Assembly: GCF_001449115.1 (NCBI RefSeq)
Contig: NZ_LAIJ01000010.1
Span: 310,001 to 374,000 of the forward strand
Length of the DNA stretch: 64,000 nt
Direction of reading: 5' to 3'
Source: Occallatibacter gabretensis
GTDB lineage: Bacteria; Acidobacteriota; Terriglobia; Terriglobales; Acidobacteriaceae
Below, in pieces: positions 1 to 64,000 of the stretch. The notes beneath the pieces were generated by a model, which was not told where the DNA came from, searched no databases, and saw only the letters and a program-made list of their open reading frames with translations. The translations under genes and the position numbers were made by a program. The number at the start of each line of letters is the position of its first letter. Within the stretch, counting starts at the first letter, position 1.

Positions 1-422
1 TCTTCAAAGATGGATGCGGACATGTGCAGGTAACGCGGATCGCGGGTGATGTCGTAAACGTCAATCCAGGCGAGTGCCCACCAGCCTTCATCGTCGTAAT
101 AGTCGTTCAGGAAGCCGGCAGACTTATGCTGAGCCGCAGATAGAGTCGTGGGAAATACGTCTGCGTATTGTTTGTCGCCGGTCACCTGTGTGTAATCAGC
201 GAGCGTTGTAATGGCGTTGGCGGAGTTCCACCAGCCAGTGGTTTTATAGAGCCCGGTGGCCGGGTCGTACCATGCCTGAAGGCGCTTGATACCGAGTGCG
301 GCTCGCTGGTGATAAGAAACAGTTTCATTTGCCGCAGCGGCTCCCTGCGTGTCCGCCGAACGGAATGATGTTGCGAAGAGAACGCAGTAGAAAATCCATT
401 TCAACTTCTGAACTGATGGCAC
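1..422 (-). CDS. GH76 endo-alpha-1,6-mannanase-like protein, partial (3' end outside window)
   Basis: The visible 140 residues begin with a short hydrophobic leader (about residues 7-20), as expected for an exported enzyme. They carry the GH76 signature: WWNSAN near residue 64 and YYDDEGWW near 108, where D110 and D111 are the expected catalytic aspartate pair. GH76 enzymes cleave the alpha-1,6-mannan backbone. I chose the GTG at 422 because GGAG lies about 7 nt upstream and this keeps the leader; an ATG at 399 is in a different frame. The gene starts 18 nt after the GH92 gene, so the two are probably co-transcribed. The C-terminal part lies outside the window. Confidence 0.85.
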   Translation of the reverse strand, partial: MPSVQKLKWIFYCVLFATSFRSADTQGAAAANETVSYHQRAALGIKRLQAWYDPATGLYKTTGWWNSANAITTLADYTQVTGDKQYADVFPTTLSAAQHKSAGFLNDYYDDEGWWALAWIDVYDITRDPRYLHMSASIFE

Positions 423-440
423 GTTGCTCTCCTGACTGCG

Positions 441-2762
441 CTATTGTTCGTTGTCAGACATAGACGGGGGCGCGGAAGCGGGACTACTTGCCCAGTTCTT
501 GTTGGGCAGCGGACCCATCGTAAGCACGAGCTCGCCACCGGCAGCAATATCTGAGTGATCAAACCACGCTCTGTTCCACGGATGGCCGTTGAGAGTGGCT
601 GACTGGATGTACATGTTCTTTGTGGAATTGTTATGGGCGATTATGGTGAAGGTTTTTCCGCTGCCGAGGTGAATGGCCGCCTGATCAAAGATGGGACTGC
701 CAAGGATGTATGCGGAACTTGAAGGATCGACAGGATAAAAGCCCAACGCGCTCATGGCGTACCAGGACGAGGTTGAGCCCTGGTCGTCCATGCCGGGAAA
801 TGCGTATCCGGTACGGTCGCTGCCATACATCTGCTCTAGAATCTGGCGTACTAGCTTCTGAGTTTTCCATGGCTGGCCACCCCAGTCGTAGTAATACGCG
901 GCTTGCTGATCGGGTTGATTGCCCTGAACATATTGGCCGATGACGCCAGTGCAGTCGCGGCAAATTCCTTTTGCGGTGTAGGGCGTTGAGAAGAATTCGT
1001 CGAGCTTGGCGTCGAACTTATCCCTACCTCCGAGGAGATTGATGAGCCCGCGCACGTCGTGCGGCACGAGCCAGAGTGTTGACCAGCCCGAGGCTTCCTT
1101 CATCATGAAGTTGTAGTAGGGCTCGCGTGGATCGAAGGGGGAAATCCATTGACCGTCTTCAGTTTTCCCGCGTATGAAGCCGATGGACGGATCGAAGACG
1201 TTCTTGTAGTTGTGCGCTCTCTTCAAAAACATCTTGTAGTCATCTTGTTTGCCGAGCTTGAGAGCGTATTGCGCGAGTGCGTAGTCATCCCAACTGTACT
1301 CGAGCGTGGTGGCTGCACCAGCTTTGCCGTCGGCGTACGGGGGACTGGGATTGTCCTTGGGAATGAAATCGGAGATCCAGCCGCGCTGCATGTATTCGGC
1401 TAGATGGCCGCGTGGGCCTTTGGGGTCCATCGCGTTTTTCCGCAGATACTCATATGCTGAGGCCCAGTCGAAGTTGAGTCCGCGCTTCCAATCGCCGAGG
1501 TACATGAAGATGGCATTGTCGCCGTGAAAGGAAGTGGCCATGTGACCGGACTCGCGCGCGCGGTCGAGTTGCGAGCGGAGGATATCTACCTTAGTGTTGG
1601 GCTCGAGTAACGTCAGCAGTACGATCTGGTTGCGGCCGGTATCCCAGAAGGGAACAGTGTCGTAGCGGTCGTACTCTGCTGTGTGAAGCTCGCGATCAAG
1701 ACCAGTAAATTGTTCCCCTTTTTTTGCAATCAGGCGTGGACTCGCGAAGGAGTGATAGAGGCAGGAGTAAAAGAGCATGCGCTGCTTTTCTGTGCCTCCC
1801 TTCACCTCGACTTGATTCAGCTTGGATGTCCATGCGTTTTCAGCCTCACGCTTAATGGCATCGAAATCCCAGTTGGGATCCTCGTTGTGGAGTCGCGCTT
1901 CGGCGGCCTCAAAGCTGACGCCGCTGGCAACTTTCACGAGGACTTGTTCGCCTGCAGTGGTTGCATAATGCAGGTAGGCTCCGGCGAATGGGCCGGTGAT
2001 TGCGCGATTTGCGGGCTCAACATCGCTAAATCCAATCAGAGGATCTCGGTTGCGCGATGGGACTTGCTTGAAGACGCCGAAGGATTGAAATGGTTTCGAA
2101 AACTCGGCGATGAAGCAGGATTTGCCGTTGGGAGATTTGCCACGTACGGTGTGGTCATTGACGACTTCAACGTCGCCGCTGGAGAAGCCGAGATCGAGAA
2201 GGATATTGGCTTTTTCTGTCTGCGGAAAAGTAAAACGGAAGATACCGGTCCAGGTGGTAGCAGTGAGTTCGACTCGTGTACGGTAGTCCTCGAGATAGAC
2301 GCTGTAGTAACCGGGCGAAGCCCTTTCCTGTTTCTTGTCGTAGACGGAGCCGCTGCGTTCAGGAGGCACAGTCCAGTCGCCCACGACCGGCATAACGGTT
2401 GGGCTGTTGCCGGCTCCGCTGGAGAAGCCATAGATAGTGCGGTTGGAATAGAAGTACGATGCGCGGACGCCGGCGGGATAACTGAGGTCGAGGTTGGCAT
2501 TGATGGGCGCAAGCTCCGTGGAACTGTGCGGCAGTCGTGCCCCGGGCGATGTGAAACCGGAGTATAGCTGCTCGCCTGGAGGTGGGGCGTTGCCGATTAA
2601 CTTCTGATCGTCCAGAGGTGCAGTACCGACAAGGCCGTTGGCGTAAGCGAGGGGCGATTTATCCGTTCTCGCCGTGCTTTGCGTGTGCGCAAGCGCAATG
2701 AAAATGAGCGCCAAGAAAAGCAATGGGCCAACCTGCTTCGACAGTTTGTTTGCCGCAATCAT
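441..2762 (-). CDS. GH92 family alpha-mannosidase
   Basis: A 773-residue exported protein with an N-terminal signal peptide (hydrophobic residues about 11-26). It matches GH92 throughout: VGDWTVPPE in the N-terminal beta domain, FWDTGRNQ and GHMATSFHGDN in the (alpha/alpha)6 region, WDDYALAQYAL, and the C-terminal ALGFYPVDP and HNNSTKNMYIQ blocks. GH92 enzymes are Ca2+-dependent exo-alpha-mannosidases that trim alpha-1,2, 1,3 or 1,4-linked mannose. The usual acidic motif before SAWY reads MDDQGSTSSWY here, a mild variant. The ATG at 2762 is preferred over TTG at 2765 because AGAGGA lies about 8 nt before it. It sits between GH38 and GH76 genes, which fits mannan breakdown. Confidence 0.93.
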   Translation of the reverse strand: MIAANKLSKQVGPLLFLALIFIALAHTQSTARTDKSPLAYANGLVGTAPLDDQKLIGNAPPPGEQLYSGFTSPGARLPHSSTELAPINANLDLSYPAGVRASYFYSNRTIYGFSSGAGNSPTVMPVVGDWTVPPERSGSVYDKKQERASPGYYSVYLEDYRTRVELTATTWTGIFRFTFPQTEKANILLDLGFSSGDVEVVNDHTVRGKSPNGKSCFIAEFSKPFQSFGVFKQVPSRNRDPLIGFSDVEPANRAITGPFAGAYLHYATTAGEQVLVKVASGVSFEAAEARLHNEDPNWDFDAIKREAENAWTSKLNQVEVKGGTEKQRMLFYSCLYHSFASPRLIAKKGEQFTGLDRELHTAEYDRYDTVPFWDTGRNQIVLLTLLEPNTKVDILRSQLDRARESGHMATSFHGDNAIFMYLGDWKRGLNFDWASAYEYLRKNAMDPKGPRGHLAEYMQRGWISDFIPKDNPSPPYADGKAGAATTLEYSWDDYALAQYALKLGKQDDYKMFLKRAHNYKNVFDPSIGFIRGKTEDGQWISPFDPREPYYNFMMKEASGWSTLWLVPHDVRGLINLLGGRDKFDAKLDEFFSTPYTAKGICRDCTGVIGQYVQGNQPDQQAAYYYDWGGQPWKTQKLVRQILEQMYGSDRTGYAFPGMDDQGSTSSWYAMSALGFYPVDPSSSAYILGSPIFDQAAIHLGSGKTFTIIAHNNSTKNMYIQSATLNGHPWNRAWFDHSDIAAGGELVLTMGPLPNKNWASSPASAPPSMSDNEQ

Positions 2763-2779
2763 CAATTCATCCTCTGATG

Positions 2780-2819
2780 AAAAAAGAAGGCAGGCAGATG
2801 AACAATCACTGCCTGCCTT
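2780..2819 (-). terminator. Intrinsic terminator after the GH38 gene
   Basis: An 11-bp perfect stem (2787-2797 with 2809-2819, arm aaggcaggcag) has an 11-nt loop and is followed, in the minus-strand direction, by CTTTTTTC. It lies 21 nt after the GH38 stop and just before the GH92 ribosome site, so it should reduce read-through into GH92. Confidence 0.75.
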
Positions 2820-2840
2820 GGCTGCATTAAATCCTGACGC

Positions 2841-5800
2841 TTACGCGGCAGGAACGAGTGTGACGGCAAGAATTACCACGTCACGATTTGCAGGGAGGCT
2901 GATGCTTTTGATGGTTTTGGTTGAATCGAGCGTGAAGGAGTAGGCGTGTGTGTAGAACGGATTCCCGTCCTTACTGCCGTCTCCCATGACCCGATATTGC
3001 ATTTCAGAAGCAACAGATTCGCCCCTTGCATTACCGGGGTCGGACCAGTCGCTGAGCGATTGCGTGAATGAGGATGATGTGCCGTCAGAGTAGTTGACGA
3101 TGAAGCTCTGCCTCTGCTGATTGCCGTTGAGGCCTACAGCCAGTAGACGAACGCTTTGAAATTTTCCTGTAGGCAGTTCAATGGTTTTGCTGCTGATTGC
3201 GTTGGGATGGTTTGGCGGCCCTAGCTTGAATACCACTCCAGCGCCGATTTCTTCATTTCCTGCTTGTTCTGCTGATAGGGAGGCAGCATCGTTGTCGATG
3301 CTGGCGGAGTCAGAGAACTTCGAGCCGTCCTTATAGATCCCAGTGAGGTTGTAGGCAGATGAGAGGTCGACAGGCATTGTTCCGGTAAGAACCGGTGTAA
3401 TGTCGAGCGTGGCGGTTGTGGTGTGAACGACATTGCCCGCTGTGGCTGTAATGGTGATCTGCGTTGTCCCGGGTGCGGCTGGCCGGTCTGCCGTGAAGGC
3501 TGCAGCAGCAGATCCTGTTGAGGTTGCAGGAGAGAATGCTACTTTGACGCCAGCAGGCAGGCCGGAGGCTTCGATATGTACGGGAGAACTCAGATCGCCA
3601 CGGGGGATGATGACGATGCCGGTGCTAACAGTCTTTCCCTGCGAGACGGAAATCTTTTGCGCCGCAGTGGAGAGTGAGAAGTCTGCTGGTCCGGCATTTG
3701 TTGAAGGCAAAACATCATAGAGCGGGTGTGCGGGCGTAGCTTCAGGGTTTTCCCTGGCCACCGAGATGGCGAGGATACGCACGTTGCTGTTGTTAGGCAG
3801 CTTGAGTTTCGTGGCGCCGGGTTCAAGATCCAGTGCGTAGGCAAATAGATAAGAGTATGCGTAAGCAACATTCTCACCCGCCTGGTTATGGTGATGGCTT
3901 GCGTACCAGGCCAGGTCTGCGCGCTTGATGAAGCCGGGCTTGAGGCCGACCATCTGGCCATAACTGCCATGCGCGGTATCCTTCGAGCTCCAGATCCGGT
4001 CATCCCACTGGCCAACGAATCCGCCCCAGTCTTCGATGTTGAGCTCGGTCTTTTTGCTGCCGGTGTCGAAGGTGGCTTTTTGATCTCCGTCTGTGGATGC
4101 GGCCAGCAGATATACACGGTTGAACTGGCCAGCAGGGAGTGCGATGGTTTGGCCATGCGCCACAATTGCGTTAGGGATGCCTGTTTTGGCTTGCGCGAGT
4201 TGGAATTCGATTCCGTTGAAGCTCATGTGCGCGGGCAGCATCTCCGCAGGCAGTGCATTGCCCTTGCCATCAAAGCCTGCCGTGGTGCGTTCGCCATCGT
4301 TGCTGGCTGCGGCAACATCGTAGGACAGTGGAACGGGCACGGATTCAATTTTGTTTGCCTTTGCACTTGCCGGTGCGAGACGAACGGCGAAGGTACGTGG
4401 TTGATATGCGCCGAAGGAGGTTACAAGTGCGCCGTCTGTGGTCGTCGCAGAGGCAACAGGCTGCTCCTGGCCATTGACTTCCCGCGCTGAGGTGATCGGA
4501 GAGGCAAAGGAAACCTGAACGTTGTTCTGCGCCTTGCCGTCAAGCTCGACGAGTCGCACAATGATTTCATCTCCCTGTTCGGTTTTCTTGAGAGCCAACA
4601 CGCGAATGCGCGGGTTGCTGACCTTGAGTAGCGAGAAGGTATTGCCAAGCGCGCCGGAGTGCTTTGTAGTTTGGAAGGGAATCAGCGGCGTATTCAGGCG
4701 TTGTCCCTGCCAGTCCGTCTGAGCATCGCGCCAAGAGCCTGCATGGCCGGCAATGCCGTACACGAACTCGTGATGGCCGATATCCTGCGTGGCTTGATCG
4801 GCATAGCCGCCGGAGACGCCGGGCGTACGCAACAGAGTGAGGCGGAGCGTGTCGTCGTTCGGCTTGTCAGAGCCGTTCTTGCTATCGGTGAGAATCGTCA
4901 CGCCAAAGTTACCGCTCATGTCGATCTGATCGATCCACTGGTGCGAGGGTACTTCAAACTTGTTGGGTACAGCAGATGGGCGCTCAATGGTTCCGATGTC
5001 CCAGTTATAAGTGGCTAGATTATTGTGCGCAGTGAGGGGGAATGTGGCCTTGAGGTTGACCTCGCGTGAGTTCCAGTCGATTACGTTCGCGAACTCCACG
5101 CGTTTGCCCGCATCCCCTGCTGACAAGCGAATGGTTTGCACAAAGCGTGAGCCGGCGGTTTCGCGTATGACTTCAATGGCCACACGCACGGGACCATTCT
5201 CGACGACGCGGATTTTTGCAGGGCCATGCACATATTCTCTTGGCGCGGCCTGCTCCTGATCCCAGTCCATGTTCCATGCGGGCCATTGCTGAGGATTGTC
5301 ATAGGAGAGCGCAAGACGTGCAGGTGCAGAGAGTAACTCGCGGTTTAGTTGTTTGTCGAAGATGCTGGCAACATCGCCATCGGCGTTCAGGCGGACACGG
5401 TAATAATCGTTTTCAAGTTCGTTATCGGCAACGCGCAGTGTAGAAGTGCTTTGTGCAGCGCCTGGCTGTACGTCATAGACCGTGTATGCCACTGAGGGCA
5501 CATCTGCAACAAACAGGATCTTGCCGTCCGCGATCTGCGCGGGAAGTTCCTTGCCGCCTGGTGCGATGACATGCACTTGCTTTGGCAATCCTCCGGGGAA
5601 GTGAACTTCAGCTTCAGTTACGTCTTGCCGGGCGATGTTCAGCGGATTGAATACGACCAGCGGAACTCCGCGTGTCTGTGTGTCGAGTGCGCTGGCGACT
5701 GCTTCTGTGCCGCTTTTAAGCACGCCGGCAAATTGGTTCATGGCGATCACGTCGTCGTTCCATGCGAACTCATAAGAGCGGGGAGTTGCAGTGCCGGCGG

Positions 5801-7226
5801 CGAGATCGTGAAAGTGTGCGCCCATGGCGAGCGTCCATGCGTTATTGAGACGCTCAATTGGATAGGTGCGTCCGCCGAGCCATTCTGCTGCGACGGAAGA
5901 CTTCTCAGCCGCATCGGCAAGAAGTTCTTCCTGCCGAATCCAACGCTTTTGATAGGCCTGCGAGGTGAGTGAGCCGGCGGAGTGATTCGTCAGTTCCATT
6001 TCGCCGGTGTAACGAGGCAGAGCTGCAGCCTGCTCAGGCGTGATGTCGAGAAACATCTGGTCGGCTGGGACGGAAACGACATGCACGGGGCCATTGCCTA
6101 CCTGTACTTGCGGCCAGGATTCGTTCGGTCCACCACGGAACCTAAAGCCATTTGCCGGAGGCATATCAACGGAGCCCTTCGTGACTATGGCTTCAAGACG
6201 TTTAATCGATTCTTCATCAGGCGCTCCGCCGATGTCGCCAGTGCCATAGTAGTGATAGTCAGTGAAGAGGCCAGTGACCTTGCCGTTAAGCTGTACACGC
6301 GCGGCCCAATCGCCCTGATGTCTGCTTAGATCGCGGTCCACCTGCTCCTTGGCTAAAGCATTCTGCTCCGTGCGCAAGGCCATGAATTCTTCTATATCCT
6401 TCGCATCGGGGAGCTGATTATCACGCCTGCCTTGCTGGAGCTTCTGCTGCAGCGCGCTGATTTTTTTCTGCAAGTCAGCAGAAGCGGCATTCGCCTGTTC
6501 TGCAGGCAGAGGCTGGCTGAGGTCAGTGTCAATGCCGCCGCTATAGGAGCCAGGATTCACTCCGGCGAGCACGGTTTCTCCATCCGGGCCGACCCAGACG
6601 CCGACGTTAAAGGGCGTTCCTTCTGGAGTCCGTTCCAACGATTCGTGGCCGCCGCCTGGCGCAGATGATCCCCAGGAAAGCTTTTGCGTTGAGAATCCTT
6701 TGACGCCAGAGTGGGCAAGAATGGTGGGTAATGAGGCTGGGAAGCCAAAGCAGTCCGGCAGCATGTACTCCATGCTTGCCTTGCCGAATTCTTTGCGGAA
6801 CCACTCATTGCCGTAGAGGATCTGCCGGATGATGGCTTCCGCGCTTGGCGCGTTCACATCGCCTTCTTCCATAGAAGATCCGGCGGGGAACCAGCGTCCT
6901 TGATCGACGTATTTCTTGACTTCTGCAAAGTCTGCTGGGAAATACTCCTTCATAAAGCGGTAACGATTGGCGCCGCTGAAGTTGAAGATGTAATGGGGAT
7001 ATTTTTCAAAGAGCTTGAAGTTCTTTTCCATTGTGCCGCGGATGTACTCGTCAATCACCTGCGGATATTCCCAACGCCATTCGGTATCAAGGTGCGCATA
7101 GCCGACTACGTAGAGCGTAGGATCCTTGCTGAGATCGGGCTTGTTCTGTGTTTGTGCATACGCCATCCAAGGTAGAGCGGTGGCACCAAGTGAAACGGCA
7201 AGCAAAGCAAAACGAAATTTTCCCAT
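2841..7226 (-). CDS. GH38 alpha-mannosidase with duplicated C-terminal domain
   Basis: A 1461-residue exported protein with signal peptide MGKFRFALL to AYAQ. The GH38 core is clear: YAHLDTEW (H45 and D47 as zinc ligands), MEEGDVNAPS near 119, PDCFGFPASLP with D158 as likely nucleophile, and HFHDLAAGTA with the fourth zinc-ligand histidine. GH38 enzymes are retaining zinc-dependent exo-alpha-mannosidases. The protein is several hundred residues longer than typical members. The extra C-terminus appears to hold two related modules (about 990-1165 and 1290-1461) around an Ig-like segment. The ATG at 7226 has GGAG 6 nt upstream and gives a proper leader, so an upstream in-frame start at 7271 is less likely. 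Confidence 0.92.
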   Translation of the reverse strand: MGKFRFALLAVSLGATALPWMAYAQTQNKPDLSKDPTLYVVGYAHLDTEWRWEYPQVIDEYIRGTMEKNFKLFEKYPHYIFNFSGANRYRFMKEYFPADFAEVKKYVDQGRWFPAGSSMEEGDVNAPSAEAIIRQILYGNEWFRKEFGKASMEYMLPDCFGFPASLPTILAHSGVKGFSTQKLSWGSSAPGGGHESLERTPEGTPFNVGVWVGPDGETVLAGVNPGSYSGGIDTDLSQPLPAEQANAASADLQKKISALQQKLQQGRRDNQLPDAKDIEEFMALRTEQNALAKEQVDRDLSRHQGDWAARVQLNGKVTGLFTDYHYYGTGDIGGAPDEESIKRLEAIVTKGSVDMPPANGFRFRGGPNESWPQVQVGNGPVHVVSVPADQMFLDITPEQAAALPRYTGEMELTNHSAGSLTSQAYQKRWIRQEELLADAAEKSSVAAEWLGGRTYPIERLNNAWTLAMGAHFHDLAAGTATPRSYEFAWNDDVIAMNQFAGVLKSGTEAVASALDTQTRGVPLVVFNPLNIARQDVTEAEVHFPGGLPKQVHVIAPGGKELPAQIADGKILFVADVPSVAYTVYDVQPGAAQSTSTLRVADNELENDYYRVRLNADGDVASIFDKQLNRELLSAPARLALSYDNPQQWPAWNMDWDQEQAAPREYVHGPAKIRVVENGPVRVAIEVIRETAGSRFVQTIRLSAGDAGKRVEFANVIDWNSREVNLKATFPLTAHNNLATYNWDIGTIERPSAVPNKFEVPSHQWIDQIDMSGNFGVTILTDSKNGSDKPNDDTLRLTLLRTPGVSGGYADQATQDIGHHEFVYGIAGHAGSWRDAQTDWQGQRLNTPLIPFQTTKHSGALGNTFSLLKVSNPRIRVLALKKTEQGDEIIVRLVELDGKAQNNVQVSFASPITSAREVNGQEQPVASATTTDGALVTSFGAYQPRTFAVRLAPASAKANKIESVPVPLSYDVAAASNDGERTTAGFDGKGNALPAEMLPAHMSFNGIEFQLAQAKTGIPNAIVAHGQTIALPAGQFNRVYLLAASTDGDQKATFDTGSKKTELNIEDWGGFVGQWDDRIWSSKDTAHGSYGQMVGLKPGFIKRADLAWYASHHHNQAGENVAYAYSYLFAYALDLEPGATKLKLPNNSNVRILAISVARENPEATPAHPLYDVLPSTNAGPADFSLSTAAQKISVSQGKTVSTGIVIIPRGDLSSPVHIEASGLPAGVKVAFSPATSTGSAAAAFTADRPAAPGTTQITITATAGNVVHTTTATLDITPVLTGTMPVDLSSAYNLTGIYKDGSKFSDSASIDNDAASLSAEQAGNEEIGAGVVFKLGPPNHPNAISSKTIELPTGKFQSVRLLAVGLNGNQQRQSFIVNYSDGTSSSFTQSLSDWSDPGNARGESVASEMQYRVMGDGSKDGNPFYTHAYSFTLDSTKTIKSISLPANRDVVILAVTLVPAA

Positions 7227-7356
7227 TGCAGCTCCAAAAAAGATTTCAGTAATGAAGGCCCGAACGATCACGCGCCAGAATTAGGAGACGGACCTGTCTT
7301 AAAGATGATTGCTCGAAAGAGGGTTAAAAGAAAAACCAGATGGGATTTTAAGTACT

Positions 7357-7405
7357 CGCCATTGCGGGCTTGCTCATGAACAACATGAGCAAGCCCGCAA
7401 TGGCG
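7357..7405 (-). terminator. Long perfect hairpin after the TonB-dependent receptor gene
   Basis: A perfect 22-bp stem (7357-7378 with 7384-7405) has the 5-nt loop aacaa. It begins 9 nt past the stop of the receptor gene and ends about 130 nt before the GH38 start. The tract after it on the minus strand is AT-rich (TACTTAAAAT) but has no clean U run. It could be a terminator, an attenuating hairpin or an RNA-stabilising 3' end. Confidence 0.7.
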
Positions 7406-7414
7406 ATTTAAAGG

Positions 7415-10400
7415 TTAGAAGGTGATCTTGCCTGAGACCTGCAAGATACGTGGGAAGTTCAGTTGTTGAGCGCCTACCGTACCGAAGCCGCTCCAGCCTG
7501 CTCCGGGTGTAAAGGTTGCATTTGCGTCGCCGGGGCTGGTATCCGGACCACCGAACAACACTGTATTCAAGGCGTTAAAGGCATCGAGCCGGAGGGTGAA
7601 GTTTGCCCACTCTTTGATCGGTATCTGCTTCATCAAGGACAAGTCGATGTTTGTGATGGTTGGAGTGCGCACGTCGTCCGTTACGTCGGTTATAGTCGCC
7701 AACTGGTACTGCGTGTTGCCTGCAAAGCAGGACTTATCGGCATAGAACCAGTGACCCTGGCGAACCGAGGTTCCGTTGTCCGGACGGAAGCTGTGTGCGC
7801 AGTCGTACTGATAGCCGCCGTTCAGTCCAACAGGCTCTCCGCTCTGCGCGGCAACCACGGAACTGAGCCTCCAGTGGCTGATGATTGAGCCTATGATCGG
7901 GTTTGGGTTGCTGTAGAAGAGAGCTCCCTTACCAACGGGCAGGTCATAGACGGTGGTCAGGCCCAGCACATGGGTTCTGTCCGTTCCCGAAAGCTGATGG
8001 ATCTGCTCTGGGTCCTGATATGGCCAGCCATTGCGGTAGCCGGCACCGTTAATTGTTTTGGACCAAGTATACGCAAGCTGGAAGGAGAGGCCGCTGGCTG
8101 CAGAATTTCCCTGCAGACGCTTGGATAGCTTTACTTCCAGGCCGTTGTACCAGTTGTGTCCCAGCGGAGCGTTGGGCTGGCCGGTAATAGAGTTACCGCC
8201 CGCATTGCAGTATTGCGAAAGCGCTAGTAACAGGGTAATGGCCTGCACCGTCTGACCCTGGCCGCAGCCGTTTGCCACCATGGAGGCTACTCCGTAGTAG
8301 GGATTCGGAACCTGCTGATTCCAGATAGCAGGATTCGCCTGAGCCGCTTTTTGCTCTGCCAGGGTCACGGTGCCGTTGGTCCACAGACCTACACGCAGCT
8401 TGCTGGTGTAATTGGCTGCATAGCGCGCATCCAGCACCACCGCACCCGGAAATTCATGCTGGATTCCGAACGAGAACACCTTTTCCCTCGGAATCTTGCG
8501 ATCCGGGAAATCTTCCATGCCAATACCTTCGCCCACGTCTGTCAACAGCCCGAGTGAGTTACCCGGAGGTGCGTTTACAACATTGTTTACGTTTGAGAAA
8601 GGACTGCCGGTCTGGAAGTAGCCGGTCGGGTTATAGCCGTCCAAACTACCAATGTAGGGCGTATTGGCACTGGCGCCGCTGGCATTGCCGCCTTCCAGTC
8701 CGTAGGAGTATACGAGTCCCCATCCGCCGCGTATTACGTCCTTGGGGCTAATGGAATATGCAAATCCAATGCGCGGACCGATATCCGTCAAGTCCAGGTC
8801 GTATGCGCTGCGTGGTTGTCCGTTGTAGCCGGCGAATTCAAGACCGCCGTACACAGTGCCGGGAGTTGGAACACCAGCTGCCGCCCAGGCGGCCTGGTTG
8901 GCTCCATTGTTAATATTCGCTATGTAATTTGGATCGTTGGTAATCGGGCTCACGCAAGTAAGACATATACCGCGATCAAGCAGATTGTTCCGTTCCCGCA
9001 ATCCGCGCTCTATATCCCAACGTATACCGAGGTTCAGCGTGAGGCGAGGCGTCACGCGCCAGTCGTCTTGTGCGTAAATGGCGTATACCGGCTGTCCCAC
9101 CGCCTGTGTCAGGTCCCAGGTAATACCGCCACTGGATGGATCGCCGAGCAGGAATGAAGCTGAGCCCAAGCCTGTGGCCTGGTTTGAGTTACAAGGGTTG
9201 TTAGGAGCCGGTACTGCCTGGTAGCAGCTCCCGTTTGAGGGGTCATACTGCGTGAAGCCACCGTTGAATGAGAAGTTGCCGTTGCCCTGTCCAATGTTGC
9301 CGAAACCGTTGTATTGGAATTCGTAGATCATGCCGCCAACGTGAATGTTATGCGAACCCCATGTTTTTGTGAAGTCCGTATCGAAGCCGATATTGTTGCT
9401 GACACCAGCACTCGGCGTGTTGCCGAAAATAATGTTGTTGCCAACAATATCAGTCACGTGGGTTTCAGGAAGTTGTTTCAGCGTAGTGGTAGGCGGCAGC
9501 GGCATGGTCAGCCCGATACTGGCTGGATCGACCGCCTGGTTCAGGTTGCCATCCCAAGCGCTTTCAAGATAGCGAGTGAACGAGACCTTGAAATCTCCCA
9601 GCAGCGTGGGAGAGAAAACATGGGTAAAGTCCTGTGTAGCAACCCAGTTCTCTCGAATGTGGTTGATATTGCCAGTGGCCGCAACGCCGGGGAGGCCGTT
9701 CGTGTTGCGGTTCTCGGTGCCTTTCTGCCACTCGAAGAAGCTGTACATCTTGGTCGCCTGGGTTATGTTGTAGTCTACGCGGATCATTGGCTGGTTATAG
9801 TCGTAGACATCGGGCGTGCCGGCTATGAAGTTGTTTCCGCCCGCCAGATTTGCCGCGCTTGAAATGTTCGGTAGAGGAACATAATTCAGCATTGCCGCGC
9901 TAACAGGGTTGATTTGCGAACCGGGAATGGCGTTGCCCGGAAACTGCACCTGCGCAACCTGGTCGCCGCTGCACTGGGCCAGCGTGGTGCCGGGCGTCTG
10001 GCAATACGCCGTTCCAGGCTGGTAGATGGGGATTCCGTTTGGGTATTCCGTAGGATCCATTGTCTGGATCAAGCTATAGTCCACGCCCGGGTTCCCGTTG
10101 TAGCCAGGCCGCAGATACGCCGGAGGGACATGCGTAAGAACCTGACCTGCCAGCGACTCGCGATATCCCTCGAAGCCGAAGAAGAAGAACAGCCTGTTCC
10201 GCTTGATCGGACCGCCAGCCGTGATGTGGAACTGGTTTTGAACCCAGCCGCCTTTCGGCTGACCGGAGATATTGTTGGTGTAGGTATTGGCGTTCATGAG
10301 CGCGCCTTCGTACGCTTCATCCGCCGTGCCGTGATATTGATTGGTGCCATTCTTCGTGGACATGTTGACGGTGCCGCCACTTGTGCGGCCATAGCGCACA

Positions 10401-11161
10401 TCGTAGGTGGTGGTCATGACGTTTGTGTCCTGGAGGGCATCAATGTTGGGAGCCACGATCCAAGAGCCTGCGCCGTTTTGCGCAGCCGTCTGCTGAGTTA
10501 TGTTGGTGCCGTTTAAGGTAAATTGATTAGTACCCCCGACGCCGCCGCCCAGGGTGTAGGAGTTCGTTACGTCCCAGCCACGGGTTCCGGAGTAGCCGCC
10601 GGGGCCGAACTGCGTTTGGGTAAACTGGCTGCCGGGTGTGGTGCCGAGCAACATATACACCTGCGCGCCATTCAAGGGCACGTTCTCAAGCTGGCGCGCG
10701 TCTATAACGGTATTGTTGGAGGCGCTGGACGTCTCAATTTCAGGCGGCGCCGTCGTGACTTCGATTTTCTCGGTCGCTGTTCCGACTTCAAGCTTGAAAT
10801 TCTGCGTGAACGAATCGGAAGCCTTTAGCAGGACGTTATCCTGCACAGCGGTTTTGAATCCGTTGGCTTCGACGGTTACTCGATAGGTTCCGGGAACAAC
10901 ATAGGGAATATAGTAAGTTCCCCTGTCGGTGGTCTTGTTGGTGTAGCTGGTGCCGCTTGAGACTTCCACTGCTGTTATGGTCGCGCCGCGAACGACAGCG
11001 CCGGAAGGATCGGTGATCTGTCCTGCTAGAACTGAGCGAAATTCTTGCCCGAAGGATGGATACGCGCAGAGTGTGGCCAATAAACAAACGATGGCCATGA
11101 TTCCACGCACAAGGGCGATGTTGACACAACGCCGCGCCGGACTTCTTTGAATTGAATACAT
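7415..11161 (-). CDS. TonB-dependent receptor with carboxypeptidase-regulatory N-terminal domain (Oar-like)
   Basis: A 1248-residue outer-membrane protein. A signal peptide ends near residue 38 (YPSFGQ). It is followed by a carboxypeptidase-regulatory-like beta-sandwich (about 44-130; GQITDPSGAVVRGATI), a plug region (about 140-260; ENVPLNGAQVYMLL) and a long barrel ending in aromatic F (VSGKITF). This architecture is the common SusC-like substitute in Acidobacteriota. CGGAGG lies 7 nt before the ATG. The gene is followed by mannosidase genes and preceded by a LacI regulator, so it most likely imports mannan oligosaccharides. That substrate is inferred from neighbours only. Confidence 0.93.
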   Translation of the reverse strand: MYSIQRSPARRCVNIALVRGIMAIVCLLATLCAYPSFGQEFRSVLAGQITDPSGAVVRGATITAVEVSSGTSYTNKTTDRGTYYIPYVVPGTYRVTVEANGFKTAVQDNVLLKASDSFTQNFKLEVGTATEKIEVTTAPPEIETSSASNNTVIDARQLENVPLNGAQVYMLLGTTPGSQFTQTQFGPGGYSGTRGWDVTNSYTLGGGVGGTNQFTLNGTNITQQTAAQNGAGSWIVAPNIDALQDTNVMTTTYDVRYGRTSGGTVNMSTKNGTNQYHGTADEAYEGALMNANTYTNNISGQPKGGWVQNQFHITAGGPIKRNRLFFFFGFEGYRESLAGQVLTHVPPAYLRPGYNGNPGVDYSLIQTMDPTEYPNGIPIYQPGTAYCQTPGTTLAQCSGDQVAQVQFPGNAIPGSQINPVSAAMLNYVPLPNISSAANLAGGNNFIAGTPDVYDYNQPMIRVDYNITQATKMYSFFEWQKGTENRNTNGLPGVAATGNINHIRENWVATQDFTHVFSPTLLGDFKVSFTRYLESAWDGNLNQAVDPASIGLTMPLPPTTTLKQLPETHVTDIVGNNIIFGNTPSAGVSNNIGFDTDFTKTWGSHNIHVGGMIYEFQYNGFGNIGQGNGNFSFNGGFTQYDPSNGSCYQAVPAPNNPCNSNQATGLGSASFLLGDPSSGGITWDLTQAVGQPVYAIYAQDDWRVTPRLTLNLGIRWDIERGLRERNNLLDRGICLTCVSPITNDPNYIANINNGANQAAWAAAGVPTPGTVYGGLEFAGYNGQPRSAYDLDLTDIGPRIGFAYSISPKDVIRGGWGLVYSYGLEGGNASGASANTPYIGSLDGYNPTGYFQTGSPFSNVNNVVNAPPGNSLGLLTDVGEGIGMEDFPDRKIPREKVFSFGIQHEFPGAVVLDARYAANYTSKLRVGLWTNGTVTLAEQKAAQANPAIWNQQVPNPYYGVASMVANGCGQGQTVQAITLLLALSQYCNAGGNSITGQPNAPLGHNWYNGLEVKLSKRLQGNSAASGLSFQLAYTWSKTINGAGYRNGWPYQDPEQIHQLSGTDRTHVLGLTTVYDLPVGKGALFYSNPNPIIGSIISHWRLSSVVAAQSGEPVGLNGGYQYDCAHSFRPDNGTSVRQGHWFYADKSCFAGNTQYQLATITDVTDDVRTPTITNIDLSLMKQIPIKEWANFTLRLDAFNALNTVLFGGPDTSPGDANATFTPGAGWSGFGTVGAQQLNFPRILQVSGKITF

Positions 11162-11263
11162 TTACAGCCTCCGAATAAACCGAACAGTAACGCATTGTTA
11201 GGGGGAGCGATTGCGCCCTAATCGTGATCGAGTGCTGATTCTTAAGGCAATGAGTGTTTCAGA

Positions 11264-11300
11264 GTGGAATCGTTACCATCTCAAATGGTAACGATTCCAC
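11264..11300. promoter_or_regulatory. Perfect inverted repeat, probable LacI-family operator
   Basis: Arms gtggaatcgttaccat (11264-11279) and atggtaacgattccac (11285-11300) match perfectly around a 5-nt spacer. Each arm also holds an imperfect CG-centred palindrome (GGTAACGATTCC), the shape preferred by LacI proteins. It begins about 10 nt downstream of the proposed -10 of the receptor promoter and lies between the lacI gene and its presumed target. No T-tract follows on either strand, which argues against a terminator. Confidence 0.75.
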
Positions 11301-11310
11301 AGAGTAGGAT

Positions 11311-11338
11311 TTTCTACCTGAGTTTTTGATGTTGTCAA
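11311..11338 (-). promoter_or_regulatory. Sigma70-like promoter for the receptor operon
   Basis: On the minus strand TTGACA (11333-11338) is separated by 16 nt from TAGAAA (11311-11316). The perfect palindrome at 11264-11300 follows at about +5 to +40, so a bound repressor would block initiation or early elongation. Confidence 0.6.
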
Positions 11339-11380
11339 GTGATACCGCTTTTTTTTGTTGTCCCAGGCCGCGAATTTAAT

Positions 11381-12418
11381 CTATAAACGGCAGCCGCAAG
11401 ATTGGCGCAACACAAGTTTCGTTTCCAGTTTTATGGGATACTGGCGCTTTTTGATTTCATGATTCTTCCCTTTGCCGACGCTCAAAAGATTTTCGAAAAG
11501 AATCTCAGCAGCAACGCGGCCGATGTCCTCAACCGGTTGCTGAATTACGCTGATCGCTGGTCGCAGTGCGGATGCCAGTTCAAAATCGTCGTAACCCAAT
11601 AGCGCAATTGACTTTGGAATAGGGACCTTGAACTTTTGTAGTGTCTCAAAAGCGTAAATCGTCGTGCTGTTCTTCAGTGTAAATATGGCATCCGGCGGCT
11701 TGCCTGTTGCCAGCAGGTTTTCAATCGCAGACTCTGCCGATTTGTAATCTTTTACGGACATATCGACCAGCGGCACAAGCCCCTTGTGTTGCATTGCCAG
11801 GCGATAGCCACGAAGCCGCTCGCGCAATGTATAGAGCGTAGGCTCGCCACCAAGACAAAGAATGCGCGAATATCCATGGCTGATCAGGTGTTCAGTCGCT
11901 ATTCGCGCGCCATTGAAATTGTCAGCCAGCACACTGGGAATGCCGGAGTTCACAATCAGGCGGTCGAAGGTAACGACCGGTATTCCCATGCGATGCAGAG
12001 ACTCGGCCAATGGTTGGTTTTGATAATTCGCAGGTGCTAACAGCAGGCCGTCAGTACGGTGCCGGGTGAGGATATTTAAATTCTCCATCTCCGTACGTGG
12101 ATCGTTGTTTGTCACGGTCACCATTAGCAGCGAATCATGGGCGCGTGCAATGGCCTGCGCGGCCTCGGCGCAGCTTGCAAAAAACGGATCCGCGATGCTG
12201 GGGATCACCATGCCGATAGTTTTGGCCCGCTCGCCCTTCAGGACGCGTGCGGCCTGGTTAGGCATATAACCAAGCTGGTCGATGACGGCTTGCACACGCT
12301 TGAGCGTGTCCGGGCTGACACGCTCACCGCCGTTGATGACGCGGGAAACCGTAGTGGTTCCGACGCGGGCTTTGCGCGCCACTTCGGCAAGGGTTGGGTG
12401 CGGATGTGATTTATGCAT
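11381..12418 (-). CDS. LacI-family transcriptional regulator
   Basis: A 345-residue protein of normal LacI length. The N-terminal helix-turn-helix is PTLAEVARKARVGTTTVSRV (residues 8-27), followed by the hinge helix with NQAARVLKGE. A periplasmic-binding-protein-like sensor domain follows from about residue 65 (IGMVIPSIADPFF). It lies directly upstream of the receptor and mannosidase genes on the same strand, with a perfect palindrome between, and so is the likely local repressor relieved by a mannose-containing sugar. No clear ribosome site precedes the ATG. The ligand cannot be read from sequence. Confidence 0.93.
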   Translation of the reverse strand: MHKSHPHPTLAEVARKARVGTTTVSRVINGGERVSPDTLKRVQAVIDQLGYMPNQAARVLKGERAKTIGMVIPSIADPFFASCAEAAQAIARAHDSLLMVTVTNNDPRTEMENLNILTRHRTDGLLLAPANYQNQPLAESLHRMGIPVVTFDRLIVNSGIPSVLADNFNGARIATEHLISHGYSRILCLGGEPTLYTLRERLRGYRLAMQHKGLVPLVDMSVKDYKSAESAIENLLATGKPPDAIFTLKNSTTIYAFETLQKFKVPIPKSIALLGYDDFELASALRPAISVIQQPVEDIGRVAAEILFENLLSVGKGKNHEIKKRQYPIKLETKLVLRQSCGCRL

Positions 12419-12454
12419 GGAGGCTAAATATCAGAAAGCAGTCTGGACTGGACC

Positions 12455-12483
12455 AGTATTCACTCGACTGGTGTAGCTGTCAA
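12455..12483 (-). promoter_or_regulatory. Promoter of the lacI gene with an overlapping inverted repeat
   Basis: On the minus strand TTGACA (12478-12483) and AATACT (12455-12460) are spaced by 17 nt, upstream of the lacI start. The inverted repeat accagt...actggt (about 12453-12472) spans the -10 and spacer. It differs from the palindrome at 11264-11300, so it need not bind the same protein. Confidence 0.55.
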
Positions 12484-12508
12484 CGGTTGGCGCGTTCTTG
12501 TATGGCAT

Positions 12509-14578
12509 TCAGCTGCTCTGCGGAAAGGCAGTAATGCGCAGTTTTGCAGCAGCATAAGGGATCAACGTAATCGTTTCTTCAGACTCATTTGTCTGTGCCG
12601 GACTGAGTGGGACTGGGGCCGCAACTCCGTCTTCGGCGCGCCACTCATTCAAGCGGCGCGCTTTGACATGGAGCTGAACTGGAGCGTGGCGACGTGCGAA
12701 AGGGAACTCTCCAATTTCTGTTTCCGTGGTGCCGATGTTTTTCCCGAGGGAGTTCGCATCTACGCTTAAGGCGTAGTTCCATTCATTGGCAGGGAACACC
12801 TGCCAATCTGCAGTCATTCCGCGGTCACGGAGCTTGACCCAGCTCTCAGCCACGCCATAGGAGAAGACAAGCGGGCCACGTTCAACTGCGATGGAGTTGT
12901 TGAACCATCGTGAGATGCGCGGAGCCATCGGAAATGTGATTTCCACACGATCCCCTGCATTCCATGTGCGGTCAATGCGGGCGAATGAGGATGGAGGAGG
13001 GGGATCAATCTTCCGGCCGTTTACTGTGATCGTCGTGCCGGCAGCCCATGCTGGAATACGAAGCTGAAGTGGGAAGTGAATTGGCGCGGCGGGATCAACT
13101 GTGAGCAACACATGACCACGGAAGGGATAGTCGGTTTCTTCGACTATGCGGATGGACGTGCCACCGAGGATGGTATGCACTTCGCATGGCGCATAGGCAG
13201 CAGCCACCAAGCCATCGTGCTCATCGGAGCCTTGCACGCCGGAGAGTAAAAACAGACTGTTGGTAAACTTAGGCCAGCCTTGATGGAAATTCGCGGTGCA
13301 GCAGCCGAAGTTCGGCTCCAGGCCATAGAGATTGGACTCCGGCCCGTCCGTTGTCCATGGCTTATGGTGAAGACTGCATTCCACCTGGTTCGGTTCCTGA
13401 TTATATTGGTGAGCCCACATGTCATCCGTGAACGCGCCGGGCAGGGCATTGAATGCAAGCCGTTCCAAGCGATCACCGAGCGAAGGATCGCCATTGATAG
13501 TAAGGCTTTGTTCGAGCGAAAACATGTATTCGACAACCGTGCATAACTCTGACCCCTGGGACGGATTCAAACCAGCGAGATGTTCATCGCAGGAGAACAT
13601 GCCGTTTGGAAGGCCATGGTATCGATGCAATTCGTCGATCATTTTGAGAACGGCTGCACGGTCTGCTGCATTTCCGGAAACGAGTGACCAGGCCGGTCCG
13701 GTCTTGATCGCCTGGCCGTTATTCACGCCATGAGTGGCGAGGGCGAGATCTTTGAGCCCGTTTCCCTCGGAAAGATGTAAAAACTCCGCCGTGATCTTCT
13801 GCTTGTATGGAAAGGATTCGTACTCTGCAATCCAATCGTAGCCTTGCTGATGCAGCAGTTTTGCAAGGTCGAGCAAATAGGCGGATCCAGTGCGGTTGTA
13901 GAGCCAGATCACGCTGAGCAGATTATCCTGCCATCGGAACTTTCCCCAGTCAATCAGCGGACGCGCGGGTAGTGCCGCAAGCTGGTAACGAAAATACTTG
14001 TCCATGACAGGAACCACTCTGAGGTCGCCGGTCAGCTCGTGATACTGTGTCAGGGCTTTCAGCATGACGATGCGCGGCCACCAGTCGCTATTCGACTGCG
14101 GACCGATCATGCCGTTTTCTGCTTGATGTTCGAGCGTCCAATCGATGAACTTCTGCGCTTTAGCCTTAAGCGTTGCATCATCGAGCTGCCATGCCAGAGG
14201 TATGAGGCCATCCAGGAAATATGGACCTCTCTCCCACGATTCGCCGTTTCCTCCGAGCCAGCCACTGTTCGGTCCTACGTCAGCCCATGTTTCATCCAGG
14301 TGTCCCCCCAGCCCATTTGCCTGTATGCGAAGTTGTCTTTGAAGCCAGCCACGCGCACGGATTGACCCTGCAGGCAGAAAGTAGAACACTCCCGCTGCGA
14401 GCGGCGCGCGATGCTTGATGGGCGTGGTGGGAGGGGTTGAGGGTTGTAGGTCAGGAGCAATCTGGGAGGCGTTAAGAAGAAGCTGGGTGCTTGGCGAGGT
14501 TGATGCTAAACCGAGGAGACTGGCCCCTCGGATAAATTGACGACGCGTGGCAAAGAGAGGCGGAGATGAAGACAACAT
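12509..14578 (-). CDS. GH127-like glycoside hydrolase (DUF1680 fold) with Tat-like leader
   Basis: A 689-residue protein with the leader RRQFIRGASLLGLAS, a twin-arginine pattern. The catalytic (alpha/alpha)6 region resembles beta-L-arabinofuranosidases of GH127. In that family zinc is bound by one Glu and three Cys, one of which is the nucleophile. Here E344-L-C346 and the pair C426-C427 reproduce the spacing of that site. Related families (GH146 and other DUF1680 clades) act on other sugars, so the substrate is open. The gene lies upstream of lacI on the same strand with only 90 nt between, and may belong to the mannan locus or stand alone. Confidence 0.8.
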   Translation of the reverse strand: MLSSSPPLFATRRQFIRGASLLGLASTSPSTQLLLNASQIAPDLQPSTPPTTPIKHRAPLAAGVFYFLPAGSIRARGWLQRQLRIQANGLGGHLDETWADVGPNSGWLGGNGESWERGPYFLDGLIPLAWQLDDATLKAKAQKFIDWTLEHQAENGMIGPQSNSDWWPRIVMLKALTQYHELTGDLRVVPVMDKYFRYQLAALPARPLIDWGKFRWQDNLLSVIWLYNRTGSAYLLDLAKLLHQQGYDWIAEYESFPYKQKITAEFLHLSEGNGLKDLALATHGVNNGQAIKTGPAWSLVSGNAADRAAVLKMIDELHRYHGLPNGMFSCDEHLAGLNPSQGSELCTVVEYMFSLEQSLTINGDPSLGDRLERLAFNALPGAFTDDMWAHQYNQEPNQVECSLHHKPWTTDGPESNLYGLEPNFGCCTANFHQGWPKFTNSLFLLSGVQGSDEHDGLVAAAYAPCEVHTILGGTSIRIVEETDYPFRGHVLLTVDPAAPIHFPLQLRIPAWAAGTTITVNGRKIDPPPPSSFARIDRTWNAGDRVEITFPMAPRISRWFNNSIAVERGPLVFSYGVAESWVKLRDRGMTADWQVFPANEWNYALSVDANSLGKNIGTTETEIGEFPFARRHAPVQLHVKARRLNEWRAEDGVAAPVPLSPAQTNESEETITLIPYAAAKLRITAFPQSS

Positions 14579-14666
14579 TGGCTTCGAACACTCCTAACGT
14601 CATGCTACCTGAGCAAAGATTTCATCGCATACTGTTCGCGTCAGGCTCGCTGAGCATTCCATCCAC

Positions 14667-15344
14667 CTAGTGCTTCGTTAATGTGAGAATGAGCGTAGAA
14701 AGACCATTCCAAGCAATCTGCACACCTATACACAACAAGATGAATGCCATTACGCGCAGAATGCCATGCGCCGTTGGCTGCGAGATCGCCTTTGTGATCT
14801 TTGCCGCGTATGCGTAGCAGATATATACCACGCCGCTCAGCACCACGATGGCTGCGAAGAGAACCAGATGGCGCAGAATCGTACTCTCGGTGCTGTTCCC
14901 CGAGAAGCGCGCGCCGAGAGTGAGAAGTACTACCAAAGTCCCGGGACCAGAAGTTACTGGAAACGTCAAGGGGTAGAAGGCTTTTGTCTGAAGGTTCTGG
15001 AGGCCGTCTTCCAAGCGCACGTCGGCTTCCTCGCGCTTGTCTTTGGTGCTCGCTGCCGAATCGGGTTCATTCAACACCGACCATCCAATCGCAGCGATAA
15101 CAATGCCGCCTGCCACTTGAACAATCGGCAACGATATCCCGAAAAAGTTCAGAATGGTTGAGCCTAGAAGCTCAAAAACTCCTAAAAAAATGACATTATT
15201 GATTGCAATCTTTCGCGCGAGCGATCGGTACGCGAATGGGGATTGATCCCCGACCAGGCCCAGAAATACCAACGCTGAACCAAACGGATTGATGACAGGA
15301 AGCAAAGCACTAAAAGCGATCAAAAATGAATTCCAAAGTTGCAA
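14667..15344 (-). CDS. MarC family integral membrane protein
   Basis: A 225-residue protein with about six hydrophobic helices. It has the MarC/UPF0056 signature LPVINPFGSALVFLGL near the N-terminus and FPVTSGPGTLVVLL in the second half. Members are inner-membrane proteins of unsettled function. The frame stays open upstream to 15542, but a TTG at 15344 with GAGGAAG 7 nt before it gives the usual MarC length; longer versions add a non-hydrophobic N-terminus unlike the family. It is transcribed away from the DUF2090 aldolase gene. Confidence 0.82.
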   Translation of the reverse strand: MQLWNSFLIAFSALLPVINPFGSALVFLGLVGDQSPFAYRSLARKIAINNVIFLGVFELLGSTILNFFGISLPIVQVAGGIVIAAIGWSVLNEPDSAASTKDKREEADVRLEDGLQNLQTKAFYPLTFPVTSGPGTLVVLLTLGARFSGNSTESTILRHLVLFAAIVVLSGVVYICYAYAAKITKAISQPTAHGILRVMAFILLCIGVQIAWNGLSTLILTLTKH

Positions 15345-15522
15345 TCCAGCTTCCTCTACGAACCATCCTAACTGCTCTTCTTGACATGAGATGAGCAAAA
15401 TATGAGCGGCGGTAATTTCGATCACTGTGCCGCGCCTTGCCATCAGAACGTAGCCGAAAAGTGATTTCCCACAGCTGGTTGTGCTATCTAATGAAGTTGC
15501 GGAGACGCATGGAGGTAATTTC

Positions 15523-16452
15523 ATGGCCCCACGTGGATACAAACACCCTCTCTACATTCTTCCCTTCGATCATCGTGGCTCATTTGAGAGCGGGATGTTT
15601 CACTGGCACGGAGCACTCACCAGCGAACAGACGGCGCAAATCGCCGCTGCCAAGCAGGTAATTTACGACGGTTTCAAGGCCGCTCTTGCTGCCGGCGTGC
15701 GTCAGGAAGATGCCGGGATTCTCGTCGACGAACAGTTCGGCGCAGAGATTCTGCGAGACGCCGCGGCCAGCGGATATCACATCGCCTGTGCCGTCGAAAA
15801 GAGCGGGCAGGATGAGTTTGATTTCGAATACGGCAACGATTTTGCCGCGCACATAGAGGCCTTTCATCCCACCTTCGCCAAGGTTCTCGTTCGCTACAAC
15901 CCTGAAGCCGATACGACGATGAACCAGCGTCAGGCGGCGCGTCTGAAGCAACTGTCTGACTACCTTCAGCAGGCCAATCGCAGCTTGTTTATGTTTGAAT
16001 TGCTCGTACCCGCGGAAAAATCTCAGCTCGACAATGTGAATGGCGACAAGAAAGCCTACGACCAGAAGCTGCGTCCAGCGCTCATGGTCAGGGCTATTCA
16101 GGAACTGCAGGATGCAGGCGTCGAGCCGGACATCTGGAAGATCGAAGGGCTCGACAGCCGTGAAGACTGCGAGAAGATCGTGGCCGTTGCACAGCGCGAT
16201 GGCCGTGACGCGGTTCGCTGCATCATCCTTGGGCGCGGTGAAGATGAGCAAAAAGTACGTGAGTGGCTTACCACAGCAGCTACAGTTTCGGGCTTCATCG
16301 GCTTTGCTGTTGGCCGCACTGACTTCTGGGATCCACTCGTTGCGTGGCGCGAAAATAAGCAAACCCGCGAGGCCGCAGTCTCGCAGATTGCAGGCCATTA
16401 CAGTGAGTTTGTGAAGATCTTTGAACAGGCTCGCAGAAACAGTGCGGTTTGA
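15523..16452 (+). CDS. DUF2090 domain protein (IolC C-terminal-type aldolase)
   Basis: A 309-residue stand-alone protein matching DUF2090, the domain fused to 5-dehydro-2-deoxygluconokinase in some IolC proteins. Its start YILPFDHRGSFESGMF, a mid-part VDEQFG and the segment KVLVRYNP fit a class I aldolase-like TIM barrel. The fused form is thought to cleave 2-deoxy-5-keto-gluconate 6-phosphate in inositol breakdown. No other iol gene is visible here, so the true substrate may differ. The ATG at 15523 follows GGAGG by 7 nt; an in-frame GTG at 15481 has no such site. Confidence 0.8.
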   Translation: MAPRGYKHPLYILPFDHRGSFESGMFHWHGALTSEQTAQIAAAKQVIYDGFKAALAAGVRQEDAGILVDEQFGAEILRDAAASGYHIACAVEKSGQDEFDFEYGNDFAAHIEAFHPTFAKVLVRYNPEADTTMNQRQAARLKQLSDYLQQANRSLFMFELLVPAEKSQLDNVNGDKKAYDQKLRPALMVRAIQELQDAGVEPDIWKIEGLDSREDCEKIVAVAQRDGRDAVRCIILGRGEDEQKVREWLTTAATVSGFIGFAVGRTDFWDPLVAWRENKQTREAAVSQIAGHYSEFVKIFEQARRNSAV

Positions 16453-16508
16453 GGGACTGCGCTGAGCTTGCTTCGTCGCGGCTTCTTACAGGCCGTTAGA
16501 AGTTCTAT

Positions 16509-16982
16509 TTATGGGCGCGTCAGTGCGCGGTACTCCATCAGCATCCGCACCCGCCAGCGCACAATCATTCCGAACGCAAGGATAAAAAACAAACCGCCAG
16601 TCTGCTCCAGCGTCATCACGGAGTCCAGATAGCTGCGCGCCAGAAAGCGGATCAGCGCGAGTGCAACGATGACGGCGAAGAATGCGCCTGATCGATGCAT
16701 CATAATGGCATCGCCATCCCGGATGAGCCTGGATGTGGCCACCAGCGGCCATGCGAGCAGAATCGCGCCGGCCAGAAAAGCGATCCCGGCCCACGCCCAC
16801 GGTACGCGAAAAGCCGGCACAAGAAACATGCAGAAGCCAGTGGACATGCCCAGCGGAGGAATCACAATCTTTCGTACTGTGACAGCAGTACGGCCTTCAC
16901 GAACGCGCCACGTCATCACTCCGGCAAAGCCGATGAGAGAAACAATCGCAGTGAACCAGATGGAATGCGTATTCAACATCAC
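16509..16982 (-). CDS. CcdC-like (DUF1453) membrane protein
   Basis: A 157-residue protein with four or five hydrophobic helices. The motifs TWRVREGRTAVTVRKIVIPP and GMSTGF are characteristic of DUF1453/CcdC. CcdC is linked by name to cytochrome c maturation in Bacillus, though its biochemical role is not established. It is divergent from the esterase gene at 17096. Confidence 0.8.
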   Translation of the reverse strand: MMLNTHSIWFTAIVSLIGFAGVMTWRVREGRTAVTVRKIVIPPLGMSTGFCMFLVPAFRVPWAWAGIAFLAGAILLAWPLVATSRLIRDGDAIMMHRSGAFFAVIVALALIRFLARSYLDSVMTLEQTGGLFFILAFGMIVRWRVRMLMEYRALTRP

Positions 16983-17095
16983 ACCTTCTAATCTAAGTCA
17001 ACGCACCATCGTCCCGTCGTGGGTTGCAAGTCATAAGCGCTGCCTGCAATGATCGCTGCGCAGCTTTCACAGCCCACAGGCCCGGAGCTTATTTC

Positions 17096-18016
17096 ATGCG
17101 TACCCGTTTCGTTCTTTTTGCCGCGCTCTTCACGGCAACTGCGTCCTTTGCCCAGTCCGGATGGCAGCCTGCAGTGGGGCATACACAAATTCCCATCTGG
17201 CCGAACGGAGTTCCTGGCGGCCTTCCGGCCAATTCGCTCGCAGAGGTGGATACCTCCGATGCGAAATCGCAGCTTATTGCGGGGAAGTCGCTCATCCGGC
17301 TTGGCAATGTTTCCGTGCCCACCATCACGCTTTACAAACCGGCAAATCACGCAAACGACGCGCCGGCCGTCGTCGTCTTCCCCGGCGGCGGCTATCAAAT
17401 CCTTGCCATCGATCTAGAAGGCACGGAGGTTTGCGACTGGCTCAACTCCAAAGGGATCGCTTGCATTCTGCTCAAATATCGCGTGCCGAACACTGGCCCA
17501 TACCCCAAATCGCCCGTAGCCTTGCAGGATGCGCAGCGCGCAGTGGGCCTTGTACGCCAGCATGCTGCCGAGTGGGGTATCGACCCCAAACGTATCGGCG
17601 TCCTTGGCTTCTCTGCCGGCGCACACCTGGCTGCCGCTCTCAGCACTCACTTTGACAAGCGTCTTTATGACGCTGTAGACGGGGCAGACCAGCTCTCCTG
17701 TCGCCCTGACTTTGCCGTTATTGTGTACCCCGGATACCTGGCGCAGGACAAAGAGGGGATGAGGACCAATCCTGACATTAGTCCCACCGCGCAGACTCCG
17801 CCCACGTTTATCGTGCAGGCAGAAGACGACCCGGTCCACGTGGAAAATGCAACAAATTATTTTCTGCAATTGAAGCAGGCTGGTGTTCCGGCAGAGCTGC
17901 ATATCTACGCCGAGGGCGGCCACGGCTACGGACTACGCCGAACCGCGTTGCCTGTCACCGCGTGGCCGCAGCTGGTGGAAACATGGCTGCACACCATTGG
18001 AATTGCGCATCCGTAA
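17096..18016 (+). CDS. Secreted alpha/beta-hydrolase esterase (acetylxylan esterase-like)
   Basis: A 306-residue protein with signal peptide MRTRFVLFAALF to SFAQ. The fold signature VVVFPGGGYQIL gives the oxyanion-hole region. GFSAGAHLAA holds the nucleophile Ser, AEDDPVHVEN a likely Asp and EGGHGYGL the catalytic His. The pattern matches the Axe/BD-FAE group of carbohydrate esterases. The ATG at 17096 is preferred over an in-frame start at 17024 because it has GGAG about 9 nt upstream and begins the signal peptide. A mog gene follows after 21 nt. Confidence 0.85.
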   Translation: MRTRFVLFAALFTATASFAQSGWQPAVGHTQIPIWPNGVPGGLPANSLAEVDTSDAKSQLIAGKSLIRLGNVSVPTITLYKPANHANDAPAVVVFPGGGYQILAIDLEGTEVCDWLNSKGIACILLKYRVPNTGPYPKSPVALQDAQRAVGLVRQHAAEWGIDPKRIGVLGFSAGAHLAAALSTHFDKRLYDAVDGADQLSCRPDFAVIVYPGYLAQDKEGMRTNPDISPTAQTPPTFIVQAEDDPVHVENATNYFLQLKQAGVPAELHIYAEGGHGYGLRRTALPVTAWPQLVETWLHTIGIAHP

Positions 18017-18037
18017 GGCGCATCTACAATCAAGCTG

Positions 18038-18517
18038 ATGCGCTTTGCTGTCGTAACCATCTCTGATCGCTGCTCACAAGGGCAGATGACCGATACAGCC
18101 GGCCCCGCAGCGGTTGCGTTGCTCCGTCAGCAATGGCCGGAGGCCGCGATTGATACTGCGTTGCTGCCGGACGATGAGGATGCGATTGCTGCATTGCTCG
18201 AGCGACTTGTGGCAGGTGGTATGGCGATGATACTCACCGTCGGAGGCACCGGCTTTGGTCCTCGCGACCGCACGCCGGAAGCTACGCGGCGCGTGCTGGA
18301 TCGCGAAGCTCCTGGCCTTGCTGAAGCTATGCGCGCTGGCGGCGCCGCGCAAACGCCATACGCCTGGCTCTCTCGCGGCGTGGCTGGCCTGAAGGCAAAC
18401 ACACTGATTGTGAATCTTCCGGGAAGCGAGCGCGCAGTGAAGCAAAGTCTGGTGTCAATTATTGCCCTGCTCAAGCACGCTCTGGAGATTGTGGCCGGTG
18501 GACAGCAGCATCCATAA
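18038..18517 (+). CDS. mog: MogA/MoaB-family molybdenum cofactor protein
   Basis: A 159-residue protein of the MoCF_biosynth fold. The motif LTVGGTGFGPRDRTPEATR is diagnostic and NLPGSERAVKQSL closes the domain. MogA adenylylates molybdopterin before metal insertion; MoaB proteins have the same fold and sometimes replace it, so the exact orthologue is not fixed. It lies 21 nt after the esterase and converges with mqnC. No other molybdopterin gene is in the window. Confidence 0.88.
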   Translation: MRFAVVTISDRCSQGQMTDTAGPAAVALLRQQWPEAAIDTALLPDDEDAIAALLERLVAGGMAMILTVGGTGFGPRDRTPEATRRVLDREAPGLAEAMRAGGAAQTPYAWLSRGVAGLKANTLIVNLPGSERAVKQSLVSIIALLKHALEIVAGGQQHP

Positions 18518-18526
18518 ACGCTGCGC

Positions 18527-19573
18527 CTAATTCAAGAACATTGTCCGATACAGCGTATCCCGCTGCACAGGCTTAAAGCCCGCGTCACGAATAATGCGGC
18601 GAAGCTCTTCCTCTGTGGTGCAGTTGCTGGTGCCTGCGGCTTTCACCACATTTTCTTCCAGCATTACAGAGCCCACGTCATTGCCACCAAAGTGCAGACC
18701 CACCTCCAGCACCTTCAGGCCCTGCGTGACCCAACTCGCCTGCACGTTATCGATGTTATCGAGATAGAGCCGGGAGATCGCCAGCACCTTCAGGTACTCA
18801 ACTGAAGTCGCCTCATCCCAGCCTCGTCCGCCGAGGGCCGTGTGTCCGGGCTGGAAGCTCCAGGGAATGAAAGCCGTGAAGCCGCCGGTCTCTTCCTGCA
18901 GCCGCCGGACCACTTCAAAATGATTGATGCGCTGATCGAAGCTCTCACCTACGCCAAACATCATCGTCGCCGTAGTCCGCATGCCAAGCTGGTGTGCCGT
19001 GCGATGCACGCTCACCCAGTCTTCGGTGCGGCATTTGAGTCGCGCAATGCGCTTCCGCACGTCGTCATCCAAAATCTCCGCGCCACCGCCCGGAATCGAA
19101 TCCAGACCCGCATCGCGCAGCCGTGAAATCGTATCGCGCAGGCTCAGTTCGCTGTATTCGGCAATAGCCAACACCTCGCTTGCAGACAAGCAGTGCAGCC
19201 ATATCTGCGGAAAGCGCTGCTTGATGCCGGTAAACAGCCGCTCAAACCAGTCGATCTTGAGATCGGGATGGATGCCGCCCTGCATCAGCACGCCCGTGCC
19301 TCCCATCTCTATCGTCTCGGCAATCTTCTCGTAGATCTTTTCAAAATCGAGAATGTAACCCTCATTCGCCCTGGGCCCTTTGAGTGGCCGGTAAAAGGCG
19401 CAGAAGGTACAGTACTCCGTGCAGAAGTTGGTGTAGTTGATATTGCGATCAATGATGTAGGTGACTACTTCTTCCGGATGCAGGCGGCGGCGAAGTTGAT
19501 CAGCCTCCATGCCTACGCCGATAAGATCGGGCGAGTTGAAGTAGTCCTGGGCCTGTTCACGGGTGATCGGCAT
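18527..19573 (-). CDS. mqnC: Cyclic dehypoxanthinyl futalosine synthase (radical SAM)
   Basis: A 348-residue radical SAM enzyme. The iron-sulfur motif is CTEYCTFC (CxxxCxxC) within NINYTNF...AFYR, typical of MqnC, and VLMQGGIHPDL follows as in the family. MqnC performs the cyclisation step of the futalosine route to menaquinone. The gene ends a minus-strand run that starts with a cytochrome c gene and three tiny ORFs, so respiration may be the common theme. Its own ribosome site is weak, which allows translational coupling to the ORF upstream. Confidence 0.93.
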   Translation of the reverse strand: MPITREQAQDYFNSPDLIGVGMEADQLRRRLHPEEVVTYIIDRNINYTNFCTEYCTFCAFYRPLKGPRANEGYILDFEKIYEKIAETIEMGGTGVLMQGGIHPDLKIDWFERLFTGIKQRFPQIWLHCLSASEVLAIAEYSELSLRDTISRLRDAGLDSIPGGGAEILDDDVRKRIARLKCRTEDWVSVHRTAHQLGMRTTATMMFGVGESFDQRINHFEVVRRLQEETGGFTAFIPWSFQPGHTALGGRGWDEATSVEYLKVLAISRLYLDNIDNVQASWVTQGLKVLEVGLHFGGNDVGSVMLEENVVKAAGTSNCTTEEELRRIIRDAGFKPVQRDTLYRTMFLN

Positions 19574-19590
19574 AATGAAATTCTAACAAC

Positions 19591-19734
19591 TCATGGGCGC
19601 TTGCGGAACAGGAACAGGCCGCGTCCCTCTACTGGCGTTTTGCGCGTCCGCGAAAGATTGGAAGCGGTGGAGACGCCGCCGAAGAGAACAAAGAAGTCGA
19701 GAAATGCGCGCCAGAAGCCTTTCTTCTCAGTCAT
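19591..19734 (-). CDS. Small ORF, 47 residues, directly upstream of mqnC
   Basis: It starts MTEKKGFWRAFLDFFVLFGG and ends in a basic tail (LFLFRKRP). It has an ATG with GAGGT about 5 nt upstream and its stop lies 17 nt before the mqnC start. A hydrophobic, aromatic stretch near residues 7-20 suggests a membrane-associated peptide. I know no family for it. Spacing and ribosome site support it, but conservation is untested. Confidence 0.45.
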   Translation of the reverse strand: MTEKKGFWRAFLDFFVLFGGVSTASNLSRTRKTPVEGRGLFLFRKRP

Positions 19735-19801
19735 AAGCTACCTCTACCTTATGCTACTTTGATTCCGCGATGCGGCGGAACGTTGCGAAATTTGCTGGGA
19801 T

Positions 19802-19930
19802 TTACCGCGCAACGGACTTCTCAATCGCTTGCGGCGGACGCTTTCTCTGCCGTTCCTCAAAAACGATTTCGAGGATGGTCATCAGAATGACTTCAAGGGA
19901 AGAGAAGACGAATTCAACAACGCTTTCCAT
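19802..19930 (-). CDS. Small ORF, 42 residues, single hydrophobic helix
   Basis: It starts MESVVEFVFSSLEVILMTIL, one predicted membrane helix with acidic residues, and ends in a basic tail (RQRKRPP). It begins 6 nt after the stop of the preceding 34-residue ORF, a spacing typical of translational coupling. No family recognised. Confidence 0.4.
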   Translation of the reverse strand: MESVVEFVFSSLEVILMTILEIVFEERQRKRPPQAIEKSVAR

Positions 19931-19936
19931 GGGCGC

Positions 19937-20041
19937 CTACAGTTCAGGTTTCGCCGCTGGCTTCGGCGTCTTCTTCTCCGGCGTGGAGATGCCCATGCTC
20001 ATCAGAGCAAACTTCAGTGCGCCGCGCAGCTTCTCCAGCAT
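19937..20041 (-). CDS. Small ORF, 34 residues
   Basis: It starts MLEKLRGALKFALMSMGIS and ends in a Lys/Pro/Ala tail (KKTPKPAAKPEL). The ribosome site AGGAG stands 6 nt from the ATG, the strongest among the three tiny ORFs. The first half could form an amphipathic helix. It follows the cytochrome c stop by 44 nt and may be co-transcribed with it. Confidence 0.45.
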   Translation of the reverse strand: MLEKLRGALKFALMSMGISTPEKKTPKPAAKPEL

Positions 20042-20085
20042 ATGCAACTCCTGCGTTCATCTTAACGCAGAAGGGATTCGACGCT

Positions 20086-20709
20086 TCAGTTTGGCGAACC
20101 GCTCATCTCTACTTTGGATCCCGAAGGCAAGTTCAGTGCCGCAGCGGCAGCGGCCCCGGATTGAGCGGCCGAACCCTCTGCAGGCCCGTCTCCGCGCAGA
20201 ATAGCAAGCGCGGAAGGCGGTAGCGGCTTGTTTGCATTCGCCAGCAGCATGCTTACCTGCCACATCTGCGCCGGGGTCAAAATCCCCTTGAATCCTGGCA
20301 TTCCGCTGAGCCGGATTCCATTCTCGACCTTCCAGTAGGTTTCGCCCAGCGGATCGTCGCTCACGCCCACCACGTCACTATTGCCATGTTTCTCCCATAG
20401 CGGCGGGGCGGTGGGGTACATTTTCATCCCGAAGCGCGAGGCCTGTCCGTGGTATCCGTGGCATACCGCGCACTCCTGCGCGTAAATGTGGGCACCCGTC
20501 ACAAGGGTGTCTTCATCGGACTTTACCGGCGGTTTGGTCACCAGTTCGTACTCAATACGCGCCTTCAGCGGAACGGCTGTGACGAACTTTTCAAAGGGAA
20601 AAGGCGCATCCGCAGCCGCCACCGGTGGGCGGCCATACTTCAAATACATCAATGCTGCCGCAGGAACCAGCACTATTCCGATCAACAAGCCCACCAACAC
20701 GCGCCCCAT
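20086..20709 (-). CDS. Membrane-anchored class I cytochrome c
   Basis: A 207-residue protein with an N-terminal anchor (GRVLVGLLIGIVLVPAAALMY) and one heme-binding CAVCH motif near residue 103. The distal Met is probably that of SGMPGFKG. The domain resembles cbb3-associated or small electron-shuttle cytochromes in the periplasm. The start at 20709 follows GGAGG by 9 nt; the frame stays open upstream but shows no leader there. An Ala/Gly/Ser-rich tail follows the heme domain. Partner unknown. Confidence 0.88.
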   Translation of the reverse strand: MGRVLVGLLIGIVLVPAAALMYLKYGRPPVAAADAPFPFEKFVTAVPLKARIEYELVTKPPVKSDEDTLVTGAHIYAQECAVCHGYHGQASRFGMKMYPTAPPLWEKHGNSDVVGVSDDPLGETYWKVENGIRLSGMPGFKGILTPAQMWQVSMLLANANKPLPPSALAILRGDGPAEGSAAQSGAAAAAALNLPSGSKVEMSGSPN

Positions 20710-20940
20710 ATCTGTTCGCCTCCAAAATGCCGTTTCCCGGCGCGCTGCGGCGCCGCAAGAAGGCACTTCAGGAGAAATATCGGCAGTCCTGGCCCATTCT
20801 GCAGTCCATTCGCGCCGCCAAGCGTCCAACCCAAAGTTCACCTCAAGGTGATTTAATAGGGAAGAAGAGTCTTTCACCCACAACAGAATCACTTCACTTG
20901 AAGTGTGTTCCCGCAATTTTGTAGAGGAAGCCCGAAACCG

Positions 20941-21696
20941 ATGTGTTCTTTTCGCCGTTTAGCTCTTGCGCTTGCTCTGTCTGCATTCGCAGCGCATTTC
21001 GCTCTTGCCCAGGACTCCAGTTCCAGCAGTTCCACCCAGCAGGCGCCCCAGCAACCAGAGGCTCAGCAGCCGCCGGCCAGCCCAAATCAGGGTGCCGTCA
21101 GCGTGCAGGCTCGCCTCCGCGCCCGTCGTGAGCAGCGCCGCGCCCAGGCCATCCACGATGTCTACTCGCACCTGTATGAAATCCACACCAGCATGGGATA
21201 CCTGCGCTGGACCCCCGGTTCAAGCCTCCAGCGCGTTACTCTCTACGCCTGGGATACGGGCCTGACCCGCTATTACAACGAGAAGCTTGGCATCACGCTT
21301 GACGGGCGCGGCTACTACGGCACGCCGTTTGTAGGCATCGGCGGTCCACTCAACTCCGGGGTCACAAATCCGGCAATCAGCATGTACAACTTCATGGGCG
21401 GGCCAACGTACCGCTTTATTCGAGAGCCTCGGTATTCAGTCGCGGGGCGCGTGATGGCTGGTTTGGCTCACAGCAATTTTTCTGGTGACACCAATGGCAT
21501 TCCATCTGACCAGTTTGGGTTGTGGCCGGATGGCAATACCTTCATCATCTCTGTCAGCGCGCCTCTTGACTACCACGTTTCTCCCAAGCTTAGCCTCCGC
21601 ATCGCTCCGGAGTACGTCGCTACCGGCTTTGGCTCTACGATACAGAACAGCCTCGGTTTTACAGGCGGCTTCGTCTTTCGGTTCGGCAAGCAGTAA
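20941..21696 (+). CDS. Outer-membrane beta-barrel protein
   Basis: A 251-residue protein with a signal peptide ending at FALAQ and a Ser/Gln/Pro-rich linker (about 25-60). The remaining 190 residues alternate polar and aromatic residues with Gly-Tyr turns, ending in F-R-F-G-K-Q. This fits an 8-10-stranded OmpA/opacity-like barrel. The ATG at 20941 starts the leader and has GAGGAAG upstream. No specific function is recognisable. Confidence 0.75.
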   Translation: MCSFRRLALALALSAFAAHFALAQDSSSSSSTQQAPQQPEAQQPPASPNQGAVSVQARLRARREQRRAQAIHDVYSHLYEIHTSMGYLRWTPGSSLQRVTLYAWDTGLTRYYNEKLGITLDGRGYYGTPFVGIGGPLNSGVTNPAISMYNFMGGPTYRFIREPRYSVAGRVMAGLAHSNFSGDTNGIPSDQFGLWPDGNTFIISVSAPLDYHVSPKLSLRIAPEYVATGFGSTIQNSLGFTGGFVFRFGKQ

Positions 21697-21730
21697 AACA
21701 GAGCTCAGTAGTCAGAGATCACAAAGCGAA

Positions 21731-21758
21731 TGGGCATCCTGAAAAGGATGCCCATTTT
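21731..21758 (+). terminator. Intrinsic terminator after the outer-membrane protein gene
   Basis: A 10-bp perfect stem (21731-21740 with 21745-21754), loop gaaa, is followed by TTTTG on the plus strand. It shares the core ggcatcc with hairpins at 29415 and 40119. It lies between convergent genes. Confidence 0.85.
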
Positions 21759-21808
21759 GTTATGCGAATTGGTCTATTTGCACGGCGAAACTGATCTCTA
21801 ACAACTGA

Positions 21809-23335
21809 TCACTGTAATATCGGTATCCCTGCAATCCGCTGCTGCCACTCCGCCGGGCCGGTGTTGTGCACACTTGTGCCCTTTGTGTCCACGGCTACCG
21901 TCACAGGCATATCCTTCACTTCGAACTCGTAGATACCTTCCATGCCGAGATCGTCAAAGGCCAGCCGTTTCGAGGACATAATCGCCTTCGAAACCAGGTA
22001 CGCCGCGCCTCCTACGGCCATCAGATACACCGCGCCAAACTCCTTGATGGCCTCAATCGCCACCGGGCCGCGCTCCGCCTTGCCCACCATACCCAGCAGG
22101 CCCGTCTCAGCCAGCATCTGCCGTGTGAACTTATCCATTCGGGTGGCGGTGGTTGGCCCGGCCGGCCCAATCACCTCATCCCGCACCGCATCCACAGGCC
22201 CCACGTAGTAGATGAACCGTCCGTTGAAGTCCACAGGCAGCGTCTCTCCGCGAGAGAGCATATCCGTCATACGCTTATGTGCCGCATCGCGCCCGGTCAG
22301 CAGCTTGCCGTTCAACAGCAGCACCTCACCTGGCTTCCATGTGGCAGCTTCTTCGCGCGTCACCGTGTCCAGGTTCACGCGCTTCGCTCCGTGCACGTCG
22401 TAGGTCAGCTTCGGCCAATTACCGAGGTCCGGCGGATCCAGGTAGACCGGCCCCGATCCATCCAGAACCACATGCGCATGCCGCGTTGCCGCGCAGTTGG
22501 GAATCATCGCCACAGGTAGGTTGGCCGCGTGCGCCGGCGTGTCAAGCACCTTTACGTCCAGAACCGTCGTCAGTCCGCCAAGTCCTTGTGCCCCAATGCC
22601 AAGCCTATTCACCTTGTCGTATAACTCCACGCGCAGATTCTCGGCGGTTGTCTTGGGGCCTCGTGCAATCAGATCCTGAATGTCGATCGGGTCCATGAGT
22701 GATTGTTTGGCTAATAGCATCGCCTTTTCAGCTGTGCCGCCAATGCCGATCCCCAGCATCCCCGGAGGACACCATCCTGCGCCCATCGTCGGCACAGTCT
22801 TCAGTACCCACTCGACGATGGAGTCGGACGGATTCAGCATGGCGAACTTGCTCTTTGCTTCGGAACCTCCGCCTTTAGCCGCGACCGTAATCTCGACCGT
22901 ATTGCCGCGCACCAGTTCGATATTCACCACTGCTGGAGTATTGTCCTTCGTGTTCTTCCGTGCGCCTGCCGGGTCGGCCAGCAGGGAAGCGCGCAGCGGG
23001 TTGTCCGGGTCGAGATAAGCCTTGCGAACGCCCGCATCGACCATCTCCTGAAGATCCAGTAACTCCTCGCCGGCCGCCGCCTCAAAACGCACGTCCATGC
23101 CGATCTTCAGAAACACGTTCACAATCCCCGTATCCTGGCAGACAGGTCGATGGCCTTCGGCGCACATGCGGCTGTTGATCAGAATCTGCGCCATGGCATC
23201 CCGCGCTGCCGGCGATTGCTCTTTCTCATATGCCTTGGCAAGGCTGGTAATGTAATCCACCGGATGGTAAAAGCTGATGTACTGCAGCGCGCCTGCAACT
23301 GTTGCAATAAAATCGTCCTGCTTGATGACCGTCAT
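21809..23335 (-). CDS. Class I fumarate hydratase, iron-sulfur type
   Basis: A 508-residue single-chain enzyme joining the N-terminal (Fumerase) and C-terminal (Fumerase_C) domains, as in FumA/FumB. Candidate [4Fe-4S] ligands are C66 (RPVCQDTG), C189 (GAGWCPPG) and C281 (MIPNCAATRH). It hydrates fumarate to malate in the TCA cycle. Class I fumarases are oxygen-sensitive. Neighbours suggest no operon. Confidence 0.93.
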   Translation of the reverse strand: MTVIKQDDFIATVAGALQYISFYHPVDYITSLAKAYEKEQSPAARDAMAQILINSRMCAEGHRPVCQDTGIVNVFLKIGMDVRFEAAAGEELLDLQEMVDAGVRKAYLDPDNPLRASLLADPAGARKNTKDNTPAVVNIELVRGNTVEITVAAKGGGSEAKSKFAMLNPSDSIVEWVLKTVPTMGAGWCPPGMLGIGIGGTAEKAMLLAKQSLMDPIDIQDLIARGPKTTAENLRVELYDKVNRLGIGAQGLGGLTTVLDVKVLDTPAHAANLPVAMIPNCAATRHAHVVLDGSGPVYLDPPDLGNWPKLTYDVHGAKRVNLDTVTREEAATWKPGEVLLLNGKLLTGRDAAHKRMTDMLSRGETLPVDFNGRFIYYVGPVDAVRDEVIGPAGPTTATRMDKFTRQMLAETGLLGMVGKAERGPVAIEAIKEFGAVYLMAVGGAAYLVSKAIMSSKRLAFDDLGMEGIYEFEVKDMPVTVAVDTKGTSVHNTGPAEWQQRIAGIPILQ

Positions 23336-23440
23336 CCCTGCAAACTCCCTTGTATTCAGACGCTATTAGGGTAATGGAAGTACCACATATTTGGCTTAAT
23401 GTCACAATGCCGTTGATACTAAAGAAATCTCATGTCGCAG

Positions 23441-24658
23441 CTATTGAAATAGGCCGAGATCGATGGAATTCGCCATCGCGGCATACCCCGCATCCTTTGG
23501 ATGCAGATGATCCCCGCTATCGTACTGCGGTGCAAACATCAGCGGATTCGCCGGATCGCTCGTAGCCTTATCGAAATCGATTGCCCCGTCAAAGACGCCG
23601 CCGGTCAAAATCCACTGGTTTACAGCCTTCCGAATCGCCTCGCCTTTTTCCGTAAAGTAGCCGGCGCCCTTGTACGGCGTAAGAGTCGCGCCAAACACCT
23701 TGATCCCGTGCTCGTGTGCGCGCGCTACGAGCTGCGCCAGTCCCTGCTCCAGATCCTCAGCAGTTAGCTTGTACTCGGGCCGATTCGGATTGTGCAGCCC
23801 TCCAATGTCGTTAATCCCCTCAAGCACAATCACGTACTTCACACCCGCTTGCGACAGCACATCGCGGTCAAAGCGAGCCAGCGCATTCTGTCCGACACAG
23901 TGAACCAAAATGCAGTTGCCACCAATACCTTCGTTCAGGACCGAAAGGTTCGCTGTCGAAGGATTTTCATGCAGGCGAACTGCCAGATAGTCACCCCAGC
24001 GGTGATTCGCATTCTCCGTGGCATAAGCGCCGTCGGTAATGGAGTCACCAAAGACAACCACCGCGGCATGTTGCGGTCCGGCATTCTCTACGTCCACGCC
24101 TTTGATGAAATACCAGGACGGCACAATCACCGGCGTCGTAAGCGATGCTTCGCGAACATGGTTGCCAGTCACTGCATAGTTATCCTGCTGTGCGCTTGAG
24201 TGGACCGACACATCGCTGATCTGCTGCAGAGGGAGATATAGGCTGATGGCCAAGTCGGCAAATGCGGCGGTAGTCATCGGAACTGGATCGGAAAGAGCCT
24301 GCGCACCCGGTGGAATCACGATGGAAGGCAATCCTCCAAATGTCAGGTCATGCAGCGAGGCCGCATCGATGCTGCTAATCCCTGTGCTCACAGCAATGGA
24401 AGCAGCTCCAATGAATAGCGGTTCCGTGCCAAACTCATTCGTCAGCCGCACGCGAAGCTGATTGCCCGCGATGGAAGTGTGAATCACCTCCCGCAGCGTG
24501 GAGTCTACGAGCGTCGGCACAGTATGCCACGAATCCCCATCGAATGGAGATGCTGCCCATGAGCCGACCCACGGAGACGGAGCCACTTTAGAGGAAGTCG
24601 ATTGTGCGGAAAGTGTGGTTGCGGCCATGAAAACCAACATAAGAGTGCGAATACGCAT
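23441..24658 (-). CDS. Secreted SGNH/GDSL hydrolase
   Basis: About 405 residues with a leader (MRIRTLMLVFMAATTLSAQ). An N-terminal beta domain (WVGSWAASP at the start) precedes the SGNH core. Block I is VVVFGDSITDG, block II contains GIGGN, block III is EGINDIG and block V is DHLHPKDAGY with catalytic Asp and His. Such proteins deacylate polysaccharides or lipids. The frame is open further upstream to 24871, but the leader begins at 24658 and AGGAGG lies 13 nt before it. Confidence 0.85.
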   Translation of the reverse strand: MRIRTLMLVFMAATTLSAQSTSSKVAPSPWVGSWAASPFDGDSWHTVPTLVDSTLREVIHTSIAGNQLRVRLTNEFGTEPLFIGAASIAVSTGISSIDAASLHDLTFGGLPSIVIPPGAQALSDPVPMTTAAFADLAISLYLPLQQISDVSVHSSAQQDNYAVTGNHVREASLTTPVIVPSWYFIKGVDVENAGPQHAAVVVFGDSITDGAYATENANHRWGDYLAVRLHENPSTANLSVLNEGIGGNCILVHCVGQNALARFDRDVLSQAGVKYVIVLEGINDIGGLHNPNRPEYKLTAEDLEQGLAQLVARAHEHGIKVFGATLTPYKGAGYFTEKGEAIRKAVNQWILTGGVFDGAIDFDKATSDPANPLMFAPQYDSGDHLHPKDAGYAAMANSIDLGLFQ

Positions 24659-24806
24659 TGCGTCGAATGATCCTCCTGAGGGAAGGTTCATCATACATGC
24701 GAACCGCCTGCACAACTTCAAAGGCGATTCAATACGTGCAATCGTCATTGGCAATGAGTATTCATAAAAATTTTGCCTGGATCGCAGTATCCAATAGTCT
24801 AGAGCT

Positions 24807-25865
24807 ATGCCGCATTTTCCGCCCGACTCCGTCCCCGACGCCGCGCCGCAGACCACGCCTGTCCGCCCCACAGCAGAAACCCTTTACGATCTGCTCGTCA
24901 TCGGCGCCGGTCCCACCGGGCTGTCCTGCGCCATTGAAGCTCAGCGCTCCGGTCTGCGCGTCGTGTTGGTGGACAAAGGTTGTGTGTGCAACTCGCTCTT
25001 CCACTATCCCTCTCACATGACCTTTTTCACCACTTCGGAGCTTCTCGAGATTGGCGATATCCCCTTTCCCAGTCCCAACGCCAAACCCACACGCAATGAA
25101 GCTCTCGAGTATTACCGCCATGTAGCTGCACACTACAAGCTTGACGTCCGCCAGTATCAGCGCGTGGAGCGTGTTACTGGTTCAAATGAAAATTTTTCTG
25201 TCCATATCGTCGATCGCTTCGGCCGCCAGGGCATTCTTCTCGCACGTAAACTCGCCATTGCCACCGGCTATTACGATCTGCCGAACTACATGAATATTCC
25301 CGGAGAGGAACTCTCCAAGGTTCATCACTATTACGACGACCCGCATCCGTACTTTGGCACAGATGTTCTCCTCATCGGCGGCAAGAACTCCGCCGCCATT
25401 GCGGCACTGGAACTATGGCGTCACGGCGCGCGCGTCACGCTTGTCCACCGGGGCGCGGAGATTCACCGCCACGTCAAATACTGGATCAAGCCCGACATCG
25501 AGAACCGTATCAAGAATGGTGAAATTACCGCTTACTTCAGTTCCAACGTCATCGAAATCACGCCTGACAGTGTCATGCTTGATACGCCGGATGGTCGAGT
25601 CAATCTCCCGAATGACTTCGTCTTTGCAATGACCGGTTATCGTCCAGACTTCAGTTTTCTCGAGAGTATGGGCATCCAATTTGAAGGCCCGGACTGTCTG
25701 CCCATCTGCGATCCCGATACGCTTGAAAGCAACGTTCCCGGTATTTATCTGGCGGGAGTGATAGTTGCCGGATCGCGCACCAATGAGATTTTTATTGAAA
25801 ATGGCCGCTTCCATGGCCGTCAGATCGCTCAGTCACTTGTGCTAAGCTTAGCCGCACACAAGTGA
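24807..25865 (+). CDS. YpdA-family FAD/NAD(P)-dependent oxidoreductase (putative bacillithiol disulfide reductase)
   Basis: A 352-residue flavoprotein. The FAD-binding motif is VIGAGPTGLSCA (about 31-42), the YpdA signature is NSLFHYPSHMTFFTT, and a second dinucleotide motif is LIGGKNSAAIAALEL. A C-terminal FAD segment GIYLAGVIVAGSRTNEIF follows. In Firmicutes YpdA reduces oxidised bacillithiol. In this organism the thiol partner is unknown, and no bsh gene is visible in the window. It lies upstream of a histidine kinase gene in the same direction. Confidence 0.85.
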   Translation: MPHFPPDSVPDAAPQTTPVRPTAETLYDLLVIGAGPTGLSCAIEAQRSGLRVVLVDKGCVCNSLFHYPSHMTFFTTSELLEIGDIPFPSPNAKPTRNEALEYYRHVAAHYKLDVRQYQRVERVTGSNENFSVHIVDRFGRQGILLARKLAIATGYYDLPNYMNIPGEELSKVHHYYDDPHPYFGTDVLLIGGKNSAAIAALELWRHGARVTLVHRGAEIHRHVKYWIKPDIENRIKNGEITAYFSSNVIEITPDSVMLDTPDGRVNLPNDFVFAMTGYRPDFSFLESMGIQFEGPDCLPICDPDTLESNVPGIYLAGVIVAGSRTNEIFIENGRFHGRQIAQSLVLSLAAHK

Positions 25866-25954
25866 CTAATGGACGTATGGGGGAACAGCAATCAATCCAT
25901 TAAACTGGGTGCACGAGTCGACTGTCGGCTCTTACACCCCTAAGGGCTGGATGC

Positions 25955-27856
25955 ATGTACTTGTGGCCGAGAACGATTCGATGGCAAATGTTGCTCGGTC
26001 TCGTTCTCATCGAGACTCTATCCATCGCGCTGTTCGCCTTCTTGCTGACTGATTATCTGCAAGATCGAGTCTCCAGTCGCGCCCATTCTCGTCTTGAGCA
26101 ACAGTCTTTATCTCTTGCGACGCAGGCAAGCCAGCCGATTCTCGATCATCGCGGCGACCTGATCCAGCAGGCGGTGAAGCTGCAAGCTGGATTTGGCAGC
26201 GTGGTGCGCACTTTCATTACCGATCCTACTGGAAAAGTTCTTTTCACCAGCGAGGACACCGCCGCTGCGCACCCACTGACAGCTGAGGAACTGGCTCAAA
26301 TCAGGCAGGTCAAACCTGACGCATTACATGTTTTCCAGTTCGGTGATGGGCGCCAGGAGGGGATACAGCCCATTTATAACGGCTCTGTGCTTCTTGGCTA
26401 TGCATGGGTGGAAAGCTACACCCAATGGGACAAAGATCTGGTCTCTGTCGTCCTGCGGGCCACAGTGCTCTTTGGTGGCGGCTGGATCATGCTCTCTACC
26501 TTTCTGGCCTGGCTTGTAGCCAGACGTTTCTCCCGTCCGCTCACGCTGCTCCACGCAGGTACACGTTCGCTCATGTCCATGCCGCAGGGAAGCGGAAATT
26601 TCCCACTACCGGTGACGGTCAAGAACGAATTTGGCGACCTGATCATTGCTTTTAATCGCATGGTCGCTTCCATCGCGGAGCAGCGCGCCGGCCTGAGCGA
26701 CACACTTTCTCTACTTGATTCCATGCTGGCCAATGCGCCCATCGGCCTGGCTTTTGTCGATCGCAACCTCCGCATCGTTCGCGTCAATCAGGTATTCGCC
26801 ACGCTCACCGGCGTCCCGCTCAGCCGCCATCTTGGCCGCACCGTCTCCGCCATCATGTCCCCCGAAGCTGCGGCGCGCCTGGAAGACGCGTTCCAGCAGG
26901 TCTTTTCCCAGAAGATTCACAACATCGAGATTGAGCTGCTCGGCGAAGGCCCTGCTCCCATTCGCGACTGGACATGGCTGGTCAGCGTTTACCCCGTCCT
27001 CACCAGCCAGGAGCACGTTCGATGGGCAGGCATGATCGTTCGCGATGTCAGCGAGCGTGTGCGGGCCGAAGAAACTCTCCGTAAGACGGAAAAGCTCGCC
27101 GCCACAGGCCGCCTGGCCGCCTCCATCGCTCATGAGATTAACAATCCTCTTGAAGCGCTTACCAATATCCTCTTTCTCCTCCGCAACTTCTCCACGCTCG
27201 ACGCCCAGGCACATGAGTACGTCGTCATGGCGGAGCATGAGGTTCGCCGCGTGGCGGAGATCGCTCAGCAGACGCTTCGGTTTTATCGCCAATCCACGCT
27301 GCCCGGCCGCGCCACTCTTGCGGAACTCATCGATTCCGTCCTCGATCTCTATCGTGGACGACTCAGTAACCAGAGCATCAATGTGGATCGCGGCTTCGAT
27401 CCGCAGCAGACCGTCTTTTGCTACTCCGGCGAGATACGCCAGGTCTTCGCCAACCTCTTCGGCAACGCCATTGATGCCGTTCCGTCGGGCGGCCGCATTC
27501 TTGTACGTGCGCGCCCCTCACACGACTGGCGCCAGCCTGAGTTGAAAGGAATTCGTTTCACAGTGGCCGATAGTGGTTCCGGGATGGAGCCGGAGGTGCG
27601 CGCCCGCATCTTCGAGGCCTTCTTTACCACCAAGGACGCCACAGGCACTGGTCTCGGCCTCTGGGTCAGCTATGAAATTATCCAGAAGCACCACGGCACA
27701 ATCCGCGTCCGCAGCCGCTCCGCCGGATCTAATCATTCCTCTGGAACTGTCTTCCAGATTTTCTTACCAGACGACGAAACCTTCTCTGCTCCCACTCAGC
27801 TCGCCGCCAAGCGCGCTCCGAAAGATGAGTCTGCCCGGCCATCGCTGCAATCCTGA
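25955..27856 (+). CDS. Sensor histidine kinase with PAS domain
   Basis: A 633-residue membrane kinase. Transmembrane helix 1 lies near 12-32 and an extracytoplasmic sensor at about 33-165. Helix 2 (about 168-190) leads into a HAMP-like region. A PAS domain (about 255-370) starts near MLANAPIGLAFVDRN. HisKA has H393 in SIAHEINNP, and the HATPase domain contains NLFGNAIDAV and a GTGLGLWVS loop. No response regulator is adjacent, so it is an orphan or acts with a distant partner. A C-terminal Ala/Pro-rich tail follows. Confidence 0.92.
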   Translation: MYLWPRTIRWQMLLGLVLIETLSIALFAFLLTDYLQDRVSSRAHSRLEQQSLSLATQASQPILDHRGDLIQQAVKLQAGFGSVVRTFITDPTGKVLFTSEDTAAAHPLTAEELAQIRQVKPDALHVFQFGDGRQEGIQPIYNGSVLLGYAWVESYTQWDKDLVSVVLRATVLFGGGWIMLSTFLAWLVARRFSRPLTLLHAGTRSLMSMPQGSGNFPLPVTVKNEFGDLIIAFNRMVASIAEQRAGLSDTLSLLDSMLANAPIGLAFVDRNLRIVRVNQVFATLTGVPLSRHLGRTVSAIMSPEAAARLEDAFQQVFSQKIHNIEIELLGEGPAPIRDWTWLVSVYPVLTSQEHVRWAGMIVRDVSERVRAEETLRKTEKLAATGRLAASIAHEINNPLEALTNILFLLRNFSTLDAQAHEYVVMAEHEVRRVAEIAQQTLRFYRQSTLPGRATLAELIDSVLDLYRGRLSNQSINVDRGFDPQQTVFCYSGEIRQVFANLFGNAIDAVPSGGRILVRARPSHDWRQPELKGIRFTVADSGSGMEPEVRARIFEAFFTTKDATGTGLGLWVSYEIIQKHHGTIRVRSRSAGSNHSSGTVFQIFLPDDETFSAPTQLAAKRAPKDESARPSLQS

Positions 27857-28051
27857 GCACATAGCGCCGTCGTGCCGAGTTCCCGGGTATCCGCCTCGAT
27901 TGGGTGGGTGAAAGACGCAATCGTGTGGATGGACCGTCCTGCAACTTTTCGCTCAATCTCGTGTCTACTCCTGTGACCATTCGCGCGTGAAAGCCATCTA
28001 AGATATTGATGTTGCGCGAATTGAACCCTCGTCGGAGGAGAGAGATTCATC

Positions 28052-29395
28052 ATGAAAATTGCGTTCCTACATAAACTTCAGCCGGCTGCACTAGCACTTG
28101 CTCTTGCACCGGTCCTTTCTTGCCCGGTTTGGGCTCCCGCGTCTGTTGCCGCGCAGCAGAGCGCCGCGCGCAGTGACGGCCAGATCGAGATGGATGTTGT
28201 ACAAGCCCTCGACGACTCCCAGGCCCTCAAAAACGATCTGATCACCGCCGCTACCATTCAGAGCAAAGTAACTCTCTCAGGTACGGTAGCCAGCCAGGCC
28301 AACAAGGATCTGGCTGCATCCATCGTGGCCAAGGTACAAGGCGTCTCGGGAGTGGTGAACAACCTGAAGGTGGGCAATCCTGCTGACGCTGCCCAGGCCG
28401 AGAATATCCCGGCGCCTGCGGATGACCAGCCGGACCAGCAAATGCAACAGGCCAATGGTGCCCCGGCTCCCCAGCCCGATGCGCAGTCCGCGCCGCAGAC
28501 TGATCCCAACTACGGTCAGCCACAGCCTCAACCACAGCAGGGTTATCCTCAGCAGCCTGGCTATCCGCAGCAGGGTGGCAATTACCCGCCGCCTCCGCCG
28601 TCAGCCCGCGCGCCGTACCAGCCTGGTTATGGTCCCGGTTATCCACCTCCGCCTCCTGGTTACGGCCAGCAGCCGTACGCTCCAGCGCCCAGCTTCACCA
28701 TTCCTAATGGTCCCGTTACTTTGTTGCCGGGAACGGTTTTGCAGCTTCGTACGGTAGACAATGTGGACTCGAAGAGGGCTACTCCGGGCACAAACGTCGA
28801 CTTCCAGGTCATTCGCGATATCGCTGTCAACGGCTACCTGGCCATTCCCCGCGGCGCCATGATTCACGGTGTCGTGACCGATGTTAAGCATTCGGGTCAG
28901 CTAGCCGGAAGCGCAGAACTCGGTCTTAAGCTTGTCTCGCTCGATCTCGGCGGCCGTCAATATCCGCTGGATTCGGATCTCTTCCAGGTCAAGAGCCCAA
29001 GCAAGACCGGTCGCACGGTCGGCAACGCCATCGGTGGAGCGCTCTTGGGAGCCATCATCGGAGGTGCAGCTGGCGGCGGAGGCGGCGCGGCCATCGGTGC
29101 AGCCGCAGGAGGCACTGCGGGCACCGCGGTCTCAGCAGCCAGCCCCAACCCCCGTGCCTGGATTCCTGCGGAAGCTCTAGTGACCTTTCACCTGAATAGC
29201 CCGATCACTCTGGATCCGATCACACAGCAGGAAGCGGCTCGTTTAGCCCAGGGCCTCTACCCCGGCGGACCCACACTCTATCGCCGTGGCTATGCTCCCG
29301 GTCCCGGCTATTATGCCTATCCGGCTCCCTATGGCTACCCGCCGGTCTATTACCGCCCCTACTACATCGTCGGCGGAGCCTACTACTGGCGCTAA
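28052..29395 (+). CDS. Secreted BON-domain and glycine-zipper protein
   Basis: A 447-residue protein with a signal peptide (about 1-35). A BON domain (about 45-108; DVVQALDDSQALKNDLITA, GVSGVVNNLKVG) is followed by a long Pro/Gln/Tyr-rich low-complexity stretch (about 110-215). A beta-rich central domain comes next, then a glycine zipper (GNAIGGALLGAIIGG). The end is Tyr/Pro-rich. BON domains bind membranes or phospholipids, so an envelope-stabilising role is likely. GGAGGAGAG lies upstream of the ATG. Exact function unknown. Confidence 0.8.
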   Translation: MKIAFLHKLQPAALALALAPVLSCPVWAPASVAAQQSAARSDGQIEMDVVQALDDSQALKNDLITAATIQSKVTLSGTVASQANKDLAASIVAKVQGVSGVVNNLKVGNPADAAQAENIPAPADDQPDQQMQQANGAPAPQPDAQSAPQTDPNYGQPQPQPQQGYPQQPGYPQQGGNYPPPPPSARAPYQPGYGPGYPPPPPGYGQQPYAPAPSFTIPNGPVTLLPGTVLQLRTVDNVDSKRATPGTNVDFQVIRDIAVNGYLAIPRGAMIHGVVTDVKHSGQLAGSAELGLKLVSLDLGGRQYPLDSDLFQVKSPSKTGRTVGNAIGGALLGAIIGGAAGGGGGAAIGAAAGGTAGTAVSAASPNPRAWIPAEALVTFHLNSPITLDPITQQEAARLAQGLYPGGPTLYRRGYAPGPGYYAYPAPYGYPPVYYRPYYIVGGAYYWR

Positions 29396-29414
29396 TCTTC
29401 CAACCGCGTGAATA

Positions 29415-29450
29415 AAATCGGGCATCCTCAAATCTGAGGATGCCCGATTT
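29415..29450. terminator. Bidirectional intrinsic terminator between convergent genes
   Basis: A perfect 16-bp stem (29415-29430 with 29435-29450), loop aatc, starts AAAT and ends ATTT, so it can act both ways. It serves the BON gene and the MHYT-GGDEF-EAL gene, whose stops lie on either side. It shares the ggcatcc core with hairpins at 21731 and 40119. Confidence 0.88.
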
Positions 29451-29471
29451 GTCTGGCGGACTTCAGGCCTC

Positions 29472-31559
29472 TCACGAAGCCTTACGCAATTCTTCGCTGT
29501 TCAGTGACCAATCCAGCACCTCATCAGGCGGAACAGGTTTGCCGATCAGGTAACCCTGCAGCGTGTTGCATCCCAGGTCAGATAGAAACGCAAACTGCTC
29601 TTCGTTTTCCACCCCCTCGGCCACGATAGCCAGATCCAGGGTCTTACCCAGCGCCACAATCGCCGAGATGATCGCTGCATCTTCCGTATCACGCGCTAAA
29701 TCCCGCACAAATGCGCGGTCAATCTTCAGTTCGCTTGCCGGCAGGCGCTTTAGATACATCAGGCTCGAGTATCCGGTCCCAAAATCGTCTATCGAAATCT
29801 TTACTCCCATGCGCTGCAGCTCGTTCAGAATTGCCAGGCTGGCCTCCGGATTGTGCATTGCCGTCGTCTCTGTAATCTCCAGCACCAGATTCCGGGGGGA
29901 CAATGCATATTTCTCCAGACTCCGTCGCACCGCACTTACCAGCCCCGGATGATTGAATTGCACCGGCGACAGATTCACTGCCACGGTCCAGTGGCAACGG
30001 GCTTGGCTGCACCACAGGCTCATCTGCCGGCAGGACTCGTCTATTGCCCACTCGCCCATTGGCACAATCAATCCGATTCGCTCCGCCAGGGGAATGAACT
30101 CGCCTGGCAAAAGCATCCCCCGCTGGGGATGATTCCATCGCATCAGGGCCTCGACGCCCAGAATCGTTTTCGTCTGCGCGTTCAGCTTGGGCTGATAATG
30201 CATTACGAGTTCTCCGCGTTCCAGCGCCAGCCTCAGATCGTGCAGCGTCTGCATCTGCTTCTGCACATCGGCATTCATGGAGTCGTCAAAGAAGCAGTAT
30301 GTATTTCGCCCCATTGCCTTGGCGTGATACATCGCCGCATCGGCATTCTTCAACAAATTCTCGCGATCTGTCTCGCCGCCATCATAAAAAGCAATTCCAA
30401 TGCTTGCTGAAACAATGCACAGGTTATCCGCTGCTGGAATTGGCTCCCGCAACACTCCAAGCAGCCTCTCCGCCAGGTTTGCCGCATCCTGTGGTGTCCG
30501 TGCATCGGCAGTCAGTACAAACTCGTCACCACCCACGCGCGCCGTCGTATCGTGCGCAGGAATCGTCACGCGAATCCTCTGCGCCACTTCCACCAACAGC
30601 AGGTCGCCCACATGATGGCCGAATGCGTCATTCACCTGCTTGAATCCATCCAGGTCCACAAACAGCACTGCAAACCGCCCGCCCTTGAGACGGACCGACT
30701 CCATTTTGTAGTCCAGCTTGTCTTCCAGCAGCATACGGTTGGGCAGTTTTGTCAGGCTGTCGTGCAGCGCCATGAATTGCAGCGTCTGGTTGGCCGTCGC
30801 CAGTGACGATGACAGGACTGCTGTCCGAGACTCCATCCGGAAGTCCAGCACTGAGGTAATCAGCGCAATCGCCAGCACCGCCAGCGTGAAGACAATCAGC
30901 ACCGGAGCCATCCACGCCGTATCCATCCCGGGGTGATCCATGGTGCACACGCTGCCCATGGGAAATCGCGCCGCCGCCATGCCTGTATAGTGCATGCCCG
31001 CAATTGCCAGCCCCATGATCACGGCCGCGCCGCAGCGCATCAGCCACACCAGCCTGCCGTTCCTGCGCAAATGGAATGCAATCCAAAGTGCCGCGCCGGA
31101 TGCTGCTACGGCAACCGCGACCGAAGCCGCAAACAGCGGGGGGTCATATTGAATTGACGGGCTCATCCGCATGGCAGCCATGCCCGTGTAATGCATGGCG
31201 CTCACGCCCGACCCCATCAGCACTGCGCTACCCGTCAGACGCACCCAGCTCATCTTGGCAAAGCACACCCGCCAGAGAGCAAACGCGGAAAGTGCAATCG
31301 CAATCGCCAACGAAAGAGCAGTAGTCCACGGGTCGTATCCCATCGGAACCGGCAGACTGAATGCCAGCATCCCAACAAAGTGCATGGACCAGATGCCGAT
31401 GCCCATGGCAACCGATCCGCCGGCAAGCCACCACCATCTGGACGACTGTCCCTGCGCCTCCGTGACCCGCTCGGCCATGTCGAGCGCCGTAAATGAAGCG
31501 AGCATTGCAATCAGGACCGAAGCAAGTACAAGCCAAGGGTTATAGACGCCGGTCATCAT
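29472..31559 (-). CDS. MHYT-GGDEF-EAL cyclic di-GMP signalling protein
   Basis: A 695-residue protein. The N-terminal MHYT domain has about seven helices with repeated MHFVGM and MHYTGM motifs, thought to bind metal and sense oxygen, NO or CO. A diguanylate cyclase domain follows with an intact GGDEF in RVGGDEF. The C-terminal phosphodiesterase domain has VEALMRWNHP (intact EAL), DDFGTGYSS and AEGVEN. Both catalytic signatures look complete, so it could make or break c-di-GMP depending on the signal. A PilZ effector occurs at 61622. Confidence 0.94.
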   Translation of the reverse strand: MMTGVYNPWLVLASVLIAMLASFTALDMAERVTEAQGQSSRWWWLAGGSVAMGIGIWSMHFVGMLAFSLPVPMGYDPWTTALSLAIAIALSAFALWRVCFAKMSWVRLTGSAVLMGSGVSAMHYTGMAAMRMSPSIQYDPPLFAASVAVAVAASGAALWIAFHLRRNGRLVWLMRCGAAVIMGLAIAGMHYTGMAAARFPMGSVCTMDHPGMDTAWMAPVLIVFTLAVLAIALITSVLDFRMESRTAVLSSSLATANQTLQFMALHDSLTKLPNRMLLEDKLDYKMESVRLKGGRFAVLFVDLDGFKQVNDAFGHHVGDLLLVEVAQRIRVTIPAHDTTARVGGDEFVLTADARTPQDAANLAERLLGVLREPIPAADNLCIVSASIGIAFYDGGETDRENLLKNADAAMYHAKAMGRNTYCFFDDSMNADVQKQMQTLHDLRLALERGELVMHYQPKLNAQTKTILGVEALMRWNHPQRGMLLPGEFIPLAERIGLIVPMGEWAIDESCRQMSLWCSQARCHWTVAVNLSPVQFNHPGLVSAVRRSLEKYALSPRNLVLEITETTAMHNPEASLAILNELQRMGVKISIDDFGTGYSSLMYLKRLPASELKIDRAFVRDLARDTEDAAIISAIVALGKTLDLAIVAEGVENEEQFAFLSDLGCNTLQGYLIGKPVPPDEVLDWSLNSEELRKAS

Positions 31560-31824
31560 GCAGGTTTTCTCCGTGTCGATGGACCATGCTGTCTGTTCGC
31601 AGCCCGGTGTGGGGCTTCAGACAAAGGGATGGCCCCCCACGCATGGCATGACCCTGCGTTTATCGGCATGAAAACGTTTTTCAATGAAGTTTTGACCGAA
31701 TTTGGCACTTCCCGGCGGGCACACCAGGATTGTTTCCTCATTCACTCCTGCAATTAGCCGCGAATCGTCCGCTGAAGCTGCCTTTTTCTTACCGCCACAG
31801 CCCTGATGCCGGTTTTCCGTCTTT

Positions 31825-31830
31825 TATAAT
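31825..31830 (+). promoter_or_regulatory. Probable -10 element upstream of the PpiD-like gene
   Basis: An exact TATAAT stands 33 nt upstream of the ATG at 31863. No convincing -35 is seen at 16-18 nt. The rest of the 303-nt gap between the divergent genes (31560-31862) shows nothing else I can name. Confidence 0.5.
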
Positions 31831-31862
31831 TTTGTGTAGAAAGAAGAGTCGAAAACCCATCC

Positions 31863-33833
31863 ATGATTCGTTTTCTGCAACAGTCGAATAACCGCCTCGT
31901 CAAAGCCCTTTTCATCGTGATTGTCGGTGCCGCCGCTGTATCCATGTGCGTCTACCTCATCCCTGGCCTTGGCAGCGCCGGGGTCACCGCCGCGGATACG
32001 TACGCTGAGATTTACCCGCACTGGTACAACAAGCTCTTCCGCTCTGGCGAGACCATCAGCCTGCAGCGCGTACGCCAGGTCGCGAGCCAGCAGTTGGCCC
32101 AGCGTTACCCGCAGTACGCTGACAACCCGATGATGCTGAACTTCATGACGCAGCAGGTTGGCCAGGGACTGGTGCAGCAGCAGATGCTTCTTGCCGAGGC
32201 TGCCAGCCTGGGCATCACAGCGACGGATGCCGATGTGGCTCACACGCTGCAGACCGGCCCGAACGCTGAGGTCCTTTACCCCGGTGGCAAGTTCATTGGC
32301 ACGGACGCTTATTCGAATCTGGTTGCGCAGAACCGCCACCAGACCGTCGCCGACTTTGAGGCTGACATCAAGCGCGGCATCGTCATGCAGCGCCTTCAGT
32401 CTTACGTGACGGCCGGCGTTACTGCCTCCGATCAGGAGATTCGCGACGCCTATCGCAAGGGGAACATCAAGATCAAGTTCGATTATGCCGTGCTCTCCGG
32501 CGATGATCTCCGTAAGACCATCAATCCCTCGGACGCGGATCTTGAAGCTTTTTTCAAGAAGAACACTGCCCGCTACGCGAACGCGGTTCCGGAGCAGCGC
32601 GCCATCACCTACTTCGCCTTCACTCCGCAGCAGCTTCCCGGCGGCATGCCGCAGCCCAGCCAGCAGGAGATTCAGGCTTACTACAACCAGCATCAGCAGG
32701 AGTACTCGGTTCCTGAGCAGGCTCGCGCCCGCCACATCCTGGTTCAGGAGGCCGCAGGCGCTGACGCCAAGACGGACGCCGCTGCCAAGGCCAAGGCCGA
32801 TGACGTGCTCAAGCAGCTCAAAGCTGGCGGCAAGTGGGACGAGCTGGCGAAGAAGTATTCCGACGACCCGGGTAGCAAAGACTCCGGCGGCGAGCTTGGC
32901 TTTGCGCAGCGCGGCCGTATGGTTCCCGAGTTCGACAAGGCCATCTTCTCGCAGCCCATCAACGAGATCGATATTGTGAAGTCGCAGTTCGGCTACCACA
33001 TTGTTCAGGTTGAGGAGCGCACGACGGCGCACAGCCAGTCGATCTCCGAGGTTCTGCCCACCATCCAGGCCACGCTTGGCCGCCAAATGATCTCGCAGGC
33101 CGAAGACAGTTACGCCAACTCACTTGCAGCGGAAGCCGGCAAGAACGGTCTCGCCGCTACTGCCAAGGCGCATGGCCTTGAACTGGTCACCGCCCCGCCT
33201 ACCGCGCAGCAGGGCACCATCGCAGCGCTGCCGGACGGCTCGCAGCTTCTCGCCAAGGCCTTCCAGGCCAAGGTGAACGCGGTGCCGGACTACGCGGCTA
33301 CCGGCGAGGGCTTCGCCATCTTCCAGGTCACCGGCATCCAGGCCGCACATGCTCCGGCCTTTGCTGACTGGAAGTCCCATGTTCTTGATGACTATCGCAG
33401 TGACAACCTTGCCGGCCTGCTGGCGCAGAAGGTCAACGATCTGTCCGTCAAGGCTAAATCGGGCGACTTCGCTGCTGCCGCCAAGGCCGCCGGCGCTACC
33501 GTCAAGACCAGCGATCTCGTTGGCTCCAGCGGCCAGGTGCCGGATCTCGGCGCAGTGGGCCAGGTAGCGCCGCAGCTCTTCGATCTTGCACAGGGCGCGG
33601 TGAGCGGACCCATCAATGCGGGCCGTACTGCTGTCGTGGCCAAGATTCTCGAGAAGCAGGAGCCTACTGCTGACGAGATTCAGAAGAACCTCGACCAGAC
33701 CCGCGATCAGATGCTCGCCGAAAAGCGCGAGGAAGCCTTCCAGCTCTTCGCCGCCAACATTGCTGCGGATTACAAGAAGAACAATCGTATCCGCGTGAAC
33801 CCCAAGGCCAACGCGCCCGAACCAGGCCAGTAA
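31863..33833 (+). CDS. PpiD/SurA-like peptidyl-prolyl isomerase
   Basis: A 656-residue envelope protein with one N-terminal helix (about 14-36) and a SurA_N/PpiD-like chaperone region (about 55-260). A parvulin domain (about 283-395) follows with ARHILVQE, WDELAKKYSDDPGS, GELGF and FGYHIVQVEE. A helical C-terminal half follows. PpiD-type proteins are anchored in the inner membrane and help outer-membrane proteins fold after export. Strong antisense open frames here are codon-bias shadows. Confidence 0.88.
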   Translation: MIRFLQQSNNRLVKALFIVIVGAAAVSMCVYLIPGLGSAGVTAADTYAEIYPHWYNKLFRSGETISLQRVRQVASQQLAQRYPQYADNPMMLNFMTQQVGQGLVQQQMLLAEAASLGITATDADVAHTLQTGPNAEVLYPGGKFIGTDAYSNLVAQNRHQTVADFEADIKRGIVMQRLQSYVTAGVTASDQEIRDAYRKGNIKIKFDYAVLSGDDLRKTINPSDADLEAFFKKNTARYANAVPEQRAITYFAFTPQQLPGGMPQPSQQEIQAYYNQHQQEYSVPEQARARHILVQEAAGADAKTDAAAKAKADDVLKQLKAGGKWDELAKKYSDDPGSKDSGGELGFAQRGRMVPEFDKAIFSQPINEIDIVKSQFGYHIVQVEERTTAHSQSISEVLPTIQATLGRQMISQAEDSYANSLAAEAGKNGLAATAKAHGLELVTAPPTAQQGTIAALPDGSQLLAKAFQAKVNAVPDYAATGEGFAIFQVTGIQAAHAPAFADWKSHVLDDYRSDNLAGLLAQKVNDLSVKAKSGDFAAAAKAAGATVKTSDLVGSSGQVPDLGAVGQVAPQLFDLAQGAVSGPINAGRTAVVAKILEKQEPTADEIQKNLDQTRDQMLAEKREEAFQLFAANIAADYKKNNRIRVNPKANAPEPGQ

Positions 33834-33849
33834 TACGAGCCTCAGAAAG

Positions 33850-33883
33850 CACAAAGGCCGAGGCGTTTGCCTCGGCCCTTGTG
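33850..33883 (+). terminator. Intrinsic terminator after the PpiD-like gene
   Basis: The stem cacaaaggccgaggc / gcctcggcccttgtg has loop gttt, with one mismatch, and is followed by TTTATT. It lies 16 nt past the stop and abuts the stop of the opposite-strand gene. Confidence 0.75.
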
Positions 33884-33884
33884 T

Positions 33885-34682
33885 TTATTCGATAGTTTTC
33901 AGTTCTGCGCTGCAGCGCACTTTGAATCCTTCTTTCTTTGCCCTTCTGCAATAGTATGTCTGCTCTTCCTGAAGTCCAGTCGCATCCTTGGGATGATCTG
34001 GATATAAAGCTTCCAGGCTTACTTCGCCACCATTCACAACATTCCCGGAGAAATCATCGAGGGCTTCCAACAGCAGCGGAATCGCAGCCCGATGCCCGCA
34101 TCTTCCGAAAAGCTCTAACGTCGTCTCGTACTGCAAGCCACCTTGATTTCTGCCTCGCCCCGTCTGAAGCCATGCCAGACCCAACGGGTCGCATTTCTTT
34201 GCAAGATAATTTGCCGGCCAGTAGAGATCTTCCCCGTCGAATCTTCGTTCACGCACAACTCGGCGCATAAACTCCGTCACTTCCGGAGTGTTGAAGTGAT
34301 ACGCGACGCGCTCAATGCCATTGCGGATGATAGACTTTGGCTCTTTCCAATAACGAATCAAAAGTTCGTGCGGATCACCGCGGCTGGCGAGATAATCCGA
34401 GATCGGCCATCCCGTCGTCCTGTCTTCTTCCACTCCGCAAATTTTCCAGTCATCGTAGCAGGCAAGAATCTGGTCAGTTGTGTACTCTCCCAGCCGTTTA
34501 GCAAGCTCCTCGTTAATCGCAAACCAGTCATCTGTGCCGCATGCCTGGGGCTTTGCTTGACATGCTTTGAGCTGCTCAGACGACAGTCTGCTCAAATCTG
34601 GCTTCGCGGGGACATTGTTTGATTGGCTATGCGCGATGAGGCACCCGAAAAACAGCAGAACAACGCAACAGACTTTTTTCAT
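33885..34682 (-). CDS. Hypothetical secreted Cys-containing protein
   Basis: A 265-residue protein with a signal peptide (MKKVCCVVLLFFGCLIAHSQ). The mature part has scattered cysteines (for example QACGTDDW, WKICGVEED and RCGHRAAIPLLLEAL), which could form periplasmic disulfides. Helical, HEAT-like patterning is visible around RCGHRAAIPLLLEALDDF. No family recognised. The ATG at 34682 was chosen because it starts the leader and has GGAAG upstream; the frame opens at 34712. Confidence 0.7.
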   Translation of the reverse strand: MKKVCCVVLLFFGCLIAHSQSNNVPAKPDLSRLSSEQLKACQAKPQACGTDDWFAINEELAKRLGEYTTDQILACYDDWKICGVEEDRTTGWPISDYLASRGDPHELLIRYWKEPKSIIRNGIERVAYHFNTPEVTEFMRRVVRERRFDGEDLYWPANYLAKKCDPLGLAWLQTGRGRNQGGLQYETTLELFGRCGHRAAIPLLLEALDDFSGNVVNGGEVSLEALYPDHPKDATGLQEEQTYYCRRAKKEGFKVRCSAELKTIE

Positions 34683-34725
34683 TTCGGCTTCCAGAGTGCA
34701 TGACTGTAGCACGAAATTAGATTGT

Positions 34726-35541
34726 TCAGTATCTATCTTTCTTGATTCGTTCTAGAAGAGCCCGATCTTCTTTGCTCAGCGCGGCACCCTCCAGTAAGTC
34801 CGGCCTGTTTCTGAACGTCTTCCGGAGCTGCTGTTCCCGTCGCCATTTGCGAATCACCTGGTGGTCGCCGTTTAGCAGCACTTCTGGGACGGCAAGCCCG
34901 CCAAACTCCGCCGGCCGCGTGTAGTGCGGGTAGTCGAGCAGTCCGCCAGCCCCATGCTGTGAGCGCGGAACCCCCTCCACGTGGGCAGAGATGGCCGCGT
35001 CCTGCACTCCAAAGCTCTCAAACTCGCCTGAGGCCTCATTCCCGAGCACGCCGGGAATCAGTCGCATCGTTGCATCGAGCACCACCGCTGCCGCCAGCTC
35101 GCCGCCGCTCAGCACATAGTCGCCGATCGAAAGCTCCATGTCGCAGTACAGCTCGTTGATGCGCTCATCTACGCCCTCATACCGCCCGCAGACAAAGACC
35201 ACTCGCTTCAGCCCAACCAACTCCCGCGCCACGGCCTGCGTAAATGGCCGTCCCTGGGCGGAAAGAAGTACAACACGAGTTCCATCGTCCTGCGGACGGC
35301 GACTTTTTGGTTCGATTTCCAGGGAAGCCAGTGCCTCGGCCAGAGGCTCGGGCTTCAGAACCATCCCCTCGCCGCCGCCAAAGGGCCGGTCGTCCACCGT
35401 ACGGTGTCGGTCGTGCGTGAAGCCGCGCAGGTCGTGCAGGGTTACCGTCACAAGCCCTTCAGCCTGCGCCCGCCGCACAATCCCGTGCTCAAAAAATCCG
35501 GCAAACAAGCCGGGGAAGATGGTGATGATCTCAAACTGCAT
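34726..35541 (-). CDS. trmD: tRNA (guanine-N1)-methyltransferase
   Basis: A 271-residue SPOUT methyltransferase starting MQFEIITIFPG. The motifs DDRPFGGGEGMV, FVCGRYEGVDERI and SIGDYVLSGGELAA form the trefoil-knot SAM site. It methylates G37 of tRNAs that read CNN codons. It normally follows rimM in the ribosomal-protein S16 operon, but here two opposite-strand genes stand between. The frame opens further upstream (35709), but family members start at this Met. Confidence 0.95.
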   Translation of the reverse strand: MQFEIITIFPGLFAGFFEHGIVRRAQAEGLVTVTLHDLRGFTHDRHRTVDDRPFGGGEGMVLKPEPLAEALASLEIEPKSRRPQDDGTRVVLLSAQGRPFTQAVARELVGLKRVVFVCGRYEGVDERINELYCDMELSIGDYVLSGGELAAAVVLDATMRLIPGVLGNEASGEFESFGVQDAAISAHVEGVPRSQHGAGGLLDYPHYTRPAEFGGLAVPEVLLNGDHQVIRKWRREQQLRKTFRNRPDLLEGAALSKEDRALLERIKKDRY

Positions 35542-35613
35542 CGCTTCTTTGATGATAGATGCACATAATTCCGCTCGCATCCTGTAACTGTGCTTTACTG
35601 TTTGGCAGGAACC

Positions 35614-36801
35614 ATGCCCGAGATTGAGAGCCTTCTCGCCCGCTGGCAGTCTGCCGGAGTTCTGGACTCCGAAACAGCCGCGCGCATCCGTTCTTATGAA
35701 GCCGAGCACAAAAAGCCCGCCGGCCTGTGCTGGCAGGGCATCGTCGCGCTGATTCTCGGCGCCATTCTGCTTGCTACAGGCGTCATTCTATTTGTCTCCG
35801 CCCACTGGGATGAGCTTGGCCCCGGCTCACGTTTTGCGCTGGTTCTGGCCATGGTCTCAGTCTTTCACATCGGTGGTGCGCTCAGCCGGGAGAGCTTCCG
35901 CGGCCTATCCACCGCTCTACACGCCGTGGGCACTGTCTCTACCGGGGCCGCTATTGCGCTTGTCGGGCAGATTTTCAACATTCAGGAGCATTGGCCGGGC
36001 GCAATCCTGCTCTGGGCGCTTGCCGCGCTTGCCGGATGGGCTTTGCTGCGCGATCAAGCCCAGCAGACACTCGCATTGCTGCTTGTACCAGCGTGGATTT
36101 TCTCCGAATTGGACGACGCCATGAACGGCCAGATCGGCCAGTCCGCTTTTCTGGGCCGCTTTCTCTTTGTCTGGGCGCTGCTCTATCTCACCGTCTTTCT
36201 CGGTTCGCGTCATCGCGCGGTGCAGGGAATCCTCTTTGCCGCGGGCGCCATCGCCTCTGTAGCCGGCACGGTGATGATGATCGAAGGCTGGCGCTCCTGG
36301 TCCTCAAATCAGACAGCGGTCCCATTCTGGCCGCAATGCATCGGCTGGATGGTCATTGCTTGCCTTCCGCTGGCCATTTCCCTTCGGAATGCCGCCAGAA
36401 GCCTCATTCCAGTTGCCGCCGCAATCGTTCTCACCATCCTGCTGCCCTGGACCCAACATAGCTGGGTGGAACACTATAACTATGGTCGCGGCCAGCAGGG
36501 CACCTACACTGTTTACGGTCCGAATCTCCTTGCCCACGCGCTCGTGAGCGGTTTCTGCATATTCACCATCTGGTGGGGAGTGCGGCAGGCCAGCCGCATG
36601 TTGGTGAATCTCGGCATCGCAGCCTTTGCCATCTCGGTCTTCTGGTTTTACTTCAGCAACATCTTTGACAAGATCGGCCGCTCGCTGGGACTGATCGGCC
36701 TGGGCGTCCTCTTCCTGGCAGGCGGATGGGTGCTGGAACGCATGCGCCGACGTCTACTGGCCTCCATGACCCCGCAAGCGGCGCGAGAGGAGGGAGCATG
36801 A
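35614..36801 (+). CDS. DUF2157 membrane protein
   Basis: A 395-residue protein with about ten hydrophobic helices. An N-terminal soluble part (LLARWQSAGVLDSETAARIR) is typical of DUF2157. The remaining protein is mostly membrane, with GVILFVSAHWDELGPGSR as family signature. Function unknown. AGGA lies 5 nt before the ATG. It overlaps the following gene by 4 nt (ATGA), as is usual for the DUF2157-GDYXXLXY pair. Confidence 0.85.
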   Translation: MPEIESLLARWQSAGVLDSETAARIRSYEAEHKKPAGLCWQGIVALILGAILLATGVILFVSAHWDELGPGSRFALVLAMVSVFHIGGALSRESFRGLSTALHAVGTVSTGAAIALVGQIFNIQEHWPGAILLWALAALAGWALLRDQAQQTLALLLVPAWIFSELDDAMNGQIGQSAFLGRFLFVWALLYLTVFLGSRHRAVQGILFAAGAIASVAGTVMMIEGWRSWSSNQTAVPFWPQCIGWMVIACLPLAISLRNAARSLIPVAAAIVLTILLPWTQHSWVEHYNYGRGQQGTYTVYGPNLLAHALVSGFCIFTIWWGVRQASRMLVNLGIAAFAISVFWFYFSNIFDKIGRSLGLIGLGVLFLAGGWVLERMRRRLLASMTPQAAREEGA

Positions 36802-37385
36802 GAATCGGTGCTGTCCGCCTCTCGGCTGTCTCCGTTGCCGTGCTGGCCATTCAGCTCGTCTTCGTCTCTTTGATCGCCGCGAAGTATCTCTATCAGCGAG
36901 CCACTTGCCCTCGCGTCTGGACGCGCACAGCCGTTTACGATCCGGATCTCTTCATGCGCGGACGCTACCTGAGTCTGCAGCTCAGGGTAGATGGTTGCGC
37001 TGCTGCTAAGACGCTGGGCGAGCACCTATTGGAACAGCCGAATACATTCGTAACGCCGGTAGGCGTTCCAAACGGGCAGATAGCCCAGTTTGAGGCGGTG
37101 CTGGCTGTCCAGGACAACAAGCTGATTGCACGCCGCGTTCCGGATCGCGATTTTTCTTTAAGCGCAGAGTATGTGAGCTGGCGTGCCGGAGCCTCATGTG
37201 ACGCGATGACGCTGCAGCAGCCGGTGAACTTCTATATAGCCGAACACGCGGAAAGCCCACTGCCCGTGAAACAAGGCGATGAGCTTTGGATTGAAGTTAC
37301 TCTTCCGCCTAAAGGACCGCCGCGTCCGATTCAACTGGCTTTGAAGCGCCAGGGCGGTGCATGGCAGCCGCTGACGTATCGCTGA
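36798..37385 (+). CDS. GDYXXLXY domain protein
   Basis: A 195-residue protein with one N-terminal membrane helix (about 9-30) and a soluble domain. The namesake motif reads MRGRYLSLQLRVDG rather than GDYxxLxY, so the Asp and second Tyr differ. Pairing with DUF2157 by an ATGA overlap, with GGAGGGAG as ribosome site, supports the assignment. Function unknown. Confidence 0.75.
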   Translation: MRIGAVRLSAVSVAVLAIQLVFVSLIAAKYLYQRATCPRVWTRTAVYDPDLFMRGRYLSLQLRVDGCAAAKTLGEHLLEQPNTFVTPVGVPNGQIAQFEAVLAVQDNKLIARRVPDRDFSLSAEYVSWRAGASCDAMTLQQPVNFYIAEHAESPLPVKQGDELWIEVTLPPKGPPRPIQLALKRQGGAWQPLTYR

Positions 37386-37388
37386 GTC

Positions 37389-37964
37389 TCAGCCGTTCAG
37401 CTCCAGCAGCCCTTCCGGCAGCGCCATTTCCACGCGCTTGCCGGCTACATCCAGCTTGCGCAGAAAGCTCTTTGCAAAGGGAACCAGAACCTCGCCCCGC
37501 TCGCCGCGAACGATCAGCAGAGGAACCGCATCCGCTGTATTCGGGCCGGCGCTTCGGTCCACATTTTCGATCCGGCCTACAACGACCGGCTCCGCCCCTG
37601 CTACATCGACCAGCTCGCAGCCGATCAGGTCAGCGATGTGTACTTCGTCCTCGCCCAGCGCCGCGCGCTCCTCAAGGGGTAGAGCCACAATCAAGCCGTT
37701 CAGCTTTTCCGCGTCAGAGATTGATCCGACTCCGGCAAAATGCAGGACAATGCCGCTTTGGCCGCCGGACTTGTGGGGCCAGTGGTGCTCGAGTTCCACG
37801 CAACGCGGCTCCGAAGAATCGCCCGCGCCGGAGGTGATTCGCAGCAGCCACAGCTGTTTCCGTTCCGCAAATTTTTCGGGGAAATCCGTCAGAACTTCGG
37901 CGAAGACTTCACCCTTGCGCCCTTGCGGACGACGAATCCGCGCCAGCCAAACCCAAGCGCTCAC
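37389..37964 (-). CDS. rimM: Ribosome maturation factor RimM
   Basis: A 191-residue protein with N-terminal RimM barrel (ARIRRPQGRKGEVFAEVLTDFPE) and C-terminal PRC-barrel (IGCELVDV...VGRIENV, VPLLIVRGERGEVLVPF). It binds S19 and aids maturation of the 30S head. The GTG start has GGAGG 5 nt upstream. It follows khpA by 75 nt and ends 3 nt from the convergent GDYXXLXY gene. Confidence 0.92.
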   Translation of the reverse strand: MSAWVWLARIRRPQGRKGEVFAEVLTDFPEKFAERKQLWLLRITSGAGDSSEPRCVELEHHWPHKSGGQSGIVLHFAGVGSISDAEKLNGLIVALPLEERAALGEDEVHIADLIGCELVDVAGAEPVVVGRIENVDRSAGPNTADAVPLLIVRGERGEVLVPFAKSFLRKLDVAGKRVEMALPEGLLELNG

Positions 37965-38039
37965 GCAAGCCTCCGACCAAAGCTGGAAAAGCCTGTAGCC
38001 GCTGTGCTGATTGTTGCGAAAGGACTAGACACGAAAGGA

Positions 38040-38309
38040 TCAGACTTCTTCGTCTTCCTCAAGAATGTCCAGCGTATAGCGATGGTGCAGTTTCATGCTC
38101 ACCGCGCTCAGAATGGTGCGTACTGAACGCGCTGTGCGTCCCTGCTTGCCGATCACTTTTCCCACGTCTCCCGGAGCTACTCTCAGCTTCAGGATCGTGC
38201 TTTCGTCCCGTGCGACAGTCTGAACGTCAACCGCCTCTGGCTCATCCACAAGGGCCCGCGCAATCTCGCGGACCAGCTCTTCGACTGCAACCATCTCATG
38301 TTGGGTCAT
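38040..38309 (-). CDS. khpA: KH-domain RNA-binding protein KhpA
   Basis: An 89-residue protein with a single KH domain (LRVAPGDVGKVIGKQGRTAR, the GxxG loop being GKQG). KhpA binds RNA with KhpB in Gram-positives and typically lies between rpsP and rimM. The ATG at 38309 follows AGGGG; an in-frame ATG at 38354 has no ribosome site and gives an overlong N-terminus. A Glu/Asp-rich C-terminus (EEDEEV) follows. Confidence 0.9.
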   Translation of the reverse strand: MTQHEMVAVEELVREIARALVDEPEAVDVQTVARDESTILKLRVAPGDVGKVIGKQGRTARSVRTILSAVSMKLHHRYTLDILEEDEEV

Positions 38310-38548
38310 GTTCGTGCCCCTGACCGTCTCTGCGATCTTTCCAGTTTCTTTCATGCATCTGCCAACGGCCAGGAAGTTTTTCCCTTGAGAAGAAACAGCC
38401 TTGCGCGACGCTCAAATGCACCAGAAAACTGGAAAAACAGCTCCAGCCTTACACAACTTATATGTGCGGCCTTTGCGCGAATAGTATCAGCACCGGACCG
38501 TCGCCGTCAGCCATTTTACAACTTTATATGCAGAGCGGAAGTCGATCC

Positions 38549-38803
38549 TTAAGCAGCTACGGTCTCTTCAGCTTTAGCTGGGAACTTTTGCACCAGCTTG
38601 GCTACGGTGTCAGAGAACTGCGCGCCCTTGCTCTTCCAATACGCGATACGCTCGTGCTTCAGGTCTACGGAGGCGGGATTGGTGCGGGGATTGTAGGTGC
38701 CCACTACTTCGATCGAACGCCCGTTGCGGGCGCGATCCTTCTCAATGACTACAACACGATAGTAGGGCTGCTTGGTGGCGCCAAAACGCGCCAGACGAAT
38801 CAT
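38549..38803 (-). CDS. rpsP: 30S ribosomal protein S16
   Basis: An 84-residue S16 (MIRLARFGATKQPYYRVVV, GTYNPRTNP). It is a late-assembling protein of the small subunit. A GTG two codons upstream (38809) is nearer to the AGGAAG ribosome site, so translation might begin with M-V-M-I-R. The 239-nt gap to khpA is longer than usual for this operon. It contains two near-identical elements, acaacttatatg at 38453 and acaactttatatg at 38518, which on the minus strand read as CATATAA boxes and could be internal promoters. Confidence 0.95.
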   Translation of the reverse strand: MIRLARFGATKQPYYRVVVIEKDRARNGRSIEVVGTYNPRTNPASVDLKHERIAYWKSKGAQFSDTVAKLVQKFPAKAEETVAA

Positions 38804-38934
38804 GACCACGGGAATACTTCCTTTCAGAAATCTGTTCTGGACTTGTCCGCAAATCGGGAGCGGAGAGGCGCTAAAGCCTGCCGGCCACTTGGGCCAGACA
38901 TACGAGGCCACGCGAGCGCAAGACACAACACCTA

Positions 38935-38963
38935 AGTATCGCCGAAATGGAGGCTTGAATCAA
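38935..38963 (-). promoter_or_regulatory. Possible promoter of the rpsP operon
   Basis: On the minus strand TTGATT (38958-38963) and GATACT (38935-38940) are separated by 17 nt, about 130 nt before the rpsP start. Each matches the consensus at four of six positions. Confidence 0.4.
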
Positions 38964-39085
38964 GTGCGCGACCGCCGTGGAACTGAGCCAGAGACGTATC
39001 AAAATACGGTACAGATTGGTTTCAACACGGCTGAAAACATGGTTCTTTTCAGCTGGAGATGCTCGGCGCCGAAGCAAGGAGTTAC

Positions 39086-39330
39086 TAAATGATAACTAAA
39101 AAATTGCGTTTTCTTGAATGAAATAGATTTAAGTTTATTAATATCAATAGTTTAAGTTAAAAATGAAGTATGCCTTAATCCGATCTAAATGCAGCCTTAA
39201 TGCACCTTTTTGGACGGGGTTTCCAGCCATTTACCCCAAACGAGGGTGCTACGGAATCTTGCTATGGTTTGAGTGTGACAGAATCTGCGAATTAATATGC
39301 AAATTATCTGAAAGAAATTTGCACAAAAGA
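39086..39330. other. AT-rich intergenic stretch
   Basis: The 708-nt gap between rpsP and the gene at 39512 contains a clearly AT-rich core (for example gatttaagtttattaata at about 39127), unlike the GC-rich surroundings. I see no tRNA, hairpin terminator or convincing ORF in the core. It may hold promoters for both sides or be a scar of transferred DNA. Confidence 0.5.
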
Positions 39331-39346
39331 AAAGGGAGCAGCGATC

Positions 39347-39445
39347 GTGTCTCTCTCTTTGACGATCTGGGTGGTACTCAATTTCATGGTGAAAGAACTT
39401 CCAGAACCAGGACAGCCCGCCCTGACGCGGGAGGGACCATCTTAG
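39347..39445 (+). CDS. Possible 32-residue leader peptide
   Basis: A GTG-started frame (first residues as M-SLSLTIWVVLNFMVKE) has GGGAG about 8 nt upstream and a short hydrophobic stretch. It precedes the small membrane-protein pair by 66 nt. Support is only ribosome site and position. Confidence 0.22.
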   Translation: MSLSLTIWVVLNFMVKELPEPGQPALTREGPS

Positions 39446-39511
39446 CGGTCATGACGATGGTTTGTAGTCCGCTGCCAATTCTGGACTATACTGGCGCTGT
39501 TCGGAGCACGA

Positions 39512-39781
39512 ATGGGAAAGCATTGGGAGGAGTTCAAGGATCAGTTCGGCAATAAGTTGGTCGGCGTCGGAATGATCCTATTCGACCTGGTGGTTCTGCT
39601 CGTGTTTGCCGGTGCGATGATTCTGGCAGACGATGGACGCGAATGGCTGACTTACCGTCTCGGTGAAGGCAGTTTGTTCACTCGAATCACGCTCCTTAGT
39701 GCAGAAGCTCTGATTGACTTAACGGCAATTCTGACCGTTCTTGGTTGGCTCCGAGAGGAAGTTAAGAGGATATTCAAATGA
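39512..39781 (+). CDS. Small hypothetical membrane protein
   Basis: An 89-residue protein with a first hydrophobic helix at about 17-38 (GVGMILFDLVVLLVFAGAMI) and a second weaker one at about 62-80. A GGAG site stands about 6 nt before the ATG, and a TATACT box lies about 25 nt upstream. Its last codons overlap the next gene by ATGA. No family recognised. Confidence 0.65.
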   Translation: MGKHWEEFKDQFGNKLVGVGMILFDLVVLLVFAGAMILADDGREWLTYRLGEGSLFTRITLLSAEALIDLTAILTVLGWLREEVKRIFK

Positions 39782-40068
39782 GAGCAGCGAGTTGGAGCAG
39801 CGGCGGCATGGACAGTGGGCGTCTGACTTTGCGGGATGCCGTTGATATATACAAGGCTCGTTTCCGCAGGCTGTGGCGAGTGGTGAGGCTCAGCTTCACG
39901 GCTACCGTCATTGCTGTCGTCACTGTAATTTTGTTTCCCGTAATGCTGGGTATCGCAGTGTTTTCAGCACACTTCTTCCTGGCTGCGTCCGTTGCGTTTC
40001 TGGCTCTTGCGGTTTCCGCATGGCTTTACTGGAAGAGCCTCAGGCTGGCCTTTGGAATGGATCGATAG
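39778..40068 (+). CDS. Small hypothetical membrane protein, translationally coupled
   Basis: A 96-residue protein starting inside the stop of the preceding gene (ATGA). It has a basic juxtamembrane segment (KARFRRLWRVVR), then two helices (about 39-60 and 64-84). The shape suggests a partner of the 89-residue protein in a small membrane complex. No family recognised. Confidence 0.65.
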   Translation: MRAASWSSGGMDSGRLTLRDAVDIYKARFRRLWRVVRLSFTATVIAVVTVILFPVMLGIAVFSAHFFLAASVAFLALAVSAWLYWKSLRLAFGMDR

Positions 40069-40118
40069 TCGAGATTCGCAGTTCCTTTTTTAGCAAAACT
40101 GCAAAACAATTCAGCAGA

Positions 40119-40150
40119 CCAAACGAGCATCCCTGAGGATGCCCGTTTGG
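40119..40150. terminator. Hairpin terminator between convergent genes
   Basis: The stem ccaaacgagcatcc / ggatgcccgtttgg has loop ctga and one internal mismatch. It separates the small membrane-protein pair from the M16 peptidase and shares the gcatcc core with hairpins at 21731 and 29415. Confidence 0.75.
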
Positions 40151-40180
40151 TCTTGCATTGAAGATAGTCGTTGATGGTTG

Positions 40181-42994
40181 TTACTGAATGAGCTTGCCGC
40201 TGATGTCCCGTGTTTCGACGGGACCGAGGCCTGCGTTTTTCAAGCCCTGCTCAATCTTCGACTTGTCGCCTGCTGTGACGATGACGAGCTGATCCGCATG
40301 CAGATACTTTTTCGCCGCACTGGCAATATCGGCCTGCGTGACTTCTTCATACTTGCGAGGCAGGTTGGAGTAGTAGTCGAGGGGCCGGCTGTAGACAAAG
40401 ATGTTGCTCAGAGCGCTGGCGATGGCGAAGTTCGTCTCAAAGCGCCCCGGAAGCGAACGTATGAGCGATTCCTTGGCTGCAGCCAGTTCTTCGTCCGTTG
40501 AGGGCTTATCCGGGAAGTTCTTGATCTCGCCCATCATCTCCTTGGCAGCTTCTGCCGTGACATTGGTTCGCACCAAAGCACCGGCATAGAAGGCGCCGCC
40601 GGAGCGATATTCACTGAAGCCGGAGCGGGCGCCATAGGTGTAGCCGTGGACTTCACGCAGGTTCATGTTGATGCGGCTGCCGAAGGCTCCGCCGAGGGTG
40701 TAGTTGACGAGGTCCAGCGTATCGGAATCCGGAGAGCTTACCGGGACGCCGAGGCCATATGCGTAGAGTGCTGTCTGCGGCGCGCCCGGCTTGTCGATAA
40801 TCACAATGTGGGTAGGCTGCGGCGCAGGCGGTGCCGGGATCACTACGGGAGGCGCCGTTGTCGCATTCCACTTGCCGAAGTACGTCTTGGCCAGCTTTTC
40901 TGCCTCGGCGCGTGTAATGTCACCGGAGAGAATCAGTGCTGAGTCGGACGGTCCGTAGTGGCTTGCGTAGAAGCTTGAGAGATCGCTGCCCGTAAAGGAT
41001 TCCACGGTCTCCGCGGTGCCGTTGCCGGGCTGACCGTAGGGGCTATCGCCAAAGACCAGCTTGGGGCCGACACGCGTGGCCATGCTCTGCACGCTGTCCG
41101 TTTCCTGTCCGATGCGGATGAGCCGCTGCTTCTTGCGGCGGTCCACGTCATCGGCGCGGAAGGCGGGATGCTGCGCCACATCTGCAAGGAGGTCCATGCC
41201 CTCGGCGGAGTTGTAAGTCAGCAGGCTCATTGAGATCGTACCGGACTCCAGGCCGCTACCCGTGCCAATGTGCGTACCGATCTTCTCCTGATCGCCAGCC
41301 AGCTTGGCCAGGTCACGGGAGGCTGTTCCGTCGCCCATGACTTCGCTTACCAGCGTTGCCAGGCCGCTTTTGCCTGCGGGGTTGTTCTCACTGCCAGCGC
41401 GCGAAACGAGCGAAGCGCTCAGAACCGGCAGCGAGTGGTCTTCGACGAGCAGAACCGTGAGGCCGTTGTCCAGCTTGAACTGCGTGGGCACGGGCAGATG
41501 AAGGGCCGGAGCCGGACCGGGAGCGGGCTTGGTCTTGCGCCAATCCTGTGACGCCTCAAACTCGGGGGTATACGGATTGACGAGCTTTACGTTTGCATCG
41601 GTGTCGGCTGGGCTGCGCGGCACGTCTTCGAGCTTCTTTTCGCCGGGAACGCAATAGACGACTACGGCGGAATCCTTGGTGAGATACTTCACCGCTGCGG
41701 CCTTGGTGCTGGCTGCGGTAACGGCATCCGTCAGGGCTACATCCTTGGGAAGGAAGCCCGGATTGCCGGTGTACTGGTTGTAGTAATTCAGCATGTCGGC
41801 CACGCCGCCAAAGCCGCCGAGGCGCTGCAGGCCGGTGATCTTTTCGGTCAGCGAGAGTGCCTTTGAAGCCTGCACCTCTTCAGCTGTTGGGCCATCCTTC
41901 TGCAGCTTTCCGAGCTCAGCCCAGAAGCTTGCTTCCAGATCTTCGAGCTTGACGCCCGGCTTGGCCGTGATGTCGCAGGAGGTAATGCCGGTTAGCGCGT
42001 AGGTGCCATTGTTGCAGCTCACGCTTTGCGCTGTCTGGCCCTTGATGACCAGCGCTTCATCCAGGCGGCTTGCCTTGCCTCCGCCGAGGGCGTGTATGGC
42101 TGTATCAATGCTGTAGGAGTCCGGCGTGAACGCCTTTGGCGTGAGCCACGACACGGAGAGCCGGGGCAACTTCACCGTGTCCGTGATCGTTTCGCGCTTC
42201 TGCGAAGTGATGGGCGGCGTCTGCACATTCACCGCCTCTACCGCCGGCCCCTTGGGAATGGGTCCAAAATACTTTTCGAGCAGGCTCTTCAGCATTGCCG
42301 GGTCGAAGTCGCCGGCGATGACGATGGTGGCGTTGTTTGGCGTGTAGAACTGCTGATGAAAGTCGCGCACGTCAGCAATACGAGCGGATTCGACATCCGC
42401 GTGGCTGCCGATGACCGAGCCGTAATACGGATGGCCTTTGGGGAAGAGCAGATGGAAGGCTGCTTCGTCGGCCACATCGTACGGGCGGCCTTCACCCTGG
42501 CGGCGCTCATTGCGGACCACGTCGCGCTGGTTGGTCAGCTTCACGCGGTCAAGGCCCTCCATGAGAAAGCCCATGCGGTCGCTTTCCAGCCACATTGCCA
42601 GCTCGAGCTGATTGCTGGGCATGGTCTCGAAGTAATTTGTGCGGTCGAAGTCCGTGGTGCCGTTCACATCCGTCGCGCCTGCCGACTGCACGTACTTGAT
42701 GTGAGCCTTCTCGCCCACATACTTGGAGCCTTCGAACATCATGTGCTCAAAGAGGTGTGCAAATCCCGTCCGCCCCGGCTTCTCGTTCAGCGGGCCTACG
42801 TGGTACCACAGGTCGACGGCCACCAGCGGCAGACGGTGGTCTTCGTGCGTCAGGACCTGCAGCCCGTTGGGCAGCTTGAACTCCTGATACTTGATCTCAG
42901 GCAGCTTGTGCCCGGACTGCGACTGGGCCACGAAAGAGCCAAGCAGCGCAGCGGCAGCAAGAGCGCAGAGAGAGGAGCGAAACAGACTTTTCAC
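40181..42994 (-). CDS. M16 family zinc peptidase, double-domain
   Basis: A 937-residue exported protein (signal peptide about 1-26). The N-terminal M16 half has the inverted zinc motif HLFEH (H80, E83, H84) in GFAHLFEHMMFEG, and downstream NERRQGEGRPYD supplies acidic ligands. The C-terminal half is M16-like but lacks HxxEH (GKSGLATLVSEVM), as in inactive partner domains. Such periplasmic proteases degrade small peptides or misfolded proteins. Confidence 0.93.
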   Translation of the reverse strand: MKSLFRSSLCALAAAALLGSFVAQSQSGHKLPEIKYQEFKLPNGLQVLTHEDHRLPLVAVDLWYHVGPLNEKPGRTGFAHLFEHMMFEGSKYVGEKAHIKYVQSAGATDVNGTTDFDRTNYFETMPSNQLELAMWLESDRMGFLMEGLDRVKLTNQRDVVRNERRQGEGRPYDVADEAAFHLLFPKGHPYYGSVIGSHADVESARIADVRDFHQQFYTPNNATIVIAGDFDPAMLKSLLEKYFGPIPKGPAVEAVNVQTPPITSQKRETITDTVKLPRLSVSWLTPKAFTPDSYSIDTAIHALGGGKASRLDEALVIKGQTAQSVSCNNGTYALTGITSCDITAKPGVKLEDLEASFWAELGKLQKDGPTAEEVQASKALSLTEKITGLQRLGGFGGVADMLNYYNQYTGNPGFLPKDVALTDAVTAASTKAAAVKYLTKDSAVVVYCVPGEKKLEDVPRSPADTDANVKLVNPYTPEFEASQDWRKTKPAPGPAPALHLPVPTQFKLDNGLTVLLVEDHSLPVLSASLVSRAGSENNPAGKSGLATLVSEVMGDGTASRDLAKLAGDQEKIGTHIGTGSGLESGTISMSLLTYNSAEGMDLLADVAQHPAFRADDVDRRKKQRLIRIGQETDSVQSMATRVGPKLVFGDSPYGQPGNGTAETVESFTGSDLSSFYASHYGPSDSALILSGDITRAEAEKLAKTYFGKWNATTAPPVVIPAPPAPQPTHIVIIDKPGAPQTALYAYGLGVPVSSPDSDTLDLVNYTLGGAFGSRINMNLREVHGYTYGARSGFSEYRSGGAFYAGALVRTNVTAEAAKEMMGEIKNFPDKPSTDEELAAAKESLIRSLPGRFETNFAIASALSNIFVYSRPLDYYSNLPRKYEEVTQADIASAAKKYLHADQLVIVTAGDKSKIEQGLKNAGLGPVETRDISGKLIQ

Positions 42995-43109
42995 CAGGAA
43001 AATCTCCTTTGAGAGAAACGGACGAACTCTGAATGAATTCGAAGGAATGATACCAAAGCGGGCCTATGTGAAGGGCCTGCGTGGGCGACCGCTGGTTGGC
43101 GGGATGGGT

Positions 43110-44141
43110 CTAGCGCCAGCGGAAGATTTTGAGTGCCACCGCGAAGGGGATCACCATCCACGCGAGCAGAATTGCTGTCGGCATAATGAGTTGATTCAGG
43201 TGCATGCCTTGCAGCATGTTGCCTCGAAGGGCATCAATGGCCGCGGTGAGCGGCAGCGCGTGCACAAATGGCTGGATTACGGCAGGGAAGCGCGAGGCCG
43301 AAAAGAAGACCCCGGAAAGTATCCACATGGGCAGCATAGCCAGGTTCATCAGGCCCGATGCGGCTTCCATGGTGCGCGCGCGCGAGGCGATAAGCAGCCC
43401 GAGCGACGAGAAGGCCAGCGACGTGAGAATGCACAGCAATGCGAGCTCCCACAACGAGCCGTGAAAGGGTACGCCGAAGACGAGCCGCGCGAAGCCGAGG
43501 AATGCTATGACCTCGATGACGAGCATGATCAGCCGCGAGAGGAGAAAGGCCATCAGGTACTGCCAGCGCGGCATGGGAGAGGCCACCATACGCTTGAGCA
43601 GCTTCTTTTGGCGCGCCTCCACGATGGAGAAGCCGAGGCCCCAGATGGCCGAGCCCATCAGGTTCATGCCAAGCAGGCCGGGAACCACAAAATCGATATA
43701 GCGCGAACCCGCTTCATGCACCAACGAGTTCTGCGCGCTTACTGGGTCCTTGCGCCCGGCTGCGGCCTGGATGGCGCGGTCGGCGAGCATCCGAGAAATC
43801 CGTGCATCGGGATTCGTGTCGTCGTATTGGTAGGTCACGCCCTGCGGCGTTTGAATGGCCAACAGCTGAATTGCGCCAATCGTAAGTTCGCGCATGCCTT
43901 CGGTTTCGTCCAGGGTCTTCGCGGTCAGGCCCTTGTCGGCGGCCAGCGATTGAGTCAGTTGCAGCGTTGTGGCCGCTACAGGCAGCACATCCGCTGGCCG
44001 GTTGCGGAAGGCGATTCCCAGCCCGAAGGCCAGAAGAATCGGGAAGATAAAGATCCAGAAGACGGCTTCCGGTTCGCGCAGGAACAGCCGGAACCGCGCA
44101 GCCGTGAGCTGAAAGAGGGAGCTGTCTTGTAGCTTACTCAT
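43110..44141 (-). CDS. ABC-2 type transporter permease
   Basis: A 343-residue permease with one N-terminal helix, a periplasmic domain (about 50-165) and five C-terminal helices starting near VVPGLLGMNLMGS. This is the ABC2_membrane_3 layout of YhhJ/drug-export permeases. It overlaps the ATPase gene by 8 nt, so the two form one exporter. Substrate unknown. Confidence 0.9.
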   Translation of the reverse strand: MSKLQDSSLFQLTAARFRLFLREPEAVFWIFIFPILLAFGLGIAFRNRPADVLPVAATTLQLTQSLAADKGLTAKTLDETEGMRELTIGAIQLLAIQTPQGVTYQYDDTNPDARISRMLADRAIQAAAGRKDPVSAQNSLVHEAGSRYIDFVVPGLLGMNLMGSAIWGLGFSIVEARQKKLLKRMVASPMPRWQYLMAFLLSRLIMLVIEVIAFLGFARLVFGVPFHGSLWELALLCILTSLAFSSLGLLIASRARTMEAASGLMNLAMLPMWILSGVFFSASRFPAVIQPFVHALPLTAAIDALRGNMLQGMHLNQLIMPTAILLAWMVIPFAVALKIFRWR

Positions 44142-45114
44142 CGCGCAGGTTCCTCCCGGTCAGCGCCACAAAGACATCTTCGAGCGTTGCGGAGTGCGTC
44201 CGGAACTCGGTGAGTGTGAGGCCCCTGGCTTCCATCTCTTCAAAGACGCGCGGCACGGTGGTGTGCAGGCTCGTCACGCTTAGCTGGTGCAGGCCTGCAT
44301 CGATGCGGTGCGAATGCACACCTTCGATGGCTTTGAGCTGAGTTGCGAGGTCTGCCGTATTGATATCCGTGCTGCTCTTTACCGCGAATTCCACGATGTG
44401 TTCGCCGCCTACGGATGCAATCAGTTCGCGCACGGTGCCCAGTGCAATGATCTTGCCCTGATCCATGATCGCCACGCGGTCGCAGAGTCGCTCGGCCTCA
44501 TCCATGTAATGCGTGGTGAGAATGATGGTGCGGCCGGCATGCTTCAGTTCGTCGACGAGGTCCCAGAGATGCCGACGTGCCTGTGGGTCGAGTCCGGTGG
44601 TCGGCTCATCGAGGAACAGTAGTTCCGGATCGCCGACGAGCGCGGTGGCCATGGCGAGCCTCTGCTTCTGACCACCAGAGAGCGTGCCTACGCGCGCTTT
44701 TCGCTTTTCTTCCAGCTGCGCAGTGCGGATTGCTTCATCGGCTGAGATTCCGCGCTTGAAAAAGCTGCGAAAGAGCCGCAGAGTTTCCTCTACCGTCAGC
44801 TTGTCAGGGAACTGCGTCTCCTGCAGCTGAATCCCGATGCGCTGCCGCAGCTCATTGGCATTGCGCTTCCAATCGAGGCCAAGCAGCTTTACTTCACCTT
44901 CATCGAGTTCGGTAAGTCCTTCACAAATCTCAATCGTCGTGGTCTTGCCCGCGCCGTTTGGGCCGAGCAGACCAAAGCACTCGCCGGACTGGACCTCGAG
45001 GTCCACGCCATCCACGGCCTGCACATCTCCAAAGGCCTTCTTCAGCCCCCTCAGCGCGAGCGCTGCACCGGGAACAGTAGCCTTCCGGTCGGGTTGGAGT
45101 GCGGTTAAACTCAT
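44134..45114 (-). CDS. ABC transporter ATP-binding protein
   Basis: A 326-residue ATPase with Walker A GPNGAGKTTT, signature LSGGQKQRLAMA and Walker B LLFLDEPTTGLDP. It has a C-terminal extension (about 235-326) typical of CcmA/DrrA-like exporters. The ATG at 45114 was chosen; longer in-frame starts to 45201 add an unlikely basic N-terminus. It is divergent from the Gfo/Idh/MocA gene at 45219. Confidence 0.9.
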   Translation of the reverse strand: MSLTALQPDRKATVPGAALALRGLKKAFGDVQAVDGVDLEVQSGECFGLLGPNGAGKTTTIEICEGLTELDEGEVKLLGLDWKRNANELRQRIGIQLQETQFPDKLTVEETLRLFRSFFKRGISADEAIRTAQLEEKRKARVGTLSGGQKQRLAMATALVGDPELLFLDEPTTGLDPQARRHLWDLVDELKHAGRTIILTTHYMDEAERLCDRVAIMDQGKIIALGTVRELIASVGGEHIVEFAVKSSTDINTADLATQLKAIEGVHSHRIDAGLHQLSVTSLHTTVPRVFEEMEARGLTLTEFRTHSATLEDVFVALTGRNLRDE

Positions 45115-45218
45115 GCTCAATCTCAGAGCCATTTTCGCATACCCATTGTTACGGGACGTTGCCGTGGAGTGCATCTTTCGTGCAATACTGTTGGCCGTCA
45201 AACAAGGAGATTCAGACG

Positions 45219-46406
45219 ATGAGTTCTACTCCGCGCCGCGACTTTCTTAAGAACGCAAGCCTTCTCGGCTCCTTTGCAATGATGGGGGCTCCGTCTTTTG
45301 CTGCCGGCAACATGCCCATTGTGGAAGAGACCCATGCTCCGCAGCAGCCTGAAGCCGCTCCGCAGCACAAGATCAAATTTGCCGTCTGCGGCATGAGCCA
45401 CGACCACATCTATGGCATGATCGGCGCTATTCAACACGGTGGCGGCGAGCTGGTGATGGCGTGGGGTGGGGAAGAGGACAAGCTCGCAAATTTCAAGAAG
45501 CGCTTCCCCGATGTGAAGATTGTTCCCACACAGAAGGAGATTATCGAGAGCTCGGATATTCAGCTCGTGATGAGCTCGCAGATTGCGAATGAGCGCGCGG
45601 GCATCGGCGTTCAGGTGATGAAGCACGGCAAGGATTATCTGTCGGACAAGCCCGGCATCACGACGCTTGAGCAGCTTGCGGAGGTTCGCAAGACGATTGC
45701 CGAGACCAAGCGCATTTACGCCATCATGTATTCCGAGCGCCTGGAAGTGAAGGCCGCTGTGTATGCGGGCGAGCTTGTGAAGCAGGGCGCAATCGGCAAA
45801 GTCATCCAGACCATTAACATTGCGCCGCACCAGATTGTGCAGGGACACGGCGATGCCGGCGGAGGCTCAGGCGGTCGTCCGGATTGGTTCTGGGTTCCTG
45901 AGCAATACGGCGGCATTCTCTGCGATATCGGCTCACACCAGGTGGATCAGTTTCTCTTCTACACCGGCTGCACAGAGGCTGAGGTTGTCGCCTCACAGAT
46001 TGCGAATGTGCGCCATCCAAAGCGGCCCAAGTTTCAGGATTTCGGCGATATGATGCTGCGCGGCAACAAAGGCTTTGGCTACGTACGCCTCGACTGGTTT
46101 ACGCCTGACGGCCTGGGCACGTGGGGCGATGGGCGACTCTTCATCCTCGGAACGGATGGCTACATTGAGGTCCGCAAGTACACGAATGTAGCCGTCAGCA
46201 AGCAGGGCAATAATCTTTTCATCGTGGACAACAAGCAGGCTCGCTACATTGACTGCAACGCCATGCCGCTGCCCTTTGGCCCGCAGTTTGTCTCTGACAT
46301 TGTGAACCGCACGCACACTGCGCAGGACCAGGCTCAGTGCCTGCTCGCCGCCGAACTTGTCATCAAGGCCCAAAAAGGCGCAAAATTTGTAACAATTCAG
46401 GAATAA
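45219..46406 (+). CDS. Gfo/Idh/MocA family protein with Tat-like leader
   Basis: A 395-residue protein beginning MSSTPRRDFLKNASLLGSF, a twin-arginine leader. A Rossmann domain follows from about residue 50 (KIKFAVCGMSHDHIYGM), with DKPGITTLEQL as the family EKP equivalent and a catalytic region around CDIGSHQVDQF. AAGGAG stands 9 nt before the ATG. Members oxidise or isomerise sugars with NAD(P). The next gene is a second member 13 nt on. Confidence 0.87.
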   Translation: MSSTPRRDFLKNASLLGSFAMMGAPSFAAGNMPIVEETHAPQQPEAAPQHKIKFAVCGMSHDHIYGMIGAIQHGGGELVMAWGGEEDKLANFKKRFPDVKIVPTQKEIIESSDIQLVMSSQIANERAGIGVQVMKHGKDYLSDKPGITTLEQLAEVRKTIAETKRIYAIMYSERLEVKAAVYAGELVKQGAIGKVIQTINIAPHQIVQGHGDAGGGSGGRPDWFWVPEQYGGILCDIGSHQVDQFLFYTGCTEAEVVASQIANVRHPKRPKFQDFGDMMLRGNKGFGYVRLDWFTPDGLGTWGDGRLFILGTDGYIEVRKYTNVAVSKQGNNLFIVDNKQARYIDCNAMPLPFGPQFVSDIVNRTHTAQDQAQCLLAAELVIKAQKGAKFVTIQE

Positions 46407-46419
46407 TTCTGGAGCTGCC

Positions 46420-47826
46420 ATGAAAAAACTACCGTCGAATCTCTCAATTAGTTCGCGTCGCAAATTTATTCAACAGGTCGCTGGCACAGCGGCCGCGCTT
46501 GGCTTTCCGTCTATCGTTCCAGCCAGTGTCTTCGGCCAGTATGCGCCGTCCAAGCGCGTCAACGTCGGGGCTATCGGCGTGGGTCGCATCTCGCGTGTGC
46601 ATGACATGCCCGGCATTCTGCAGTATGACAACGCACGCATCGTCGCCGTCTGCGATCTGGATGCGCATCGCGTGGTGGAAGGGAAGCAGTTCATCAACGA
46701 TTTCTACACCAAGAAGACCGGCAAGACCTATGACGGTACCGCAGACTACGCGAATTATCACGAACTGCTTGCCAACAAGGACATTGATGCCGTGGTGATC
46801 AGCACGCCCGACCACTGGCACGCGTTGATCGCGATTGACGCTGTGCGCGCAGGCAAAGACGTCTACGTGCAGAAGCCGGCCTCGCTCACGATTTCCGAGG
46901 GCCGTGCGATGTCGAATGCTGTGCAGTCCACGGGACGCATTCTGCAGATCGGGAGCCAGCAGCGGTCCACGGTGCAGTTTCGCTACGCAGCAGAGCTTGT
47001 GCGCAACGGTCGCATCGGCGATCTGGAGCGCGTGGAGATAGGCCTGCCCGGCGACCCCGCAGGCGGCGAAAAGACTCAGATGCCGGTTCCAGCCGGCTTT
47101 AACTACGAGATGTGGCTTGGGGAAACGCCGGATGTCTACTACACAGTGGACCGCGTGCATCCGCCGCAGGGTTACAGCCGTCCGGGCTGGCTGCGCTGCC
47201 GGCAGTTCGGCGCAGGCATGATTACCGGCTGGGGCGCGCACCACGTGGACAGCGCGCACTGGGGCATGAACACGGAGTTCACAGGCCCAATCGAAATCTG
47301 GGGCGAAGCGCAGTTTCCGAAGGAAGGCCTATGGGACGTGCACGGATCTTTCAAAACTCAAGCTGTCTACGCGCCGAATGATGTGTCGTCGAAAGGCGTG
47401 CACATGACCATCAGCGGCGACTTTGCGAACGGCATCAAGTTTTACGGCAGCAAGGGCTGGATATTTGTCTCGCGCGGCAACGAGCAGGTGACTGGCTCTG
47501 ATCCGGTGAAAAAACTTGCTGACAACACGGCGCTGGCATCGAGCGATCCAGCCATCATCAAGTCCGTCATTGGCCCGGATGAGATTCACCTCTACGAGAG
47601 CAAGGAGCAGCACGGCAACTGGCTGGAGTGCGTCATCAGCCGCAGGGAACCGATTTCGCCAGCGGAGATGGGCCATCGCGCCTGCTCCACCTGCCTACTG
47701 CATGACATGGCCATGGTGCTGAATCGCAAGCTTTACTGGGACCCGGTCAAGGAGCGCTTCAAGGATGATCAGCAGGCGAACGGCATGTTGTCGCGTCCGC
47801 AGCGCTTGCCGTATGTGCTGAGCTAA
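46420..47826 (+). CDS. Gfo/Idh/MocA family oxidoreductase with Tat leader
   Basis: A 468-residue protein with leader SSRRKFIQQVAGTAAALGF. The Rossmann motif is VGAIGVGRISRVHDM, VYVQKPASLT is the common QKP form, and GWGAHHVDSAHWGM lies in the catalytic domain. GGAG is close to the ATG. It is probably co-transcribed with the preceding gene. Tat-exported members of this family may act on periplasmic glycosides. Substrate unknown. It converges with and overlaps the esterase gene by 4 nt. Confidence 0.88.
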   Translation: MKKLPSNLSISSRRKFIQQVAGTAAALGFPSIVPASVFGQYAPSKRVNVGAIGVGRISRVHDMPGILQYDNARIVAVCDLDAHRVVEGKQFINDFYTKKTGKTYDGTADYANYHELLANKDIDAVVISTPDHWHALIAIDAVRAGKDVYVQKPASLTISEGRAMSNAVQSTGRILQIGSQQRSTVQFRYAAELVRNGRIGDLERVEIGLPGDPAGGEKTQMPVPAGFNYEMWLGETPDVYYTVDRVHPPQGYSRPGWLRCRQFGAGMITGWGAHHVDSAHWGMNTEFTGPIEIWGEAQFPKEGLWDVHGSFKTQAVYAPNDVSSKGVHMTISGDFANGIKFYGSKGWIFVSRGNEQVTGSDPVKKLADNTALASSDPAIIKSVIGPDEIHLYESKEQHGNWLECVISRREPISPAEMGHRACSTCLLHDMAMVLNRKLYWDPVKERFKDDQQANGMLSRPQRLPYVLS

Positions 47827-48671
47827 CTTGCTCCAGGAAAAAGAAACTGCAGCATGGGCCGCACGCGGGTTGCCCAGCTCGCTTCATCGTGCGTGCCGCC
47901 TTCTACGCGCTCAAAGTGCATTGACTCTTCGGGAATCCATCCGTTGGCTTTGAGCCGCCGCATCAACTGCTCGGCATCGCGCAGCGTCTTGCGGCCTTCG
48001 TGGTCGCCCACATCCAGCCATACGCGCGGCTTGTCCCATATTTGCGGCGCATGCTCGTTTACGCAGCCGAGAATGCCCTTGTGCGCCCACCACACGCTCG
48101 GCGACATCACGGCCAGCTTGCCGAATACCGACGCATACTTGAGCCCAAGGTACAGCGTTACCAGCCCGCCTAAGGATGAGCCGCCCATGCCGGTCGATTC
48201 CCGGTCCGTGCGTACGCGGTATTGCGAGGCAATCCACGGCAGCAACTCGCGCGTCAGCAGCTTGCCGTACTTATCGGCCTCGCCGCCGCCGCGCTGCGCT
48301 TCGCGTTCCTGAGTGTACTCGGCCAGCCGGTGCTCGCCGGTGTTGTAAATGCCCACGATCACGAGCGGCTCTACATCGCCAGCTTCAATGGCCGCATCGG
48401 CCTGCTCGCGCACTTGCCACGTACGCCCTTCTATGAACGATGTCTTGGGATCAAACAGATTCTGCCCGTCGTGCATGTACAGCACCGGATAGCTCCGCTC
48501 AGTCTCGCGGTTGTAGCCCGGCGGCAGGTAAACAACCACGTCGCGCTCGTTTGGCAGATAGCGGCTCTTGAAGCCGTGGTGCAGCTTCAGCCGTGGGTGT
48601 GGCGTCAGTAAATCGCGTGCCAGCAGACCCTCAGCCCGCGCTCCAGCTTGCATTTCCAAACTCAGTTCCAA
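47823..48671 (-). CDS. Putative esterase (PF00756-type alpha/beta hydrolase)
   Basis: A 282-residue protein. Motifs are VVVYLPPGY and VLYMHDGQNLFD for the core sheet, GGSSLGGLVTLYLGL for the nucleophile Ser, and a His near RVEGGTHDEASW. It resembles enterochelin esterase/IroE-like proteins and has no clear signal peptide. It is divergent from a second PF00756-type gene, and both flank the ATP-grasp/GCS2 cluster. Confidence 0.83.
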   Translation of the reverse strand: MELSLEMQAGARAEGLLARDLLTPHPRLKLHHGFKSRYLPNERDVVVYLPPGYNRETERSYPVLYMHDGQNLFDPKTSFIEGRTWQVREQADAAIEAGDVEPLVIVGIYNTGEHRLAEYTQEREAQRGGGEADKYGKLLTRELLPWIASQYRVRTDRESTGMGGSSLGGLVTLYLGLKYASVFGKLAVMSPSVWWAHKGILGCVNEHAPQIWDKPRVWLDVGDHEGRKTLRDAEQLMRRLKANGWIPEESMHFERVEGGTHDEASWATRVRPMLQFLFPGAS

Positions 48672-48852
48672 AATTCGTTGTTACCAATCCTGATTTCGAA
48701 TGTAGTGCCGCGGACACCGGTGAGAGGTCTCCGAAGCCATCCTGTGCGCAACTGCCGGCGCCGAAGGCGCAGTTCGCCGTACGCGCAGTACCCTGTTACA
48801 GTAGCAAGAATCGGACGCTTCTCCAACCTTCTTCAGGGGCCATTTAAAAAAG

Positions 48853-49563
48853 ATGAATCGCGAATATCATCAATGGCACTCGCCTCGGCTTGGCCGCTCC
48901 ATGGAACTGCTCGTCTTCGGGCATACCGGCCTGCCTGTCGTCGTCTTCCCCACATCGGGCGGCCGCTTCTTTGAGTTTGAAGATCGCGGCATGATCGGCG
49001 CGCTTGCCGACCGCATCAACGGCGGCCATCTGCAGGTCTATTGCGTTGACTCCATTGACCACGAAAGCTGGTACAACAGGCGCGTCTCGCCCCGCTGGCG
49101 CGTTGCCCGCCACGCGCAGTTTGACGACTACCTCATTCACGAGGTGGTGCCGCTGATCCGGCAGAAGAACCGCAACCCGCATCTTGTCTCACTGGGCTGC
49201 AGCTTTGGCGGCTACCATGCGCTCAACGTGGCTCTGCGCCATCCGGATGTTTTTACCGGCATGCTCTCCATGTCCGGCGCATTCGATCTGGCAAACTTCC
49301 TCGACGGCTACCATGATCAGGATGTGTATTTCAATCAGCCAACGCAGTTTCTGCCGAGTCTCGGCGATCCCTGGTTTCTTGAGCGCTATCGCCGCAATAC
49401 ATGGGTCTTCGGCACCGGCTGGGACGACCAGTGTCTTGGCCAGAACCAGAACATGGATCGCATCTTCAACGACAAGGGCATTCCGCACAAGCTATTTGTC
49501 TGGGACACGTGGAACTCGCACGACTGGCCCACATGGCAGCAGATGCTGCGCGAGTACTTGTAA
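48853..49563 (+). CDS. Putative esterase (PF00756-type), cytoplasmic
   Basis: A 236-residue protein with VVVFPTSGGRFFEFEDRGMI near the N-terminus, GCSFGGYHALNVAL with the nucleophile Ser, and a C-terminal WNSHDWPTWQ with the likely His. It has no signal peptide. It is followed closely (18 nt) by a DinB-like gene. I recall such esterases near ATP-grasp and GCS2 ligases in other genomes, but cannot verify this here. Confidence 0.83.
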   Translation: MNREYHQWHSPRLGRSMELLVFGHTGLPVVVFPTSGGRFFEFEDRGMIGALADRINGGHLQVYCVDSIDHESWYNRRVSPRWRVARHAQFDDYLIHEVVPLIRQKNRNPHLVSLGCSFGGYHALNVALRHPDVFTGMLSMSGAFDLANFLDGYHDQDVYFNQPTQFLPSLGDPWFLERYRRNTWVFGTGWDDQCLGQNQNMDRIFNDKGIPHKLFVWDTWNSHDWPTWQQMLREYL

Positions 49564-49581
49564 GACAACCGGAGGCAAGCG

Positions 49582-50070
49582 ATGAGCGCACAGAATCCTT
49601 ACGAGAAGTTTCTTGATGGACGGCCGGTGGAGCGGATTCTTGAGCTCACCCCCAATAAAGTCGCAATTTGTCTCGCTGAGATCGGAGCCGACAAGTCCAC
49701 TGTGCAGCCTGCGCCCGGCAAGTGGTCTCCCGCAGAAATTGTCGCCCACCTTGCAGATTGCGAGCTTGTCTTTGGGTTCCGTCTGCGGCAGACATTAGCG
49801 GAAGATCATCCCATCGTTCAGCCTTTCGATCAGGACAAGTGGGCTGCAACGTACTCCGGTATCTCGGCCGGCGAAGCGCACCGCGTATTCAGCTCTATCA
49901 GGAACTGGAATCTCCATCTCATCGCAAATGCTCTGCCTGCTGCTGCGTCACGACCTGTTTCGCATCCGGAGCGCGGCGCCATGACTTTCCTGACGATTGT
50001 TGAGACCATGGCTGGGCACGACCTGAATCATCTTGTCCAGCTTGAGCGCATCGCTGCGCAGTTCGCATAA
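49582..50070 (+). CDS. DinB-family protein
   Basis: A 162-residue four-helix protein. The metal-binding histidines are in AHLADCEL and AGHDLNHL. Members include thiol-transferases that use bacillithiol or mycothiol and metal-binding hydrolases. Given the YpdA-type gene elsewhere in the window a thiol role is possible, but this is inference. GGAGG lies 8 nt before the ATG. Confidence 0.82.
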   Translation: MSAQNPYEKFLDGRPVERILELTPNKVAICLAEIGADKSTVQPAPGKWSPAEIVAHLADCELVFGFRLRQTLAEDHPIVQPFDQDKWAATYSGISAGEAHRVFSSIRNWNLHLIANALPAAASRPVSHPERGAMTFLTIVETMAGHDLNHLVQLERIAAQFA

Positions 50071-50175
50071 GTTGGACTCTCATTCAGCAAAAAGATTTTC
50101 CTCTCACGCGCTGGAACCATTTTTCACCGGACGGTGTCCAACTCAGCAGCGATAACTGCTGTATTGGAGGACCCC

Positions 50176-52404
50176 GTGAATCGTGGTTTTGCCTTAGTGT
50201 GCCTTGCTTCGCTCCTGACCAACCTCTACGCTGAACCTGCTCCGAAACCTGCTCCAAAGACTGCTCCCGCCGCATCCGACTCCTCCTCATCCGCCAGCGC
50301 AAACGTGATCAGGGACCTGCCCGTTCGCCGCGTTGTGCTTTACAAAAATGGCGTCGGCTATTTTGAGCACGCGGGCTCTGTCACCGGAAATCAGCGCGTC
50401 GGCATCGACTTCACCTCGTCGCAATTGAACGACGTGCTGCAGTCGCTTACTGTGCTTGATGAAGGCGGTGGGCGTATCGCGGGCGTGAATTACAACTCCA
50501 CCACGCCCATCGCCGAGCAGTTGCGGACTTTGGCTCTTGGCCTCATGGAGTTTCCGCCCACGCTTGCCATCTACCAGGCTCTTCGCGGCCAACATGTTGA
50601 GGTCAGTGGATCTGGCGCGCCCATCAGTGGACGAATTGTCAACATTGAGTTCCGCACGATGACGGATAAGAACGGCGCTTCGACAAACGATCACTACTTT
50701 CTTATCGTTGCCACCGATGCAGGAGCATTGCGCACCGCGGACCTGACAGATGCTGTATCGGTTCGCATGACCGATACCGGGCTGCAGAAGCAGTTTGCAA
50801 GCTATCTTGAGACGATTGCTTCCGGGCAGAATCGCCAGGTGCGTCATCTTACTCTCAGCGCGCTTGGGCAAGGGCAACGCCAGCTCCGCGTCAGCTACAT
50901 CAGTGAGGTTCCCATCTGGAAATCTACCTACCGCATTGTCTTCCCACATGCGGAAGGCGACGCCACCATTCAGGGATGGGCTGTCGTCGATAACACTGTC
51001 GGCTCCGACTGGGAGAATGTCCAGCTTTCGCTCGTGGCCGGCGCGCCGCAAAGTTTCATTCAGCCGCTCTCGCAGCCGCTGTATACACATCGTCCCGAGA
51101 TTCCTATTGCTGTCAACGCGCAGACCGTCCCGCAGACGCATGATGCGGCGGAGATCATAAATGCGCCATTGGCTGGGCGCGATGTCAGCCAACTGGCAAA
51201 GATGGCACCTGGGGCTGCTTCACAAACAGTCATGGTCAACGCCGGGTCAATGGACGCATTGGAAGCCCGCGGCACCGGCTCCGGCGGAGGTATTGGCTCT
51301 GGCAACGGCAATGGTTACGGCGCAGGTGTCGGCGGCAATTTCGGCGGGGGGATCGAGCACATTGGCGGAGTTTTTCGCGCTTCGGACGCGTTTGATTCCG
51401 GCAGCGTTTCTACCAACGCCTTCGATGATTTTTTCGCTTACGCACTCACACAGCCCGTCACTATTCGCAAGAATGAGTCTGCCATGGTGCCCATTCTGCA
51501 GGAGCAGCTTCCCGCCGAGCATGTCACCCTCTGGTCTGAGCGTGAGAGAGCGCCGCTGCGTGCTGTCTGGCTCAACAACACATCGAAGCTCACGCTTGAC
51601 TCGGGCAGCTTCTCCATCTTTGAAGGCGGCGAGTTCGCCGGTGAAGGTCTGCTCGACCCCATCCATCCCGGCGAAAAGCGTCTGCTCTCTTACGCTGTCG
51701 ATCAGGCGGTGAAGATTCGCCGCGTGAACGGCACCAACACGAGCACCCTGCACCATATCGCCATGCGCAAGGGTGTCATCGTGGAGTCCTCTACCTTGCT
51801 CATGGATTCCAACTACACTGTCGCGAACGGCGCAGATGAGCCGCGCACCGTCATCATCGAGCATCAGCGCTATCCCAACGCCGATCTCAAATCAGATCTT
51901 GCTCCCGCTGAAACCACCGCTTCCGGTTATCGCTTCCGCGTCGTCGTGCAACCGCATCAGACGGCCACTCTTCACGTAGGCGAAAGCGCCAAACTCAACG
52001 AAAGTGTCTACATCAGCCAGCAGAACAACTTCCGTTCGGATTATCTTGTGAATGCCAGCAAGTACTCGCCTGATCTCGAGCAGAAGCTTCGTCCGCTCAT
52101 CGATGCCGAAACCGCCGTCAGCGATCTCAATGCAAAAATCGTTGCGCTCCAGCAAAAGGAAAAAACTCTCGCTGACGATGAAGCCCGCGCGCGAGAGAAC
52201 GTTACCGCGCTCAAGGGCAATGAGGCCGCCAAGCGTTTCGTCGATGAACTCACTCGCGCAGAGGACGCGCTGCAGCAGGCGCGCCAGCAGCGTGAATTGC
52301 TCGAAAAAGATCGCGAAGCCGCGCAGGCGCACCTGGACGAGCTCATCGCACAGATATCCTTCGACTCCGACCTCTCAGTTACTACGCAGAGTACAACCCG
52401 GTAG
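50176..52404 (+). CDS. DUF4139 domain protein with unusual insertion
   Basis: A 742-residue protein with a leader ending near LYAEPAP. An N-terminal domain (RRVVLYKNGVGYFEHAG) and the DUF4139 core are clear. The C-terminal part (AVWLNNTSKLTLDSG, EGGEFAGEGLLDPIHPGEK) ends in a coiled coil (about 645-730). An insertion at about 312-407 has NAPLAGRDVSQLAKMAPG followed by a Gly-rich run. The GTG at 50176 has GGAGG 5 nt upstream; the frame opens at 50134. Function unknown. Confidence 0.78.
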   Translation: MNRGFALVCLASLLTNLYAEPAPKPAPKTAPAASDSSSSASANVIRDLPVRRVVLYKNGVGYFEHAGSVTGNQRVGIDFTSSQLNDVLQSLTVLDEGGGRIAGVNYNSTTPIAEQLRTLALGLMEFPPTLAIYQALRGQHVEVSGSGAPISGRIVNIEFRTMTDKNGASTNDHYFLIVATDAGALRTADLTDAVSVRMTDTGLQKQFASYLETIASGQNRQVRHLTLSALGQGQRQLRVSYISEVPIWKSTYRIVFPHAEGDATIQGWAVVDNTVGSDWENVQLSLVAGAPQSFIQPLSQPLYTHRPEIPIAVNAQTVPQTHDAAEIINAPLAGRDVSQLAKMAPGAASQTVMVNAGSMDALEARGTGSGGGIGSGNGNGYGAGVGGNFGGGIEHIGGVFRASDAFDSGSVSTNAFDDFFAYALTQPVTIRKNESAMVPILQEQLPAEHVTLWSERERAPLRAVWLNNTSKLTLDSGSFSIFEGGEFAGEGLLDPIHPGEKRLLSYAVDQAVKIRRVNGTNTSTLHHIAMRKGVIVESSTLLMDSNYTVANGADEPRTVIIEHQRYPNADLKSDLAPAETTASGYRFRVVVQPHQTATLHVGESAKLNESVYISQQNNFRSDYLVNASKYSPDLEQKLRPLIDAETAVSDLNAKIVALQQKEKTLADDEARARENVTALKGNEAAKRFVDELTRAEDALQQARQQRELLEKDREAAQAHLDELIAQISFDSDLSVTTQSTTR

Positions 52405-52500
52405 GAGGGCCGGTGGCGCTTCCTGTGTTTGCCGTAAACTGACTATATACGGGCAGTATTTTGCATGCCGCTCCGCACTACATATAGGAGGCAATTAGGG

Positions 52501-53568
52501 ATGAAGAAAATCGGCGTACTCTTCGGTATGGAAAACAGCTTCCCCGGCGCGCTTGTGGAGCACATCAACGCGCGCAATGTTGAGGGAATTCACGCAGAGT
52601 TCGTTGAAACCGGCGCCGTGCACATGAATAAGGCGCCGCAGTATGCCGTCATCGTGGACCGCATCTCGCACGACATCCCTTTCTATCGGGCCTTTCTCAA
52701 GCATGCTGCCATCAACGGCACTGTTATCATCAACAATCCCTTCTGGTGGTCGGCAGACGACAAGTTTTTCAACTACACGCTTGCGGAAAAGCTCGGCGTC
52801 GCCGTTCCGCCCACCGTCATTCTGCCGCACAAAAAGCATCCCAAAGGCACTACAGACCGGTCGATGCGCAACCTTGAATATCCGCTCAACTGGGAATCAG
52901 TCTTCGAATACGTTGGCCTGCACGGCTTTATGAAGCCCGTGGATGGCGGCGGCTGGCGTGACGTGTATCACATTCACAACCGCGAAGAATTCTTCGCGGC
53001 CTTCGATCAATCGCACGAGCTATGCATGCTGTACCAGAAGGCCGTCGATTTCAATGAATACTTCCGCTGCTACGTTGTCGGCCAGAAGAAGGTCCACATC
53101 ATGCCGTACGATCCGCGGCGCGCGCACCATGAGCGCTACATCCAGGATCCGCCGGCCTATGACAAGAAGCTTCTCAAGCGCGTGGAGCAGGATGCGCTCA
53201 AGCTCTGCCGCGCGCTGGGCTATGACCTGAATACCGTTGAGTTTGCCGTCGAAAATGGCATTCCCTACGCCATCGACTTCATGAACCCTGCTCCGGACGC
53301 CGATCTGCACTCCGTCGGCCAGGCCAGCTTCGACTGGATTGTGAAGGAAGTTGCGGACCTCGCGATCGCCAAGGCGAAGCTCGCTCCCGAGCACCTCAAT
53401 CTCAAGTGGTCTGCGTTTCTCGGTGCTGAGCCCGAGCCTGTGAAGAAGTCCGCTCCAAAGAAGCCGGCAAAGAAGGCTGCGAAGAAGGTCGAGAAGAAGA
53501 CGGAAAAGAAATCTGCGACGAAGAAGGCCGCACCCACTCCTGAAACAGGAAACACGCCTACTGCATAA
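52501..53568 (+). CDS. ATP-grasp amide ligase-like protein with Lys-rich tail
   Basis: A 355-residue protein. The N-terminal substrate domain (MKKIGVLFGMENSFP) is followed by an ATP-grasp fold (FMKPVDGGGWRDVY as the nucleotide loop, QKAVDFNEYFRCYV, VEFAVENGIPYAIDFMNPAP as the metal site). It is of the RimK type (COG0189-like). A basic tail from about residue 310 (KKSAPKKPAKKAAKK) looks like a histone-H1-type extension. AGGAGG lies 9 nt before the ATG. It likely forms an amide or peptide bond; the substrate is unknown. Confidence 0.85.
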   Translation: MKKIGVLFGMENSFPGALVEHINARNVEGIHAEFVETGAVHMNKAPQYAVIVDRISHDIPFYRAFLKHAAINGTVIINNPFWWSADDKFFNYTLAEKLGVAVPPTVILPHKKHPKGTTDRSMRNLEYPLNWESVFEYVGLHGFMKPVDGGGWRDVYHIHNREEFFAAFDQSHELCMLYQKAVDFNEYFRCYVVGQKKVHIMPYDPRRAHHERYIQDPPAYDKKLLKRVEQDALKLCRALGYDLNTVEFAVENGIPYAIDFMNPAPDADLHSVGQASFDWIVKEVADLAIAKAKLAPEHLNLKWSAFLGAEPEPVKKSAPKKPAKKAAKKVEKKTEKKSATKKAAPTPETGNTPTA

Positions 53569-53627
53569 TTGAATCTTCCTGCGGATTCTATTTCCGCAGG
53601 AAGTATTGATCTGCTAGATTTTTCTGC

Positions 53628-54116
53628 ATGAAAATCAGTAGTTTACTCGCTCGCCCGTTCGCTCTGTGGGAATTGGCTTTTGCCAAAGGCGCATTATATG
53701 GCGGATGTTGTCTTTTTTTAGTAGGAATTGGCTTTGGGGTTTACACACGCATTTTTATTGCACAAAGCATTGCTACAACCGGCAAAGTGATTCGCCTCGA
53801 AGCGCAAACCGATTCGGAAAATCACACTGTAAATTATGCTCCCGTTTTTTCCTTCGTTGCAGAAGATGGAAAGAACTATACCGTTCACGCTTCAGCTGCT
53901 TCCAATCCTCCTGAGTTTGAAGAAGGACAAGGCGTGAACGTGCGCTATATTCCATCCAATCCGATGCGCGCCAGTATCGATTCGGGCACACAACTGTGGC
54001 TCAACTCACTGGTATTCGGCGTCGTCGGGGCCGTGTTCGCACTCATTGGATATTTGCTCCTGCGTCATATGCAGAGGCACCGAAATAGAGTGGTGCAGGA
54101 CGTACCGATTTCGTAG
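53628..54116 (+). CDS. DUF3592 membrane protein
   Basis: A 162-residue protein with helices at about 22-42 and 128-150. A small soluble domain lies between (TGKVIRLEAQ, YAPVFSFVAEDGKNYTVHAS, VRYIPSNPMRASID). The pattern matches DUF3592. Function unknown. It lies between the ATP-grasp and GCS2 genes. Confidence 0.8.
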   Translation: MKISSLLARPFALWELAFAKGALYGGCCLFLVGIGFGVYTRIFIAQSIATTGKVIRLEAQTDSENHTVNYAPVFSFVAEDGKNYTVHASAASNPPEFEEGQGVNVRYIPSNPMRASIDSGTQLWLNSLVFGVVGAVFALIGYLLLRHMQRHRNRVVQDVPIS

Positions 54117-54191
54117 ACACAGCGGATATTTCGCTACCATCCCGTACAATACCCGCAAGCTGTACTCCGTTTTCCCAGATCAGGAGCACTA

Positions 54192-55298
54192 ATGCGGCCA
54201 TCCTTCTCGCTCGGCATCGAAGAAGAGTACCAGACCATCGACCCGGTCACGCGCGACCTTCGTTCGCACATTGAAACCGAGATGCTCGCCGTGGGCAAGC
54301 TGCGCCTGCAGGAGCGCGTCAAGGCCGAAATGCACACGTCTGTGGTCGAAGTGGGCACGCGCGTATGCCGCAATATCACTGAGGCCAAGGAAGACATCTA
54401 CGATCTCCGTCGCCAGATGATTCGCCTTGCCGATGAGCACAAGCTGAAACTCGTTGCCGGCGCTACCCACCCTTTTGCTGACTGGCGCACGCAGCAGATT
54501 TATCCTGACCCACGCTACCATCAGGTTGTCAAAGAACTGCAACTGGCCGCGCGCGCAAATCTCATCTTCGGTTTGCACGTTCACGTGGGCATCGAAGATC
54601 GCGAAGCCGCCATCCAAATCATGAACTCGATGCGCTATTTTCTCCCGCACATCATGGCGCTTGCTACCAATTCGCCCTTCTGGCTGGGCCTGAACACTGG
54701 CTACAAGGGCTACCGTGCCAAGGTCTTTGAGAACTTTCCGCGCACCGGCATCCCGGATGCTTTTCAAAGCTACAGCGAGTTCGAGAACTACGTCAATCTG
54801 CTGATCCGGACCAACTGCATCGACAACGCCAAGAAGATCTGGTGGGACATCCGGCCGCATCCGTTCTTCAACACCGTTGAAGTCCGCGCCTGCGACATCC
54901 CACTCCGCGCCGAAGAGACCGTCGCCATCGCCGCACTCATCCAGGCCACCGCTGCCTATCTCTACCAGCTCCATGAGTCCAACCTGGATTACCGTCACTA
55001 CGCGCGGCCTCTGCTGATGGAGAACAAATTCCGTGCCGTACGCTACGGCCTGGAGGGTAAGCTCATCGATTTCGGCAAGCAGACCGAAGTTCCCGAGCGC
55101 GAGCTTCTTGAAGAGTATCTTGCGCTTATCGATCCTGTTGTAGATGAGCTCGATAGCCGCTGGGCCATTGAAGGCATTCGAAAAATCATGGAGACAGGCA
55201 CCGGCGCTGATCGCCAGCTCAAGGTCTTTGAGGAAACGAAAGGCGACCTCAAGGCCGTCGTCGATTACATGGCGCAGGAGACCGCGGAAGGGCTGTGA
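54192..55298 (+). CDS. GCS2-type carboxylate-amine ligase (YbdK family)
   Basis: A 368-residue protein. SFSLGIEEEYQTIDP at the start carries the metal-binding Glu cluster, LIFGLHVHVGIED is the active-site strand, and SPFWLGLNTGYKGYR follows. The family makes gamma-glutamylcysteine or other carboxylate-amine products. GAGCAC stands before the ATG with GGAG. Together with the ATP-grasp protein it suggests a two-ligase pathway. Confidence 0.9.
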   Translation: MRPSFSLGIEEEYQTIDPVTRDLRSHIETEMLAVGKLRLQERVKAEMHTSVVEVGTRVCRNITEAKEDIYDLRRQMIRLADEHKLKLVAGATHPFADWRTQQIYPDPRYHQVVKELQLAARANLIFGLHVHVGIEDREAAIQIMNSMRYFLPHIMALATNSPFWLGLNTGYKGYRAKVFENFPRTGIPDAFQSYSEFENYVNLLIRTNCIDNAKKIWWDIRPHPFFNTVEVRACDIPLRAEETVAIAALIQATAAYLYQLHESNLDYRHYARPLLMENKFRAVRYGLEGKLIDFGKQTEVPERELLEEYLALIDPVVDELDSRWAIEGIRKIMETGTGADRQLKVFEETKGDLKAVVDYMAQETAEGL

Positions 55299-55461
55299 TC
55301 ACAGCCAAAGCAGTATGGATAGATGTGCCTGTAATAGCACTAAATTTCGCCGGAATGATGCCGAAGGTGCAGCCGGTCCAGCTGCGGATGGTTCCATTTC
55401 GTTGAATTTCCCGTTAATCTGAATAAATACGCATCCAGCAAGGAGCAACATCGTACAACGC

Positions 55462-56508
55462 ATGACTGCAACCGCCTCGCAACTGCTCTCCCTGCCATAT
55501 CCCGCTGACTTCATTGAGGGTGCACGCTCTGCCGTGACCACATGCCTGCGAATTCAGCCGTCGGAGAAGGTCACGCTCATCACAGACGTGCAGACCAAGG
55601 CGATTGGTGCTTCGCTTGCTGTGCAGCTTGAAAAGAACGGCTGCACATGGAACGCCTTCATCCTCGAAGACCTGGCTCCGCGCCCGCTCGTCGATATGCC
55701 CGCCGAGGTTCTTTCCGACATGGAAACTTCAGAGGTCTCCATCTTCGCTGTCCAGGTGCAGGCCAATGAGCTTCGCTCTCGAATGCAAATGACGGACGTG
55801 GTGAACCGCCGCCACATGCGCCACGCGCACATGGTGAACATCACATCGGATGTGATGTGCCAGGGCATGCGCGCCGACTTCAACCGCGTGGATCGCCTCT
55901 CACAGCAGGTTCTCGATCGCGTGCGCCGTGCGCACCGTATCCGCGCCACTACCGCTGCGGGAACGAACATCGTTTCGGAGATGAATCCCGGCTACAAGTG
56001 GTTCAAGACCTCCGGCATCATTTCGCCGGAGAAATGGGGCAACCTGCCTGGCGGCGAGTGTTTCACCTCGCCGGGTGAAGTGAACGGTACCTTTGTTGTG
56101 GATGGTGTGGTGGGCGACTGGCTCTGCGCGCGCTATGGCCTGCTGGCGGGCACTCCTCTGACCATCGAAATTCGCGAGAATCGCATTGTGAGCTGCAAGA
56201 GCAAGAACAAACAGCTTGAGGCCGACTTCTGGGAATATACCCACACCGATGAAAACTCGGATCGCGTGGGCGAGTTCGCCATCGGCACCAATCTTGGCGT
56301 CGATCACGTGATTGGCAACATCCTGCAGGACGAAAAATTTCCCGGTATTCACATCGCCTTCGGCAATCCCTACGGCGAGCACACCGGCGCTCCCTGGCGC
56401 TCTTCGACGCACATTGACGTTGTCGGCCTTGGCTTCAACATCTGGCTCGAAACCGACGAGGGTGAAGAGCAGATTATGCGCGACGGCAAGTTCCTCATCG
56501 CCGCATAG
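55462..56508 (+). CDS. M29-family aminopeptidase-like protein
   Basis: A 348-residue metallopeptidase of the M29 (AmpS/PepS) type. Metal-binding residues lie in GGECFTSPGEVNG, GEFAIGTN and HIAFGNPYGEHTGA. Members are cobalt or zinc aminopeptidases. In this cluster it could process a peptide-like product of the ligases. AAGGAG lies about 15 nt upstream of the ATG. The 163-nt gap before it may hold its own promoter. Confidence 0.87.
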   Translation: MTATASQLLSLPYPADFIEGARSAVTTCLRIQPSEKVTLITDVQTKAIGASLAVQLEKNGCTWNAFILEDLAPRPLVDMPAEVLSDMETSEVSIFAVQVQANELRSRMQMTDVVNRRHMRHAHMVNITSDVMCQGMRADFNRVDRLSQQVLDRVRRAHRIRATTAAGTNIVSEMNPGYKWFKTSGIISPEKWGNLPGGECFTSPGEVNGTFVVDGVVGDWLCARYGLLAGTPLTIEIRENRIVSCKSKNKQLEADFWEYTHTDENSDRVGEFAIGTNLGVDHVIGNILQDEKFPGIHIAFGNPYGEHTGAPWRSSTHIDVVGLGFNIWLETDEGEEQIMRDGKFLIAA

Positions 56509-56581
56509 CATCATCTGGAGCGCGCTCGAACACTATGGATTTCCGCAGCCTTGTATTGCGGCGTGCATCTAAGCTGATGGT

Positions 56582-57583
56582 ATGACCACTACATCTTCGC
56601 CCGCACTTCGCAATCAACTTCGGACTCTGGGCAACTCTGACCTGCACCTCACGCCTATCGGCTTTGGCGCGTGGGCTATTGGCGGCGGCAACTGGGATTA
56701 TGGCTGGGGTCCGCAGGACGACAGCGAATCCATCGAAGCCATTCATCGCGCGCTTGACCTTGGCGTCAACTGGATCGATACAGCTGCCATCTACGGTCTC
56801 GGCCACTCGGAAGAAGTTGTTGCGCGCGCTCTCAAAACCACCAGCCACAAGCCTTATGTCTTCACCAAGTGCTCCATGCGCTGGGATGCGGACCGTTCCA
56901 TCTATCGCTCGCTCAAGGCTGACTCGCTGGCGGAGGAAATTGAGGGCTCGTTGCGACGCCTCGCCGTCGAGACCATCGACCTCTACCAGATTCACTGGCC
57001 TATGCCTGAGGCCGAAATCGAAGAAGGCTGGGAAGCTCTGGCCCGCTTTCAGAAGCAGGGCAAACTGCGCTGGATCGGCGTGTCGAACTTCAACGTGGCG
57101 CAGATGAAGCGCGCGCAGCAGATTGCGCCCATCACCAGCCTCCAACCGCCTTACTCCATGCTTCGCCGCGCCATCGAAGAAGAGATCCTGCCCTTCACGC
57201 AGGCCAACAACATTGGTGTCATCAACTACTCGCCCATGGTTTCCGGCCTGCTCACCGGCAAAATGAGCGCAGAGCGCGTAGCCGCCATGCCCGCTGATGA
57301 CTGGCGCCGCAAGGCAGTGGAATTTAACGAACCGCGGCTCAGCCGTAATCTGCGTCTTGTTGAGTTGCTTCGCGAGATCGGGGCCAGCCGTAGTGTTAAG
57401 GCCAGCATTGAGCCCGGAGTCGTTGCTGTCGCCTGGACGCTCCGTAATCCTGCCATCACAGCGGCTATCGTCGGCGGCCGCAGCGCGACACAGGTCGATG
57501 GTCTTGCTCCCGCACTCGAATTCCGTCTCAGCGATGAGGAGTATGCCCGCATCAACAGCTTCCTGGCGGAAAACCCGGTATAA
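56582..57583 (+). CDS. Aldo/keto reductase
   Basis: A 333-residue (beta/alpha)8 enzyme. Residues DTAAIYGLGHSEE (catalytic Asp/Tyr), VFTKCS (Lys) and YQIHWP (His) form the usual tetrad. The C-terminal NADPH site is AAIVGGRSATQV. It reduces aldehydes or sugars; substrate unknown. It is followed by a strong terminator. Confidence 0.9.
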   Translation: MTTTSSPALRNQLRTLGNSDLHLTPIGFGAWAIGGGNWDYGWGPQDDSESIEAIHRALDLGVNWIDTAAIYGLGHSEEVVARALKTTSHKPYVFTKCSMRWDADRSIYRSLKADSLAEEIEGSLRRLAVETIDLYQIHWPMPEAEIEEGWEALARFQKQGKLRWIGVSNFNVAQMKRAQQIAPITSLQPPYSMLRRAIEEEILPFTQANNIGVINYSPMVSGLLTGKMSAERVAAMPADDWRRKAVEFNEPRLSRNLRLVELLREIGASRSVKASIEPGVVAVAWTLRNPAITAAIVGGRSATQVDGLAPALEFRLSDEEYARINSFLAENPV

Positions 57584-57619
57584 GCGAAGCGCGCAGCCGT
57601 CTGCAAATGCAAAGCACAA

Positions 57620-57653
57620 AAGATTGCCCCCGGCCTTGGCCGGGGGCAATCTT
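57620..57653 (+). terminator. Intrinsic terminator after the aldo/keto reductase
   Basis: A perfect 15-bp GC-rich stem (57620-57634 with 57639-57653), loop cttg, is followed by GTTTATC. It closes the plus-strand cluster. Confidence 0.88.
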
Positions 57654-57710
57654 GTTTATCAGGGCAGAAAGCAATCAGTTGCCATTCTGCGGGGGAATAA
57701 CCTTCCTCGC

Positions 57711-58229
57711 TTACATCGCTGCGACAAAGTCAGGCAGTACCACCGCTGCATTCTCCTGGAGCAGTTGCGTCATGCGCGCCGCCATGCTGGAGTACATATC
57801 GGCTGCGCGATATGCATTGATCCGCACGCCTTCACTTGCCTGCGTAAAACCGTATTGGGCCAATCCCATCAGCACGCACAGCCGAATCTGCATCGCGTCA
57901 CTGCGAAGCGTCGCGACCAGCACAAGATCCACATCCGGGCAGTTCCGTGCCGCATAACCAGCCATCTCCATCATCACGCCAGCGTTCTGATAAATCGCCC
58001 ACAGGCCGCGCGGACCTTCCATACGAGTCCAGGCATCATCCGGAGTGGCGTTCAAGCCTTCCTTCCAAAGGAAGTTGTCGCTCAACTCACGTGCGCTCCA
58101 ATCCACTCGGAGCCGTGACATCAAAGAGTCCCACGTTTGCTGGCTACGCCGCTTTGCGGCAGCTCGCCAACGCACAAACCATGTGACCAAGGCCGCAAAA
58201 ATTAATACCTGCAGCAAAGGTAAAATCAT
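57711..58229 (-). CDS. Hypothetical membrane-anchored protein
   Basis: A 172-residue protein with one N-terminal helix (LPLLQVLIFAALVTWFVRW), a basic stretch and a mostly helical soluble domain. GAGGT stands 6 nt before the ATG. No family recognised. The 200-nt gap upstream (58230-58429) is AT-rich and likely holds its promoter. Confidence 0.65.
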   Translation of the reverse strand: MILPLLQVLIFAALVTWFVRWRAAAKRRSQQTWDSLMSRLRVDWSARELSDNFLWKEGLNATPDDAWTRMEGPRGLWAIYQNAGVMMEMAGYAARNCPDVDLVLVATLRSDAMQIRLCVLMGLAQYGFTQASEGVRINAYRAADMYSSMAARMTQLLQENAAVVLPDFVAAM

Positions 58230-58429
58230 CGATTACCTCGGATTGCATTCCTCGCCACTTCGCGGGAATGAACAACCACATTCATATTAATTAACTGCTT
58301 GAACCCAAGTTTGAACAAATCCGTCGTTCGATGCAAGCACAAAATGATAAAAATCGACCGTTTCCGTACACTCAATAGTGTATTGGACTAAAGTAACGTT
58401 TCACGTCCTTAATCCATATTAACACTGTT

Positions 58430-59212
58430 TTAGCCCCGCCGATTTCCCCGTAAATCATTTCCCTGCAATGCAATACGTCCTGAGTGTGCAGCTCCGGAAA
58501 CCGTAAGCAGAAAACTTCGCATCTGCGGGGTGAACTCCTGCCGTACTGCCTCCTGCTGTGCAAAACTCCACGCCCAGTAGACGAGGGCGCACAGATAAGC
58601 CCCCGGCAGGAGCTGATCTACCTTATGGTAGTGGGCCACCTGCGGCATCTGCGCATGTAATAGTGACACCGCCAGACTCACCAGCGAATAAAATCCCAGC
58701 CCTGTGGCCACCTGCAATTCGCGGTCTCGCCAGTTGATAGAAAGCAGATGGCTGCCTCCCGCCAGAACCACGCAAAACAGAATCTGCAGCATTGAGGCCG
58801 TCTGTCGCAGGCGGAGGAAAAAATGCCATTCCGGCGGAAGCCCGTGCATCAATGTGGTGCCCGAAATTGGCCAGACAGCCACTCCCGCAATTAGAACTAG
58901 ACCTGCAATCGCCGGTACCGTCCAGCGTGGGAGGGACGATTGCAGCGGTTTCAATACCGACCACGCAAGCTCCACAAGCACACAGAATTGGAGCACACAG
59001 TCAAGCGACATCTCGTAAGGGTAGAAATGGGAGTAGGAATTCCAAGAGCGCGTAGCGAGCAAAAAACCAAGCGAGTCACTGATCACCGACCACAGAACGT
59101 AGAGGCAAAACAGAGGCAAGCGCTTGTAGGCACGCCTCCAGATCAGCAGCGCAACCAATCCCACCTGCGCCGCGAAACCGCTCCACATTAATGCTGTGTC
59201 TAACGGCGACAC
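58430..59212 (-). CDS. Hypothetical multi-pass membrane protein
   Basis: A 260-residue protein with about seven hydrophobic helices and conserved-looking His/Glu (SYSHFYPYEM, HAQMPQVAHYH). The GTG start has AGGAG 7 nt upstream. The layout recalls acidobacterial 7TM hypotheticals of unknown role. It lies next to the tandem-repeat protein gene on the same strand but 86 nt downstream of it. Confidence 0.65.
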   Translation of the reverse strand: MSPLDTALMWSGFAAQVGLVALLIWRRAYKRLPLFCLYVLWSVISDSLGFLLATRSWNSYSHFYPYEMSLDCVLQFCVLVELAWSVLKPLQSSLPRWTVPAIAGLVLIAGVAVWPISGTTLMHGLPPEWHFFLRLRQTASMLQILFCVVLAGGSHLLSINWRDRELQVATGLGFYSLVSLAVSLLHAQMPQVAHYHKVDQLLPGAYLCALVYWAWSFAQQEAVRQEFTPQMRSFLLTVSGAAHSGRIALQGNDLRGNRRG

Positions 59213-59298
59213 TGCGGGTCTCCTGTTCTACGGAAGCAGTATTCCCGACACGTGAATCTTATTTCGGCAAGAATAAGAACGATACGAGTCTAACATTA

Positions 59299-59880
59299 TT
59301 ACACCCTGTCAGCGCTCACAACTCCGCCACCTGGGGGCGTCGGTGTGGGCAGCATGGGACCGTGACCGATGTAGCTACCGCCCGGAGGCGTCGGCGTGGG
59401 AAGCATGGGACCAGCAACGGCGGCTACCATTCCTCCACCTGGAGGCGTTGGCGTCGGCAGCATGGGACCGTGGCCAATATAGCTACCGCCGGGAGGCGTC
59501 GGCGTTGGCAGCATCGGGCCAGCCGCAATAGCTACCATTCCGCCACCGGGAGGTGTGGGTGTCGGCAGCATTGGTCCGTGACCAACATAGCTACCGCCGG
59601 GAGGCGTGGGGGTCGGGAGCATAGGACCAGCCGCAACGGTCGCTACCATTCCACCACCCGGAGGTGTGGGTGTGGGCAGCATCGGTCCGTGACCGATGTA
59701 GCTACCGCCCGGAGGCGTGGGCGTGGGAAGCATGGGGCCCTGAGCAGATGTACTGGAGGTAAAACCACCACCTGGAGGGGTCGGCGTAGGCAGCATTGGT
59801 CCCTCGGCAAACGCATTTACGGAGGCAAGAGAAACCATGGCAAACATAACGAGACGCAGCTTGTTGACTGTTGAAATCAT
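59299..59880 (-). CDS. Secreted tandem-repeat protein, nine GPMLPTPTPPGG units
   Basis: A 193-residue protein: a signal peptide (MISTVNKLRLVMFAMVSLAS, cleavage after AFA near residue 25) and then nine exact copies of GPMLPTPTPPGG. Spacers alternate: SYIGH or SYVGH after the even copies, and GMVA-type or other longer spacers after the odd ones. No other domain is present. There are no Asp or Glu in the motif. AAGGAG lies 9 nt before the ATG at 59880. I know no family. It could be a surface or periplasmic structural peptide. Confidence 0.8.
   Translation of the reverse strand: MISTVNKLRLVMFAMVSLASVNAFAEGPMLPTPTPPGGGFTSSTSAQGPMLPTPTPPGGSYIGHGPMLPTPTPPGGGMVATVAAGPMLPTPTPPGGSYVGHGPMLPTPTPPGGGMVAIAAGPMLPTPTPPGGSYIGHGPMLPTPTPPGGGMVAAVAGPMLPTPTPPGGSYIGHGPMLPTPTPPGGGVVSADRV
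59326..59802 (-). repeat. Coding tandem repeat (nine 36-nt units)
   Basis: The units encode GPMLPTPTPPGG and are in frame. Pairs of units with short and long spacers form a higher-order repeat of about 36 codons, suggesting duplication of a two-motif block. Synonymous differences between copies (gtgggcgtgggaagcat versus gtcggcgttggcagcat) show the protein rather than the DNA is conserved. Confidence 0.85.
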
Positions 59881-59937
59881 TGGGAAAAACTCCTTTTCCA
59901 GGTGGAACTTTGTAACCAAAGGGTACGTCAGAGCGTG

Positions 59938-59998
59938 AGTGAAATTCACTACAAAAGTAACAATTTAGAAACTCTTTGGTAATAACGATGCGTTACCA
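59938..59998. promoter_or_regulatory. Palindromes in the divergent intergenic region
   Basis: Between the repeat gene and the divergent gene at 60155 lie AGTGAAATTCACT (59938-59950, perfect) and TGGTAA...TTACCA (59977-59998). They are possible regulator sites. The second is slightly like an arm of the LacI-type palindrome at 11264. No clear promoter could be placed. Confidence 0.4.
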
Positions 59999-60154
59999 TA
60001 GAGGTACCATTCTTATAGTTAAAACCTGACACGCTAGTGACAGCTTCTACACCACTTCACAAGGCAAAAGCCGGCCTAAGCCGGCATATTAGAGTGAATA
60101 GCGAACGGAAGAGCAATCGTAGTGTTACATGTATCGGTATAGGAAGGATCTTTT

Positions 60155-61474
60155 GTGATTGTTAATCTTCGTTCTCACTTCAACCAGGACTATACACCTG
60201 CCCAATACGCAGAGCTACTCGCACTTTTGCATCAGCGCTGTGGTGTACCAGTGAAGTTTCGGGTGGCGGAGACTCCCATCTTTCTGACCCGTGACCTGCT
60301 CGATGGCATCGCTCAATCTGGGATCCGCCTCTCCGAGCGCCTCACTGCTGATCCCGCTTACCTGGCCGCAGCCCGCCTGGCTATTCCAGCCGGCTACCGT
60401 GTGGCCTCGGAAACATCCCGGCCTAACTTCCTGACCGCGGATTTCGCCCTTATCCGTGACAGCGACGGCCAACTCAGTCCGCGCCTCGTCGAATTACAGG
60501 CCTTTCCTTCCGTATATGCCTACCAGGCTATTCTAAATGCTGCTTATCGCGACATTTATTCGTTGGATGCGAAATTTAATGACAGGTTACAGGCTCGGCC
60601 GGAAACTTTTTTGTCTGGCCTTAACGAAGATTCTTATTGGCAGCTCCTCGGCAAGACGATCGTCGGTTCGCACGACCCGGAAACTGTAGTCTTAACAGAG
60701 GTCGATCCGTTCCATCAGAAAACGCTTCCGGACTTCAACCTCACGGCACAGAAGCTCGGCATCGCTGTCGTCGACATCGCCTCAATTGAGCCGGAAGGAT
60801 CCCGCCTCACCTACCGGGGTTCCGGTGGCCGCCGCATCCCAATCTCCCGCATCTATAACCGCGCCATCGCAGACGAGCTTATTGCCAGCAATATCCAACT
60901 CCAGTTCGATCTGGAGCGCTCCTGGAACGTGGAATGGGCCGGCCACCCAAACTGGTACTTCCTTATCAGCAAGTTTTCCATCCCGTTTCTCTGCCGTCCC
61001 GAAGCGCAATCCGATGGGCAGCCGTCCCTCGAGCCCGACCCCGTCGTCCCTCCCTCTGTCTTTGTCAGCGACTTCCTCGCCGGTCCCGGCCGCATTCAGC
61101 TCGAATCCGCCGGCGTCCCTCTCCCGGCCCTTTCCACTGATGCAGTCTATTCCAGCCTTCTTCTAAAACCGCTCTTCTCCTTCGCCGGCAAGGGCATCCA
61201 GTTCGACCCCACGCATGCCCAGCTTCTGGCCATTCCGCCCGAAAACCGCGGCGATTACCTCCTCCAGCAGCGCATGAGCTTCGTCCCCACCATAGAAACT
61301 CCCTTCGGCGCCACCCAGTTTGAAATCCGCATTCTCTACCTCTGGCCGGATGGCGGCGAGCTTTTTCCTGCGATTTCGCTTGCCCGGCTGGGCAGAGGTC
61401 GTATGATGGGTGTAGACCACAATCGTAATCTGGAGTGGGTAGGAGCCTCGGGGGCGTTTTTCCCCGTTGCTTAG
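60155..61474 (+). CDS. Conserved hypothetical with ATP-grasp-like features
   Basis: A 439-residue cytoplasmic protein. Motifs include VELQAFPSVYAYQ, VDPFHQKTLPDF, ISRIYNRAIADEL, HPNWYFLISKFSIPFL, LLKPLFSFAGKGIQ (a Gly-rich nucleotide-loop pattern) and FEIRILYLWP near the end. The order resembles circularly permuted ATP-grasp enzymes of the glutathionylspermidine-synthase type. I recall similar unannotated proteins in Bacteroidota, but cannot confirm. The GTG start has GGAAGG upstream. It is divergent from the repeat protein gene. Confidence 0.7.
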   Translation: MIVNLRSHFNQDYTPAQYAELLALLHQRCGVPVKFRVAETPIFLTRDLLDGIAQSGIRLSERLTADPAYLAAARLAIPAGYRVASETSRPNFLTADFALIRDSDGQLSPRLVELQAFPSVYAYQAILNAAYRDIYSLDAKFNDRLQARPETFLSGLNEDSYWQLLGKTIVGSHDPETVVLTEVDPFHQKTLPDFNLTAQKLGIAVVDIASIEPEGSRLTYRGSGGRRIPISRIYNRAIADELIASNIQLQFDLERSWNVEWAGHPNWYFLISKFSIPFLCRPEAQSDGQPSLEPDPVVPPSVFVSDFLAGPGRIQLESAGVPLPALSTDAVYSSLLLKPLFSFAGKGIQFDPTHAQLLAIPPENRGDYLLQQRMSFVPTIETPFGATQFEIRILYLWPDGGELFPAISLARLGRGRMMGVDHNRNLEWVGASGAFFPVA

Positions 61475-61621
61475 TGATGCCTGTGTGTGCGATTTTCATG
61501 CCCAGTGCTATCACTACAGTGCCATTCGCCGGTTACTTTTCTGGATACTTTTGTGCCGTGGTTGCAGAAGGAATTGTCAAATAGAGTGAAACATGCAACA
61601 CCTCCCGGCGCGGGCCCAGAT

Positions 61622-61993
61622 ATGAACCAGCAAGCAGCAAAACTCGGCTTCACATTGATTTACGGAAACGACGACCAGCCGGCTGCTCCGGCCCGGAATG
61701 TGCGCTGCGCCGTGCGTTTTCCGCTCGCGCTGCCCGTCTCGATCTTCCGTGACGGTGGCAATGAGCCAGCAATTACCTGCGATATCTCGGCCAGTGGTGT
61801 CCTCTTCGAGACAGAGATTGCATTTCCGGTCGGCGAATCCATTGTTTTTTCCATGGAAATGCCGGGTACTATCCTTGGTACCTCAAAGGATGTGCTGGTA
61901 GAGTGCCGTGGGCGTGTGGTACGCTGCTCCTTAAGTAACTCGCTGCCGCGTGTTGCCGCCACAATTGATGACTATCGATTTGTAGAGCAGTAA
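61622..61993 (+). CDS. PilZ domain protein
   Basis: A 123-residue protein with a c-di-GMP-binding PilZ domain: the Arg-rich part RNVRCAVRFPLALPV (about 25-39) and CDISASGVLFET (the DxSxxG motif, about 53-64). PilZ proteins read c-di-GMP levels. The exact start is uncertain: the frame is open to 61487 and neither the ATG here nor a GTG at 61586 has a strong ribosome site. Confidence 0.82.
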   Translation: MNQQAAKLGFTLIYGNDDQPAAPARNVRCAVRFPLALPVSIFRDGGNEPAITCDISASGVLFETEIAFPVGESIVFSMEMPGTILGTSKDVLVECRGRVVRCSLSNSLPRVAATIDDYRFVEQ

Positions 61994-62022
61994 CATGTGG
62001 GCGGGCGTTACGTTACCCCGTC

Positions 62023-62772
62023 ATGAACTTTTTGGAAGATTCCCCAGAGACCGGAACGCAGGACGTTGCGGCAAAACCAGGCGCCATCCGCATCATTCTC
62101 GCGGATTCGCAAGCTATTTTCCGTGTCGGCATTCGTAAGATCTTTGCGCTTGAAGACGACCTCCGCGTCGTCGCGCAGGCTGATTCCCTGGAGAGCCTGA
62201 AGGCCTCCATCGAGCGCTATCCCACGGACGTAGTCCTGGTGGAAGGCGTACTCCTCGCCAGTTCTATCAACACCATTCCAGAGCTTTTGGCCATCGCGCC
62301 CGACATCAAGCTTATAGTCCAGTCACCCGTCAACGACGAAAATCACACTGTCGAGCTCTATCGCCGGGGCGTCCGGGGCATCATCTCCCGCTCCATCTCG
62401 CCGGACTTGCTCGTCCGCTGCGTTCGCCGTATTGCTGCGGGCGAAACCTGGATCGACAATCAGTCCGTCAACTGGGTCATCGAGGCCTACCGCGCCCAGG
62501 CCGCTGCGCTCGTCAATCCGCGCAGCCAACCCCGTCTATCGCCCAAAGAGATGGCTATCATTACCTGCATTACGCAGGGCAAGCGCAACAAGGAGATCGC
62601 CTACCAGCTCGGCACCACCGAGCAGGTCATCAAGAACTATCTCCGCAAAATCTATGACAAGCTCGGCGTAAGCGACCGCCTGGAGCTCGCGCTCTACTGC
62701 CTGCACAATAAAATCATCCAACCGGATGCCGAAGAAGAGCCCGCGCCTCAGCAGAAGGCAGCAGGCCGCTAA
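62023..62772 (+). CDS. LuxR-type regulator with degenerate receiver domain
   Basis: A 249-residue NarL-like protein. The receiver (about 22-140) has IRIILADSQAIF, but the acceptor position reads VVLVEG (E74 in place of Asp). The conserved Lys position is R123 (GIISRSIS). The LuxR HTH (about 170-230) is intact: SPKEMAIITCITQGKRNKEIA, KNYLRKIYDKLG. It is probably phosphorylation-independent. It follows the PilZ gene by 29 nt and overlaps the MCO gene stop by 4 nt. Confidence 0.88.
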   Translation: MNFLEDSPETGTQDVAAKPGAIRIILADSQAIFRVGIRKIFALEDDLRVVAQADSLESLKASIERYPTDVVLVEGVLLASSINTIPELLAIAPDIKLIVQSPVNDENHTVELYRRGVRGIISRSISPDLLVRCVRRIAAGETWIDNQSVNWVIEAYRAQAAALVNPRSQPRLSPKEMAIITCITQGKRNKEIAYQLGTTEQVIKNYLRKIYDKLGVSDRLELALYCLHNKIIQPDAEEEPAPQQKAAGR

Positions 62773-64000
62773 CTCTTCGCTGCCACCACCTCATACGGCC
62801 GCATCATCTCGTTGTCTTCGTGCTCCAGAATGTGGCAATGCCACACGTATTTCCCGGCATAGCCCGCAAACGGCACAATGATCCGCGTGACCGTGTGCGA
62901 GTTCACGCGCACCGTGTCCTTCCATCCCATCTCATTGGCATCCGGCGCCAGCGGTTCGCTGGTAAAGCGCAGCTTGTCGTAGTTCATGTAGTCAAAAGCG
63001 TCGAATTTCCGCCGGTCCAGCACCTGGAACCGCACCATGTGCAGGTGAATCGGATGCACGTCGTCGGTCAGGTTCACCAGTTCCCAGATTTCGGTCGTAT
63101 CCAGCACCGGTTTTTCGGTAATCGGAGCGTGCCACGGCGTGTTGTTCAGCAGCATGCCCTTCGACTCGGCCACCAGGTTCAGGTTTTCGTCCAGCGTCAG
63201 CCTTCGCGTCTGCACCGCGTTTGATTCCCCAATGCGCTGCACAGGCCGCAATGTCGCGGGCAGGGAACTGGTATCGTTCGCCGCCTGCGCGCTTACGCGG
63301 AATTGAACGAGCTCGAACGGTTCGCTGCCCAGCACAAGCTTCTCGCCGCGATGCTCGGCAAAGTCAATCACCACATCGGCGCGCTCGCCCGGAGCAAGCT
63401 GCAGATACTTCAGCTTCACCGGCGCGCTCAGCAGCCCCTGGTCGCTGCCGATCTGCGTTATCTCGCCACCGCCGGAGAGCGACAGCCGATAAAAGCGACC
63501 ATTGGCGGCATTCAGAATGCGGAAGCGGTACCGGCGTGCTTCGACGTCGAGATAGGGATAGAGCTTGCCATTCACCAGATGCGCTTCGCCAAATGCCTCC
63601 GGAACCCACGGCTGGCCGGGGTAGGCGGAAATCGGATAGCTCAGCTGCCCATCCGGCGTAAAGTCGCGGTCGGCCAGCACCAGCGGAATCTCATACTTTC
63701 CGCTCGGAAGGCCAAGCGCGTCCTCGGCCTCATCACGCACAACATACAGGCCAAAGAGTCCGGCATACATGTTCAGCCGGTTAATCCCCATTGCGTGGTC
63801 GTGATACCACAGCAGCGCGGCATCCTGCCGATTGGGATAGTAATACGTGCGCGACTGGCCCGGCGCATACCAGTCCTCCGGATAGCCGTCGCTGTCGGCC
63901 GGCGTTCGTCCGCCATGCAGATGCACAATGCCGCGCGCTTCGGGAAGGCCCTTTTCCGCGCCGTGCAGCGTGTGATCGATGGGCAGAAAGTGCTTCGCCG
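62769..64000 (-). CDS. Multicopper oxidase, partial (5' end outside window)
   Basis: About 410 visible residues. Copper motifs are HLHGG (residues near the visible start), YHDHAMGI, HPIHLH and WHCHILEHEDNEMM, the last with the type 1 axial Met. This is the CotA/bilirubin-oxidase-like three-domain pattern. Such enzymes oxidise metals or phenols. The frame remains open to 64000, so the N-terminus, including any leader, lies outside. The stop overlaps the regulator gene end by 4 nt. Confidence 0.92.
   Translation of the reverse strand, partial: AKHFLPIDHTLHGAEKGLPEARGIVHLHGGRTPADSDGYPEDWYAPGQSRTYYYPNRQDAALLWYHDHAMGINRLNMYAGLFGLYVVRDEAEDALGLPSGKYEIPLVLADRDFTPDGQLSYPISAYPGQPWVPEAFGEAHLVNGKLYPYLDVEARRYRFRILNAANGRFYRLSLSGGGEITQIGSDQGLLSAPVKLKYLQLAPGERADVVIDFAEHRGEKLVLGSEPFELVQFRVSAQAANDTSSLPATLRPVQRIGESNAVQTRRLTLDENLNLVAESKGMLLNNTPWHAPITEKPVLDTTEIWELVNLTDDVHPIHLHMVRFQVLDRRKFDAFDYMNYDKLRFTSEPLAPDANEMGWKDTVRVNSHTVTRIIVPFAGYAGKYVWHCHILEHEDNEMMRPYEVVAAKS

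Follow-up and report, generated by a model that had tools for sequence, protein, structure and literature searches.

What is the function of a secreted protein that consists of little more than nine identical copies of one proline-rich peptide, and which other gene, if any, does it work with? The question is raised by a gene in the window, the whole stretch of 64,000 nucleotides of Occallatibacter gabretensis DNA analysed here. The gene and its parts are as follows, the positions of the core copies being computed from the translation:

59299..59880, minus strand: repeat protein gene (P0001), 193 aa, with signal peptide, nine exact GPMLPTPTPPGG copies, spacers and tail
59806..59880, minus strand: signal peptide MISTVNKLRLVMFAMVSLASVNAFA (Sec/type I, predicted), residues 1-25, read from the translation
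59767..59802, minus strand: core copy 1, GPMLPTPTPPGG
59704..59739, minus strand: core copy 2
59653..59688, minus strand: core copy 3
59593..59628, minus strand: core copy 4
59542..59577, minus strand: core copy 5
59485..59520, minus strand: core copy 6
59434..59469, minus strand: core copy 7
59377..59412, minus strand: core copy 8
59326..59361, minus strand: core copy 9

The open reading frame starts with an ATG at 59880, with GGAG upstream. The sequence MISTVNKLRLVMFAMVSLASVNAFA has a basic N-terminus, a hydrophobic core and an AFA site; judged by composition and the AxA site, by eye and with a simple rule, it resembles a signal peptide and supports the secretion proposed in an earlier note on this DNA. 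All nine motif copies behind it are exact (9/9 GPMLPTPTPPGG), and the spacers alternate between SYIGH or SYVGH and the GMVA type, much as that note described (in order GFTSSTSAQ, SYIGH, GMVATVAA, SYVGH, GMVAIAA, SYIGH, GMVAAVA and SYIGH, with the C-terminal tail GVVSADRV). The statement that acidic residues are missing was slightly wrong, since one Glu directly precedes copy 1 and one Asp lies in the tail. Tandem Repeats Finder detected a higher-order repeat in the array (period 108 nt, score 521), no strict cleavage site common to the spacers was found, and the protein occurs once in its own genome. Its sole domain match in Pfam and NCBIfam is a ThiE fragment below the cutoff (TMP-TENI, E=2.4e-4; TIGR00693) which covers fewer than 20 residues (19) and was rejected as a similarity that the motif shows by chance. 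No match was obtained in Rfam. The lack of a known domain and the view that no described family covers the protein are supported by the libraries and the PDB, where no family match was found for the peptides.

The earlier note had interpreted the invariant peptide with its varying codons as a result of selection on the peptide. Alignment of the copies bears this out: the nine copies are nine distinct DNA sequences which differ by synonymous changes only, and eight codon columns of the array hold 16 extra synonymous states and 0 extra amino-acid states. Because the copies differ synonymously without any amino-acid change, the repeat is neither a chance product nor a purely DNA-level one. For the 10-aa core, pS is 0.611 and pN 0.0000, and for the 8-aa core of 49 distinct arrays the extra codon states are 265 synonymous and 20 amino-acid ones, with pN=0 in 40 arrays; the core windows behind these figures were picked for repetition, which lowers pN. 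The 18 full 15-aa units of the array at locus L197 behave alike (pS=0.372, pN=0.000). Coding constraint in relatives, which frame-disrupting variants would contradict, was examined in 34 arrays using whole periods without picking a core window. The mean pN/pS was 0.30 in frame and 1.7-2.0 in the two other frames, and this constraint specific to the coding frame rules out non-coding tandem DNA. Recent gene conversion as the source of identical copies is ruled out for most arrays by their high synonymous divergence, though in arrays of low pS (L070 and L083, for example) it is possible. These codon comparisons demonstrate, at the level of the sequence, purifying selection that keeps each proline-rich core copy identical.

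A search with the motif sequence in GTDB genome contigs gave no close match. Weak matches were obtained in two relatives, at contig ends, and both encode, in syntenic position, a secreted repeat protein whose motif differs. The repeat family became visible only through the synteny of the genes adjoining the array:

58430..59212, minus strand: p260, a 260-aa 7-TM protein, the conserved partner, with no Pfam, NCBIfam or PADLOC match
57711..58229, minus strand: p172, the third gene, 172 aa, with a single TM helix at the N-terminus and a domain presumed to be cytoplasmic
57620..57653, minus strand: strong intrinsic terminator with a 15-bp stem, closing the repeat-p260-p172 unit
60155..61474, plus strand: p439, divergent neighbour with a glutathione-synthetase (ATP-grasp) fold, judged not to be part of the system

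The use of p439 as a probe yielded 80 named loci. Within the window clade the order is GCS-M29-AKR-p172-p260-repeat, the last three on the minus strand, followed by p439-PilZ-LuxR, and nearly every locus with enough sequence encodes a divergently transcribed tandem repeat protein with a signal peptide called by rule. In outgroups such as Granulicella the order is GCS-M29-p439, and p172, p260 and the repeat gene are all missing from that place. Since these outgroups keep p439 without the other three, the repeat gene travels with p260 and p172 and not with p439. The apparent unit is transcribed in the order secreted repeat peptide, p260, p172 and strong terminator; no intergenic terminator was found inside the unit in the window, and p172 comes after p260 in most strong loci. 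Gene order and synteny establish the repeat gene, as read from the genomes, as the first gene of a conserved three-gene unit with p260 and p172. In strain AB60 (L023, 1509-2729), a radical-SAM-like gene lies between M29 and AKR; it has no counterpart there in the window.

The fold of p439 and its divergent transcription from the repeat gene would suit a RiPP precursor modified by this ATP-grasp enzyme, like the multi-core microviridin-type RiPPs with their ATP-grasp ligases, which also have repeated cores. However, the precursor here has a Sec signal peptide in place of a cytosolic leader, and the ATP-grasp gene is inconsistently linked to the peptide: the peptide unit is lacking from GCS-M29-p439 in the outgroups, and the peptide-p260 pair is present where p439 was not found (e.g. 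in genome G032). The p439 protein matches glutathione synthetases (E 1e-15; no Pfam or NCBIfam match) and its gene lies near that of a YbdK-type carboxylate-amine ligase. It was therefore rejected as a RiPP enzyme and judged to be a metabolic neighbour, which makes the RiPP explanation extremely improbable. The genes for the YbdK-type ligase, the M29-like protein and p439 (54192-55298, 55462-56508 and 60155-61474) are linked across many Acidobacteriaceae and possibly encode an undescribed pathway for a thiol or a gamma-glutamyl compound.

The earlier note did not recognize that the motif is species-specific and that the neighbouring 7-TM gene p260 is the constant element. The 43 loci compared have 43 different motifs, one own motif per locus (in the window clade, for example, SPVNPLPPFPPNGG, IPMSPFPTKTA, FGPGIPAPLPQSKG and GPMVPVPPPPGPT), and in most of them the xPxxPxP skeleton is present. 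The comparison thus shows, for predicted proteins, a species-specific core that is mostly built on this skeleton. The combination of high synonymous change, zero amino-acid change and turnover between species represents unusually clean selection on a repeated peptide. Motif identity is 0.31 in p260 pairs of 50-60% identity, close to the background of 0.26 (Spearman 0.08 for motif similarity vs p260 similarity), and because the motif tracks p260 this weakly, co-evolution of receptor and ligand is not demonstrated.

The mature parts of 51 proteins contain 25% Pro, 4.9% K+R+H and 1.3% D+E, as delimited by a rule-based caller of signal-peptidase sites that often cuts a few residues early and was used for composition only. 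Insect PrAMP precursors of the apidaecin type similarly carry tandem near-identical Pro-rich peptides behind a signal peptide, but these are cationic, Arg-rich antimicrobials, whereas the cores found here are nearly uncharged and have a bacterial 7-TM gene as their partner. The composition is compatible with an intact structural or adhesive protein, i.e. a polyproline-type surface fibre or linker that p260 and p172 would anchor, export or monitor: the secreted proteins are of low complexity and Pro-rich, they reach 311 aa, and the xPxxPxP spacing is mostly retained while the side chains vary. Exact copy identity despite very high synonymous change is nevertheless stricter than a fibre needs, and homologous p260 loci encode single-copy proteins of 39-72 aa or contain tandem single-copy genes. 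We consider a structural role unlikely. From the alternatives of a structural, adhesive or released peptide listed in the earlier note, the comparative evidence favours the released peptide, to which a cognate membrane partner is to be added.

The pairing of peptide and membrane protein extends well beyond the window clade. Across the Acidobacteriaceae, 62 unique p260-family genes have 450 nt or more of upstream sequence, and under one uniform strict rule 50 of them are preceded by a secreted PxxP peptide ORF, as compared with 0-4% for control genes under the same rule (M29 1/37, AKR 0/34, PilZ 0/70, LuxR 2/74, p439 3/82). Several misses, including L172, L186, L192 and L194, have such an ORF when inspected by eye, and others lie at contig ends or are the second member of a tandem p260 pair. 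With a p260 profile, p260-like genes were detected in 282 of the 397 genomes of the order; in a phylum-wide sample, the matches (15 of 247) were confined to the family of the window. Further genomes, some without a detected p439, again had repeat proteins with new motifs upstream of p260, as did distant genera including large single-contig genomes (L184, L186, L193; also L197). We conclude that p260 and the peptide are very probably a functional pair. At L164, L170, L171, L172, L179 and L180, one peptide gene is followed by two tandem p260-like genes, the second being more divergent.

The many-copy array, the form described in the earlier note, proved to be one of several. The most distant p260 members are accompanied by single-copy secreted peptides (Edaphobacter-like: ..MFANMTGGNPHPQVASVALSLGDYASIVISVFGL), and remote p260 paralogues, mostly of about 310 aa, often by 2-4 tandem peptide genes of 39-59 aa (L216, L217, L219, L220, L222 and L227; ..LPVPTCAPNDPNACGMGTR and ..YAGLSTAPPPTPHGLRK). 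Copy number ranges from 1 to 19 intragenic copies or from 2 to 4 tandem small genes, and single-copy proteins measure 39-72 aa; copy numbers may be wrong because many loci are short-read drafts or MAGs. For the single-copy forms L084, L101 (..ANA followed by SPIIPAPLPPVGHIADAV) and L169, a peptide of about 16-18 aa is predicted after signal peptidase alone. Draft contigs stop inside the repeat array at L022 (start), L023 (end), L024 (end), L069, L074, L075 and L119, and with arrays at the contig ends of several drafts such genes are probably under-represented in public annotations.

The peptide ORF lies mostly 40-270 nt upstream of the membrane protein gene. A secreted Pro-rich ORF at such a distance in one unit could act as a SecM/VemP-like arrest leader, the translation state of which would control p260 expression. 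RNA structure between the ORFs, which was sought with reference to SecM, VemP and MifM, did not appear at the three loci analysed, where no fold beat the shuffled sequences (z -0.9, +1.0, +1.1). Moreover, there are up to 19 identical copies, which lie at no constant distance from the stop codon, and tandem peptide genes exist. A role as an arrest leader is very unlikely.

Adjacency of a secreted peptide and a membrane protein in one unit, together with rapid diversification between species, might also be expected of a bacteriocin-like, antagonistic peptide, with immunity conferred by p260 (and p172) as its cognate membrane protein. The peptide is, however, nearly neutral and Pro-rich and not cationic (4.9% basic), p260 is widespread in the family, the unit is syntenic within the window clade, and there is no match to a known family or defence model; in particular, neither p260, p172 nor the repeat protein matched the PADLOC models of anti-phage defence. 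Antagonism is consequently an improbable explanation.

What, then, would p260 do with the peptide? Its AlphaFold model (pLDDT 81, pTM 0.76) comprises seven long helices and a C-terminal helix. The positive-inside distribution of K+R (14/69 inside vs 1/32 outside) indicates an N-out/C-in topology. Mean column identity is 0.50 in the cytoplasmic halves of the TM helices vs 0.31 in the periplasmic halves (p=4e-7), and the cytoplasmic loops and tail are conserved while the periplasmic side is far more variable. Membrane proteins are commonly more variable on their outer face. Searches of Pfam, NCBIfam, PADLOC and PDB sequences yielded no usable match to either p260 or p172, and neither a kinase domain nor any other output domain was found in p260. 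Foldseek against the PDB gave no structural match at E<=0.001 (best E 0.05), the top matches being generic 7-TM proteins (GPCRs, rhodopsins) with a TM score of at most about 0.5. A candidate paralogue of p260 in its own genome (C2:2324970) was dismissed as an unrelated-looking multi-TM protein.

The tight pairing and the invariant polar residues of this membrane protein (E81, S154, R164 and E165) might suggest that p260 is not a receptor but a dedicated processing protease or exporter, the peptide acting elsewhere. Sec export is, however, already provided by the signal peptide, neither HExxH nor a conserved Ser/His pair is found among the invariant p260 columns, and conservation peaks on the cytoplasmic side, out of reach of a periplasmic peptide. 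Such a processing or export function is hardly probable. That p260 is the receptor of the peptide, as its topology, conservation and pairing suggest, has in our estimation a chance that is even at best.

Taken as a whole, the reading that we prefer, and for which the chances appear evenly divided, is that the repeat gene encodes a multi-copy propeptide releasing a species-specific peptide which is recognized by p260. The repeat protein would leave the cytoplasm by the Sec route and be cleaved by signal peptidase I. Envelope or extracellular proteases might then cut the variable spacers to give several peptide copies of about 10-18 residues, while single-copy forms would need signal peptidase only. 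Peptide release as such is rather probable. The putative receptor p260 would recognize the peptide and relay the signal inward, possibly via p172, and the dose could be set by copy number, through intragenic repeats in one lineage and gene duplication in another. The outcome would be a species-specific peptide system for cell-cell or self-sensing. Acidobacteria are diderm, and the peptide must therefore either pass the outer membrane as well or have its site of action in the periplasm. A broader proposal is put forward tentatively: family-wide signalling in a diderm bacterial phylum, with a kinase-less 7-TM receptor as the sensor of a proline-rich peptide that is Sec-secreted, multi-copy and species-specific. 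This would be a GPCR-like design with no known bacterial relative.

Multi-copy precursors are well documented. Yeast MFalpha1 contains 16 synonymous repeat sequences that encode one peptide, and its copy number is variable and affects output (PMC5850478). Phr propeptides of Bacillota have up to 8 identical pheromone copies (PMC11343458), and several RRNPPA subfamilies commonly have multiple pheromone copies (PMC9765709). Constraint within a genome combined with turnover between species, as seen here, is what characterizes multi-copy pheromone precursors. In Rap-Phr and other RRNPPA quorum-sensing systems of Bacillota, as in the unit proposed here, a Sec-exported propeptide adjoins its partner gene, and several identical mature copies (up to 8) or several propeptide genes occur (PMC11343458, PMC9765709); the signal-peptide-like N-terminus, recognized by eye and with a simple rule, and the nine identical copies agree with such a propeptide. 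In contrast, RRNPPA receptors are TPR proteins of the cytoplasm, whereas p260 is a 7-TM membrane protein without TPR, and neither it nor p172 has a Pfam match. Phr-type genes also lie downstream of the receptor gene, while the peptide gene lies upstream here, in a diderm acidobacterium and with a Pro-rich core. The MFalpha1/Ste2 system has in common with the unit a signal sequence, identical tandem peptides with synonymous differences, variable copy number (PMC5850478) and a 7-TM partner with N-out/C-in topology. It differs in that there is here no sequence or significant structural homology (the Foldseek match of p260 to Ste2 has E 0.17, and no homology to Ste2 or GPCRs, as would place p260 in class D, appears at E<=0.001), no KR/EAEA processing spacers and no known G-protein or kinase partner. 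By comparison with these systems, the unit looks like an undescribed peptide-and-receptor pair of yeast-pheromone-like design, with a logic most likely similar to that of Rap-Phr or yeast alpha-factor but belonging to no known family.

Acidobacteria rank among the most abundant bacteria of soils. In the literature searched (open PubMed Central), no system of peptide signalling was found for them. If the model is true, each species would have its own peptide channel on one scaffold, readable from genomes alone, and dozens of peptide-receptor pairs would be at hand to probe specificity and co-evolution.

The region upstream of the repeat gene holds a further conserved feature:

59948..59960, minus strand: upstream element TTACTTTTGTAGT, candidate promoter/operator, with similar elements in orthologous intergenic regions

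In many orthologous loci an TTACTTTTGTNGT element and a second, TTTTGGGTTAC-like element lie upstream of the repeat gene. A search of the organism's own genome for a regulon sharing the candidate promoter element gave one exact match, that at the locus itself. At 60070-60085 on the minus strand, between p439 and the repeat gene, lies a perfect GC-rich hairpin, GCCGGCTTAGGCCGGC, with T-rich sequence behind it.
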